Source of the DNA: K189A clade bacterium
Lineage (GTDB): Bacteria; Pseudomonadota; Gammaproteobacteria; Pseudomonadales; Azotimanducaceae
Assembly (NCBI GenBank): GCA_902631405.1
Contig: CACOYI010000011.1
Coordinates: forward strand, 1 to 46,825
Length of the DNA: 46,825 nucleotides
Direction of reading: 5' to 3'
The position numbers and the translations under genes are program-made. Positions 1 through 46,825 of this stretch are shown one piece after another (the stretch's first letter is position 1; each line of letters starts with the position of its first letter). The notes beneath the pieces were generated by a model that was not told the origin of the DNA, ran no database searches, and was given only the letters and a program-made list of their open reading frames with translations.

Positions 1-410
1 AATGTGAAGAGCGGATCGACTATCGATATATTGTCCCAGGCCACTCGATAATCACTGAATGGCCAAAACAACTGGGTACCATAAGAAGTAAAAGAGTCTA
101 ACAATCCATGAGTTGCGTAGCCCGCCAGTGCACTTAAGTAAATCGTTCGCGAGTCCAGATCTGGCCTTAGCAAAAACCTCGCCAACAAGGCAACAATCAA
201 GGCACCAAATGGGATAAAGATCAACGAGTGAGTAAATTGACGGTGATACTCTAGAAAGAGCAGAGGGTCCGACGCAGACTGAAAAAACACGTCAATATCT
301 GGTGCTAAACCTGCTACCGCTCCGATCAATGCAATTGAAGCAACCTTTTTTCTCCGAATAGTCGCGACTGCAAATGTTGCCCCTATTGCTCCCTGACTAA
401 CTGGATCCAT
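1..410 (-). CDS. Membrane-bound metal-dependent hydrolase, DUF457/YdjM-like (C-terminus cut by window edge)
   Basis: Read on the minus strand from an ATG at 408-410 and running off the window, so only about 136 N-terminal residues are visible. Motifs typical of the DUF457/YdjM family are present: an acidic LAPDID motif, an HRQFTHS motif and a later GYATHGLLDS motif, separated by hydrophobic membrane segments. The His and Asp residues are the presumed metal ligands of the family. The start has only a weak AGGA upstream. It lies 60 bases downstream of the amidase gene on the same strand and could be the last gene of that unit. Physiological substrate is unknown in the family. Confidence 0.8.
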   Translation of the reverse strand, partial: MDPVSQGAIGATFAVATIRRKKVASIALIGAVAGLAPDIDVFFQSASDPLLFLEYHRQFTHSLIFIPFGALIVALLARFLLRPDLDSRTIYLSALAGYATHGLLDSFTSYGTQLFWPFSDYRVAWDNISIVDPLFT

Positions 411-470
411 ATCTGTATTTTTCCTGTTTTCTTAAGGGAAACTCGCGAGAGCAAGTTTGCGCTTTTGAGC

Positions 471-1853
471 TTATTGCAGGGGCGGCCTTTGATATCCAGC
501 GCCTAATCCTGCCAGATGCTGAGCGAGGCGAATAGTCGTGAGATCTCCACCGAACCTGCCCACAATCTGCAGACTAACTGGCAAGCCATCATCATCAAGT
601 CCAATTGGTGGCGTAGTCGAAGGTAGATACGCCATACCGGTCAGTATCGTCCACTTAAGTAAGTCACCATAAGGCCTCCGATCTCCCTCTGATATCAGCG
701 ACCTCGTCTGCCAATTACCATCCTGATTATGACGAAATGGGGAGACGGGGCTGATCGGCATCAGAACCACATCAAACTCTTGGAAAAAAGCGGCCCAGAC
801 ACTTCTAATCCTCTCTCGCTTTGAATTGAGATCTAGCCAGGCTCTATGAGACAACCCGTTCTGGATAGAGGACACCGGTTGAGATTGCGATACAGCCGCA
901 TAGACCAACGCACTCCCTATTTCAAAGGCCTCTTGAGGATCAAGATCTGGCTTAGCATCGTAGACCGTTTCTATACCCGAGTTCTCAACTCTCGCAGCAG
1001 CGGCTTCCAGAACTTGCAGAGCCTTTCTTTCTAAAGGACAAAAGTCGTCTCTCAACCAAACGGCAACACGCATCTGCTCCAGTCCAGTTGGAGCCGGCGC
1101 AAGCGAGGCCTGCAGCGCAGGCTCCATCCGTCGCATAACATTCAGAAGCATCTCAAGGTCTTCAGCGGACCTCGCTATAGGGCCAACTACGTTTACATCG
1201 GCTTCATTAAGCCCACCAAACTCATGATCAAGGTAGCCTCTTGACGGAACGATTCCAAAACTGGGCTTATGCCCAAACACGCCACAAAAAGAAGATGGAT
1301 ATCGAATAGAACCTCCAATATCAGTGCCGATCTCAAATGCCGTAAGTCCTGCGGAGACGGCTGCAGCTGCCCCCCCTGAACTGCCACCTGGAACCCTATC
1401 TACGTCCCAGGGATTATTTGTAGTACCGAAGATATCATTGAAGGTTTGTAGGTCTCCTGACCAACGTGGAAGATTGGTCTTTGCCATTACAATTGCGCCT
1501 GCGTCTTTTACAGCTTTTACTACTGGAGCGTCTCTCTGAGGAATATTACCCAACAACTCCCTAGCGCCACCCGTAGATTGTATCCCCGCAGTCTCTAACG
1601 CATCCTTCACTGTGATCGGTAATCCATGCAGCGGGCCCAGTGTTTTACCAACACTCACTTCCGCATCCGCCAGATCTGCTTGCGCACGCGCGTCGTCGAA
1701 ATTCGTGGTCACGACACAGTTTAAAATTGGATTAAATCTTTCTATACGACTGATGTACAGTTCGAGTAGATCTCGACAAGAAAAATCCTTTTGCCGAATG
1801 CGGCCAGCTAATTCTGTAGCTGACTTAAATGCCACATCGTCTTTAAGCTTCAC
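471..1853 (-). CDS. Amidase, amidase signature (AS) family
   Basis: 460-residue amidase-signature hydrolase, the normal full length for this family, which hydrolyses C-N amide bonds. The Ser-cisSer-Lys triad is visible: K83 in TVKDA, S158 in PGGSSGG, and nucleophile S182 in GTDIGGSIR. The start is GTG with a G-rich stretch just upstream. It follows the LLM oxidoreductase gene by 21 bases on the same strand, so co-transcription is likely. The C-terminal part contains the usual P-x-G-LP-V-LQIVG element (GLPVSLQIVGRFGGD). Substrate cannot be told from sequence; GatA is unlikely because no gatB or gatC lies nearby. Confidence 0.93.
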   Translation of the reverse strand: MKLKDDVAFKSATELAGRIRQKDFSCRDLLELYISRIERFNPILNCVVTTNFDDARAQADLADAEVSVGKTLGPLHGLPITVKDALETAGIQSTGGARELLGNIPQRDAPVVKAVKDAGAIVMAKTNLPRWSGDLQTFNDIFGTTNNPWDVDRVPGGSSGGAAAAVSAGLTAFEIGTDIGGSIRYPSSFCGVFGHKPSFGIVPSRGYLDHEFGGLNEADVNVVGPIARSAEDLEMLLNVMRRMEPALQASLAPAPTGLEQMRVAVWLRDDFCPLERKALQVLEAAAARVENSGIETVYDAKPDLDPQEAFEIGSALVYAAVSQSQPVSSIQNGLSHRAWLDLNSKRERIRSVWAAFFQEFDVVLMPISPVSPFRHNQDGNWQTRSLISEGDRRPYGDLLKWTILTGMAYLPSTTPPIGLDDDGLPVSLQIVGRFGGDLTTIRLAQHLAGLGAGYQRPPLQ

Positions 1854-1874
1854 TCACACCCCATGTAACTGGCT

Positions 1875-2801
1875 TTAAGAAAAAGCCGTCAAAACCTCTT
1901 TCTCAAATCTCTCAAATTCCTCTGGGGTCTCCGTTTGCAGACCGCCGAACATTATTTCATCAACTCCCGATTCTATAATCTCGCCGACCCTGTCGATAAC
2001 GTAATTTTTTGATCCGACTGCGCTACCTTCCCCTAGACGTCGTCCTTTCATCATCGAATCGATTTTAGCCTGATCATCAGACAAAAGGGTGGGCATTAAA
2101 ACCGTTTTACTTATCTCATCGATATCACGACCAACCTCTTCACAGTGCTTCTCCAAAATACCCCACTTATGGTCCATATAGTCCTTAGTCATTGGACCGC
2201 CGGCCCAACCATCGAGATTGAATATATCTCCGTACATCGCAAGGGTACGTAAAGTACGTTTCGGACCAGTTCCTCCCACCATTATTGGAATGGGTTTATC
2301 AAAGCTGCCTGGAGAAAACGGCGCATCATCTAAAACATAAAAATCACCCTGGAAGGTCACTGGATCGCTTGATCGGAACAACTGACGTACGAGGTGACAC
2401 GCTTCCTCAAGTCGGTCTTGTCTTTCCTTCATCGAGGGGAACTCCCAACCATACGCTTCATGCTCCCGCTTAAACCAGGCCGCTCCTATCGAGAACGTAA
2501 ATCTTCCATGAGAAATGTGGTCTATGGTACCAGCCATTTTCGCCGCGAGGGCCGGGTTTCTATAGGTATTACCGAGCACAAGGTGTCCGATTCTGAGCTT
2601 TTTTGTCATAGCGGCCACTGCAGCAGAGACCGAATAACCCTCATGCGCTGTTAGGTGCTCTTCTTCTTTCCGTCCAGGGGGTGGCAGATAATGATCTGCA
2701 AACCAGATGCTATCCCAAGCTCCCTTCTCCATGACATCCACGACATTTGCAATATCGTCCCACTTGTTCCTATAACATCCAACCTGCGCACCGAATTTCA
2801 T
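1875..2801 (-). CDS. LLM class flavin-dependent oxidoreductase
   Basis: Luciferase-like monooxygenase fold protein of 308 residues using FMN or F420. Family features visible are the N-terminal MKFGAQVGC strand, WFADHYLPPP, the RIGHLVLGNTYRNPALAAKMA segment, SHGRFTFSIGAAWFKREHEAYG and PIMVGGTGPKRTLR near the cofactor site. The open frame extends to 2906, but the ATG at 2801 matches the family N-terminus and has a strong AGGGGGG ribosome site 5 to 6 bases upstream, so that start is preferred. First gene of a minus-strand group with the amidase. Reaction unknown; family members oxidise or reduce many small molecules. Confidence 0.9.
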   Translation of the reverse strand: MKFGAQVGCYRNKWDDIANVVDVMEKGAWDSIWFADHYLPPPGRKEEEHLTAHEGYSVSAAVAAMTKKLRIGHLVLGNTYRNPALAAKMAGTIDHISHGRFTFSIGAAWFKREHEAYGWEFPSMKERQDRLEEACHLVRQLFRSSDPVTFQGDFYVLDDAPFSPGSFDKPIPIMVGGTGPKRTLRTLAMYGDIFNLDGWAGGPMTKDYMDHKWGILEKHCEEVGRDIDEISKTVLMPTLLSDDQAKIDSMMKGRRLGEGSAVGSKNYVIDRVGEIIESGVDEIMFGGLQTETPEEFERFEKEVLTAFS

Positions 2802-3385
2802 AATTGCCCCCCTGTTTGGGCACATAGTCATACCCTTCGAATCTTTTTGCAATGTACTTAGGAGAATCTCTCGCCTGTTACTTAATACCAGGGGTCGACT
2901 TCGCATGCACGAAGCCTCTTTTGAATTGCCGGCAGCTCAATCTTTCTTGTTCTACGAGACTCTAGTTGCAGAATAACGATCTTGAGATTTACATAGTGGG
3001 GTGGCCACGAGAGCGTTAATCGAACTTGATTTAGTTAGATTTCCTTGGGAGAGCCCGAAGAACGCCCCCGCGACCACACCTTCTAGTTTGCAACGGTCGT
3101 GCCATTATTTTTCCCATATATTTCATTAACTTATATTAAAAATGCTTTCCAGCCGGCACAATTTCAGTGATTTTCAAAAAATCTCGCTCTGTTTTTGTGC
3201 TCAAACTTAAGCCATCATGAGATCACCTTGAGGCAAATTCGATTTATCCGTCTCTAGCCAGGGAGGACTCGACGGAAAATAAATAAACTTGCAGCGAAAT
3301 ATGTGGATCAAGACAAACTGATTAATTGGCCTGACTGAGCAAAATCAACCTACATTCCGTATCACGAGCAAAGCGAGGAAAAGAA
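2802..3385. other. Intergenic region between divergent genes (about 580 bases)
   Basis: No convincing coding frame. It must hold the promoters of the minus-strand LLM-amidase unit and the plus-strand SDR. An AT-rich patch at 3108-3150 includes a TATATT hexamer (3132-3137), but no well-spaced -35 partner is obvious and it lies about 250 bases from the SDR start. No long inverted repeat was seen. Confidence 0.5.
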
Positions 3386-4282
3386 ATGCAATCATTCGAA
3401 AACAAAGTCGCAGTTATTACAGGCGGAGCATCGGGCATGGGCAGATATCTCGCAGTTTTACTTGCAAAAATGGGGTGCAACGTTGCTATCTGCGATATCA
3501 ATGAGGATGAATTAAGTAAAACGTCTTCTATGCTATCTCGATATAACGTGGCCTCGTCACAACATGTAGTTGATATCGGTGATAAAACACAGATTGATCA
3601 ATTCTATGAAGACGTACTGGCAAGACATCAAAAAGTTGATTTAGTTTTTAATAATGCGGGTATTACAGTCGTATCAGACTTTGACTCCATGCCAGAGACT
3701 GATTGGGATCGAGTAATGAGAGTAAATCTAGAGGGTGTGATCAATATGAGTCGGAAATTCCTTCCAGAGCTCAAATCGCGACCGGAGGCCGCTCTCATCA
3801 ACACCTCCTCTATTTTTGGAATGGTTGCCGTGCCAACTCAAAGCGTTTACCACGCAACCAAGTTCGCGGTCCGAGGGTTTACTGAATCGCTGGCTAAAGA
3901 GATGAAGGGCACAAATCTTCAAGTACATTCTGTCCACCCTGGGCACGTGGGAACCAACATTGCCTCTACCGCGAAACGGGTTGAAACAGAAGGATCGAGT
4001 TCGCTTCCTACTTTCAGGGGCAAAGAGCTCTCGGTAGAAGAACAAGGAAAAATGTTCAAAGAAAATGGTATGCACCCGAGCAGAGCTGCGGAAATTATTT
4101 TAAATGGTGTGCGCAAAAAACGTTCGCGGATCTTTGTAGGCTTGGATGCCAAACTACTAGATCTTAGCCAGCGTCTTCTTCCAACACACTATGAAAAAAC
4201 CTGGCCCTTTATCTTTCTCCCTATGTTCGCTCGAAATCAGATGCTCAAGAAGCCTCTTCCAGATCTCCCAGAAGAACCCTAA
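3386..4282 (+). CDS. Short-chain dehydrogenase/reductase (classical SDR)
   Basis: 298-residue NAD(P)-dependent oxidoreductase. Nucleotide-binding motif TGGASGMG at 12-19, structural NNAG at 89-92, and the catalytic set S142, Y155, K159 in YHATK are intact. A C-terminal tail of about 90 residues beyond the core (with PTHYEKTWPF) is longer than in minimal SDRs and resembles SDRs acting on lipophilic alcohols or ketones; this is inference. Good ribosome site GAGGAAA just before the ATG. It is monocistronic, converging on the dienelactone hydrolase gene with 21 bases between stops. Substrate unknown. Confidence 0.92.
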   Translation: MQSFENKVAVITGGASGMGRYLAVLLAKMGCNVAICDINEDELSKTSSMLSRYNVASSQHVVDIGDKTQIDQFYEDVLARHQKVDLVFNNAGITVVSDFDSMPETDWDRVMRVNLEGVINMSRKFLPELKSRPEAALINTSSIFGMVAVPTQSVYHATKFAVRGFTESLAKEMKGTNLQVHSVHPGHVGTNIASTAKRVETEGSSSLPTFRGKELSVEEQGKMFKENGMHPSRAAEIILNGVRKKRSRIFVGLDAKLLDLSQRLLPTHYEKTWPFIFLPMFARNQMLKKPLPDLPEEP

Positions 4283-4303
4283 CCAATCGAGAAAACGTAG
4301 CAA

Positions 4304-5020
4304 TCAACCATCAAATACTTCTGAGAAGAAATTAGCCACTGATCGATTCGCCCTAGTGTTGGCTCGCTCTGAGTATACCGTGCCGAAATCTGGATTATTT
4401 GCGTCTGGATTAGTGAACGCGTGTGCCGTACCACCATAGACATGCATCTGCCAGTCCGCTCCAGCCTCGTTCATCTCTTGTTCGAAAGCGAGTACTTGTT
4501 CAGGTGGCACCATCGGGTCATCATGTCCGTGAAGACACAAAATTTTCGAGCTGATTGGCTCGTTTGGAACCTCACCAGGCGAAAATATTCCGTGCACACT
4601 GATCACTCCACGGACATCAATTCCTCCTCTAGCCAGCTCTAGAACACACATGCCACCAAAACAATAGCCAATCGCTCCAACTCGTTTCGGGTCAACTCCG
4701 GAGAGCGAAGTTGCTGCCGAGAACGCAGAACCTATCCTTGTTCTTAGTAAAGCTCGATCACTGGCAAACGGCGCCATAAGCTGACTATTAAAATCTGCAT
4801 CACCATCCTTACCAAAAACGCCTTTGCCATACATGTCGAGGGCAAAGGCAGCATAGCCAAGTGCCGCTATCTCGTTTGCTTTATTGATTGCATATTGACG
4901 TCGCCCAGTCCAATCGTGGGACACTAAAACCAGAGGACGTTCCTCTTCTTTGTCTGGTCTAACGAAATAGCCCTCTAGCTCTACACCCTGGTCTTCATAA
5001 TCAATAAATTCAGATTCCAT
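4304..5020 (-). CDS. Dienelactone hydrolase family protein
   Basis: 238-residue alpha/beta hydrolase. The cysteine nucleophile sits in GYCFGG (C120), followed by D168 in HGHDDPM and H200 in GTAHAF, the Cys-Asp-His triad of dienelactone hydrolases at the expected spacing. Such enzymes open lactones, classically in chloroaromatic ortho-cleavage pathways, but many family members have other ester substrates. Ribosome site AAGGAG is 6 bases before the ATG. It lies 21 bases after the MAPEG gene on the same strand, suggesting co-transcription. Confidence 0.92.
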   Translation of the reverse strand: MESEFIDYEDQGVELEGYFVRPDKEEERPLVLVSHDWTGRRQYAINKANEIAALGYAAFALDMYGKGVFGKDGDADFNSQLMAPFASDRALLRTRIGSAFSAATSLSGVDPKRVGAIGYCFGGMCVLELARGGIDVRGVISVHGIFSPGEVPNEPISSKILCLHGHDDPMVPPEQVLAFEQEMNEAGADWQMHVYGGTAHAFTNPDANNPDFGTVYSERANTRANRSVANFFSEVFDG

Positions 5021-5041
5021 GACACACTCCTTCTGTAATTC

Positions 5042-5470
5042 CTATGCCGAAAACACCAATCTGCCCCACATCCAGACAATAATGGCCCAACTTGGTACAA
5101 AAAGAAGTGCCCTTATGGGCAGAGGCCCAATGAAACCATTAACGAAAATATGATAAAGCGAGTGGGCCACCCTGAGCCCCACAAACCAGTACGCCAAACT
5201 CGAGAATAAAGGATCTACCCTTCCCGTCATATAGATGGCTATACAAACGGCGTAAAATAAAATTGGAAACTCAAACAAGTTAATCAAATTCCGATCTGCT
5301 TGTCTGATAAGGTCGTTAGCCGACGAGGGGATAGGAATTTTCATCAGTTCGCTACCCGTATGTCCCTTATCGACCAGGACATCCTTTAGTCTGATGAGGA
5401 CATTGAAAAGAAATACCACAGAGGTCAGTACGACCATACAAAACATTGGCATTAATATATCTGTGCTCAC
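5042..5470 (-). CDS. MAPEG family integral membrane protein
   Basis: About 142 residues with four predicted membrane segments. The sequence NLFEFPILFY and the R-x-x-H-S-x-Y-H motif (LRVAHSLYHI) match the MAPEG (membrane-associated eicosanoid and glutathione metabolism) fold, in which the arginine region contacts glutathione in characterised members. The frame is open to a GTG at 5506, but the GTG at 5470 has a strong AAGGGGGG ribosome site and fits family length, so it is preferred. Lies between the MetY-like gene and the dienelactone hydrolase on the same strand. A role in glutathione conjugation is possible but not shown. Confidence 0.85.
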   Translation of the reverse strand: MSTDILMPMFCMVVLTSVVFLFNVLIRLKDVLVDKGHTGSELMKIPIPSSANDLIRQADRNLINLFEFPILFYAVCIAIYMTGRVDPLFSSLAYWFVGLRVAHSLYHIFVNGFIGPLPIRALLFVPSWAIIVWMWGRLVFSA

Positions 5471-5582
5471 GCCACCCCCCTTATTTCGGTCAGGATCAAA
5501 GCACACTACCTCATGTAGTGAACAACATCCATGTCAGAATTAGATAGGCAGACTTCGCCGCGCCGGAATCTCGTTTTACCTT

Positions 5583-6854
5583 TTAGACAGCCGATAACGC
5601 CTGATCAAGATCCTCAATGATGTCTTCCAAATGCTCTATACCAACCGATAGTCTGATTGTCTCAGGTTTCACACCAACCTTCGCTTGTTCCTCTTCAGTG
5701 AGCTGGCGGTGAGTCGTCGAGGCGGGGTGACAAGCGAGAGATTTTGCGTCACCAATGTTTACCAGGCGTTTAAATAATTTCAGCGCGTCATAGAACTTTA
5801 CGCCGTTGTCATAACCGCCTGTCACCCCGAATGTCAAGATACCTGATGGATTCCCTCCCATATACTTTTTCGCGAGCTCGTAGTGTTCGTGGTTCTCTAA
5901 GCCCGCGTAACTAACCCAGTCGACCTTGGGGTGGTTTGACAAATGCTTTGCTACGCCAAGGGCGTTGTCGCAATGTCTTTCCATACGAAGCGGCAGCGTC
6001 TCAAGGCCCTGGAGGAGCTGAAATGCGTTGAAGGGAGACAACGCAGAACCAGTGTTTCGAAGTGGAACGGTTCTAGCCCGCCCAATGTAGGCGGCCTCGC
6101 CCAGGGCCTCGGTATAAACGACGCCGTGATAGCTTTCTTCTGGAGAGTTTAGATCCTGGTATCGATCCTGATGATTTGACCACGGGAATTTCCCTGAATC
6201 AACAATCAAACCTCCAAGGGTCGTGCCGTGGCCTCCAATATATTTGGTCAGTGAATGAACGATTATATCGACTCCATAAGTCGCCGGTTTCGTTAATACC
6301 GGAGTCGCTACAGTGTTGTCGGCTATGCAGACTACTCCGTGACTCTTTGCCATCGCAGATACACTCTCAAGATCAACGATATTCCCCGCAGGATTGCCAA
6401 TAGTCTCCATGAAAACCGCTTTCGTCTTCGCATCGATCAGTTTTTCCAGATCCTCGGCCCTGTCCGATTCTGCGAACCGAACCTCTATTCCCTGCTTCGG
6501 CAACATGTGAGCAAATAACGTATAGGTTCCACCATAAAGTTGTGGCACAGAGACAATGTTGTCTCCAGCAGAGGCGATATTCAGAATCGCATAATTAACG
6601 GCAGCGCTGCCAGCTGAGACCGCTAAAGCGCCAATGCCGTGTTCTAAAGCAGCAACACGTTGTTCCAGAACATCACAAGTTGGATTCATGATTCGACTGT
6701 AAATATTTCCCGGCACCGCCAGATTGAACAAATCAGCCCCGTGTTGTGCATCGTCAAACTCATAGGCTACGGTTTGAAAGATCGGGGAGGTTACAGCCTT
6801 CGTGGTTGGATCAGTCGTATAACCGGTATGTATCGCTATTGTCTCGTCTTTCAT
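5583..6854 (-). CDS. metY: O-acetylhomoserine sulfhydrylase (Cys/Met metabolism PLP enzyme)
   Basis: 423-residue fold-type I PLP enzyme of the trans-sulfuration group. The Schiff-base lysine is K204 in HSLTKYIGGHG; YSRIMNPT and the SAGSAA segment bind PLP phosphate. The length and KYIGGHGTTLGG context fit O-acetylhomoserine aminocarboxypropyltransferase, which makes homocysteine from O-acetylhomoserine and sulfide, better than cystathionine synthase or lyase. The frame continues upstream to 7106, but the ATG at 6854 has GGAGAGGGG upstream and matches the family start. Preceded by a very AT-rich region shared with the divergent DUF1330 gene. Exact thiol donor is uncertain. Confidence 0.9.
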   Translation of the reverse strand: MKDETIAIHTGYTTDPTTKAVTSPIFQTVAYEFDDAQHGADLFNLAVPGNIYSRIMNPTCDVLEQRVAALEHGIGALAVSAGSAAVNYAILNIASAGDNIVSVPQLYGGTYTLFAHMLPKQGIEVRFAESDRAEDLEKLIDAKTKAVFMETIGNPAGNIVDLESVSAMAKSHGVVCIADNTVATPVLTKPATYGVDIIVHSLTKYIGGHGTTLGGLIVDSGKFPWSNHQDRYQDLNSPEESYHGVVYTEALGEAAYIGRARTVPLRNTGSALSPFNAFQLLQGLETLPLRMERHCDNALGVAKHLSNHPKVDWVSYAGLENHEHYELAKKYMGGNPSGILTFGVTGGYDNGVKFYDALKLFKRLVNIGDAKSLACHPASTTHRQLTEEEQAKVGVKPETIRLSVGIEHLEDIIEDLDQALSAV

Positions 6855-6990
6855 TTCCCCTCTCCATAGAAAGAATTTAACAGGTCGAATAGCAAAACAT
6901 ATTTTCAGATCTAAAGAATATATTTTATATATCTTTTTAGAATAACCAAATAACGGTCTATTTCGATTTGAATAACAGCACTTAAAACAA

Positions 6991-7020
6991 TTGATCTTAA
7001 CTTCCCTCACTTGAGATAAT
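6991..7020 (+). promoter_or_regulatory. Sigma70-like promoter for the DUF1330 gene
   Basis: TTGATC at 6991-6996 (four of six consensus bases) and GATAAT at 7015-7020 (five of six) are separated by 18 bases. Transcription would start near 7027, giving a short leader with the AAAGGAG ribosome site before the ATG at 7054. The flank at 6880-6960 is very AT-rich and probably carries the opposing metY promoter; TATAAA-like and TATATT-like hexamers occur there on the minus strand. Confidence 0.55.
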
Positions 7021-7053
7021 TGTCCAAGACGCAGGGATAAAGGAGCCAATTCA

Positions 7054-7467
7054 ATGGAAGTAAAAAACAAGGTCAATCCAAGCGAACAACAGATGGCGGA
7101 ATTCATGGAGCCGGGCCACGACGAGCCGATTTACATGTTAAATCTGCTCAAATTTAGGGAGAAGGCTTCTTATGAAGACAATCGCGAAACGACATTGAGC
7201 GGCAGAGAGGCCTACGAGATCTATGCCAAAGAAGTTGTTGAACACCTGGAAAAAGTGGGCGGAAAACCAGTCTTCGGGGCTGACGTGTCGCGCCTAATGT
7301 TGGGAGAGGTGGAGGATCTTTGGGATATGGTAGCTATCGCAATGTATCCAAATAGAAAGGCCATGCTGCAAATGATTACAGACGCCGATTATCAAAAAAG
7401 CGCTGGGCATCGAACTGCTGGTCTTGAGGGCCAACTCAATATCGAGACAAAGCTGGGAGGCTTCTAG
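7054..7467 (+). CDS. DUF1330 domain protein
   Basis: 137-residue dimeric alpha+beta barrel protein. PIYMLNLLKF opens the domain, followed by the GREAYEIYAKEV helix, GGKPVFGADV, and the WDMVAIAMYPNRKAMLQM strand-helix unit, all typical of DUF1330. No catalytic residue is established for the family. AAAGGAG ribosome site precedes the ATG. Its stop overlaps the end of the convergent CoA-transferase gene by 4 bases. It resembles the second half of the protein at 44944-45789, sharing MLN-L, a GG-x-x-x-W/F turn and the IA-x-YP motif. Confidence 0.9.
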   Translation: MEVKNKVNPSEQQMAEFMEPGHDEPIYMLNLLKFREKASYEDNRETTLSGREAYEIYAKEVVEHLEKVGGKPVFGADVSRLMLGEVEDLWDMVAIAMYPNRKAMLQMITDADYQKSAGHRTAGLEGQLNIETKLGGF

Positions 7468-8666
7468 AAATCGTCCGGCAAATCTATCCCGAACTCGGCG
7501 AACACCTCTTTGTTGTGCTCTCCTAATGTCGGTGGTGACTGATATAAGGTCGTTTTTGACCTCGAAAACTTTATTGGACTCGCCGCTAACGAGATGTCTG
7601 GGTTATCTCCCCCCGGGTTACACTTATCTAACATACCGCGTGCCGCTACATGCTCATCCTGAAAGATATCTGACATATTCTGCACGGGGCCAGCAGGTAG
7701 GCTACCGTCTAACTTGGCCATAATCTCAGCGCGGGTCAGCTGAGACGTCCAGGCGCATATCTGTTTTTCAACCCATTCAACATTCTTCAGTCGAGCCGTG
7801 TTCGTTGCACTGCGATCGTCATTGATCATATCGCCTCTCTCCATTGCTGCGCACAAAAGATCCCAATGATGAGGCTGCCCAACAGCAATAGACACTTGAC
7901 CGTCTTTTGCGGGAAACAGGTCAAAAGGGTAAAGGGTCATCGCTTTTTGCAGTCCAGATGGATTGGGTTTGCCCGTAAAAGAATACTGGGCGACCGCGCT
8001 CTTTTGGAAAGCCAACATGGCATCGTACATTGACACATCCAGAAATTGCCCTTTCCCAGAGGTCTTTGATTCGTGTATCGCTGAAACCAGACCAAGAGCC
8101 ACTAACGTGCCCGGGAAAATGTCGGCGATTGCCGGGGTTACCAATCCATCATTGGCATATACCAGTCCACCAAAGCTCTGCGCGGCAGCGTCAAGGCTCG
8201 GCCAGTGGGCATAGGGGCTTTCACCAGTCCTAGGGTCACCAAACCCTCTCACACAAGCATAAACAATTTGCTCATTCCGACCGGATATCGTTTCAAAACC
8301 CAAGCCTAGCCGCTCCATCACACCAGCCCTCATGTTTTCTATTATCGCGTCGGCCTTGTCACACAGCCTCAGAAAGATTTCTTTGTGATCATCCTTTTTC
8401 AGATCGAGGCACACACTTCTCTTGTTCCGATTAACGGAGGCAAAGGGAGCTCCAAAATCGGTAGCACCAACCTCTTCTGAGAGCGGAGAGGCATAATCAG
8501 GTAGAAAAGGCGGGATGTTGCGATAGCCGTCCCCCAAGGGGGGCTCGATCTTAATGACATTAGCGCCAAGGTCAGCTAACAAACCGGCCCCAAAGGGGCC
8601 AGCCAAAGCCCTCGTACAGTCAATAATTGTTAAGTCCTGAAGTGGGCCTTTTCGCGAGCTTGTCAC
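7464..8666 (-). CDS. CaiB/BaiF family CoA-transferase (class III)
   Basis: 400-residue class III CoA-transferase, normal length. N-terminal DLTIIDCTRALAGP, the ADLGANVIKIEPP segment and NRNKRSVCLDLK are family hallmarks. The catalytic aspartate that forms the acyl anhydride is D159 in PSLDAAAQ, aligned with the D-x-x-A-Q of formyl-CoA transferase. It moves CoA between carboxylic acids, commonly to activate a substrate before beta-oxidation-like breakdown. GTG start with AGGAG 5 bases upstream; it overlaps the VOC gene stop by 4 bases (translational coupling). Last gene of the dehalogenase/epoxide hydrolase run. Confidence 0.95.
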   Translation of the reverse strand: MTSSRKGPLQDLTIIDCTRALAGPFGAGLLADLGANVIKIEPPLGDGYRNIPPFLPDYASPLSEEVGATDFGAPFASVNRNKRSVCLDLKKDDHKEIFLRLCDKADAIIENMRAGVMERLGLGFETISGRNEQIVYACVRGFGDPRTGESPYAHWPSLDAAAQSFGGLVYANDGLVTPAIADIFPGTLVALGLVSAIHESKTSGKGQFLDVSMYDAMLAFQKSAVAQYSFTGKPNPSGLQKAMTLYPFDLFPAKDGQVSIAVGQPHHWDLLCAAMERGDMINDDRSATNTARLKNVEWVEKQICAWTSQLTRAEIMAKLDGSLPAGPVQNMSDIFQDEHVAARGMLDKCNPGGDNPDISLAASPIKFSRSKTTLYQSPPTLGEHNKEVFAEFGIDLPDDF

Positions 8667-9595
8667 GAGCTCTCCTCTTGAATCAACCGGAGCATAATAT
8701 TGCCCTCTCCACGAGTATCAAAGTATGCCTCGGATTTGTCTTGAGAACGGGCTAAAACCTCTACGCCTTTTTGTTTCAACTTATCAGTTTCTTGATCTAC
8801 ATCAGAAACCTCAAATGCTAGGTCGTTGACCCCTTCTCCGCGCCTCTTTAGCGATTCAAGATAGATACTGGCTTCGGACGTTATAGAACTAAAGTCAAAT
8901 AGGATTGGACCAACACGCAAAGATTGCCTCTCTATCTCCAGTCCGGGAACTTCTTTTTTATTATCAACTGTCGAGAATCCCAACTCCTCGTAATAGCTAA
9001 CGGCGCTATCCAAATCTCTAACTCCAATTCCAACTCCTCGAAAACGCCAGTCGTTGACCAGAGGGTGAGCTTCGTTATTCGCCTTCCAACTGCGCTCCCA
9101 ATCGGTCGGAGGGGGCCGTAAAGAGATCATCATGTTCCCAAATTTCCTGGTATCCATATAATTTTCTACTGTCCGCCCGTTGACGCGAGCGTCAAAGACA
9201 AGGGCGCAATCGTTATCCAGGAATGAATCTGTATCGCTGACGATCGTATCCGAATTGAAACAAATATGGTTTATGCCAGGGCCCTGTTTTTCCAAATACT
9301 CGCTTATGAACATTCCAGGACCTGGTCGCATAGGATAGCATTCCAGCTGACAGTCTCCGATTTGACTCTCACCATCGTTAAAAGTGTGTGCACCACCAGT
9401 CCGGTAGGTATTCGTAACCGGGTCTCCCTCAAGAGTCCTGTAGTACATCAATGAGCCCTCTCCTGGCTCATGTGGAAGCAAAGGTTGTGGGCCAACACTG
9501 ACTCCCACCCCCATGGATTGGAAATGTCGCAGGGTCGCATTTCGGTTCGTAATCATTAGCCCCACATGATTCAGTTCCCAGTTATCTCCTAACAT
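8663..9595 (-). CDS. Two-domain VOC (glyoxalase/extradiol dioxygenase superfamily) protein
   Basis: 310 residues carrying two vicinal-oxygen-chelate domains. Domain 1 (about 5-165) keeps plausible metal ligands H10, E85 and H110 (in GINHICF). In domain 2 (about 183-305) the matching positions are G and N/D (RGVGIGV, GVNDLAFEV), so only one active site is likely. Extradiol ring-cleaving enzymes have this two-domain layout but keep their iron site in the second domain, so this is not a clear extradiol dioxygenase. Sits between SDR (37-base gap) and CoA-transferase (overlap) in the same operon. Confidence 0.85.
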   Translation of the reverse strand: MLGDNWELNHVGLMITNRNATLRHFQSMGVGVSVGPQPLLPHEPGEGSLMYYRTLEGDPVTNTYRTGGAHTFNDGESQIGDCQLECYPMRPGPGMFISEYLEKQGPGINHICFNSDTIVSDTDSFLDNDCALVFDARVNGRTVENYMDTRKFGNMMISLRPPPTDWERSWKANNEAHPLVNDWRFRGVGIGVRDLDSAVSYYEELGFSTVDNKKEVPGLEIERQSLRVGPILFDFSSITSEASIYLESLKRRGEGVNDLAFEVSDVDQETDKLKQKGVEVLARSQDKSEAYFDTRGEGNIMLRLIQEESS

Positions 9596-9632
9596 TCTCT
9601 AATTCTCCAATCCACAATCGTTTTTCCAGGAA

Positions 9633-10475
9633 TCAAGCCATGTAACCACCGTCAACGCACAGTATGCTGCCCGTGACATAGCTTGAAGCGTCAGATGCAA
9701 GAAATACCGCTGCATTGGCCATTTCATCAAAAGTAGCCACCCTTCCGAGAGGCAAGCTCTCTGGTCCTGTCGACCACGCTATAAATTTCTCATGCTCAGT
9801 AGGCTCGGGAGGGGCAGATTTGGGTTGAGCAGGCTTTCGATCAGGGTTGTCTCGATAGTAGTCTCCCGAGGGATGCTGCTCCCAATCAACCAACGACGGT
9901 GCAATTGCATTCACGCGGATGTTGTACGGACCCAAGTAGCGGCAATACTGGCGAGTCATCATCGCAACACCGGCCTTCACGATAGCGTAATTACCCATTC
10001 CTTTGTCCGCATGAGCTTTCAAACCGCCTCTCGAAGTCAGGTTAATAATACTTCCGCTACGCTGCTCTTTCATGAACGGTGCTACGGCTTGGTGGGTTAA
10101 CCAATAGCCTTTTAAATTAACATTCGTGAGCTCTTCCCAATCTGCTTCATCCAACTCCGTTAGAGATTTGCGGTGGTACATAACGGCTACGTTCATCAAG
10201 ATATCTATACCTCCGAGATTTTCTACAACCTCGGCTACAAGCGAGTCTACCTCCGACTTTTTAGAAATGTCCGTCTGAATAGCCAAAGAACGACGCCCCA
10301 TCGCCTCTATCTCATCAGCCACGTTTTGCAATCGACCATCTTTTAAATTGATGTCAGTGACCGCTACATCGGCACCCGCCTCGGCCAATCCGAGAGCAAA
10401 CCCTTTCCCCATATTTCGCCGACCTCCAACCACCAGAGCCTTTTTGCCCTCCAGCGAGAAACTAGCCAGACTCAT
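9633..10475 (-). CDS. SDR family oxidoreductase with atypical nucleotide-binding loop
   Basis: 280-residue SDR. S148, Y163 and K167 (NYAIVK) form the catalytic set, and the C-terminal end VTGSILCVDGG is canonical. The glycine loop reads VGGRRNMGKG (16-25) instead of TGxxxGxG, and the NNAG motif is MNVAV (94-98). An insert at about 205-230 rich in Pro (RKPAQPKSAPPEP) precedes the cap. Strong AAAGGAG ribosome site. Placed 55 bases after the epoxide hydrolase, so oxidation of the diol it would make is the natural guess; this is inference from context. Confidence 0.9.
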   Translation of the reverse strand: MSLASFSLEGKKALVVGGRRNMGKGFALGLAEAGADVAVTDINLKDGRLQNVADEIEAMGRRSLAIQTDISKKSEVDSLVAEVVENLGGIDILMNVAVMYHRKSLTELDEADWEELTNVNLKGYWLTHQAVAPFMKEQRSGSIINLTSRGGLKAHADKGMGNYAIVKAGVAMMTRQYCRYLGPYNIRVNAIAPSLVDWEQHPSGDYYRDNPDRKPAQPKSAPPEPTEHEKFIAWSTGPESLPLGRVATFDEMANAAVFLASDASSYVTGSILCVDGGYMA

Positions 10476-10530
10476 ACCATTCTCCTTTAAAGTGAACTCA
10501 ACAAAGAGTCCGATTAAACAAAATCTGCAG

Positions 10531-11676
10531 TCAACCCACGATCGCCAACCATTTCTTTATCTCCGAGACAAAGAGATCTGGCTGCTCTAGTGCGGCAAAA
10601 TGTCCGCCACGGTCCAATTCACTCCAATAACAGATATCTGCAAAATGCTTTTCTGACCAGGATCTGGGACCCGCCATAATCTCTTTCGGGAAAACACTCA
10701 CTCCCACAGGAATTGAGATACGACCCCTATCAACAAGAATCGCACTAGGGCTGAAAGTTTCCCAATAGAGGCGAGCGGAAGAGGCAGCGGAATTTGTTAG
10801 CCAATAAAGCATTATATTGTCCAGCAACTCGTTTTTAGAAAAGATATTCTCGGGATGGCCAGAGCAGTCAGTCCACTCATAGAACTTTTCCAAGATCCAA
10901 GCGGCCTGACCAACAGGAGAATCCGCGAGCCCAAAACCAAGCGTCTGAGGCCTAGTGGATTGTTGCTTATGATAGCCAGATCCCCATTCCCGAAATTCCT
11001 CAATTCGTTTTAGAGTCTGAAGATCTCTCGGACTTGGGTTCTCAAAGGCTTCTTTGGTTGGCCCAGCAGTAGGCATGTTGACGTGTACACTTCGACAGGA
11101 ACCCAGATCTAGCGCGGCGATTGATAGTGTGATCCCCGCTCCCCAATCGCCACCCTGCGCAAAATAAATATCGTAGCCGAGCTCCTTCATAAGAGCGTCC
11201 CAAACTTTCGCGATCCGATCTACATTCCAGCCAACACCACTTGGTTTCCCTGAAAAGCCAAATCCGGGCAGCGTAGGACAGATGACGTGACAAGCGATTT
11301 TCGAATCAATGCCATATTCTACTGGATTCGTTAGCGGACCAATTATCTTTTCGAACTCCAGAAAAGAGCCAGGCCATCCGTGGGTCAGCAGGAGCGGCTT
11401 TGCATCGTCACATTTACTTTTCACTTCAACGTAGTGAATATTTATGCCTTCGATACAGAAGAGACCCTGATTAATTTTATTGAGTCTGCTTTGTGTCTCA
11501 TACCAGTCATAATCATCAATCCAATGGGAGCAAAGCTCAGCCAAATAGGCTCGCGGAACGCCCTGGGACCAATCATCAACCGTTTCTTTCTCGGGCAATC
11601 TGGTCGCGGAAAGTTTTTGTTTCAATTCGAAAATTTCCCGTTCGGGGATATCAATTTTAAAAGGATGGAAATTCAT
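10531..11676 (-). CDS. Epoxide hydrolase (EHN-domain alpha/beta hydrolase)
   Basis: 381 residues. An N-terminal EHN-type domain (FKIDIPEREIFELKQKL, about 6-100) is followed by an alpha/beta hydrolase core. Oxyanion motif HGWPGS is at 99-104, nucleophile D177 in QGGDWGA, and the general base H359 in RGGHFAALEQP. This layout is that of microsomal/juvenile-hormone-type epoxide hydrolases, which add water to epoxides to give diols. The frame is open to a TTG at 11712, but the ATG at 11676 starts at the usual family N-terminus; its ribosome site is weak. In the operon it lies 39 bases after the DUF385-like gene. Confidence 0.92.
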   Translation of the reverse strand: MNFHPFKIDIPEREIFELKQKLSATRLPEKETVDDWSQGVPRAYLAELCSHWIDDYDWYETQSRLNKINQGLFCIEGINIHYVEVKSKCDDAKPLLLTHGWPGSFLEFEKIIGPLTNPVEYGIDSKIACHVICPTLPGFGFSGKPSGVGWNVDRIAKVWDALMKELGYDIYFAQGGDWGAGITLSIAALDLGSCRSVHVNMPTAGPTKEAFENPSPRDLQTLKRIEEFREWGSGYHKQQSTRPQTLGFGLADSPVGQAAWILEKFYEWTDCSGHPENIFSKNELLDNIMLYWLTNSAASSARLYWETFSPSAILVDRGRISIPVGVSVFPKEIMAGPRSWSEKHFADICYWSELDRGGHFAALEQPDLFVSEIKKWLAIVG

Positions 11677-11715
11677 CTCAGGAGGCTCACTGAAGAAGAT
11701 ATGCTCAGTCAATTT

Positions 11716-12138
11716 CTAGATGTTATCTAACCTGAGAATTTCTCTAGGCAAAAGAGGAAAACCCATCAAGAAACGGACGGGAAGTCTTAGCGGCATAGCT
11801 TGGGCGACCCTTTCAAATTCCTCACCGGTTACGGGCACAGCAAGGTGCTCTGTCCTCTCACCATCTATGGTAACAGCGACACGCGGGTTCTCTATGGCGT
11901 TGGAGTGCCATCCCCGGGACCAATGGTGAGCAGAAACGTAAATCTTGCCCTCCAGATCCACTCGAGCAAGCATCGTATCTTTTGTATCCCCAGAGTCGGT
12001 CCGAGTAGTCAGAACTAACATCGGGATACCAGACTCTTCAAAAGAGGGTTGCGTATAACCCAGATAGCCGATCTCAAAAACCATCACCAATAAAACGTAG
12101 AAACCTAAGACACCGCTCATCCACTTTAAAGCTCTCAT
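11716..12138 (-). CDS. DUF385/nitroreductase-like split-barrel protein with N-terminal membrane anchor
   Basis: About 140 residues. One hydrophobic segment (about 9-27) is followed by a domain resembling the deazaflavin-dependent nitroreductase / DUF385 split beta-barrel: MLVLTTRTDSGDTKDTMLARV, the WHSN-x-x-ENPRVAVTIDG block and a LAVPVTGEEFERV end. Family members bind flavin or F420, but cofactor use here is unproven. The ATG at 12138 has GGGAG 7 bases upstream and is preferred over the ATG at 12156. It follows the dehalogenase-like gene by 31 bases, and both proteins have an N-terminal anchor, suggesting they sit at the same membrane. Confidence 0.65.
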   Translation of the reverse strand: MRALKWMSGVLGFYVLLVMVFEIGYLGYTQPSFEESGIPMLVLTTRTDSGDTKDTMLARVDLEGKIYVSAHHWSRGWHSNAIENPRVAVTIDGERTEHLAVPVTGEEFERVAQAMPLRLPVRFLMGFPLLPREILRLDNI

Positions 12139-12169
12139 GCTAGCTCCCATTTTCATGCAAACAAACTAT

Positions 12170-13225
12170 CTATGAATCAGAGTTAAAGCCACCCTCGCTC
12201 TCGAGTCTCAAGTAGACTCTGGTGATGGCAGACGCGATTTCTGCGGCGACTTCCTCTTGTAAGAAATGACCTGCTTGGGTCCTAGTAACTGGCGCCGATG
12301 GAAAATTCGCCTGCATAACCGGCAAAGCCTTCCCCAGAATCGGGTCGCTCATTCCCCACACAATCTCCGCTGGCACGTCTAAAGTTCCGACATACTGCTC
12401 AATCTTTCTCATTTCTTCAGCACTCTGATGATCTGGCCCATCTGTGACCATTCTCATGAGCGCTAACGGCGCTTTCTCGTTGCCACTCTCCATAACAGGT
12501 CTACCATAAAGCTCAGATATCTCAGGCGTTATAGAGGTTGGATCGCCCTGTGTTCTGTGAAGCTGATCAAAAATAGAGACCGCCACCTCTAAAAGCAACT
12601 CTCCGACGACAGGAGTTTTTACCGTTGCATGAGCTCTGGACAGGTCCATCGCCTGTCGCGGTGCATTAAATCCAGTATTCAACAAAACTGCCCCCTTCAA
12701 GCGTCCTGGCAATCGGGACAAAGCGCCCATTCCAATTGGACCGCCCCAATCTTGCCCCGAGTAAATCAATTCCTCCACTTCTAGCTGCTCAAGAACGCTT
12801 TGAATCCAGCCAATGTGATTAGCTAGCGTGTGTCGACTTGCGGGGACTTTCGAGGAGAAGCCCAAGCCAACGAGAGTAGGCATAATCACTCGCATCCGCT
12901 CAATTGGAAGCTCTTCGACTACTTTTCTATATAAGAAGCCCGAAGTAGGATTTCCATGTTGTAGGAACACCGGCAGGCCCGTACCAACCTCTAAAACATG
13001 AATTTTTATCCCTGACTCAACCTCAACGAAATAACTCTTATATTCTGGCGTTATAAATTTCTGTGCATAAGGAGGAAGTGGGAAAGCCTCAAAATCTTTG
13101 CCATTGATCACGATTTTTCCAACACCTCGCGGCGTAATAAGGCTTCCGTCTCGGGTCAAAAAAATCGAAGTGACTATCAAAACGGCTATCAAAGGTAATG
13201 CTGCCAAGGATAGTTTTTTAATCAT
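12170..13225 (-). CDS. Haloalkane dehalogenase-like alpha/beta hydrolase, membrane-anchored or exported
   Basis: 351 residues. An N-terminal hydrophobic segment (about 6-24) precedes an alpha/beta hydrolase domain. HGNPTS gives N92, SGQDWGG gives nucleophile D159 with W160 next to it, D294 lies in WGMSDP after strand 7, and H320 in AGHFLQEE. Nucleophile, His, late Asp plus halide-binding Asn and Trp is the pentad described for the HLD-III subfamily; HLD-I would need two Trp and HLD-II a Glu after strand 6. Family reaction: haloalkane plus water to alcohol plus halide. Some family-like proteins are not dehalogenases, so activity needs proof. Confidence 0.8.
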   Translation of the reverse strand: MIKKLSLAALPLIAVLIVTSIFLTRDGSLITPRGVGKIVINGKDFEAFPLPPYAQKFITPEYKSYFVEVESGIKIHVLEVGTGLPVFLQHGNPTSGFLYRKVVEELPIERMRVIMPTLVGLGFSSKVPASRHTLANHIGWIQSVLEQLEVEELIYSGQDWGGPIGMGALSRLPGRLKGAVLLNTGFNAPRQAMDLSRAHATVKTPVVGELLLEVAVSIFDQLHRTQGDPTSITPEISELYGRPVMESGNEKAPLALMRMVTDGPDHQSAEEMRKIEQYVGTLDVPAEIVWGMSDPILGKALPVMQANFPSAPVTRTQAGHFLQEEVAAEIASAITRVYLRLESEGGFNSDS

Positions 13226-13326
13226 TCCAACATCTCGACTGTTGTGTACCGCTTTACTGTCTTGCTATTAACAGGTTGGGTCAAGATCCAAAAAACTCGG
13301 AAATAATCTAATCACTTCGTCAGTTT

Positions 13327-13797
13327 TTAACCCTCCCTCTTAACCGACAACGCAAAGAACAAGATTAAAAGCCCGAATACAAAAGGTGCTCCTGAGACGC
13401 CTGGTGTCAGACCGTTTGTATAAATCCCAGTCGAGATCAAATCCTCCCTAATTAGGGGGTACAACCAAAGCCTGCCAGTCCATTCAAAAAGCCAAAACAA
13501 ATACATCAAAGGAATCAGTGATCGATAACGAAATACCACTAGCCAGCAAACCATACAAAATATCAACTGTGCGAAACCCCAAAGGGAAAAAAATCGAAAT
13601 ACTACCGGCATGGGATCAGGTTCTCCCACCAACAACACAAAGTTCGCAATATCAAAGTAACCCGTCTCCTCGAAAAGCATGTGGATAATTGATCGCCAAG
13701 TCATGAGCAACAAAAAGGCGACGAAAAACCAAAGTGCGTAACGGCTCCCCTGATAGCTATTGTCTGCTTGCTTAGGTAGCAAATTCAGTTCAAACAC
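13327..13797 (-). CDS. Hypothetical four-helix integral membrane protein
   Basis: 156 residues, unrecognised. Hydrophobic stretches at roughly 21-42, 65-90, 92-112 and 136-152 suggest four membrane helices, with acidic loop VGEPDPM and a tryptophan-rich WLFEWTGRLWLYP segment. The start is GTG with a perfect AGGAGG 5 bases upstream. It lies 101 bases upstream of the dehalogenase-like gene on the same strand and is probably the first gene of that transcript. It may be a transporter subunit, sensor or membrane partner; nothing in the sequence decides. Confidence 0.7.
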   Translation of the reverse strand: MFELNLLPKQADNSYQGSRYALWFFVAFLLLMTWRSIIHMLFEETGYFDIANFVLLVGEPDPMPVVFRFFSLWGFAQLIFCMVCWLVVFRYRSLIPLMYLFWLFEWTGRLWLYPLIREDLISTGIYTNGLTPGVSGAPFVFGLLILFFALSVKREG

Positions 13798-14007
13798 CTA
13801 AACCTCCTGTGCGGTCTGCCGAATAAGTTGATCAATAAAATAAACCCACCAACCGATATTTCTTCACGTTCCTTGCACCAACTTACACTACAGTCATATC
13901 GTTATGAAACGACGGCAAAGTTTTAACACCGAATCATCAACCATCGAAGACTGTCTGTTCAGTCATCGTTCGTGGACACAAAATCATAAATCAGGTAACC
14001 ATCCACC

Positions 14008-15132
14008 ATGAAAGCATCTTCACAAAAACTCTACTCAGTTCTAGCAGGGTTAACCCTAGCACTGTTCAGCTCAGCTCCCAGCGCTCTCGAAAGACCTTTT
14101 GAGATAGAGAGACTCGGTAATTTCGACTCACCATGGGCTTTAGAATTTCTTCCTGACGGAAGAGTCCTGGTTTCCGAAATGTCTGGCAATTTAAAACTCC
14201 TCGATAAGGATGGCCGATTTTTAGGAAACGTTTCTGGGATGCCCAAGGTGGCTTATGGTGGTCAAGGAGGCTTGGGAGAGATAGCTCTCCATCCAAGCTT
14301 TGAAAAGAATAACTTGGTCTATATTAGCTTTGCCGAAACCGGTGAGGACGATACATATGGCGCCGCCATCATTAGAGCAAAACTTAATCTTTCCGAAGAT
14401 GGAGGAAGCCTTTCCTCAGTTGAAACCATCTGGAAACAATACCCCAAAGTGTCTGGCCAGGGTCACTTTGGCCATCGAATTACTTTCGATGAGGCTGGTT
14501 ACCTTTGGATAAGTTCAGGAGAACGTCAAAAGTTTGATCCGGCACAAGATATGAGCTCAAACCTCGGCAAGATTATTCGCTTGAATGATGACGGATCGAT
14601 TCCCGCGGATAATCCGTTTTTCTTCGGAGAGGGGATTACTAGAGAACTCTGGTCACTCGGACACCGCAACCCATTAGGGCTTGCGTTCGACACTGATGGC
14701 AGACTGTGGACCGTGGAGATGGGGCCCAAAGATGGCGATGAGCTGAATCTAGTGAGAAGAGGAGCGAATTACGGGTATCCGACTGTATCCAATGGTGATC
14801 ACTACAATGGTAAAAAAATCCCCGATCACGATACGAGGCACGACTTCTCACCGCCAACTATTACCTGGACACCTGTTATCTCCCCCTCGAGCATGATGTT
14901 CTATTCTTCTAACGCCTTCCCGACCTGGAGAGGTAACGCTTTCATCGGCGGCCTCTCCTCAAAAGCCATCATCCGCGTAGGCTTTGAGGGTGACACGGCC
15001 AGAGAAATTGAGAGGTTCCCAATGGGCTTCAGGGTGCGCGAGGTCGAAGCTGCCCCTGACGGTTCGATATGGGTCTTAGAAGATGGCAGAAGAGGAGACG
15101 GGTCTCTCATAAAACTCATCCCCAAGGGATAG
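14008..15132 (+). CDS. PQQ-dependent aldose sugar dehydrogenase-like protein (YliI/Asd family)
   Basis: 374 residues with a signal peptide (about 1-26, cleavage near PSA-LERP), so periplasmic. The six-bladed quinoprotein glucose dehydrogenase-like propeller is recognised by SPWALEFLPDGRVLVSE, GGQGGLGEIALHP, the RITFDEAGYLWISSGER block with SNLGKIIRLNDDG, and LWSLGHRNPLGLAFD. Family members oxidise aldoses with PQQ and calcium and pass electrons to the respiratory chain. First gene of a plus-strand group with the hydroxylase, AKR and GST. Alternative: a related propeller without PQQ. No pqq biosynthesis genes are in the window. Confidence 0.9.
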   Translation: MKASSQKLYSVLAGLTLALFSSAPSALERPFEIERLGNFDSPWALEFLPDGRVLVSEMSGNLKLLDKDGRFLGNVSGMPKVAYGGQGGLGEIALHPSFEKNNLVYISFAETGEDDTYGAAIIRAKLNLSEDGGSLSSVETIWKQYPKVSGQGHFGHRITFDEAGYLWISSGERQKFDPAQDMSSNLGKIIRLNDDGSIPADNPFFFGEGITRELWSLGHRNPLGLAFDTDGRLWTVEMGPKDGDELNLVRRGANYGYPTVSNGDHYNGKKIPDHDTRHDFSPPTITWTPVISPSSMMFYSSNAFPTWRGNAFIGGLSSKAIIRVGFEGDTAREIERFPMGFRVREVEAAPDGSIWVLEDGRRGDGSLIKLIPKG

Positions 15133-15168
15133 GAGCCGGATCGCAGAACGAGTTGCTTGGCTGCAAAC

Positions 15169-15187
15169 CCTAAAATTGGATTTTAGG
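15169..15187 (+). promoter_or_regulatory. Perfect 8-bp hairpin directly before a ribosome site
   Basis: CCTAAAAT (15169-15176) pairs exactly with ATTTTAGG (15180-15187) across a TGG loop. No T-run follows, so it is not a standard terminator. It ends at the edge of the AGGA ribosome site of the sterol desaturase-like gene, where it could modulate translation or stabilise the upstream message end. Function is inference. Confidence 0.4.
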
Positions 15188-15199
15188 TTAGGATGATGT

Positions 15200-16111
15200 T
15201 TGAATCCGACCATGAGCGACGCAACGGTACTGGAGAAAGAAAAATGGAGATCCCAGTGGTGGTACCGTACATGGGTACGGGCAGCCATTGGCCTAGCTAC
15301 AATTACTTTTGTCCTTAGTTATCACGCATTTGAATCAGGTTTCGAGCCGTTCACTTTTATTGTTTTATCCGTTTGCCTAATTGTTCCTCTCGAAAAACTT
15401 ATCCCGAGACACGATCTAAAAACCCTTCGCCCAGAACTACTAACAGATTTCTTCCATCACTTTGTATCTGGGTTTATAGGGTTTATTCCTCTCATTTTCC
15501 TGTTTCCGGTTTTAAATGAATTTCAATCACAAGAACTGGCCTCACTGATTCAGTCACAACCTCCATGGCTCCAAATTCTTGGAGCCTTATTTATTAGCGA
15601 ATTTCTAATCTATTGGGGCCACCGTTTCAGTCATGAGCTCCCACTGCTTTGGCGATTCCACGCGGTACATCATTCGAGTCCAAACCTCGACTGGCTGGCC
15701 GGAGAGAGAAGACATCCGATAGATCAGATCTTTATGTCTTTTTTCGTAGGTATACCCATGGTTCTGAGCGGCTTTAGCCTTGTGGATCTACTCATTGTAG
15801 GCGCGATCCAGAATGTTTGGGACATGACGATTCACGCGAATTTAGGCTGGAGATTAAAGTTTCTAGATGGTGTTTGGGTCACGAGCGAGTTCCATCATTG
15901 GCATCACTCGATAGATAAGGAGGCCAGAGATAAAAACTATTCAGGAGCACTTCCTATCTTCGACTGGCTCTTCAAAACCTATTATCTGCCGTCGGACAAA
16001 AAGCCAGGCCCATATGGAATAGATACTCATATGCCGAAGACCTATGTCGGACAATTAATCCAACCGTTCCTTAAATTAAAACGGAGAGAGATGAGCGCAA
16101 AAAGCTCATAA
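15200..16111 (+). CDS. Sterol desaturase / fatty acid hydroxylase family membrane protein
   Basis: 303-residue di-iron membrane hydroxylase. Histidine boxes are HRFSHE (141-146), HAVHH (154-158), an isolated H212 in TIHAN, and HHWHH (232-236), the H-x3-H, H-x2-HH and H-x2-HH pattern of the family. Hydrophobic segments at about 30-65, 90-108, 125-140 and 183-205 bury these in the membrane. It hydroxylates or desaturates a lipid-like substrate. A TTG at 15200 is chosen because AGGA lies 6 bases upstream; an in-frame ATG at 15212 has no good site. Followed 12 bases later by the AKR gene. Confidence 0.92.
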   Translation: MNPTMSDATVLEKEKWRSQWWYRTWVRAAIGLATITFVLSYHAFESGFEPFTFIVLSVCLIVPLEKLIPRHDLKTLRPELLTDFFHHFVSGFIGFIPLIFLFPVLNEFQSQELASLIQSQPPWLQILGALFISEFLIYWGHRFSHELPLLWRFHAVHHSSPNLDWLAGERRHPIDQIFMSFFVGIPMVLSGFSLVDLLIVGAIQNVWDMTIHANLGWRLKFLDGVWVTSEFHHWHHSIDKEARDKNYSGALPIFDWLFKTYYLPSDKKPGPYGIDTHMPKTYVGQLIQPFLKLKRREMSAKSS

Positions 16112-16123
16112 GGGCGAAAGAAT

Positions 16124-17125
16124 ATGGAAAAGCGAGTTTTAGGACAGAAAAAAACACCGATTTCGGCGATCGGCTATGGCGCCATGTCATTTAGCGACTT
16201 CTATGGGGCCACAGATGATGAAAAATCCTTTGCTATCCTCGACCGTTGCATGGATCTCGGCATTACTCATATCGACACTTCCAATGTTTACGGCATGGGC
16301 ATGTCCGAGACTCGAATAGGGGCCTACCTGGAGAAACAAGGAAAGCAGGGACAAGATTTTTTCACTATCGCCACAAAGGCAGGTATTACAAGCGGACCAG
16401 ACGGTAGCCGCCATTACGACAACAGTTTCGCTCATCTTGAAAACGAACTCGACAAATCCCTTCAACGGCTTGGTTTAGATCAAGTAGAACTCTTGTACGT
16501 TCACCGCCGGGACGAGAATACTCCGATTGAGGAGGTCGCAGATAGTCTTGGCCGACTTGTTAAAGCTGGCAAGATTAATCAGATAGGCTTTTCGGAAATA
16601 GCGCCCACCTCTCTGGAGATAGCGAATCACATCTATCCGGTAGCGGCGGTACAATCCGAATATTCGTTATCGACTCGATCACCTGAAATGGGTTTGGTTC
16701 AGAAAACGAAGGAACTAGATTCGACACTGATCGCTTTCAGTCCTGTCGGAAGATCCCTTCTGACCGACACGCCGATTGAGCTAGACATATGCCAGACCCT
16801 TCCTTTTTTAAAGGCCAACCCACGCTTTACAGCTGAGAATTATGAAAGGAACCTGAATGCGTCGGCAAGCTTTAGATCTCTGGCATCAGATATGGGTGTT
16901 TCGACCTCGGGACTGGCAATCGCCTGGTTACTGGCTCAGGACGATCATATTGTGCCGATTCCTGGCACGCGCTCCGTTGACCACCTGAATGAACTTGCAA
17001 GTGGCGCCACGATTGATCTGAGTGAATCAGACCTACAGGCTATTGATAAAGCTCTCCCAATAGGCTGGTGTCACGGAGACCGTTATTCTAATACCCAATG
17101 GAAAGGCCCAGAACGCTACTGCTGA
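16124..17125 (+). CDS. Aldo/keto reductase
   Basis: 333-residue NADPH-dependent (beta/alpha)8 reductase. The catalytic tetrad is D51, Y56 (DTSNVYGMG), K85 (IATKAG) and H127 (YVHRRD). The C-terminal IPIPGTRS-x-x-HL phosphate-binding segment is present as VPIPGTRSVDHL. It reduces aldehydes or ketones; substrate unknown. It sits 12 bases after the hydroxylase gene and 7 before the GST gene, so the group hydroxylase-AKR-GST is almost certainly one transcript. Confidence 0.94.
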   Translation: MEKRVLGQKKTPISAIGYGAMSFSDFYGATDDEKSFAILDRCMDLGITHIDTSNVYGMGMSETRIGAYLEKQGKQGQDFFTIATKAGITSGPDGSRHYDNSFAHLENELDKSLQRLGLDQVELLYVHRRDENTPIEEVADSLGRLVKAGKINQIGFSEIAPTSLEIANHIYPVAAVQSEYSLSTRSPEMGLVQKTKELDSTLIAFSPVGRSLLTDTPIELDICQTLPFLKANPRFTAENYERNLNASASFRSLASDMGVSTSGLAIAWLLAQDDHIVPIPGTRSVDHLNELASGATIDLSESDLQAIDKALPIGWCHGDRYSNTQWKGPERYC

Positions 17126-17132
17126 ATCGCCC

Positions 17133-18278
17133 ATGACAGTTTATCTCTACGGCTCTTTTGCCTCCTACGTCACAGCAAAGACCAGGTGTTATCTGCTCAA
17201 GAAGGGAATACCTTTCATCGAAAGAACACCCGGCCATCCGCGTTTCCGCGCGCATGTAAGAGCCAACACGCTTAATCATCGAATCCCTCAACTAGAATTG
17301 GCTGATGGAACTGCGATCCAAGATTCAGTAGCCATTATGGACAAGCTTGAGGAGCTCTATCCTGAGCCCCCCGTTTATCCGCCAGGCACTAAACAACAGC
17401 TGGTAACTCGATTATTTGAGACTCTGATTGATGGGCTTCTAGGTCGACCAGCCTGGCATTACCGCTGGAACTATATGAAGGAGAATTACGGATTTGTTGG
17501 CAAAGAATTCGGAAGATCCTTTAGACCGCAGGGCAGCGATGAGGAGCTAGATCACTTTGGTAATATTATTGCCGAGCGTATGGAGGGAAAACGCTCCGGA
17601 ATAGGCGCTTCAGAGGAAGCGTTACCAATCTTCGAATCACTCTACATCGATACTTTAAAAATACTTGAGGATCATTTCACAACGACGCCATACCTATTCG
17701 GCGGAAGACCGTCGGTCGCCGACTTTGCTTTGATGGGACCGTTGTTTGGTCATCTCGCTCGAGATCCCCAACCCTCCTTAATCATGAAACAAAGAGCCCC
17801 AAGGGTTTTCCGATGGACAGAATCGATGAACACGCCGGACATACAGTCCCCTGAATTCGCCGATTTTGAACCCCAATTTGCTGCAAACGACACATTGCCG
17901 GGTAGAACACAAGATCTACTACTACTCTGCATTGAGGCTGCTGGTGAATCTCTTCCTCGGACCGCTGAAATGTACAACAGCTGGGTCTCAACCAGACTGG
18001 AAGACCCCACGGATACTATGGTCTCAAAAGACCGAGACGAGCCGTCCATCGGAACCTATTCGACAATCTTAAGAGGTGTTGAGATACAGAATCAGGCCGG
18101 CCTTTATCAACTATGGACGCATCAGCGTGCGCTGGATTGGTTTGAGTCTCTATCCCCAGAAAACAAAAACGAGTGCCGAGCTTTTCTGCGTCAGCTAAAC
18201 GCAGAATCTTTGGTTGATATCAAACTCGACCGACGACTAACGCGGGTGAACAGCCACATCGCGCTTGGCGCAATCTGA
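17133..18278 (+). CDS. Large glutathione S-transferase-like protein
   Basis: 381 residues, much longer than the usual 200-230. The N-terminal thioredoxin-like domain (1-80) has YLYGSFASYVTAKTR with possible catalytic Ser/Tyr near 8-12, cis-Pro P52 in RIPQL, and the gamma-glutamyl site QDSVAIMD (63-70). The helical GST domain runs to about 235 (GGRPSVADFALMGPL). A further 140-residue C-terminal region has no recognised family and ends with a helical segment. Downstream of the AKR by 7 bases. It may be an isomerase, dehalogenating or ether-cleaving GST; sequence does not decide. Confidence 0.85.
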   Translation: MTVYLYGSFASYVTAKTRCYLLKKGIPFIERTPGHPRFRAHVRANTLNHRIPQLELADGTAIQDSVAIMDKLEELYPEPPVYPPGTKQQLVTRLFETLIDGLLGRPAWHYRWNYMKENYGFVGKEFGRSFRPQGSDEELDHFGNIIAERMEGKRSGIGASEEALPIFESLYIDTLKILEDHFTTTPYLFGGRPSVADFALMGPLFGHLARDPQPSLIMKQRAPRVFRWTESMNTPDIQSPEFADFEPQFAANDTLPGRTQDLLLLCIEAAGESLPRTAEMYNSWVSTRLEDPTDTMVSKDRDEPSIGTYSTILRGVEIQNQAGLYQLWTHQRALDWFESLSPENKNECRAFLRQLNAESLVDIKLDRRLTRVNSHIALGAI

Positions 18279-18293
18279 GATTTCGAGTCTACG

Positions 18294-19304
18294 TTAAACC
18301 CTATAAACCCGTGCAGCAGTGCCATAAAAAAGCTGATGCTGCTCGTCATCGGAAAACTCACTCGCTATTTTCTTCATGGCGTTCCAATAAACTGAGTAGG
18401 ACATGGACAGTTTATCCACCGGAAAATTGCTCTCAAACATGCATCTAGACGGCCCAAAAGCATCTATGGTGTGCAGGTAATAGTCTCGATGAGCTTGGGC
18501 GACCTCATCAGAACTCGGAGGGACCTCTTGTTTATGCCAATTAAAGCCATTCACTGGCATAGCCAATCCCCCAACCTTCACAACGACGTTCTCACATTCC
18601 GCCATCCGAGTAATATCGAGTTTCCAACCCTCCATTACCTCCCGCATCTTTCCTTCGAAAGATCCAACACCGCAAGGTGAGCCAAAATGGTCCAGGACGA
18701 CGGTGGTGTCTGACGCAGATTGAGCCAACTCTGTATAAGCCGCGTTCTGAAAATGATAGTGCCAAGAGTCGTAGGTATAACCGAGATCTCCAAGCAAACG
18801 CACGCCGGCGCGAAAATCTTCCCTCATAAACAAGTCAGGATGCGGGGTCGCGTCCAGCCAACCGAGCGATTTGTCTGGATCATGAGCTCCACCGTGTCGA
18901 ATGCCACGAAACAAACCCTGTCCAACCTCTTCATGACCATCTAGAGTCTCCCGAAGAAGACCCAGATCCATCGTCAGATCAGCATGAGAAATAATCCCGG
19001 CGATCTCTGCTTTACCTGTATTACGACTTTTAATCGCCGCATCCCTTACGAATTCCGTCTCCCCCAGCGATTTGAGATGCTCGGGCCCTTCTGTGCGATA
19101 CTCTGCCCCGCACTCCATGAAAACGGTTTTCACTATGTTGTGTCCGGATTGAGTGTCAGACCATAGATCTTCCAGCAGATAAACAGGCAAGCCACTCGAT
19201 CGCCACATATGATGATGGGGATCAATAATTTCCCTTTCCGGATCCATCACTTCTTCTACGTTTTGGGCAAGCCAGGCTTGCTGAGCTTCTTTGGTTAACG
19301 CCAC
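18294..19304 (-). CDS. Amidohydrolase family 2 metal-dependent hydrolase
   Basis: 336-residue TIM-barrel hydrolase. The metal-binding HxH lies in DPHHHMW (28-34), and the C-terminal active-site block MFESNFPVDK is characteristic of this amidohydrolase subfamily, related to 2-pyrone-4,6-dicarboxylate lactonase-like and decarboxylase-like enzymes. VFMECGAEYR and LDHFGSPCG supply further barrel residues. The GTG at 19304 is preferred over the GTG at 19322 since GAGGGG lies 7 bases upstream and homologous proteins begin with a similar LTKEAQQAWL helix. Monocistronic, converging on the GST gene with 15 bases between stops. Confidence 0.9.
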   Translation of the reverse strand: MALTKEAQQAWLAQNVEEVMDPEREIIDPHHHMWRSSGLPVYLLEDLWSDTQSGHNIVKTVFMECGAEYRTEGPEHLKSLGETEFVRDAAIKSRNTGKAEIAGIISHADLTMDLGLLRETLDGHEEVGQGLFRGIRHGGAHDPDKSLGWLDATPHPDLFMREDFRAGVRLLGDLGYTYDSWHYHFQNAAYTELAQSASDTTVVLDHFGSPCGVGSFEGKMREVMEGWKLDITRMAECENVVVKVGGLAMPVNGFNWHKQEVPPSSDEVAQAHRDYYLHTIDAFGPSRCMFESNFPVDKLSMSYSVYWNAMKKIASEFSDDEQHQLFYGTAARVYRV

Positions 19305-19475
19305 TACATTTCCCCTCTTCACGACTAACTCTCAAGTCCAGACAATAACAAAAAGCCAGCCGCTAGCGTAATTCTCCTACGCGAGGACAGATAAGTGACC
19401 TTAGATTCGTCGACTTCAATTTGTTAGGCTGAATATCAAACCGAAGCAAATGGTTCAGATAACAAGGAGCCTGAA

Positions 19476-20312
19476 ATGAACGATCAGACCTCGATCCCAG
19501 CTGGTGACGCAAAAACAGAAGAACTTGAGTTTATAAGTTTAGAAGAAGCTGCTGCTATGACTAGTGGTACTCGAGTCACTTTTATCCCTGGCATTCAAGC
19601 TATGTATGCTGAAGCATTGAAAAATATCTGCTTCGTAAAAGAAATCCCTTTAATCAGAGCGATACACCCGACGATGGGTATAGACAAATCCACAGGCCTA
19701 GACAGACAGGCCAAGCTGTACGAATTGACAAGCCAAACCAGTCTCCCAACCATGTTTCACAATGAGGAGCGCCCCCGAAATGTTTGGATAGAGCAACTCG
19801 CTTTGGCAGAAGAAATTGGCGCAGAGGGCACTCCCAAGTTAATCCCCAGGGACTTTAAACAACGCATGGAAGTCATTGGTCTTTGCGCACTAACCCTCGC
19901 CGAGGATGGTTTGGTATGGAACATGCGAAATCTAATTGACACCCCACTGGGAAGAAAATATGGATACAGCGAAAGTGCGAGTAAGGAAGCTCCCCAAAAA
20001 ATCGGGGAAATAATTTCCCTGGTAGATGAGCGACTCGCCTCTCAAAAAGCCAAGGGCTCAAAATACCTCGTTGGCGCGACAGTTACGGCAGCTGACATTT
20101 ACTGGGCAACAATGACAATGACAGTGCTGCCTGTGCCAAGAGAAATAATGCCAGAGACTAGGCAAAACCGAGGCATGCTGAAGTATTTCGAAGCTAATTC
20201 GCAGATTCCAGAGATCGCTGATGCTTTAACCCAACAAATATCAGACCACCAGCAATATATTCTTTCCACCTACTGTGAGACACCCGCTGTTCTGGGGGGC
20301 GATCCACTTTGA
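19476..20312 (+). CDS. Divergent glutathione S-transferase-like protein
   Basis: 278 residues. The N-terminal region (about 30-85) looks like a thioredoxin fold with the cis-Pro in SLPTMFHNE, and the C-terminal region has YLVGATVTAADIYWATM, matching the N-capping box of GST helix 6. Classical glutathione-binding residues are not clear, so binding is uncertain. Spaced 40 bases before the EthD-like gene on the same strand; ribosome site AAGGAG precedes the ATG. Fold assignment is fairly safe, function is not. Confidence 0.75.
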   Translation: MNDQTSIPAGDAKTEELEFISLEEAAAMTSGTRVTFIPGIQAMYAEALKNICFVKEIPLIRAIHPTMGIDKSTGLDRQAKLYELTSQTSLPTMFHNEERPRNVWIEQLALAEEIGAEGTPKLIPRDFKQRMEVIGLCALTLAEDGLVWNMRNLIDTPLGRKYGYSESASKEAPQKIGEIISLVDERLASQKAKGSKYLVGATVTAADIYWATMTMTVLPVPREIMPETRQNRGMLKYFEANSQIPEIADALTQQISDHQQYILSTYCETPAVLGGDPL

Positions 20313-20351
20313 GCTGTATTGCTACCCACTCTAATTTCATAGAGGACTAAA

Positions 20352-20672
20352 ATGAAAACGCTATACATGGTAAGGAGCAATCCTGTTGAGGGTAGAGAGA
20401 TTGAATTCAATCGCTGGTACGAGGAGGTGCACGTGCCGGAGGTCCTTCAGATAGAAGGTTTCGAATCGGCTCAACGCTTTAAAGTCACTACAGCCCAAGT
20501 ACAAGACCAAAATCACCAGTACCTGGCCATTTACGCGATCAATTCTGAAGATGTTGAGGGAACTCTCAATAATTTGAGGAAAATGCGCTCTTTCAATATG
20601 AGCGACTCGATTGATATGCAGTCTGTTCAGATCAGTATTTTCTCGTCACTTGGAGAGGAGAAATCGGCTTAG
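20352..20672 (+). CDS. EthD-like dimeric alpha+beta barrel protein
   Basis: 106 residues. The segment EFNRWYEEVHVPEVLQIEGFESAQRF is the helix-strand signature of EthD/DUF4286-like ferredoxin-fold proteins, where a conserved H-x-P lies near the small active pocket. Such proteins act in degradation pathways or polyketide-like isomerisation, but many are uncharacterised. GAGGACT ribosome site before the ATG. Follows the GST-like gene by 39 bases; converges on the VOC gene with 5 bases between stops. Confidence 0.75.
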   Translation: MKTLYMVRSNPVEGREIEFNRWYEEVHVPEVLQIEGFESAQRFKVTTAQVQDQNHQYLAIYAINSEDVEGTLNNLRKMRSFNMSDSIDMQSVQISIFSSLGEEKSA

Positions 20673-20677
20673 ATAAC

Positions 20678-21130
20678 TCAGAAACTTTCAACCAGTTCCA
20701 AGAACGCACCATCTGGATCTTTGAAACAAAAAAAGGTACTTCCGTGTTTTTCGTTGGACATCACCGTCGCTGGTTCTGAGAGGATCTCGACGCCCTCTTT
20801 CTTCAGAAACTCATAATCAGCCTGAATATCTGCAGTTCGCAAAGCAAGCCTTGCTAGGCCGGGACGATACAAATTCGGGTAAGGGGGGGAGTTATCTCTC
20901 GGTTCCTCCCATTCCAGAAGATCGATCAAAACAGGCGGGGTGGCGTCCTTCAAAGCCAGTATGGCGCCATTCACACGATAATCCTCCATACCCACAGCAG
21001 CATTGACCTCAGGTGTATTAGTCTTCGGCACGACCCAGACTTCCTCAAAGCCGAGCATTTTATAAAACAACTTTGAGCGCTCGTAACTCGAACAGTTTAT
21101 GTTCACATGGACCATTCCTGTTATATTCAT
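20678..21130 (-). CDS. VOC family protein (single domain)
   Basis: 150 residues with the paired beta-alpha-beta-beta-beta units of a VOC domain: GMVHVNINCSSYERSKLFYKMLGF at the start and the DPDGAFLELVE end. H8 (VHVNI) and the glutamate in LELVE are plausible metal ligands; the second-module His position is A/R (LARLALR). It follows the SDR gene by 24 bases on the same strand. Substrate unknown. Confidence 0.88.
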   Translation of the reverse strand: MNITGMVHVNINCSSYERSKLFYKMLGFEEVWVVPKTNTPEVNAAVGMEDYRVNGAILALKDATPPVLIDLLEWEEPRDNSPPYPNLYRPGLARLALRTADIQADYEFLKKEGVEILSEPATVMSNEKHGSTFFCFKDPDGAFLELVESF

Positions 21131-21154
21131 CAGCGCTATTCCATCAAGTTTCTT

Positions 21155-21907
21155 CTATACGATCGTATCCGCGTTATCGACGACCATTTCGGTGCCATTG
21201 ACGTGCTTTGATTCGTCACTGAGAAGGTAAGCTACCATAGCAGCGACATCTCGAGGTTCGCCAATTCCCATCGCCTTTCTCTTTTTCTCGTCATTAGGAT
21301 CTAGTTCGATATTCATAAGGTCCTTCACCGCGTTCTGTACCATAGGAGTGTTGATACTCCCTGGATGCACTGAATTACAGCGGATGCGCAACTTCCGACG
21401 ACGACAATGAACAGCAATCGCCTTTGTCATCGATCTAATACCTCCTTTTGCAGCCGAGTAGGCCAAATAATCAGGGATTCCAATTAAAGCAGCAGTCGAC
21501 GACATGTTTACAATCGAACCACCGCCCGACTCCTTCATTAATCCTAGTGCCGTCTTGCAACCAAAAAAGGTTCCATCCAGATGTACAGCTAAAGTTTGTC
21601 TCCAAACCTCCGTAGTAGTCGTTTCAATATCTGCTATAGGAGCTATGCCAGCGTTGTTAACAAGGCCGTCAAGCTGTCCAAATCTATCCTTTATCTCTGA
21701 CATTACTTCAGACCATCGATGCTCATCCGCGACATTTTGGCCCAAAAACAGATTCCCTAACCGATCCGCGACAGCCTTCCCGCTGTCTTCGTTAATGTCG
21801 GTCATAACGACAGTAGCGCCACTCTCTGTGAGAAGCTCGGCATCAGCGTAACCAAGACCCGAGGCTGCGCCAGTAACCAAAATAACTTTATCCCGTAGTC
21901 CATTCAT
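21155..21907 (-). CDS. Short-chain dehydrogenase/reductase
   Basis: 250-residue classical SDR. TGAASGLG at 12-19, NNAG at 84-87, S137, Y150 and K154 (YSAAK) are all present, and VHPGSINTPM follows. The family range includes many 3-alpha/20-beta steroid and acyl reductases. The ATG at 21907 has AGGTGA 5 bases upstream and is preferred to a GTG at 21916. Divergent from the VOC-GST-sulfatase group; a strong inverted repeat lies in the shared upstream region. Confidence 0.92.
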   Translation of the reverse strand: MNGLRDKVILVTGAASGLGYADAELLTESGATVVMTDINEDSGKAVADRLGNLFLGQNVADEHRWSEVMSEIKDRFGQLDGLVNNAGIAPIADIETTTTEVWRQTLAVHLDGTFFGCKTALGLMKESGGGSIVNMSSTAALIGIPDYLAYSAAKGGIRSMTKAIAVHCRRRKLRIRCNSVHPGSINTPMVQNAVKDLMNIELDPNDEKKRKAMGIGEPRDVAAMVAYLLSDESKHVNGTEMVVDNADTIV

Positions 21908-21944
21908 CACATTCACCTATGCACTATACGAACCCGCAAAAATT

Positions 21945-21964
21945 CCGAAGATAAGTATCTTCGG
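21945..21964. promoter_or_regulatory. Operator-like inverted repeat in a divergent promoter region
   Basis: CCGAAGATA (21945-21953) and TATCTTCGG (21956-21964) are perfect reverse complements separated by AG. It lies between the SDR start on the minus strand and the VOC-GST-sulfatase group on the plus strand, about 30 bases upstream of a TAATAT hexamer (21997-22002) and just upstream of a minus-strand TATAGT (21923-21928). The position suits a dimeric repressor or activator controlling both directions. It could also be a transcribed hairpin, but no T-run follows. Confidence 0.5.
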
Positions 21965-22044
21965 TCAAAGAGCATCGGCTGGCTATCTCGAAAAGGTAAT
22001 ATCATTTAGATAGACTCGGAACAGAGTGAGAGGAGATCAGAAAA

Positions 22045-22752
22045 ATGCGCTTAAGACAGATAGCATTGGTGACATCGGAACTCAGACAGACTGAAAAAGA
22101 GATCTGCGAAAAACTGGACTTAGAAGTGTGTTACCGAGATCCTGGCCTATCTCACTTCGGTCTTCGCCATGGGTTATATGCCATCGGAGATCAAATACTT
22201 GAAGTTGTCGCCCCCAAACGAGACGGAACAACAGCCGGCCGGTTTATAGAGCGGCGAGGCGGGGATGGGGGATACATGGTGCTGCTCCAAACGGTAAGCT
22301 TGGAGGAGCACAAGACTCGCCTAGAGGGAGCTGGCCTTCGAATTGTCCACGACGGGAGAGTGGAACAAAAAGAGACTTCCATACGAGGCATACATCTCCA
22401 CCCAAAGGATGTTGGGGGAGCAATTCTCTCTTTAGACGAAGCGGAACCAAAAGAGAGCTGGCTGTGGGCAGGCGAAGACTGGCAATACCATGCGACCAGC
22501 ACCCTTGTTAGCAGAATCTTGGCCATAACGATGCAAGCCGATGATCCTGACAAAATGGCTGAAATGTGGTCAGTGGCTACGGGGCTTGCCGCCACTGACA
22601 GAGTCATCGAACTGGATGATGCTCAAATTCGCTTCGTTCCCACGAACGATGGACGGGGGGACGGCCTAGCTTCAGCAGACTTGGAGACTTCAGACAGGTC
22701 GCTCGCAGGTCAAACTATTCATGTTTGCGGTTTTAATTTTTTCCTCGTTTGA
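22045..22752 (+). CDS. VOC/glyoxalase-like protein
   Basis: 235 residues of the glyoxalase-like PF13468-type arrangement. MRLRQIALVTSEL begins the first beta-alpha unit; GLRHGLYAIGDQILEVVAP and GGYMVLLQTV follow; a second unit starts near ATSTLVSRILAITMQADDPDKMAEMW. Metal ligands are not obvious. AGGAGATC ribosome site before the ATG. First gene of a plus-strand series with the GST 15 bases downstream and the sulfatase after that. Confidence 0.85.
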   Translation: MRLRQIALVTSELRQTEKEICEKLDLEVCYRDPGLSHFGLRHGLYAIGDQILEVVAPKRDGTTAGRFIERRGGDGGYMVLLQTVSLEEHKTRLEGAGLRIVHDGRVEQKETSIRGIHLHPKDVGGAILSLDEAEPKESWLWAGEDWQYHATSTLVSRILAITMQADDPDKMAEMWSVATGLAATDRVIELDDAQIRFVPTNDGRGDGLASADLETSDRSLAGQTIHVCGFNFFLV

Positions 22753-22767
22753 CTCTATGGCCAGACT

Positions 22768-23451
22768 ATGAAGGCAATTGACTCTTTGCCCATACTTCAT
22801 GGTTCAAATATTTCTCCGTATGTCCGGAAGGTAAGAGTCGCGCTAGCCTTTAAAGCTATTGAGTACACAGGTATCCAACAGAGCCCGTTCAACGCTTCTG
22901 ATGAATTCAAAGCAAAAAGTCCGCTTTCTAAGATTCCATGCTGGGAGGATGGCGATTTAGTTCTGCCAGATTCTTCAGTGATAGTGGGATACCTAGAGCA
23001 CCGTTACCCCTCACCTTCTCTTTTTCCAGCTAACCCGGAAGAGAGAGCACGCGCGCTCTGGTTTGAAGAGTATGCCGACACAAAAGTAGGTGAAACTGTC
23101 GCCGCTGTCTTCTTTCAAAGAGTAGTGCGGCCCAATGTACTCGAACAAAAAACCGACCTAAAACACTTGGAATATTTACTTAATAAAGCACTGCCAGAAG
23201 TATGTGATTACCTTACCGTTTGCTTGGGCGATCACGAGTATATGATAGGAGATCAATTCTCGATCGCAGATATCGCAATTACGAGCCCTTTTGTTAATTT
23301 CGCCCTGGCGGGTGAGGCTATCGATAAATCCCGTTGGCCCAGCCTGTCTCGCTACATAGAACGTATGTACGCAACTCCTTGCTACGAGCCTATCGTACGA
23401 GACGACCTTAATGGACCATTCCTAAAGTTTCGACCGAAGAGCTTGAGCTGA
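22768..23451 (+). CDS. Glutathione S-transferase
   Basis: 227 residues, standard GST length. Thioredoxin-like domain with catalytic S16 in SNISPYVRKVR, cis-Pro P57 in SKIPCWE and the glutathione gamma-glutamyl motif DSSVI (68-72); the helical domain holds IGDQFSIADIAITSPF, the helix-6 capping box. It conjugates glutathione to, or uses it to process, an electrophile. Only 15 bases after the VOC gene and 3 before the sulfatase GTG, so these three are coupled. Confidence 0.92.
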   Translation: MKAIDSLPILHGSNISPYVRKVRVALAFKAIEYTGIQQSPFNASDEFKAKSPLSKIPCWEDGDLVLPDSSVIVGYLEHRYPSPSLFPANPEERARALWFEEYADTKVGETVAAVFFQRVVRPNVLEQKTDLKHLEYLLNKALPEVCDYLTVCLGDHEYMIGDQFSIADIAITSPFVNFALAGEAIDKSRWPSLSRYIERMYATPCYEPIVRDDLNGPFLKFRPKSLS

Positions 23452-23454
23452 CTC

Positions 23455-25005
23455 GTGTCAGATCGAAAATTTTGCATGCAAACCACCAATGAAATTCCGC
23501 CTCGGAAGGGCTATGCGCCACCTTTAGATGGGAAACCCGAGCAGCCGCGCCTCATCACCCTAAAATCCTCATCCCTTTTTATTTTTCTAACAATCAGTTT
23601 CTCTTCCTTCGCGTTTTCTCAGCCGAACATCGTTTTCATACTCGCTGATGATCTAGGCGTCGGTGATGTGGGAGCCTATGGCGGGAAGGTAATAGAAACG
23701 CCTCATATCGATGCCCTAGCGTCAGGTGGAGCGATATTTTCACAAGCCTATGCCACGCATCCCGTGTGCAGCCCCTCTAGAGCAGGATTAATGTCCGGGC
23801 GATATCAGCAACGCCACGGTTGGGAGTTCAACCCCGCCGGGCGTGACCGTAATATAGGCATGGATGACTCGCAAATCACCTTGGCGGAAATGCTTCATGA
23901 CGTCGGTTATACCACAAGCCTAATCGGGAAATGGCACTTGGGCTATTTGCCGGAATTTCATCCTCTAAGCAGAGGGTTTGACAAGTTCTTTGGCCTGCTC
24001 GCCGGCGGCAGTATTTTTATCGATCAATCTCGCCCCGATGTTGAGTCAGTTGGGGATTGGCCGTTGACGCGCACGAAGTCAAACGGCATTTATGATCAAT
24101 ATAATTTGGTGAGGATAGATGACTATTTGACCGATTCTTTTACTGAGCAAGCGGTGGAATTCATTAAGGATGAGCACGAAAAACCTTTCTTCCTTTTTTT
24201 AAGTCACACAACTCCACACACACCACTTCAAGCAACGAAAAAATACACCGCCCGTTATAAACAGCTCCAAAATCCAACTGCTAGGGTATACGCTGCCATG
24301 GTCGCATCTCTCGATGATAGTGTCGGTGCAATCGTGAACACTTTATTGGAGACAAAAAAGTTAAGGGATACTCTGATCGTATTTTCAAGTGATAACGGGT
24401 GCGCAGGGTATATAGGTGTCTGCTCGAACGGAGAATTCTCTGGTTTTAAGCGGTACCACAACGAGGGCGGCATACGGATACCGTTGATTCTCCATTGGCC
24501 GAGCCAAATAAAACCTGGGAAATATCCGAAGATGGTCAGTCTGCTAGATCTCATGGCTACCTTTGCAAAGGTCGCGGGGAGCCAACATAGCACGGAGGAT
24601 AGCGTTGATTTGATTCGCTTCCTCAAAAACCCGGATGGAAACCCCCACGAATATCTTTATTGGCGCTCCAGTCCAACCAGGGCTATTCGTGATGACCGAT
24701 GGAAATTGCTCGAGTATGCGAAGAGCTCTCTCTCGATCGAGCAATTAGATGCAGCGCGACGGGTAATTCCGCCAAAAGATGGCTGGCCAAGACAGGCGAC
24801 AGGGGGCTATTTAACACTGTTATACGACCTGAAAAACGACCCTGGCGAGACCAAGAATCTTGCTAAAAAATATCCCGAAATCGTTTTACGCCTTCAAGAA
24901 GCTTACGACAAATGGAACAAAGAGCTGCCTGAAGAATCAATTCTTCCTGCGGTGCGATCTACCCTTTTCAAAATAGATGGCCAAACAGTTCAACTGATTT
25001 TTTGA
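23455..25005 (+). CDS. Type I (formylglycine) sulfatase, exported
   Basis: 516 residues. The formylglycine signature is CSPSRA with C105 as the residue converted to FGly, followed by LMSGRYQQRHG. Metal ligands DD (65-66) follow PNIVFILADDLG, and IGKWHLG plus SSDNGC supply the rest of the arylsulfatase core. A hydrophobic signal-like segment lies at about 40-54 before SQPN, but the 36-residue stretch before it is unusually long for a signal n-region. GTG start 3 bases after the GST stop; the in-frame ATG at 23476 is an alternative. Likely substrates are sulfated carbohydrates or aryl sulfates; unknown. Confidence 0.92.
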   Translation: MSDRKFCMQTTNEIPPRKGYAPPLDGKPEQPRLITLKSSSLFIFLTISFSSFAFSQPNIVFILADDLGVGDVGAYGGKVIETPHIDALASGGAIFSQAYATHPVCSPSRAGLMSGRYQQRHGWEFNPAGRDRNIGMDDSQITLAEMLHDVGYTTSLIGKWHLGYLPEFHPLSRGFDKFFGLLAGGSIFIDQSRPDVESVGDWPLTRTKSNGIYDQYNLVRIDDYLTDSFTEQAVEFIKDEHEKPFFLFLSHTTPHTPLQATKKYTARYKQLQNPTARVYAAMVASLDDSVGAIVNTLLETKKLRDTLIVFSSDNGCAGYIGVCSNGEFSGFKRYHNEGGIRIPLILHWPSQIKPGKYPKMVSLLDLMATFAKVAGSQHSTEDSVDLIRFLKNPDGNPHEYLYWRSSPTRAIRDDRWKLLEYAKSSLSIEQLDAARRVIPPKDGWPRQATGGYLTLLYDLKNDPGETKNLAKKYPEIVLRLQEAYDKWNKELPEESILPAVRSTLFKIDGQTVQLIF

Positions 25006-25189
25006 CAAGTTCAGGACCTGGGTATGCAGAAAAATTGACCGGGAGGTTAACAAGAGACTTTGGCATCGAGCCTTCAATTGAATTAGGGATGCTATCTTTT
25101 GCGGCTCTGCCAATGAGTGGGGTTAAAACCTTCAGGAGCGTCCTCTTCCAGCCAGCTATTTGCAGGACAACTTTCGGTCAGACGGAAGC

Positions 25190-26524
25190 ATGAGTCAAAA
25201 CGTCTTAAATATGAAATTGATTTGGGTCTATTCCTCGCCCCGAATCGTTTTCGGCATTATGTATATGCTTTTCACGACTTATCTCCTGAAGTTTGCAACT
25301 GATGAGCTCCTTATCGCTCCAGCTATCATGGGCAGTCTGATCGCGATCTCTCGTCTTTGGGATGGAGTATCGGACCCGCTCATCGGTTATCTATCGGATC
25401 GAACAACAGCAAAACTTGGCAGAAGAAGGTCGTGGATGTTTTTCTCAATCATACCCATGGCGATTGGTTTGGTAATGGTTTGGTCGCCGCCGCCACTTCT
25501 CACTGGATTGCCCCTCGTCTTCTGGATGGGTATTGCGCTGATCATGTATGAAACTGCAAGCACTGCTTTCATAGTTCCCCATAACGCTCTCGGCGTCGAA
25601 CTGACTCACGAACATGACGCACGCACTCGCTTATATGGTAGCCTGCATATGATCGGCGCCATTGGCTCAATATTGGGCTTAGCCGCGCTTCAAGTAATCA
25701 CCACAACAGACGAAAAGCGGTTTTTTGCATTCACTATATCTACCGCTGCTGCTGTATTTATTGTGCTCACTCTTTTTTGGTCAACATCCAAACTCCCGGA
25801 AAAACGATCATCTCAAGGAAGAGGCGGAACCACGATCTACCGATCTTTTTCTGACGTTTTAAAAAATAAATATGCCCGATTTTTAATCATCTTCTTCGCC
25901 ATCGAAACCTTTGGCGTCGCAAGTGTAAGTTTACTTACGCCTTATGTAGTCACCTACGTAGTAGACCTCGAAACACAATTAGTTCTATTGCTGGTTGTTT
26001 ACTCCGTTCCCCAATTCGCGTTCACACCTCTCTGGATATGGCTGGCCAAAAGAGTCAGCAGGAAAAAATTATGGATGGCCGCGATGTGGCTAAACGTCAT
26101 CACCTTTGTTAGCTGGTTTTTCGTTCTTCAGCCCGGCGAACCGTCTATCTTAATCTGGATTTTAGCTTTTTTGCTTGGCACCGCAGCAGGCGTCGGCGCC
26201 GTTATGGCACCATCTATTCAAGCGGATGTGATCGATTTCGACGAATTGCTAACCTATGAGAGAAAAGAAGGGACATACCTCGCCGTATGGAATCTGACCA
26301 GGAAAACGGCAGCGTCTATCGCTGCTTTTGGCAGTGGTTTGGGGCTCCAGCTCGCTGGTTTTGAACCCAACGTCGAACAGAGCGAAAACACCCAGTTCGT
26401 TTTGCGATCCCTAATCGCTTTGCTTCCGGCAGGCTGCTATGTCTGTGGTGCCATCCTATTTCTAAAATTCGACTTCGACAGAGAAAAACACTCAGAGACA
26501 CTTCGATCAATATCCTCTAGATAA
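25190..26524 (+). CDS. MFS transporter, GPH (glycoside-pentoside-hexuronide:cation) symporter-like
   Basis: 444 residues, about 11-12 membrane segments. The GPH-type signature is DGVSDPLIGYLSDRT followed by KLGRRRSWMFF, and a second-half motif (QADVIDFDELLTYERKEGTYLAVW) matches the family. Such carriers import sugars or their conjugates with sodium or protons. ATG at 25190 has CGGAAG just upstream and is preferred over a TTG at 25160. The 184 bases after the sulfatase contain no convincing gene. Next to the sulfatase, import of a desulfated sugar or conjugate is a reasonable guess. Confidence 0.9.
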   Translation: MSQNVLNMKLIWVYSSPRIVFGIMYMLFTTYLLKFATDELLIAPAIMGSLIAISRLWDGVSDPLIGYLSDRTTAKLGRRRSWMFFSIIPMAIGLVMVWSPPPLLTGLPLVFWMGIALIMYETASTAFIVPHNALGVELTHEHDARTRLYGSLHMIGAIGSILGLAALQVITTTDEKRFFAFTISTAAAVFIVLTLFWSTSKLPEKRSSQGRGGTTIYRSFSDVLKNKYARFLIIFFAIETFGVASVSLLTPYVVTYVVDLETQLVLLLVVYSVPQFAFTPLWIWLAKRVSRKKLWMAAMWLNVITFVSWFFVLQPGEPSILIWILAFLLGTAAGVGAVMAPSIQADVIDFDELLTYERKEGTYLAVWNLTRKTAASIAAFGSGLGLQLAGFEPNVEQSENTQFVLRSLIALLPAGCYVCGAILFLKFDFDREKHSETLRSISSR

Positions 26525-26638
26525 AAGTCTTGAGTGGAATGGCCCACTTTGCCGTTTGATCCTGTTTTTTTCGTATCCTTTTCGTACCACAACTAAATCA
26601 ATACAATCTGGCTTACTTGGTCACCAGGTGGAGGGGCT

Positions 26639-27487
26639 ATGGATCCAAGAGCTAAAGAACATTTGCTTACCGAAAGTGAGGCTGCGCGATTTCATCGCGA
26701 CGGATTTTTTGTCGTAGAAGAGGCGCTTCCGGATTCGATCGTTGAAAGATTGCGCGAACTGACTGCCGAGGTCGTTCAAGAGGACCGAGTCCGGTTAGGA
26801 ATCAAAGACAACCGCTATCATGGAGTTATCGACTTCATAGGCCAGCGGGACGAATTCCTACAATTAGTCGACTGGTACCGAACTGTCCCCAAAGTGTGTG
26901 GATTGTTGGGCAGTGAAATCAAGCTTTATCACACAGTCGGCATGGAAACGCCCAAAGCTGAAGGATGGTCATTACAGAACCATCACGACTGGGCAAACTG
27001 GCATACAGATACAGGCAATTTGACGAGAGATCTAGCACAAGGCGGCTTCAATCCAATGATCTCGCTTAAAGTAGGCTATGTGCTATCTGATCTGACAGCG
27101 CCAAATATGGCAAATTTCACTTGCTTGCCAGGCAGTCAAAACTCCATCGAATATCCAGGAGCCAACCGCCAGAACATCGAGAAGGAGGCAGTACAAGTAT
27201 TGGCGCCGGCTGGCTCTGCTATTATTTTTGATCGACGCTTATGGCACACACCGAGCCTTAATCTCTCCTCAACCACTCGCTATATGATATTTAATGGTTA
27301 TTCCTATCGATGGCTTGCAAATCGAGACGAACAGCGCGTGAAGCATTTCTACCGTCGCGCGACACCTATTCAGCGTCAGCTGCTTGGTTTCTCCAATCAC
27401 GGCGCATATGGCTCCTCCAATAGCTTTCCAGATGATTTGCCACTAAGCGATTGGTTTGGGGACGTAAATCTTTCAAAGACTGGGTGA
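26639..27487 (+). CDS. Phytanoyl-CoA dioxygenase (PhyH) family Fe(II)/2-oxoglutarate oxygenase
   Basis: 282 residues. The 2-His-1-carboxylate triad is H122 and D124 (NWHTDTGN) and H203 (RLWHTPS), with R214 (TTRYM) as the 2-oxoglutarate anchor. Such enzymes hydroxylate or halogenate small molecules, using 2-oxoglutarate and oxygen. Strong GGAGGGG ribosome site. A TACAAT hexamer (26602-26607) in the 114-base gap may be a -10, without a clear -35. Lies 58 bases before the two ABC half-transporter genes; together they may make and export a product. Confidence 0.92.
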   Translation: MDPRAKEHLLTESEAARFHRDGFFVVEEALPDSIVERLRELTAEVVQEDRVRLGIKDNRYHGVIDFIGQRDEFLQLVDWYRTVPKVCGLLGSEIKLYHTVGMETPKAEGWSLQNHHDWANWHTDTGNLTRDLAQGGFNPMISLKVGYVLSDLTAPNMANFTCLPGSQNSIEYPGANRQNIEKEAVQVLAPAGSAIIFDRRLWHTPSLNLSSTTRYMIFNGYSYRWLANRDEQRVKHFYRRATPIQRQLLGFSNHGAYGSSNSFPDDLPLSDWFGDVNLSKTG

Positions 27488-27545
27488 AATCGGCTAGAGC
27501 ATTCGCGAATTCTGGCGAATCAATGGAAGGGACAAACTGATATCG

Positions 27546-29495
27546 ATGTCGACCACGCGGCTCAAAGGAAACATTCCCGCTTATGACCAGGGCCCTCATG
27601 TAGGAGGTCACACTAAGCTCGACTGGCGAAGCCTAGGCATAATTTTTCTCTCTAGCTGGCCCCACATTCGGCCCGTTCTAAGAAGCCTATTAATTTATGC
27701 TGCTGGTGTTTTATTCGTAGTAGCCGCATTCGCTGCTAGCGGTTTTATTGGCTTTGAGGTGCTATGGGACTCCGTGGCTCAGGCCAAACCACTCTCAGAG
27801 CTCCACGCAAAGATCCTACTGCTCTCAACGGCTAACTTCGTCGAGCTGCCTGTACTAACAGAAGACCAACGCTACGAAATTCTTTGGCGCTTTATCGTTC
27901 TGACAGTTCTCCTAGCAACGGCCTTAACAACGCTTGGGACCGTACTTGATATCTATAAAGTATCTATCCTTCAACGAATCAACCAAAGCCTTAGGGTAAC
28001 GATGGTGAACCACATGAATCGCTTAAGCTTGAAGCGGCATTTCGGAGCAGAAGGTGATTCGGTTTATCGGGTTTTTCAAGATAGTGCCATGGTCACAGCT
28101 GTAATTGAGACCGTGGTTGTGATGCCAATTATCGCAATATTGCGTGCTTTTGGATTTTTAGCCTTAGCCTTTTTATTCAGTCCGTGGTTCGCCGTTCTAT
28201 TCGCTTTAGGCTTGACGACCATAATGCTCACTTTGACGGTGCAAAATAAAAAACTGAGGGAGGCCAGTTTCTCCACGAGACGGGTTAGTGGTCAACTATT
28301 AAATAAGGTTCAGGTATCCATTCAGGGGCTTTTACTATCCAAGGCCTTCGCTCGAGAATCCGATGCAACTTCGGAATTCCAGGCACTATCACATTCTGCT
28401 TTCGATCACTCTCTGTCTTTACGCACAAGAGTCGCGGCGATGAAAGCTTTGACAACTGTAACGCTCGCAATCGTTTTGCTATCAACGGATTTTTTCGCAG
28501 CTACCTATGTTTTTTCAGAACAACCCGTTTTTGGTGCCTCTCTTCTTGTTTTTTTTGGGCTCACCAGCCGTTTTTGGAGCGTCGCTGTATATCAGGCTCG
28601 AAGAGGCAACGCCGAATCCATTCAAGTAACGCTCGAAGAATTGATCAACTACTGGTGTCTCGCGCAGGATATGGCCGTCGGCCTGGGGAGAACGTGGGAG
28701 CTCCTCGCCCGCCCGCCTGGAGTTGAAGAACCAAAGGAACCCAAAAAAATACCAGACAGGATCAGGCGCCTCGATCTTTGCAACATCAACTACTCTCATG
28801 ACAAAAAGCTTACGCTAAAAGGAATTACCCTCAGAATCGATAACGGCAAACCGTGCCTGTTGGTGGGACCGTCTGGCGCCGGCAAAAGCACTTTGTTGTC
28901 ATTACTGCTCAGACTGGAGGACCCTGAAAAGGGTGATATTTTCCTTGATGGCCTATCGTTACGTGACGTGCGCCTTAGCGACTTGCGAACCACAATTGGG
29001 ATCGTGCTTCAGGAGAGCACCGTCCTGCCCCTGACACTTCGACAAAATATAGAGTACACCGCATCTGATTCTCTCTCGGATGCAGAAATGGAACGAATTC
29101 TAAAAATTGCTTGCTTAGAGAGCGTTGTTGACTCGTTGCCAAAGGGCTTGGATACAGACTTGGGGTCTGATGGAGGCCTCTTGTCTACTGGACAGAGACA
29201 GCAAGTAGCGATCGCTAGAATGATCGCAGCTGATCCCAAAGTCATTCTAATGGACGAGCCCACAGCCTCATTAGACTTAAGAACCGAAAAACAGGTGCTT
29301 AATAATCTATTGGCATGGGCCAAAGAAAAAATCGTACTAATTGTCTCTCATCAATTAGATATCGTTCAAAGTGTGAAACAAATAGGTGTGATCGAAGGGG
29401 GCCAGATAATTGCTCAGGGAGATCACCGCGAATTGCTCGAGTCTTGCGAGGTCTACTGCGTTCTTTATCAAGGGAGCGATAGCGATGGCGATTAA
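27546..29495 (+). CDS. ABC transporter half-protein (type IV exporter fold), subunit A
   Basis: 649 residues: N-terminal transmembrane domain (about 45-365) and a C-terminal ATPase domain. Walker A GPSGAGKST near 440, Q-loop VLQES, signature LSTGQRQQ near 546, Walker B VILMDEPTASLD near 570 and switch histidine in VSHQLD near 600 are intact. The signature has T where consensus is LSGGQ. Overlaps the next ABC gene by 11 bases, so the two probably form a heterodimer. Exporter type is inferred from the fused TMD-NBD form; cargo unknown. Confidence 0.93.
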   Translation: MSTTRLKGNIPAYDQGPHVGGHTKLDWRSLGIIFLSSWPHIRPVLRSLLIYAAGVLFVVAAFAASGFIGFEVLWDSVAQAKPLSELHAKILLLSTANFVELPVLTEDQRYEILWRFIVLTVLLATALTTLGTVLDIYKVSILQRINQSLRVTMVNHMNRLSLKRHFGAEGDSVYRVFQDSAMVTAVIETVVVMPIIAILRAFGFLALAFLFSPWFAVLFALGLTTIMLTLTVQNKKLREASFSTRRVSGQLLNKVQVSIQGLLLSKAFARESDATSEFQALSHSAFDHSLSLRTRVAAMKALTTVTLAIVLLSTDFFAATYVFSEQPVFGASLLVFFGLTSRFWSVAVYQARRGNAESIQVTLEELINYWCLAQDMAVGLGRTWELLARPPGVEEPKEPKKIPDRIRRLDLCNINYSHDKKLTLKGITLRIDNGKPCLLVGPSGAGKSTLLSLLLRLEDPEKGDIFLDGLSLRDVRLSDLRTTIGIVLQESTVLPLTLRQNIEYTASDSLSDAEMERILKIACLESVVDSLPKGLDTDLGSDGGLLSTGQRQQVAIARMIAADPKVILMDEPTASLDLRTEKQVLNNLLAWAKEKIVLIVSHQLDIVQSVKQIGVIEGGQIIAQGDHRELLESCEVYCVLYQGSDSDGD

Positions 29496-31491
29496 GAGGT
29501 CATTCAGTCGGGATTTTCAGACCCCCGTAAAACCAACTATTGAACCAAATCAACTCGCCACGGGAACCGCGCTAGGAAAGATTGCTCTTCGCACGCTGAG
29601 TTATATAAAACATGCACAATCTTTAGTTTTTGGCCGTATCACAGTCGGTTGCGTCATTCTCGTTGTTTCCCTTCCTATTCCTTGGTTATTTAAAATCCTA
29701 ATCGACCACGGGGTAATGGCTTTACCCGTTCTCCAAGCCGACCTTTATCCATTCTTCATGCAACCAATCTTGGATCGTTTAGTTGATCGCGAACCAATTG
29801 AAGTAGTTGGTATAGTCTGCCTTGGTCTCATCGCTATATTTGCATTATTTGGCTATGCGACGAACACAGAACTACATGCACGACTCGCTCAAGGAGCGGA
29901 TGTTGCGACCCAATCAGAAAATAAAGCGAACGATGGCTTCAGTACAGCCAGCGGGTTGGTGGGTCTTTTAGACTTTCGAATACACGTCTTGATCTCCCAA
30001 AGAATTACTCATTTTGCCAGACAGGAAATTTTCGATAAGTTCGTTCGAATGCCTGTTGTTAATATCGTCAAGCAACGTGCGGGCGATGCTGTCTTTCGTG
30101 TTATGCATGACACGCCATCAATAGGCGTGGTTTGCATGTCGATTTTAGTACAGCCTATCTTTTACCTCCTCGGCGCGTTCCTCGGACTCTGGATACTCTG
30201 GCTGGTATATGGATCGGCAGCACCTGAGTTGGTTTGGCTGGGAGCCTCTGCTTTCGCGGTCACACTTCTGTCCACTTTACCTTTTACAAGATTCATTCGC
30301 AGGCTTAGTCAAAGTAGTCGGAGATCGGGAAGTGATGTTCTCAACCTCACTGAAGAAGGAATCCGCAACAGAGAAGTCACTCAGAGCCTTGGAGCGGAAG
30401 AAAAAGAACAAGAAAAATTTAGAGAAGCTAGTCGATTCTCTTTTCGTCGCTCGCTCATCCTGATGGCTTCTTTACGCGTCATTGAGTGGCTTTCTGAGCA
30501 TGTGCACCTGCTTTTTCAATCATTCGGGTACTGGTTTATTTTCAGCAATATTATAAAAGGCAAGATGACACTGGGAGACGCGCCTGTAATTCTTCGGATG
30601 TACAGCATGCTCTATGAAACCGCAATGCAGCTAGGACGAATTTGGGTGGATCAGCAGGATCACCTCGCGGCAGCAGAACGAGTTTTCACCGTCTTAAACA
30701 AGATCGGCGAAAAACCGGAAACCTCGATAAAAAAGCGGGACCTTTCCGTGACTCATCCACCATTGGTGCGCTACGAGGACATCACTTTTGGTTACCCCGG
30801 CAACCAGCCCATTCTCAAGAAAATTAATCTGACAATCGCTGCGGGAGAGACCTTAGCTCTCGTCGGAAGAAATGGGGCTGGAAAAACGACCTTGGCTTAT
30901 CTTCTACCCCAGTTTCTCAAGCCCCAGAGCGGCCGCATTTTGTTCAACGACAGTGAGCTCGAGGCATTTCGACAGGAGTCTGTACGCAGACACGTCACCT
31001 TCATTTTCCAGGAACACCAATTCATAGATGGCTCTGTACGAGAAAATTTGCTTCTCGGCGACCCTAGTGCCACCGATGACGACTTGGTCCAAGCCTGCCG
31101 TGAGACTGCGGCCTGGGATTTCATACAAGATCTCCCCGGGGCACTTGATCATCAAATATTCGCAGACGGAACTGGTTTATCTGTCGGCCAACAACAACGC
31201 CTCTCGATCGCTCGTGCAAACTTAGGAAAATCCAAGATGCTTATATTGGATGAACCAACAGCTTCTCTAGACTTGCCAACCGAGCTCGCCCTCAAGCCCT
31301 GGATTCAGAGTGATGAGAGGACAACTCTCATTATTTCGCACCGTTTGACCACCATAAAAATGGCTGATCGTGTGGCATTTTTAGAGGATGGTCGCATTGT
31401 AGGTTGTGCTCCTCACAAAGAACTCGCAGAGACGAGCAAAGATTACGCTGAATTTATCTCGAGTTTGACGTCTTCAAATGATGACCCATAA
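29485..31491 (+). CDS. ABC transporter half-protein (type IV exporter fold), subunit B
   Basis: 668 residues starting at the ATG inside the end of subunit A, with GGGAG upstream; the frame is open to 29410. Transmembrane domain about 50-370 carries an extra segment between the first two helices (roughly 75-190, with ARLAQGADVATQSENKAND). The ATPase domain has Walker A GRNGAGKTT near 462, signature LSVGQQQR near 565, Walker B LILDEPTASLD and ISHRLTT. Both subunits keep the catalytic Glu and His, so both ATP sites may be active. Likely partner of subunit A. Confidence 0.93.
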   Translation: MAIKRSFSRDFQTPVKPTIEPNQLATGTALGKIALRTLSYIKHAQSLVFGRITVGCVILVVSLPIPWLFKILIDHGVMALPVLQADLYPFFMQPILDRLVDREPIEVVGIVCLGLIAIFALFGYATNTELHARLAQGADVATQSENKANDGFSTASGLVGLLDFRIHVLISQRITHFARQEIFDKFVRMPVVNIVKQRAGDAVFRVMHDTPSIGVVCMSILVQPIFYLLGAFLGLWILWLVYGSAAPELVWLGASAFAVTLLSTLPFTRFIRRLSQSSRRSGSDVLNLTEEGIRNREVTQSLGAEEKEQEKFREASRFSFRRSLILMASLRVIEWLSEHVHLLFQSFGYWFIFSNIIKGKMTLGDAPVILRMYSMLYETAMQLGRIWVDQQDHLAAAERVFTVLNKIGEKPETSIKKRDLSVTHPPLVRYEDITFGYPGNQPILKKINLTIAAGETLALVGRNGAGKTTLAYLLPQFLKPQSGRILFNDSELEAFRQESVRRHVTFIFQEHQFIDGSVRENLLLGDPSATDDDLVQACRETAAWDFIQDLPGALDHQIFADGTGLSVGQQQRLSIARANLGKSKMLILDEPTASLDLPTELALKPWIQSDERTTLIISHRLTTIKMADRVAFLEDGRIVGCAPHKELAETSKDYAEFISSLTSSNDDP

Positions 31492-31615
31492 CTGTCCGAC
31501 GATCTGAATATCAGACTTCCAAACCACTTATGATCGAAAAGACGAGACAGCCTAATTAATTAGCCAACACCATGTCGCCGAACTCGTCCGTTTAGAGGTC
31601 TTCTGATTCAGATTT

Positions 31616-32683
31616 TTATTGGGTGAAGTCTGGTATTGAAACCAATCTGTCACCAACGAAAGAACCCATATAAATCCTTCCCGCCTGAGGCACTGCTACA
31701 GTCGCCGCCCCCATTGGTGGTCCGCGATGCTCAAAGACTTTCTCAATTTCCAACGAATCCGGATCGACGGCTATAATGGCGAAACTCGCCCCGCAAGCTG
31801 CTTCCTGGTTACCAAAACAAGCAAGCATGTTCGACATAGAGTCCGTGTGGGTCACCACCCACAGACGTCCATCTGTGCCCCATGCACTATTATCTGCGTT
31901 TGCTACGGGAGCAGTGCCAACAACCTCGCCCGTATCTACATCAACCTTCCAGAGCTCTTGCGTAAAATACATATTTGCAAATACATGTCTTTGATCCGCT
32001 GCCACCTCTAGACCATTAGGCTGATTCGCTTTTGTTCCTGGCAAAGCTCTCAAGCCAGTTTCTTGGTTCCATCTCCATAAATCACCCGTATCAAGGCCTA
32101 GTAAACTCAATAATTGTTCCACCATCCCCCCGTTGTGGAACATTCTGGTATAAATCAGATCACCATTACTCAAGCCCACCACGTCATTCATGAAAGTATC
32201 TTTTGAGGGCTCAACACATCCTTGCCAGAGTAGAGAAATATTGCCGCCTTCTCCTATTACCTCGAAAATCTCTATGGCTTCCCGACCACCATGGTTTACA
32301 ACCAAGTATCTCAAACGACCGTTTGTTAATCGATGAAGGTGTGTTCCATGCGGACTGAATTTATCCAGCTCAGGAGGTTTACATTTCGGATCCCCCCATG
32401 GTGCTGTAGCTCCCGCAAGAGTAATTCCGGATTGAGGAAAAAGCGGTTTCACGTCCTCAGTCTGTGTATCAAAGAGGGACAAAGAGCCCGTAGCGTCAAA
32501 CATACCACCAAAGTGCGCCAGCAATAGATGTCGACCACCTGGAAGAGCTGCTATGTCTTCAGGACTCTGCATCCCACAAACAGGTTGCATTGATCCAGAT
32601 GGTTCGCATCCTTCGACAACGAGATTTTCTGTCGCGCATGCCGATAACGAAAGTATCACAGCGATCAAAATAGCCTGAAGCAT
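31616..32683 (-). CDS. Lipoprotein with SMP-30/gluconolactonase-like beta-propeller
   Basis: 355 residues. A lipoprotein signal with lipobox LSAC places C16 as the lipidated residue after about 15 residues. The rest reads as repeated propeller blades (EDIAALPGGRHLLLAHFGG, PNGLEVAADQRHVFANMYFTQELW, SAWGTDGRLWVVTH, GRIYMGSFVGDRL). PNGLEV and the NMYFTQELWKVD strand resemble SMP-30/strictosidine synthase-like proteins. The ATG at 32683 with AGGAGA upstream is preferred to the frame start at 32713. Function unknown; may be a periplasmic lactonase or binding protein. Confidence 0.75.
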   Translation of the reverse strand: MLQAILIAVILSLSACATENLVVEGCEPSGSMQPVCGMQSPEDIAALPGGRHLLLAHFGGMFDATGSLSLFDTQTEDVKPLFPQSGITLAGATAPWGDPKCKPPELDKFSPHGTHLHRLTNGRLRYLVVNHGGREAIEIFEVIGEGGNISLLWQGCVEPSKDTFMNDVVGLSNGDLIYTRMFHNGGMVEQLLSLLGLDTGDLWRWNQETGLRALPGTKANQPNGLEVAADQRHVFANMYFTQELWKVDVDTGEVVGTAPVANADNSAWGTDGRLWVVTHTDSMSNMLACFGNQEAACGASFAIIAVDPDSLEIEKVFEHRGPPMGAATVAVPQAGRIYMGSFVGDRLVSIPDFTQ

Positions 32684-32771
32684 TTTATTTCTCCTAATTC
32701 TTCGAACGACCAAAGCCTCTGAGCTCTTATGTTTTCCTTGTGCATACAGGGTATCTTCCCCATGCAGCAGC

Positions 32772-33761
32772 TTAACTGACAGACTGCAAGAAGCTAATCA
32801 GCTCCTGATTTACTTCCTCTGCTCTTTCTTGTTGCAACCAGTGGCCCGCCCCATCGAACTTCACGCACTTTCGGAGATCCGGCAAATTAGCCTTCATGAC
32901 ATCGATCGCTTCTTGAGTATTCCCTGCAACTAAGTCGTGTTCGCCATAAAGATACAAAGCTGGCTGGTCCAAAGATTTACCAATGAACGGCGCTAAATGA
33001 GATGGCAACCTTTTTATATTCCTATACCAGTTAAATCCACCCGAAAAACCCGTCGCGCTGTGTTCTTTAACATAAAAGGCAAGATCCTCTTCTGTGAGCC
33101 AGATAGGAAGCTTTTCTGGAAGTGTCAACTGCTCGCTCATTGTTTCATTTCTTGGAAAGTGTCCGTCCCAACCAACGGTATGGACACGGTCTCGCACAAC
33201 ATCACCGCTGAACGAATACAAAACACCAAGCATGGATTTTCTTACGTCCTTTTCAAAATCAGCTTCAGCAACACCAGGCTCCTGGAAGAAAAGTCTGTAA
33301 TATTGTCGGCCCGCCGCTGCCTGAAGCATTACATCATTTAGGTTAACTCCATCGGGAAGTGGGAATGGAGGGTTAAAGGGCACCGATAAAACTGCGACCG
33401 CTGTAAAGATATCTGGCCTCATCAAAGCCGAGTACCACGCAACCGGACCGCCCCAATCATGGCCCACAATTATCGCCTTTGATTCACCTAGCCCGGCAAC
33501 ACTTCCGACAACGTCACCTATAAGATTTGATATGGAGTAAGCCTCGATGTCCTCTGGCACAGTCGTCTTTCCGTACCCACGCATATGAAGCGCCACCGCT
33601 CGATATCCTTGATCGCCAATGGCTTTCAATTGATGTCGCCACGAGTACCATGACTCAGGCCAGCCATGACAAAATACGACAAGAGGGCCAGATCCGTGTT
33701 CAGCGTAATGCACCTCTATTCCATTCGAATCTACGACGCCATGTTGAAAATCAAAACTCAT
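32772..33761 (-). CDS. Epoxide hydrolase (soluble alpha/beta hydrolase type)
   Basis: 329 residues of the soluble-epoxide-hydrolase type. Oxyanion HGWPES (about 32-37), nucleophile D102 in VGHDWGG, acid D276 in YGEHD and base H307 in AGHWLQQE. No EHN domain, so it is not a close paralogue of the 10531-11676 enzyme. The ATG at 33761 has AGGGGG 7 bases upstream; the ATG at 33767 is an in-frame alternative with too short a spacing. Haloalkane dehalogenase activity is less likely: the Asn/Trp halide pocket is not present (HGWP instead of HGNP). Confidence 0.93.
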   Translation of the reverse strand: MSFDFQHGVVDSNGIEVHYAEHGSGPLVVFCHGWPESWYSWRHQLKAIGDQGYRAVALHMRGYGKTTVPEDIEAYSISNLIGDVVGSVAGLGESKAIIVGHDWGGPVAWYSALMRPDIFTAVAVLSVPFNPPFPLPDGVNLNDVMLQAAAGRQYYRLFFQEPGVAEADFEKDVRKSMLGVLYSFSGDVVRDRVHTVGWDGHFPRNETMSEQLTLPEKLPIWLTEEDLAFYVKEHSATGFSGGFNWYRNIKRLPSHLAPFIGKSLDQPALYLYGEHDLVAGNTQEAIDVMKANLPDLRKCVKFDGAGHWLQQERAEEVNQELISFLQSVS

Positions 33762-33812
33762 ATTCATACCCCCTTCAGGTCGTTTCGAGAATAAGGATCA
33801 CCGTCATGCACT

Positions 33813-34685
33813 TCATAGAACAAGGACAAATGAATCAAGATTAAGATCTCTGTTTGGATCCACCAAGTGCCCTGCCGGGAATGAAACTGAGATAGCAGGA
33901 AACTCAGAATCAAGACACAGAAGATGGTTATTGTCTCTGTCTTCCAAATCAGCCAAGTAATCAGGTGGAAGGGATAGCCTCCGATCATTCTCCCCCTCTA
34001 ATTCTATTCGATAAAGGGAGCGTTCGATCTCTCCCAGTTCATTACCGTTAGGCAGTCGCACGCCACCTGTCCAAGTAACTCGAATGACCTGTCTCGACGA
34101 GTCTGGGCACATGGTACCTCTCCTTTCTTTGGACCAAACCTCTCTTGGCACCCGCTCGGCCAGAATGAGCGCCGGACCAGAATCCAGTGGGATTACATCT
34201 GTGTATAGACCCTTGAAATTAAGTGGTTTCGAATCTTCACTGTCAGAATGCAAATCTCCTACGATAGATACTCTTTCCGGCGGATCTGTTTCAGCATTCC
34301 CAAACTCGCCAATCAGCAAGACAGTTCGATTTTCTCCTTCATCATCCGCGGGACGCAATGTTACGCATATCGGGCTGTAGACTTCTCCAGAGCGAGTCTC
34401 TACCTCAAAATCGCTCTCGTTTACTGTTTCCGTATTTAGGGTGTGGGAAAAAACAACGGGCATCCCATCTTGCCCGGACGCACCCAGACACAAACGATTG
34501 CTTCCGAAAGGCAATTTATTGTCCAAACCAAAAAAAGCTGAAAGGAGACGAGCCACACTAGATTCGACCGTTTCGGGAGTTAGGATACCTAATTTATCCT
34601 GTTCATCTGCGCTCACAGTTAAGATCGTCAGGCTCGCTATGGATGCAAATAAAACTAGGGTGAGCTCCTTAATATAATTAGTCAT
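33813..34685 (-). CDS. Unknown secreted protein
   Basis: 290 residues. A signal peptide (about 1-26, cleavage near VSA-DEQD) predicts export. The mature part is acidic, with four Cys (CLGAS, ICVTLR, MCPDSS, CLDSE) that could form two disulfides, and beta-rich stretches such as VVFSHTLNT and SDFEVETRSG. I recognise no family with confidence. The ATG at 34685 is taken instead of a GTG at 34688. Its stop lies 51 bases upstream of the epoxide hydrolase start on the same strand, so co-transcription is possible. Confidence 0.7.
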   Translation of the reverse strand: MTNYIKELTLVLFASIASLTILTVSADEQDKLGILTPETVESSVARLLSAFFGLDNKLPFGSNRLCLGASGQDGMPVVFSHTLNTETVNESDFEVETRSGEVYSPICVTLRPADDEGENRTVLLIGEFGNAETDPPERVSIVGDLHSDSEDSKPLNFKGLYTDVIPLDSGPALILAERVPREVWSKERRGTMCPDSSRQVIRVTWTGGVRLPNGNELGEIERSLYRIELEGENDRRLSLPPDYLADLEDRDNNHLLCLDSEFPAISVSFPAGHLVDPNRDLNLDSFVLVL

Positions 34686-34950
34686 CACTTCATGCTGCCA
34701 GAACAGTTTGATAAGAGCTTATATTTTTTTTCAGGCTTCACTCAAACCTGGTAACCGAAACTGCTCTCAAATTAGCCATCCCGCTGGGTAAGAGAGTCAA
34801 ATCTTTCTCAAAGTATCCGGGTCAAGAGAGCCAGTACGTCTTTGTTTTCTTGGACCATGTTGAGAGGAGTAAATTTAGTTTCTTTTTCGATCTTAGACTC
34901 TCGCCTGTTAGACTTACGACTAACGAACCACTTAATGAGAGAATAAGCGA

Positions 34951-35628
34951 ATGGAATTTGATGAAGTCGTCTTAGGACGCCGAAGCATAAGGGGTTATAA
35001 AAGCGACCCGGTACCTATGGCTTTAATTAAAGAGGTGCTGTCATTGGCCATGCGCTCACCATCCTCAATGAACACGCAGCCTTGGAATTTTACCGTTGTC
35101 TCTGGTGAAACACTCAATCTCATTAGGGCCGGTAATACCGAGCGTAATCTCGCTGGAATTCCCCACTCTAGGGAGTTTCGTATCGGACAACCCTTTGCTG
35201 GACAGCACCGTGATCGTCAAGTTGGAGTGGCAAAACAATTATTCGCGGCGATGGATATTGCTAGGGAAGATACCGAAAAACGTCAGGACTGGGTGTTGCG
35301 AGGCTTTCGCCAATTCGATGCACCGGTTTGTGTCATCATCACTTACGACGCAGTACTCGCGGATAGCGATGACACTGCTTTTGACTGCGGCGCCGTCACG
35401 ACGGCACTAGTAAATGCAGCGTGGTCAAGAGGTTTGGGAGCGGTTATAAATAGCCAAGGCATAATGCAATCACCTGTCGTTCGCGAGCATGCGAAGATCG
35501 CTGAAGATCAAGTAATTATGAAAGCTGTGGCTCTGGGTTGGCCAGACGAGAGCTTTCCAGCCAATGCTGTTGTCTCGGAGCGTAAAAGCGTCGATGAGGC
35601 CGCAACCTTCATTGGTTTCGAAGATTAA
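34951..35628 (+). CDS. Nitroreductase family FMN oxidoreductase
   Basis: 225 residues. FMN-binding RRSIRGYKSDPVP near the N-terminus, RSPSSMNTQPWNF, and the later GLGAVINSQGI segment are the family signature. NAD(P)H-dependent reduction of nitro compounds, quinones or enones; substrate unknown. Monocistronic. The 262 bases upstream contain a repeated TTAGACT (two copies near 34900) but no clear promoter. Converges on the VOC gene. Confidence 0.9.
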   Translation: MEFDEVVLGRRSIRGYKSDPVPMALIKEVLSLAMRSPSSMNTQPWNFTVVSGETLNLIRAGNTERNLAGIPHSREFRIGQPFAGQHRDRQVGVAKQLFAAMDIAREDTEKRQDWVLRGFRQFDAPVCVIITYDAVLADSDDTAFDCGAVTTALVNAAWSRGLGAVINSQGIMQSPVVREHAKIAEDQVIMKAVALGWPDESFPANAVVSERKSVDEAATFIGFED

Positions 35629-35749
35629 AAACTAAGGAACCCCCGAGCGTAATTTTATGGTTGGTGAGAGGGTATGTTTGCCGTACATTTCAGGCAACCA
35701 CGCTTCTCTGGAAGCCCATAGCTGACCAGCAGCCTTTTTCACCGGGTTT

Positions 35750-36238
35750 CTAATCTCTTGTGCCGTTTACGTCTTGGCTGTTTTTTCTAATGTAGTCATC
35801 TGCGGAGCCAAAGCTTGTGCCAGGATTAAGTAGCCCTTTCCCAGGGACATGATTAACCTCGATCCGAATACCGTCTGGATCCTCAAACAAGACATAATAA
35901 TATCCTGGCGCCCAGTCGCCCTCTTCCGGACCTCGCACGATCTTCGCGCCAAGAGAATCTACAAGGACTGCGGTTTCATCCACCGAGTGACGGTCTTTTG
36001 CCCTTAGGCAAATATGGTGCAAGCCAACACGGTATTGCTCAAACCTTTCGCGTTGAAAGGGTGGATCGCATCGTCGAACACCAATTGCCGTCCGCGCCCC
36101 GACGTAGTAGAGCAGATCAGGGCCATCATTTACCTTAGTCATGCCGAGCTCAGGCAGAAGGCCGCTGTAAAATTTGTGCGCCTTATCAAACTGACTGACA
36201 GTCAGAATCACATGCGCCACGCCGTTGATTTCGATCAC
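35750..36238 (-). CDS. VOC family protein
   Basis: 162 residues, one VOC domain with three clear metal-ligand positions: His in GVAHVILTV, His in GLHHICLRA and Glu in IRIEVNH, plus YYYVLFEDPDG. The GTG at 36238 has AAGGG upstream and is preferred to a TTG at 36265. The residues fit glyoxalase I, fosfomycin-resistance-like and methylmalonyl-CoA epimerase-like members; nothing here selects one. Confidence 0.87.
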   Translation of the reverse strand: MIEINGVAHVILTVSQFDKAHKFYSGLLPELGMTKVNDGPDLLYYVGARTAIGVRRCDPPFQRERFEQYRVGLHHICLRAKDRHSVDETAVLVDSLGAKIVRGPEEGDWAPGYYYVLFEDPDGIRIEVNHVPGKGLLNPGTSFGSADDYIRKNSQDVNGTRD

Positions 36239-36411
36239 CTGAGAACCCTTTAAGAAATGTTTCAAAGAGTAAACATCATTGAAGCTCCGTACACCAGACG
36301 CTCAAAAACCTCTGCCTTGGGTTCCATTATCTCTCGTCTACTTGATTATGTACCAGCAGATAATTTGTACGCTATATTTCAAGGAGATCGAGAAAAGGGG
36401 GCTCCACTACC

Positions 36412-36594
36412 ATGGAAGATGTGCAAATAACTATTCCTAAGAAATCCTTGAGAAGTTCTAGATCAATTCGGGCTCGGAATCGACGCTTGTCAGTCAAGGT
36501 GTTGAGACAGAAACTCGTCAAACGCCTATATGCCGATCTCAGGCATCTGCGAAAAAGGCGTAAAAAAATAGAATCTAGAAGAGCAAAATCTTAG
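36412..36594 (+). CDS. Small highly basic protein, possible gene
   Basis: 60 residues, about one third Lys or Arg, with RSIRARNRRL and RKRRKK runs and no hydrophobic segment. It could bind nucleic acid. Upstream is a GGGGG stretch about 10 bases before the ATG, which is only a fair ribosome site, and an AAGGAG about 30 bases upstream not positioned for it. No neighbour shares its strand within 450 bases. Could be a real small ORF or chance; not recognised. Confidence 0.35.
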   Translation: MEDVQITIPKKSLRSSRSIRARNRRLSVKVLRQKLVKRLYADLRHLRKRRKKIESRRAKS

Positions 36595-37045
36595 CTATGA
36601 AGACTCAATAAGTACCGAGATAGTTGCCGAAAAAGCGATTTTCTCGATCTTTCCCCTTCGTAAAGTCATTCGGTCATGGTGAGGAGACGACCTTTTTTAC
36701 TAAAGGGGGGGTTCTTTTCCGGATAGCGAGGTACAGAGTTCTGGACCTTGGGATCCGAGTTCTTTGCACACTAGATGGCGTTTGAGGACTTGGCCTTATT
36801 CAGATCTCTAAACGAGGAATCGGAATTTGCCTGGCCCAGCAAACGATTGCACTTCCATAATACAGGTTTAGTTGATGGCAAAGTTAAAATGCGGGGAAGC
36901 CTTTTGCGAGGATCAATTTCATAAAATATGATCTGGAGGCGAAAGCGCGAGGGAGAGCAAACCACAGTAGAGACATTTGGAATCACCCTCTGCGACGGCG
37001 GTCTCATACTTGAACAATCAAACTCAGCAATAACGGAGGACATAC
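36595..37045. other. Intergenic region (about 450 bases) without a convincing gene
   Basis: It separates the small basic ORF from the AKR. A 49-codon plus-strand frame at 36775-36924 lacks a ribosome site, and a minus-strand frame lies opposite. A GGAGG at 37035-37039 belongs to the AKR start. No hairpin with a T-run was found. Confidence 0.5.
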
Positions 37046-38065
37046 ATGATGGAATATAGACTACTTGGCCGGACTGGTATTAAGGTCAGCCAGCTCTGTC
37101 TTGGTACCATGATGTTTGGGGGCAAAAGCGACGAGGCAGATTCTTTACGAATGATCGATCACGCGATGGATAGCGGCATAAATTTTATCGACACGGCCGA
37201 TGTTTATGCAGGAAACGAAAGTGAGCGAATTGTTGGAAAATCCCTGGCTGAAGAAAACAAAAGGGAGAACATAATACTGGCTACAAAGTTTAACTTTGCA
37301 AACCCGGCTGATAGAAATGCCAGAGGATTAAGTCGTAGACACGTGATTAACGCTTGTGATGCTTCGTTGAAAAGACTAAAGACGGACTGGATAGATCTTT
37401 ACCAGATGCACAGATGCAGTTCGAATATACCAATAGATGAGACGCTTAGAGCGCTTGATGATCTGATCAAAGCAGGGAAAGTCCGTTATATTGGCGGAAG
37501 CATGTTCCCGGCCTGGAGAATTGTGGAATCTCTTTGGGTGGCAAAGGAGTTAGGACTGAACCGTTTGATTTGTGAACAACCCGCCTATCACATGTTAGAT
37601 AGAACGGCGGAACGAGAGGTAATTCCCGCCGCGCAATCATTCGGGCTTGCCGTCATACCCTGGGGGCCCCTGTGCGGAGGACTTCTGTCGGGAAAATATG
37701 AAAAAAACCAAGATGTTGAGGGTGCTCGCTGGCAAGGCGGCAAAGATAACGCAAATAGGGAGGCAACCAACCTAACCTGGGAAATTCTCGACCACGTAAA
37801 AACAATGGCTGCCAGGAAGGGCTGTTCAATGTCGCAGCTAGCATTGGCCTGGAACATGGCTCAGCCCGGTATTACTGCCCCGATCATTGGACCACGAACG
37901 TCTGATCAACTCGCAGACAATCTGGGCGCAGTGGATGTGCGGATAGAGGAAGAGGACCTCAGAAAAATTGATGAACTAATTCCTCCTAAAGGCTACGCCG
38001 TAAGGTACTACGATGAGGCCAACGCTATCGATTTTAGACCGCATTCGCATAAAGGTTTCGTTTAA
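37046..38065 (+). CDS. Aldo/keto reductase
   Basis: 339 residues. Catalytic tetrad D49, Y54 (DTADVYAGN), K81 (LATKFNF) and H122 (YQMHRC) are intact, and PIIGPRTSDQLADNLGA provides the NADPH-binding tail. Resembles AKR12-like oxidoreductases. GGAGG ribosome site 6 bases before the ATG. Unlike the 16124-17125 AKR it keeps the longer TKFNF-x8-GLSRRHVI loop. Monocistronic. Confidence 0.94.
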   Translation: MMEYRLLGRTGIKVSQLCLGTMMFGGKSDEADSLRMIDHAMDSGINFIDTADVYAGNESERIVGKSLAEENKRENIILATKFNFANPADRNARGLSRRHVINACDASLKRLKTDWIDLYQMHRCSSNIPIDETLRALDDLIKAGKVRYIGGSMFPAWRIVESLWVAKELGLNRLICEQPAYHMLDRTAEREVIPAAQSFGLAVIPWGPLCGGLLSGKYEKNQDVEGARWQGGKDNANREATNLTWEILDHVKTMAARKGCSMSQLALAWNMAQPGITAPIIGPRTSDQLADNLGAVDVRIEEEDLRKIDELIPPKGYAVRYYDEANAIDFRPHSHKGFV

Positions 38066-38322
38066 CTTAGATTACCACGCGCAAGGCGCAGTCCGAGCTT
38101 GGCTTGGCAATGCCGGACTATAATTATCAACGAATCGTTTGGCAGGTTTTAATGAGGCAAGGGGTTAAGTAATTTAAGCCAAATCCTCTCTTTCTCATAC
38201 TTCGATTCCGTGGCGGATCACGGGAAATTTGATGATATTGGTCTTGTCAGCACGATGATGAATTGATGTATCAACGACGTCATCTACACCGCCGGCCGCA
38301 TACGCTACTGGGGATATCAAAG
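38066..38322. other. Intergenic region with hairpins between AKR and PQQ dehydrogenase
   Basis: No coding signal. AGTCCG and CGGACT form a 6-bp stem over an 18-base loop near the start, and ATTCCGTG/CACGGGAAAT at 38204-38228 pair with one bulge around GCGGAT. Neither is followed by a T-run, so termination is not established. Confidence 0.35.
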
Positions 38323-40269
38323 ATGGACCCTGCCTCAATGCATTGGAAGCAAATTTCTCGATTTACGCTTTTTATTTTTGGACTTCTGGCAATTGCCTAC
38401 GCCACTGCTTCCGGTTGGCCTCAATACGGCAATCTTGGGGGCCAGCAGTACACTCCCTTGAACCAAATTAATATAAACAATTTGAATCAACTCGAAGAAG
38501 TATGGCGATTTCGAACCGGAGATCTAGGCCAAGGTTTTAAACGCAAAGGTCATTCAATGCAGGCCAATCCTATTCTGTGGAACGGGACACTTTATGTATC
38601 CACGAGCGCAAATTGGGTAATTGCAATTGATGCTCTTACTGGCGCTGAGCAATGGCGCTTCGATCCCAAATTACCAAAAGATATCGGCTATTCATCTAGT
38701 GCTTCAAGAGGCGTCAGTATATGGCATGGTAATGCACAGGTGTGCCCTAGCCGCATTTTTCTAGGCACACTAATAGGCGAACTAATCGCTTTGGATGCTC
38801 GGACCGGAAAACTTTGCTCGGACTTTGGTGACAACGGCCGGGTAGACCTGAGTCGAGGCGTTGGTTCAGTTGAACTAGGTGAATATAGCATTACCTCGCC
38901 GCCGGCTATATTAGGGGAGCTCGTCATTGTTGGCTCTGCAATTGGCGATAATAGGGCTACTAATTTGGAACGCGGAATTGTGCGGGCTCTTGATGCACAA
39001 AGTGGTTCTATTAAATGGTTATGGGACCCAATACCAAAATCCCCAACAGATAGGGCTAGCACAACCTGGTCTAGTCAAAGCAATCTTAATACTGGGGCGG
39101 CAAATGCCTGGGCACCCCTAACAGCGGACCATTCCAGCGGCCTGATTTTTGTACCCACCTCTTCCCCAAGCCCAGATTTTTTTGGCGGAGAACGGCTGGG
39201 GGATAACTTGTATTCAAATTCGATCGTTGCCTTGGACGGCGCCACTGGAGAGATCGTTTGGTTCCAACAATTGGTCCACCATGATGTTTGGGATTATGAT
39301 CTGCCGGCTCAACCCACACTTACCACTATTAAGCGCGGAAGCAAAAGCCACGACGCCGTGGTAGTTGTGACTAAAACAGGCATGTTGTTCGCTTTCGATC
39401 GAGATACAGGCAAACCGATTTATGAAATCGAAGAAAAAGCTGTGCCACAGAGCAAGGTGTCTGGCGAAGTCACGTCACCTACCCAACCTTTCTCGACAAT
39501 TGCAGCACTTGCAAATCAGAGCCCAGTGACCACCAAGGACGCCTTTGGCGTCATATTTTTTGATAAGTTGAGCTGTCGACGCCAAATCAGAAAGTTCGAA
39601 TCCAACGGTATATTCACACCACCAAGTTTGGAGGGAATAATTATGCGCCCTGGCTATGCAGGAGGCTCGAACTGGGGTGGTGTTGCAATAGATCCTGATC
39701 GACAAATCGCTGTAACAAATGTCAATGAGATTCCAGCTTTGGTCCGGCTCGTTCCAAGAGCAGATCTAGGAAGACTAAAAGCGGAGGGCAAGTTGAAGGG
39801 CTGGCAAATCACCGCACAGCGCGGGACACCATACTATCTAGCCCGTCGGATCTTTTTATCGCCTTTAAATCTACCCTGCACGAAACCGCCTTGGGGCGAA
39901 TTAGTGGCTGTCGATTTGAGGAGCGGCAAAATTCTTTGGGAGGAAAATCTTGGCACGATAAAGGATTTGGCTCCTAAAGTTGTGCCAAATTTTAAATGGG
40001 GAGTGCCAAATTTAGGAGGGGCCATACTCACTGGCTCTGGTTTGCTAGTGATCGGAGCAGCGGCGGAACATAAATTACGAATCTATCAAACCGAGACAGG
40101 GCAAGAATTATGGTCCGCAAAATTGCCTGCGGCCGCGATGTCTACACCAATGAGCTACGAACTTAATGGCAAGCAGTATATTGCCGTCGTGGCGGGTGGA
40201 AATGATGCATTGAATATGAAACGAGGGGACTACGTCATCGTTTATGGTTTGAAGATGCCTAGAACATGA
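38323..40269 (+). CDS. PQQ-dependent dehydrogenase (membrane glucose dehydrogenase-like propeller)
   Basis: 648 residues. An N-terminal hydrophobic segment (about 11-28) is a signal or anchor. The eight-bladed quinoprotein propeller is seen from GWPQYGNLGGQQYTPLNQI through W-motif repeats such as IDALTGAEQWRFDP and LDARTGK. HHDVWDYDLPAQPT contains the probable catalytic Asp and VTKTGMLFAFDRDTG the Lys near PQQ, as in bacterial membrane glucose dehydrogenases. No cytochrome c domain. The frame is open to 38263; the ATG at 38323 has a weak GGGGA upstream and fits the signal. Substrate is uncertain. Confidence 0.9.
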   Translation: MDPASMHWKQISRFTLFIFGLLAIAYATASGWPQYGNLGGQQYTPLNQININNLNQLEEVWRFRTGDLGQGFKRKGHSMQANPILWNGTLYVSTSANWVIAIDALTGAEQWRFDPKLPKDIGYSSSASRGVSIWHGNAQVCPSRIFLGTLIGELIALDARTGKLCSDFGDNGRVDLSRGVGSVELGEYSITSPPAILGELVIVGSAIGDNRATNLERGIVRALDAQSGSIKWLWDPIPKSPTDRASTTWSSQSNLNTGAANAWAPLTADHSSGLIFVPTSSPSPDFFGGERLGDNLYSNSIVALDGATGEIVWFQQLVHHDVWDYDLPAQPTLTTIKRGSKSHDAVVVVTKTGMLFAFDRDTGKPIYEIEEKAVPQSKVSGEVTSPTQPFSTIAALANQSPVTTKDAFGVIFFDKLSCRRQIRKFESNGIFTPPSLEGIIMRPGYAGGSNWGGVAIDPDRQIAVTNVNEIPALVRLVPRADLGRLKAEGKLKGWQITAQRGTPYYLARRIFLSPLNLPCTKPPWGELVAVDLRSGKILWEENLGTIKDLAPKVVPNFKWGVPNLGGAILTGSGLLVIGAAAEHKLRIYQTETGQELWSAKLPAAAMSTPMSYELNGKQYIAVVAGGNDALNMKRGDYVIVYGLKMPRT

Positions 40270-40486
40270 AACGCAAATAAACTTGATCTAGTAAAGACAG
40301 CATAGGCATAGTGAGTGCCAGGAGAAAATATCACTTTTCCATATGCACTGCGGCGACCAGCGCAGATCAAGCGATCATCACTGGGGCGTAGGATGACAGC
40401 TATTGACTACCCTACCCGGCGAACCAATATTAGTATGATTAGGAACGATCTCGCGACCACTGACATAACAAAAATTAAGGGAAAAA

Positions 40487-41467
40487 ATGATTTCTGAACA
40501 GCAAGCTCCTCTGAAATCCGGGTTTGGCGCCAAATCTGAGCCGAGCGAAGTGCTCGACGGAATAGATTTAAGTGGGAAAACAGCAATCGTCACAGGCGGT
40601 TATTCAGGCATCGGCTTAGAGACGACAAGGGCGTTGTCGGGGGTGGGAGCCAGAGTAATTGTGCCCGCCCGAAGAATAAGCACAGCAAAAGCTCAGCTGG
40701 CCGGCATCATTGAGGATGTCGACATTTTCGAAATGGACTTGGCAGACCTGAAATCTGTGGATCAGTTCGTTCGCAAATTTTTAGAATCTGACGCCGATTT
40801 GGATATCTTAATAAATAACGCCGCGGTTATGGCTTGTCCGCAAATGCTTACAAAGGAGGGATGGGATCTGCAATTCGCGGTCAACCACATTGGTCATTTT
40901 ATGCTGACAAAAGGGCTTTTGCCTAAACTTACCCGATCCGATCAGGCGAGGGTTATCTCGCTATCGTCTACAGGCCATAAGCTTTCTGGCATCAGGTGGG
41001 AGGATGTTCACTTTGAGAAATCTTACGATAAATGGAAGTCCTATGGGCAATCCAAAACTGCCGCAAGCCTTCTCGCAGTGGAGCTCGACAAGAGAATGCG
41101 AAGTGATGGAATCCAAGCTTTCTCTGCCCATCCTGGTGGTATTTTTACTCCACTTCAACGGCACCTGGAAAAAGAGGAAATGATTGCCCTAGGGTGGTTA
41201 AACGAGGATGGAGAGCTATCCGAGAGGGCCGCTGCAAATTTCAAATCCACTACCCAAGGGGCAAGTACCACTCTATGGTGCGCCACGAGTCCAATGCTGG
41301 ATGGCGTAAGTGGAGTATATTGCGAAAATTGCGATGTGGCTGAAAGACAACAAGAAGGGCCAACAGCAAGGTTTGAGGGCGTAAACGACTGGGCGGTGGA
41401 TAGTGACGAGGCGGCAAAGCTATGGGAATTCACCGAAGCTACGGTCGCCGACGCTAAAAGCATTTGA
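40487..41467 (+). CDS. SDR family oxidoreductase (retinol dehydrogenase/WWOX-like)
   Basis: 326 residues. TGGYSGIG at 36-43, NNAAV near 110, S160/S161, Y186 and K190 (YGQSK). The NHIGHFMLTKGLLP stretch and long C-terminus place it with retinol-dehydrogenase/WWOX-like SDRs, which act on lipophilic alcohols or aldehydes. Before it is a 217-base gap; the ribosome site is an AAGGGA. Monocistronic and substrate unknown. Confidence 0.93.
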   Translation: MISEQQAPLKSGFGAKSEPSEVLDGIDLSGKTAIVTGGYSGIGLETTRALSGVGARVIVPARRISTAKAQLAGIIEDVDIFEMDLADLKSVDQFVRKFLESDADLDILINNAAVMACPQMLTKEGWDLQFAVNHIGHFMLTKGLLPKLTRSDQARVISLSSTGHKLSGIRWEDVHFEKSYDKWKSYGQSKTAASLLAVELDKRMRSDGIQAFSAHPGGIFTPLQRHLEKEEMIALGWLNEDGELSERAAANFKSTTQGASTTLWCATSPMLDGVSGVYCENCDVAERQQEGPTARFEGVNDWAVDSDEAAKLWEFTEATVADAKSI

Positions 41468-41683
41468 TTTTGTTCGCTCTTCCTTAACGTTTATATCAAC
41501 GCCTCTGCAATAATTAGAGCCCCTGATAATTACTCAACAAGAGATCAGTTGTGCATAACTCGGCGCAGAATCAATGCATCTCAGGGATAAAATGATGGCT
41601 TAGATAATTTTCTAGGGAGAGGTTCATCACAACTCCCCCATGTACTTAAACTTTTATCTAGCGCTATTCTCGGTCTAGCAACC

Positions 41684-41908
41684 TCAATCTTCAGTTGATT
41701 CACCAAAATCTTTCGGCCAATTCGTCTCCTCCACCCTATTCTCGAGAAATAATTCGGCGTTGCGGGCAACGAGTGCCACCTTGAAGAGCCACCAGGGTTC
41801 TTCAGGATCAACATCACCAACCTTGATTCGTTCTGAGTAGAAGCGGTTTTGCACGTCTTGACAGATACGAAGAGTATTTACAATGAAATCTTGCTCGTCG
41901 GTACTCAT
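41684..41908 (-). CDS. Small conserved-looking acidic protein of unknown function
   Basis: 74 residues. Acidic, with helical character (DEQDFIVNTLRICQDVQNRFY and LFKVALVARNAELFLENRVEE) and a W-rich centre (EEPWWLFK). A GGAACTGGA-type purine stretch precedes the ATG. No family recognised. Codon usage looks coding. Lies alone between the SDR and a 294-base gap without genes. Confidence 0.6.
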   Translation of the reverse strand: MSTDEQDFIVNTLRICQDVQNRFYSERIKVGDVDPEEPWWLFKVALVARNAELFLENRVEETNWPKDFGESTED

Positions 41909-42117
41909 TATTTTTCCAGTTCCTCAGTCTTTCGAACAGCCGCCGGAATGGCGAAACATCCTCGGTTTAAATTGGTTAAAAATGAAGTGGGGTGACCAAT
42001 TCGGTTGATCCGGCTGCCGACAGGTCAGCGGGGGGAGTTAGGTGCTTGTTATGGCAGAGCATCTTGATCGTAAACCGCGGACACTTACTGGTTACCCCTG
42101 CATGCGAGTTATTTCTT

Positions 42118-42152
42118 AGAGTGCAACCCAATCTGTCAGGCAACGGCACTCT
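42118..42152. other. Inverted repeat AGAGTGC/GCACTCT in gene-free gap
   Basis: Seven-base arms (42118-42124 and 42146-42152) separated by 21 bases, downstream of the minus-strand PRISE gene in the 41909-42202 gap. No T-run follows in either direction. It may be a weak message-end structure; the rest of the gap contains only frame fragments. Confidence 0.25.
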
Positions 42153-42202
42153 ATGCCAAATCCTATTCCGAGTCATAATGAGAATCGTCAAACCTGGCCC
42201 AT

Positions 42203-43282
42203 CTAAGGAATGATGCGGCGAGAACGCAGATCCTGCAGCCAATAACAAAAGCTTTCCTCGCTATTATAGGTCTGATTAAAACCGGCCTGATGAATTTTCA
42301 CGGTGCTGACAAAAATAGGCGGCGGAGCGTCATCGGCACCCAAGGCGAAGCAGAGGTCTGCGTAGTGGTGAGACTCTCCAACGATCTGTTTTAGTGTATT
42401 TGGCGCCAGATCATGGCGGGCCAAAATGCCCTGCCAAAGATCCTCCCGCTGCATTACATAATCGGCAACCGAAAGAGGCTCGTCTTCCCCCAAAGGCACC
42501 TCTAGAGTTTGGGCGATGGCTGGCCACATATCCCGCCAGCTAAACACTTCGCCGTTGGTTAAGTTGTAAGTTTCGCCTGCTGCACAATCGTTGATAGCTG
42601 CCCAAAGACAAGCATCCCCTACCAAGCGTGCGTCTACTGCTTCCATGGCTCGATTCACCCCGCCGGGAAATGACAATGGCAATCCCTCTTCCTGGCGCAG
42701 CGCCGCGTAGACGCCTACCACTGGAGGTAGATTCATCACGACCCCGTGGTTAGGACCGACGATCATCTGGGGCCGCAATATGGTGATGGCGTAATCCTGG
42801 CGTTCAGCATGATCCCGTAAAAAATCTTCCTGTACCCAGTAAAAATTTGGGTGTTCAACCCGGGGCTGACTTTCCCGAGCAGGCACCCGCATGGGTCCAA
42901 CCATGGCGCCGTATGCTTTAGTACCCTGCAGAAGAGTGACATGCTGTAGCCGATTAGACTGGGTCAGAGGGACGAGCAGATTTTCCAGCATCTGTCCGTT
43001 AGTCTGGATTTGTTCTGGATCAGACCATCCAGCAACCAGTCCAGGAAGTTCATAAACCGCCGTGTACACTACGTGGGTAATGCCTTTGAGCTTCCGGCAT
43101 GTTGCGGAAACAGCCTCTTTGTCCTGCAAATCCAGCGGCACGAATTCGATGTTGGCATCGTTCAAAAGTTCCGGGAAACGCCGAGACGCCGCGACCACCG
43201 GCCATCCAGCCCTCGCAAAACTAATCGCTGCCGCGGTACCGACTAATCCACTGGCCCCTACGATTAGAACTTTGTTCTGCAT
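42203..43282 (-). CDS. PRISE-like SDR (progesterone 5-beta-reductase/iridoid synthase-like)
   Basis: 359 residues. Rossmann motif GASGLVG at 9-15, catalytic K122 in LLQGTKAYG and Y148 in NFYWVQEDFL match the PRISE Lys/Tyr pair (NFYY motif). THVVYTAVYE and RPQMIVGPNHG also fit. PRISE enzymes reduce activated enones with NADPH; many bacterial members are annotated only as NAD-dependent epimerases. Several stretches look GC-richer than the neighbouring SDR gene, suggesting different ancestry; this was not computed over the gene. Start is an ATG. Confidence 0.85.
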   Translation of the reverse strand: MQNKVLIVGASGLVGTAAAISFARAGWPVVAASRRFPELLNDANIEFVPLDLQDKEAVSATCRKLKGITHVVYTAVYELPGLVAGWSDPEQIQTNGQMLENLLVPLTQSNRLQHVTLLQGTKAYGAMVGPMRVPARESQPRVEHPNFYWVQEDFLRDHAERQDYAITILRPQMIVGPNHGVVMNLPPVVGVYAALRQEEGLPLSFPGGVNRAMEAVDARLVGDACLWAAINDCAAGETYNLTNGEVFSWRDMWPAIAQTLEVPLGEDEPLSVADYVMQREDLWQGILARHDLAPNTLKQIVGESHHYADLCFALGADDAPPPIFVSTVKIHQAGFNQTYNSEESFCYWLQDLRSRRIIP

Positions 43283-43385
43283 GATTTTTTCCGCTTCATG
43301 TAATTCAAATCATCTTGCTAAGAAAATACGTTTGTCACATGCGCTTCGAACTTTATTTCAGTACGGTTAAGATGACCCATCCGTG

Positions 43386-44798
43386 TCATTCTGAATTCGC
43401 CTGCGAGTCTAGTAGTCTCCTCACGTTCTCGGTGGCTTTTTGCTGCGCTTTATCCGCTTTATTAAAAAGCCGCAGAAAGGGTAGTCTGCTCAACGCAGAA
43501 AGGGCCTTTATAGTTGGGCTCGCGTTGAGGACGTGGCTTTCAAAGTTTAGTCGGCTCGTCTGAAGCCAATTTTTAAGCCTGGGTTCTTTTAGCCAGCTTT
43601 CTTGATTGATGGCATCAGCAAGATTATTCCTAAGAAAATCAATGTCGGTATTTGGGTGGGGAACCGGTTTACAAAGCTCGTTCTTTTTTGCGTCATCTTT
43701 ATAGTTGGCTTCAACATAGCCGAGCAGCCCGGCTGAAAAAACCTGCTGACAGGTCCGTACCGACTGCAGCGTGATTTTTTGCTTATTGAAAATTGGTACG
43801 GGTGGCCTCTTAGCAAGCCCGTCACCTGCACAGTCAACATGGAGGGTCTCGAGATTTGTGGCAATCGAGCCATGTTCAAGCACTATCTCGGTGTCGGTAA
43901 TACTTTTGACTCGTCCTTTACGAATAATGTTCTCTATCCTTTTTAATTGATCCAACTCTGCTTTCGTCACTGTACTGCATCGGTACATTGTTGGTTTGAC
44001 GTTATCGTCGATCCTCAGAAGACCCCCGGCTTTTGAGATTTTGTCGAAAAAGTCATCGATATCTTCTGATTGAGAGCCCGGAATGATTTGATGGGCAAGA
44101 GCCATGCCGATGGAATCGAGGGTTGGCTGAATCTGAGCCCTATCCAAAATCCAAGAGTCTCTGGGCATGATCCAAGATATTCTCTGGGGTTTCACATCGT
44201 TTTTAAGGAGAAATAAAACAGCGTCTATCGCCGTTTTACCGGCCCCGACAATGACGAAGTCATTGTATTTTTGACCCAAAACAGGCAGGTCGTTTATAGG
44301 AGCACATTTAGCATCACCTTCCAGAGAGAACGGTAGAGGTCTTTTGGAGGGGACGACGACGTTCATGTATGTTGAGTCCACTTCTTTTTTGAAAGAAACA
44401 GAATACTTCTCGTCAGATAACAAAGAACTGAACTCTCCATCGCCGTGATATTCGCAGCTGGGAAAGTAAAGAACTCTGCCAGATGATAAGAACTGCCGTT
44501 GCATGACCTGATCGAAATAGCCACATACTTCGGAATTGGTGGCTAATTCATATAAACCCTTATTTAACCCCGTCGTGTCGATGGTGTTGTTGCCAAGTTT
44601 TTTTGAGTTCACACCATAAAAAGCTGACGGCTGATGTAGGCGAACGAAAGGATATGCATCATTCCAATGTCCTCCTGGTTGATGATGTTTATCGACAATA
44701 ATTATGTTGGCATTTGTTTCGGTAATTAACGCATCACAAAAAGCCATGCCCATCGCGCCACTTCCGATGACTAAGTAATCTGTTTCAAACTCTTGCAT
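43386..44798 (-). CDS. FAD/NAD(P)-binding oxidoreductase (flavin monooxygenase-like)
   Basis: 470 residues. An N-terminal FAD dinucleotide fold GSGAMGM after TDYLVI, HHQPGGHWNDAYPFVRLHQPS, and a second nucleotide-binding fold VIVGAGKTAID near 185-200 resemble flavin-containing or Baeyer-Villiger-type monooxygenases, but the FxGxxxHxxxWP fingerprint is not seen. The ATG at 44798 with GGAGGG 6 bases upstream is preferred to 44846. A role as NAD(P)-dependent reductase rather than monooxygenase is equally possible. Lies 103 bases upstream of the PRISE gene on the same strand. Confidence 0.85.
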   Translation of the reverse strand: MQEFETDYLVIGSGAMGMAFCDALITETNANIIIVDKHHQPGGHWNDAYPFVRLHQPSAFYGVNSKKLGNNTIDTTGLNKGLYELATNSEVCGYFDQVMQRQFLSSGRVLYFPSCEYHGDGEFSSLLSDEKYSVSFKKEVDSTYMNVVVPSKRPLPFSLEGDAKCAPINDLPVLGQKYNDFVIVGAGKTAIDAVLFLLKNDVKPQRISWIMPRDSWILDRAQIQPTLDSIGMALAHQIIPGSQSEDIDDFFDKISKAGGLLRIDDNVKPTMYRCSTVTKAELDQLKRIENIIRKGRVKSITDTEIVLEHGSIATNLETLHVDCAGDGLAKRPPVPIFNKQKITLQSVRTCQQVFSAGLLGYVEANYKDDAKKNELCKPVPHPNTDIDFLRNNLADAINQESWLKEPRLKNWLQTSRLNFESHVLNASPTIKALSALSRLPFLRLFNKADKAQQKATENVRRLLDSQANSE

Positions 44799-44943
44799 GC
44801 TTAACCCTCCAGGGCGATAGGCTACCAATAGCGTGTCCAAAATCACTAAACCAATACAGTTGTGACTTTACCGGTGAGAGGATGATCGCGACAGCAGTAA
44901 GCCATGTCTTTGTCGTTGTGGCCATGCTTTTCCTTATCCTTTT

Positions 44944-45789
44944 TTATTCCTCGGTGATGGGTTGCGTCGCAACAAGTCGCGTGCGCGCCAGGCCGGCGTT
45001 CCGATATACGTGAGCAGCGCGATATGCTGGCCTGGCGTACATTGTTAAGAGCGCCTTAGCCGACGGATAGGTTGCGATGGCGATTTCATGCCATCGCCCA
45101 TCATCGATGCCTGACAACTGTTTCGGCGCCGTGCTTCTCCAAACAATCCGCCCACCCACTGACGCCAGGGAGGTGGCCATTCTGTCGCCGTATTCAGCGT
45201 ACGCTTTGGCTCCTGAGATCGGCTCGGTTGAAGCATATTCTACATCGGCCTCGAAGTTGGCCTCCTCGTTATACTCAAGAAAATTAAGCATCCAGATCGG
45301 CTGGTTATTACTCAGTTCGAGCTGTTCGGCCCAGTTGCCCTCGAAGATGCCTACGCCCTGCACAATATCCGCAGTCGCTATCAGGGACTGGAGTTGTTGT
45401 TGGTCTTCATACCTTGGCGTGGCGGCGCGATTGAACAATCCCAGTGTAAAGAGCACCGCGTTATTAATTTTCAATACAAAAGGCATAATCGGCTGCGTGG
45501 AGTAGGTTCGGTATCTAAATTGATCCGCCCATTCCTCGCGAGCGGCGAGGGCGGCTTCTCCAGCTCCCGTTGTCGGATACCAGGTTATAACCAGCAAATC
45601 GGTTGCACGATCAGCTTCTATTGCGCTCTCATCAGGAACGAACAATGGTGGGAGTACTTTGTTTGCCAAGGCCAGGCGTCCTCCGACATCGTTGGCCGAC
45701 TGCATAGCTTTTCTGACAAAATCGCGTTGTGAGGCGGGCGTCTTTGCTTCAACTAAGTCAAGCAACGCACAGGGATTCGGCCGCATCAT
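44944..45789 (-). CDS. Double DUF1330-like protein
   Basis: 281 residues. The second half (about 160-275) matches DUF1330 clearly: QPIWMLNFLEY, SGAKAYAEYGDRMATSL, GGRIVWRSTAP and WHEIAIATYPSAKALLTM. The first half (about 10-150) has a similar alpha+beta barrel outline (VGGRLALANKV, DLLVITWYPTT, AREEWADQFRYRTY), so a tandem repeat is likely. Compare the single-domain protein at 7054-7467. Gene is GC-richer than ubiC next to it. Function unknown. A 146-base gap separates it from the FAD-enzyme start. Confidence 0.8.
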   Translation of the reverse strand: MMRPNPCALLDLVEAKTPASQRDFVRKAMQSANDVGGRLALANKVLPPLFVPDESAIEADRATDLLVITWYPTTGAGEAALAAREEWADQFRYRTYSTQPIMPFVLKINNAVLFTLGLFNRAATPRYEDQQQLQSLIATADIVQGVGIFEGNWAEQLELSNNQPIWMLNFLEYNEEANFEADVEYASTEPISGAKAYAEYGDRMATSLASVGGRIVWRSTAPKQLSGIDDGRWHEIAIATYPSAKALLTMYARPAYRAAHVYRNAGLARTRLVATQPITEE

Positions 45790-46018
45790 ACTCGTCAGCC
45801 TCTAACGAATTCATTTTCACTGCCACCTCGATTTATTTTCTCTATTTGTCTCATGTTCCCGCCAAAGTTTACATGACATTTATGGACAAACACGATCTGT
45901 CGATGGAGTACAATCGTTGTCTAGCAACTGATCGTATCTTTTAGAGTGGTAAGAAGAATAGTCTTCAGGGAGACATCTAAACCGCCAAAACAAGCCGCTT
46001 TAAAAAAAGACCGTGACC
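45790..46018. other. Intergenic region between divergent DUF1330 and ubiC genes
   Basis: 229 bases without a convincing gene. It must carry the two divergent promoters. No strong -35/-10 pair was recognised on either strand. A poly-A stretch at about 46002-46008 precedes the ubiC start, where the ribosome site is weak. Confidence 0.4.
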
Positions 46019-46525
46019 ATGAGCATCTATTTATCCTCGTATTGGTTAACTGAGCTGGACAGCGCAAAAGTCTGTGGAAGAAAAATTTCGGAAGATGAGA
46101 GGTTCCTCCTAGAGATTGATGATTCTTTAACGCATACCCTTAGGAATAAAGCAAAGTCTGAAATTTCTGTGAGCTTGTTAGCACAGGAAGAAAGATCCAA
46201 TCTGGAATCTTATGAAATTGCCAGGTTAGGGCAAGCCGATAAATATTTTTTTAGAGAAATTTATCTAGAGTCAGCAGTTGAGCCGTTAGTGCTGGCCCGT
46301 TCAATTACAATCGGTGGTAGCCAAACATCAAATTTGTTAAGTGGCTTGGGAACAAACCCTCTAGGCACAATTCTCTTCTATTCCGCAGATTGGGATTTCA
46401 GCCCGTCAAGGCTCGAACTAGAAACCGTTAGCGGCATCTTCGGCAGAAGTACTCTTTGGAATAACCGCCGCACGAAAGAAAGTCTGGCCGTGCAAGAGTT
46501 TTTTCTTCCAGCTCTGCTGGAATGA
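46019..46525 (+). CDS. ubiC: Chorismate lyase (chorismate pyruvate-lyase)
   Basis: About 168 residues. Converts chorismate to 4-hydroxybenzoate and pyruvate, the first step of ubiquinone synthesis. Numbered from the alternative GTG at 46013, R81 (YFFREIYL), R96 (LARSITI) and E162 (VQEFFLP) align with active-site residues of the E. coli enzyme, and LGTNPLGTILF and SSYWLTELDS are family blocks. Length is close to the usual 165. ATG at 46019 or GTG at 46013; neither has a good ribosome site. The next gene is not ubiA, unlike the E. coli arrangement. Confidence 0.93.
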   Translation: MSIYLSSYWLTELDSAKVCGRKISEDERFLLEIDDSLTHTLRNKAKSEISVSLLAQEERSNLESYEIARLGQADKYFFREIYLESAVEPLVLARSITIGGSQTSNLLSGLGTNPLGTILFYSADWDFSPSRLELETVSGIFGRSTLWNNRRTKESLAVQEFFLPALLE

Positions 46526-46532
46526 GATTTAC

Positions 46533-46556
46533 AGATCTCCTAAAGAAAAGGAGTCT
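46533..46556 (+). terminator. Possible hairpin downstream of ubiC
   Basis: AGA(T)CTCCT at 46533-46541 and AGGAGTCT at 46549-46556 form a stem of eight pairs with one bulge, loop AAAGAAA. It sits 8 bases after the ubiC stop. No T-run follows, so it would be a weak terminator or message-end stabiliser. Confidence 0.3.
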
Positions 46557-46648
46557 CGTGACAGACTTCCGATAGAGTTGAATCGTTTCGGTCTCTTCAT
46601 ATATCCACCTACGGGGTATGGCGACCTGTCCCGCCGCTAATGATCTCC

Positions 46649-46654
46649 TATAAT
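46649..46654 (+). promoter_or_regulatory. TATAAT -10 box for the last gene
   Basis: A perfect TATAAT lies 27 bases before the ATG at 46682, with AGGAGAGGG ribosome site between. The -35 region at 17 bases spacing is a poor match, so this may need an activator or be coincidental. Confidence 0.4.
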
Positions 46655-46681
46655 CAATTCATCTTCTTCAGGAGAGGGATT

Positions 46682-46825
46682 ATGAATTGGGATGCATTAG
46701 GAGCGATTGCTGAGCTACTAGGAGCCATAGCGGTATTTCTTACGTTGGCATATTTAACTGTACAGGTTAGGCAGAATTCAAAGGCTTTGGCGCTTCAGAA
46801 TCAGTTTTCTGCAGCACAGATCATG
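46682..46825 (+). CDS. Hypothetical membrane-anchored protein, cut by window edge
   Basis: Only the first 48 codons are visible. One hydrophobic helix (AELLGAIAVFLTLAYLTVQV) follows a short N-terminus MNWDALGAI, then a basic/polar start of a soluble domain. Similar short N-termini occur in many uncharacterised marine proteobacterial proteins. AGGAGAGGG ribosome site 4 bases before the ATG. Not in the same unit as ubiC with certainty; 156 bases separate them. Confidence 0.75.
   Translation, partial: MNWDALGAIAELLGAIAVFLTLAYLTVQVRQNSKALALQNQFSAAQIM

Follow-up and report, generated by a model that had tools for sequence, protein, structure and literature searches.

The question raised by this locus is whether seven minus-strand genes in close series (positions 7464-13797) encode a single catabolic pathway or were brought together from separate sources. 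The window, which is the whole stretch of 46,825 nucleotides from a K189A clade bacterium that was analysed (genome G000), had been given an initial annotation in which these genes formed a candidate operon for breakdown of a halogenated or epoxidised compound. All seven open reading frames are intact, and together with the neighbouring gene they are laid out as follows.

TM4, 13327..13797, minus strand: 156-aa membrane protein with three to four hydrophobic segments; operon gene 1
HLD, 12170..13225, minus strand: haloalkane dehalogenase-like alpha/beta hydrolase with an N-terminal hydrophobic anchor (residues 5-23)
DDN, 11716..12138, minus strand: small oxidoreductase of the F420H2_quin_red family with an N-terminal hydrophobic segment
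EHN, 10531..11676, minus strand: epoxide hydrolase; D177, Y235, Y304, E332, H359
SDR, 9633..10475, minus strand: classical short-chain dehydrogenase; GGRRNMGKG motif, S148, Y163, K167
VOC2, 8663..9595, minus strand: two-domain VOC protein of HMS/HPPD fold; candidate metal ligands H10, E85, H110
CaiB, 7464..8666, minus strand: family III CoA-transferase; D182 in IADIFPG; 4-base overlap with VOC2
DUF1330 protein, 7054..7467, plus strand: flanking gene outside the operon, convergent on CaiB with overlapping stop codons

Pfam/NCBIfam family support was obtained for six of the seven reading frames, the seventh being TM4, and the gene identities proposed at the outset stand, with the "DUF385-like" protein now placed in F420H2_quin_red and the membrane protein assigned three to four hydrophobic segments. 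Using start codons common to the window and a sister species (genome G390, locus L006), the gaps from TM4 to CaiB were 101, 31, 39, 55, 37, and -4 bases, which agrees with the tight series of 31-101 bases and one 4-base overlap described initially. The corresponding gaps in L006 were 99 (TTG start) or 102 (ATG start), 33, 39, 55, 38, and -4 bases. The DDN start was placed at the ATG common to both species, the ATG at 12156 being missing from the sister, and the EHN start was set at the ATG at 11676, with a TTG 12 codons upstream as a possible alternative.

All seven genes are present in L006 at 87-96% identity to the window. Pairwise dN/dS values (Nei-Gojobori) ranged from 0.03 (SDR) to 0.12 (HLD) at dS of 0.48-0.87, and all seven genes are therefore under purifying selection; TM4 was 93% identical with a dN/dS of 0.067. 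Nine flanking genes were equally collinear in the sister (dN/dS 0.03-0.09), so synteny with the sister alone cannot single out these seven, and it indicates real genes in a stable region, which is not by itself proof of one pathway. The two species are close relatives and count as one assembly event. Seven genes in series on one strand are not unusual in themselves; the operon is credible because order and gaps are conserved at dS of 0.48-0.87, and on that basis the single transcription unit suggested earlier is likely.

Transcription signals were compared with those in shuffled sequences. Promoter-like sites showed no excess (10 versus 8.3 in shuffles, sd 3.9), and terminator-like sites numbered 3 versus 7.4. 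One of the best promoter-like sites (8721-8694, minus strand, 10/12), a member of a class no commoner than in shuffles, lies immediately ahead of CaiB and would be compatible with a promoter dedicated to that gene; another (11681-11654, 9/12) overlaps the EHN start. A terminator-like site was looked for in the 55-base gap between EHN and SDR and none was found. Neither a transporter nor a regulator could be recognised among the seven genes.

The distribution of the genes in other genomes was examined using a pattern scan with the VOC protein against 84,980 species genomes, a type of scan that detects close relatives only; it gave 10 loci. Here and below, "relative" and "orthologue" are used in the sense of identity and best matches. 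At the nine loci other than L006, SDR (77-84% identity) and VOC2 (58-68%) were found, and TM4, HLD, DDN, and EHN were unmatched at E 1e-8 across the 4.6-21 kb available at each; two of the nine had distant CaiB-family matches only (27-29%). In the window's family, VOC2 was detected in 14 of 206 genomes, its own included (E 1e-30). These 14, of which nine are pattern-scan loci, and L013, a locus labelled Deltaproteobacteria that carries the SDR-VOC2 pair and lies outside the family set, make up the 15 VOC2 genomes considered here. SDR was located upstream of VOC2 on the same strand in 15 of 15 and directly adjacent in 14, the remaining genome (G381) having the two genes 4.7 kb apart with three ORFs between. 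SDR and VOC2 are thus linked wherever VOC2 occurs in this set, as a conserved module. G409 additionally encodes a more distant VOC2-like protein (38%), next to which no SDR match was found. In draws from the class (368 other genomes, E 1e-20) and from the phylum (348 other genomes, E 1e-30), both containing few or no other members of the family, VOC2 was not found, and a search of 72,556 plasmid records gave 2 weak partial matches and no plasmid-borne copy. Literature searches brought up no article describing such an SDR-VOC pairing.

The five other operon genes stand beside the pair only in the window genome and its sister among the 15. HLD, EHN, DDN, TM4, and a close CaiB were not found around the pair in the other 13, a check made at E 1e-8 for 11 genomes and at E 1e-20 for G546 and G495, a stricter setting that might overlook short, weak hits to DDN or TM4, and with several stretches shortened by contig ends. 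The order HLD-EHN-SDR-VOC-CaiB was accordingly present in G000 and G390 only, and not beyond close sisters. The synteny search called for initially therefore had a divided outcome: the SDR-VOC pair was linked in 15 of 15 genomes, and five of the seven genes showed no conserved synteny. Conservation of these genes as one pathway acting on halogenated or epoxidised compounds was not borne out, the other five genes being found at the pair in only 2 of the 15 VOC2 genomes. The single halogen/epoxide pathway ranks as one of several possible readings, and not the one with most support.

Different partners accompany the pair elsewhere. Six members of the genus (G370, G372, G381, G382, G385, and G402) have it together with a quinone oxidoreductase and a hydrolase resembling D-aminoacylase. 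To these, G370, G372, and G382 add a Rieske oxygenase, an MFS_2 transporter, a BNR protein, a CmcJ/NvfI-family protein, a PtlE-like Baeyer-Villiger-type monooxygenase (617 bits versus a cut-off of 1100), a fused biotin-dependent carboxylase, and a double CaiB, families that were assigned from the G372 copies (locus L010). An alpha/beta hydrolase occupies the Rieske position in G402, and none of these partners was found in G423 or G495, save for a 28% carboxylase match in the latter. This setting, which consists of neighbours in other genomes and not in the window, suggests a putative role in alicyclic or terpenoid-like catabolism.

Annotation of EHN was supported by the domain PF06441 (2e-34) and by full-length alignment with 5f4z (3e-105), 4i19, and 6ix4 (5e-62), which are EHN epoxide hydrolases of Aspergillus type and actinobacterial type. 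In EHN-type epoxide hydrolases, catalysis involves an Asp-Glu/Asp-His triad and two cap Tyr, and D177, Y235, Y304, E332, and H359 are in register with the nucleophile, both cap Tyr, acid, and His of 6ix4. The domain, the Asp-Glu/Asp-His triad, and the two cap Tyr are thus all present, and the original identification of an epoxide hydrolase is confirmed at this level. Homologues of EHN were present in 63 of 97 relatives, own genome included (E 1e-60). SDR matched adh_short_C2 (1e-54), and no NCBIfam model reached its cut-off among the best 25 of 226. CaiB matched CoA_transf_3 (PF02515, 5e-98) and with D182 belongs to the family III CoA-transferases; the 7 NCBIfam substrate models listed were all far under cut-off. 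S148, Y163, and K167 of SDR and D182 of CaiB are catalytic residues in their families, and the retention of catalytic residues in EHN, SDR, and CaiB favours the catabolic reading preferred below. Homologues of CaiB were present in 38 of 97 relatives, own genome included (E 1e-90), and 22 genomes besides those of the window and sister carry relatives at 73-80% identity. Five of 11 such loci have a common context of AMP-ligase-like, carboxyltransferase-like, and biotin carboxylase-like genes (named by eye), and of the 20 window genes compared with the 11 loci, none besides CaiB was matched at 40% identity.

HLD matched Pfam Abhydrolase_1 (6e-19) and an NCBIfam haloalkane dehalogenase model (1e-35, under the model's cut-off, as were the NCBIfam dehalogenase matches in general). 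Its candidate pentad of N92, D159, W160, D294, and H320 is invariant in six of six aligned members. In the profile alignment to DhlA, D294 pairs with the Asp of the GMKD motif and H320 with the His of AGHF, both catalytic residues in that enzyme. The pentad has the composition of subfamily III, with Asn and Trp as halide-binding residues, Asp as nucleophile, Asp as acid, and His as base, and this N, D-W, D, H pattern is that of the subfamily that includes DhmeA, DrbA, DmbC, and, putatively, OleB. According to PMC10503415, DhmeA of Haloferax mediterranei (subfamily III) has the pentad N63, D129, W130, D258, and H286, the beta-lactone decarboxylase OleB is a putative subfamily III member, and subfamily III enzymes have low dehalogenase activity, so that "dehalogenase-like" is the more accurate term. 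HLD also resembles DhmeA chain 8ckp by profile (5e-29), and differs from subfamily III in scoring higher by profile against enzymes of subfamilies I and II, several of whose chains ranked above those of DhmeA. A second difference is the N-terminal hydrophobic segment, present in five of six aligned HLD members, the sixth being covered only from alignment residue 41; this segment points to a membrane-anchored, perhaps periplasmic, protein. HLD is provisionally described as subfamily III-like by its pentad and has a putative dehalogenase-like activity; an OleB-like function was also considered. Action of HLD and EHN on one substrate would fit a halohydrin route.

Homologues of HLD occur in six of 97 relatives, own genome included (E 1e-40), of which G424, G370, and G412 carry close relatives (60-70%). 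No EHN, VOC2, or CaiB match (E 1e-8) was found in the 15-20 kb around HLD in these three genomes, and the single SDR match nearby was generic (31%) and 8 kb off. In G370, HLD and VOC2 are on one contig, 19 kb apart.

VOC2 matched Glyoxalase_4 (3e-14) and has the two-domain VOC fold of HPPD and HMS, which are known oxygenases; all 50 structural matches listed were HMS and HPPD, which leaves room for other VOC families. Candidate metal ligands H10, E85, and H110 are in the N-terminal half, and alignment identified no His/His/Glu ligands in the C-terminal half, where the HPPD 2-His-1-Glu set would lie. HMS His241, a metal ligand in that enzyme, aligns with D258 of VOC2. In biphenyl-type catabolism, a Rieske oxygenase acts with an SDR dihydrodiol dehydrogenase and a two-domain VOC extradiol dioxygenase. 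The locus resembles this scheme in that a Rieske protein follows SDR-VOC2 in three genomes, and departs from it in that the window pair has no adjoining Rieske gene. Assignment of VOC2 as an extradiol dioxygenase was considered and set aside, as no such enzyme was among the Pfam, NCBIfam, and PDB sequence matches listed and the ligand positions differ. From HMS and HPPD (2r5v, 1t47) VOC2 differs in having its candidate ligands N-terminal, the HPPD metal site being in the C-terminal domain according to PMC6750108. A tentative proposal, which we regard as possible though short of an even chance, is that SDR-VOC2 is an unrecognised two-enzyme catabolic module in which VOC2 would be an "inverted" HPPD-fold metalloenzyme, with a working metal site in the N-terminal half (H10, E85, H110, and an invariant serine in place of the usual fourth ligand) and a ligand-free C-terminal half, the half that is catalytic in HPPD. 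In the window, this module would have been joined to the epoxide hydrolase EHN, the membrane-anchored, dehalogenase-like HLD, and the CoA-transferase CaiB to give a new operon.

The two remaining proteins are DDN and TM4. DDN matched PF04075 (F420H2_quin_red) weakly (4e-7), with TIGR00026 sub-cut-off and no match to PDB sequences at E 0.01, and its hydropathy profile has one N-terminal hydrophobic segment; neither this segment nor that of HLD featured in the initial annotation. Homologues were found in 45 of 97 relatives, own genome included (E 1e-10). Of the 39 other genus members, 36 gave a cofD match, the sister included (30 over cut-off, G403 as a fragment only, and the model giving a sub-cut-off signal in E. 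coli too), so the lineage probably has a supply of F420; the window's own assembly, which is 73% complete, had no cofD match. In G381, DDN and CaiB lie on opposite strands, separated by 5.5 kb. TM4 gave zero Pfam matches even at E 10, and its hydropathy profile has three clear hydrophobic regions, the middle one of which could hold two helices. Homologues were found in four of 96 other relatives (five of 97 with the own genome) at E 1e-10; in G412, 5 kb separate the TM4 homologue (40%) and HLD (60%), which are on opposite strands.

Because the parts are apart in relatives and the seven-gene order is seen in one small lineage only, that order looks derived. The locus is best described as a genuine gene cluster and probable operon, shared by two sister species, in which genes with dispersed relatives surround a conserved SDR-VOC2 pair, and several explanations of its function were weighed. 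A single pathway in which HLD removes halide and EHN opens the epoxide, followed by SDR, VOC, and CoA activation, would be consistent with an EHN that is a full epoxide hydrolase by its residues, an HLD that carries the five-residue set of subfamily III, and spacing that fits one operon. We consider it unlikely, however, in view of the close HLD relatives in G424, G370, and G412 with no nearby EHN, VOC2, or CaiB, and of the low dehalogenase activity of subfamily III enzymes described in PMC10503415.

The genes could alternatively be a bag of detoxification enzymes under one promoter, regulated in common in response to reactive lipophilic compounds and having no common pathway. Other detoxification-type genes in the window (GST-like and aldo-keto-reductase-like, by eye, and further VOC and SDR genes), the separate sites of HLD, EHN, DDN, and CaiB homologues in the genus, and the failure to recognise a transporter or regulator within the operon all favour such a collection, but CaiB and the conserved SDR-VOC2 pair suit assimilation over detoxification, and the 4-base VOC2-CaiB overlap is kept in the sister; this explanation is judged rather improbable while deserving consideration. 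Least expected, at a low probability, is a set of two or three units in which TM4-HLD-DDN-EHN lies upstream of SDR-VOC2 by chance and CaiB may have its own promoter. The different relatives of the sub-groups, the G412 TM4 homologue 5 kb from an HLD relative (on the opposite strand), and the promoter-like site before CaiB, of a class not above chance, would agree with this division, whereas the EHN-SDR gap is just 55 bases in both species and has no terminator-like site.

The preferred reading, to which we assign roughly even chances, is that the operon is a recently assembled catabolic cassette in which SDR and VOC2 are the unit that stays together; its substrate would be hydrophobic and oxygenated, and perhaps alicyclic or terpenoid-like. 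HLD, membrane-anchored and perhaps facing the periplasm, may catalyse a hydrolytic entry step on a lactone, ester, or halide. EHN would convert an epoxide intermediate to a diol, SDR would use NAD(P) in oxidising a hydroxyl group to a carbonyl, VOC2 with its metal would isomerise or oxygenate the resulting hydroxy-ketone or enol, and CaiB would load the resulting acid onto CoA. TM4 and DDN would be membrane-bound accessories, DDN probably working with F420. Comparative support extends to the SDR-VOC2 coupling only; for the remaining steps, both their sequence and their substrates are guessed from protein family.

A chemically coherent list of genes is not a pathway when its parts live apart in relatives. 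What does travel together, almost only in one gammaproteobacterial family in these searches, is an SDR and an uncharacterised HPPD-fold VOC protein, and this pair is a target for enzymology.

In the sister species (G390), a paralogue of the DUF1330 gene (61%) adjoins a paralogue of the gene for the 156-aa membrane protein TM4 (55%) on the same strand (ORFs 7 and 8 of locus L135, contig C46). The two genes lie at opposite ends of the window cluster, and their products may be partners. Next to the paralogues in L135 come genes for a DUF2855-like and then a Rieske-like protein, both named by eye. In the window, the stop codons of the DUF1330 gene (7054-7467, plus strand) and the CoA-transferase gene CaiB (7464-8666, minus strand) overlap where the genes converge.

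The SDR-VOC2 pair is embedded in a large conserved locus in three genus members (G370, G372, and G382; loci L041, L049, and L160), which contains:
Baeyer-Villiger-type monooxygenase
Rieske protein
MFS_2
fused biotin-dependent carboxylase
double CaiB protein

Elsewhere in the window, two overlapping ORFs at 27546-31491 were judged by eye to resemble ABC exporter half-transporters, perhaps forming a heterodimer.

The F420 biosynthesis gene cofD was matched in 71 of the 97 relatives (64 above the cut-off). An LLM-class oxidoreductase at 1875-2906, near the F420-dependent model TIGR03560 with a score below its cut-off (208 versus 231 bits), is a possible second F420 user in the window.
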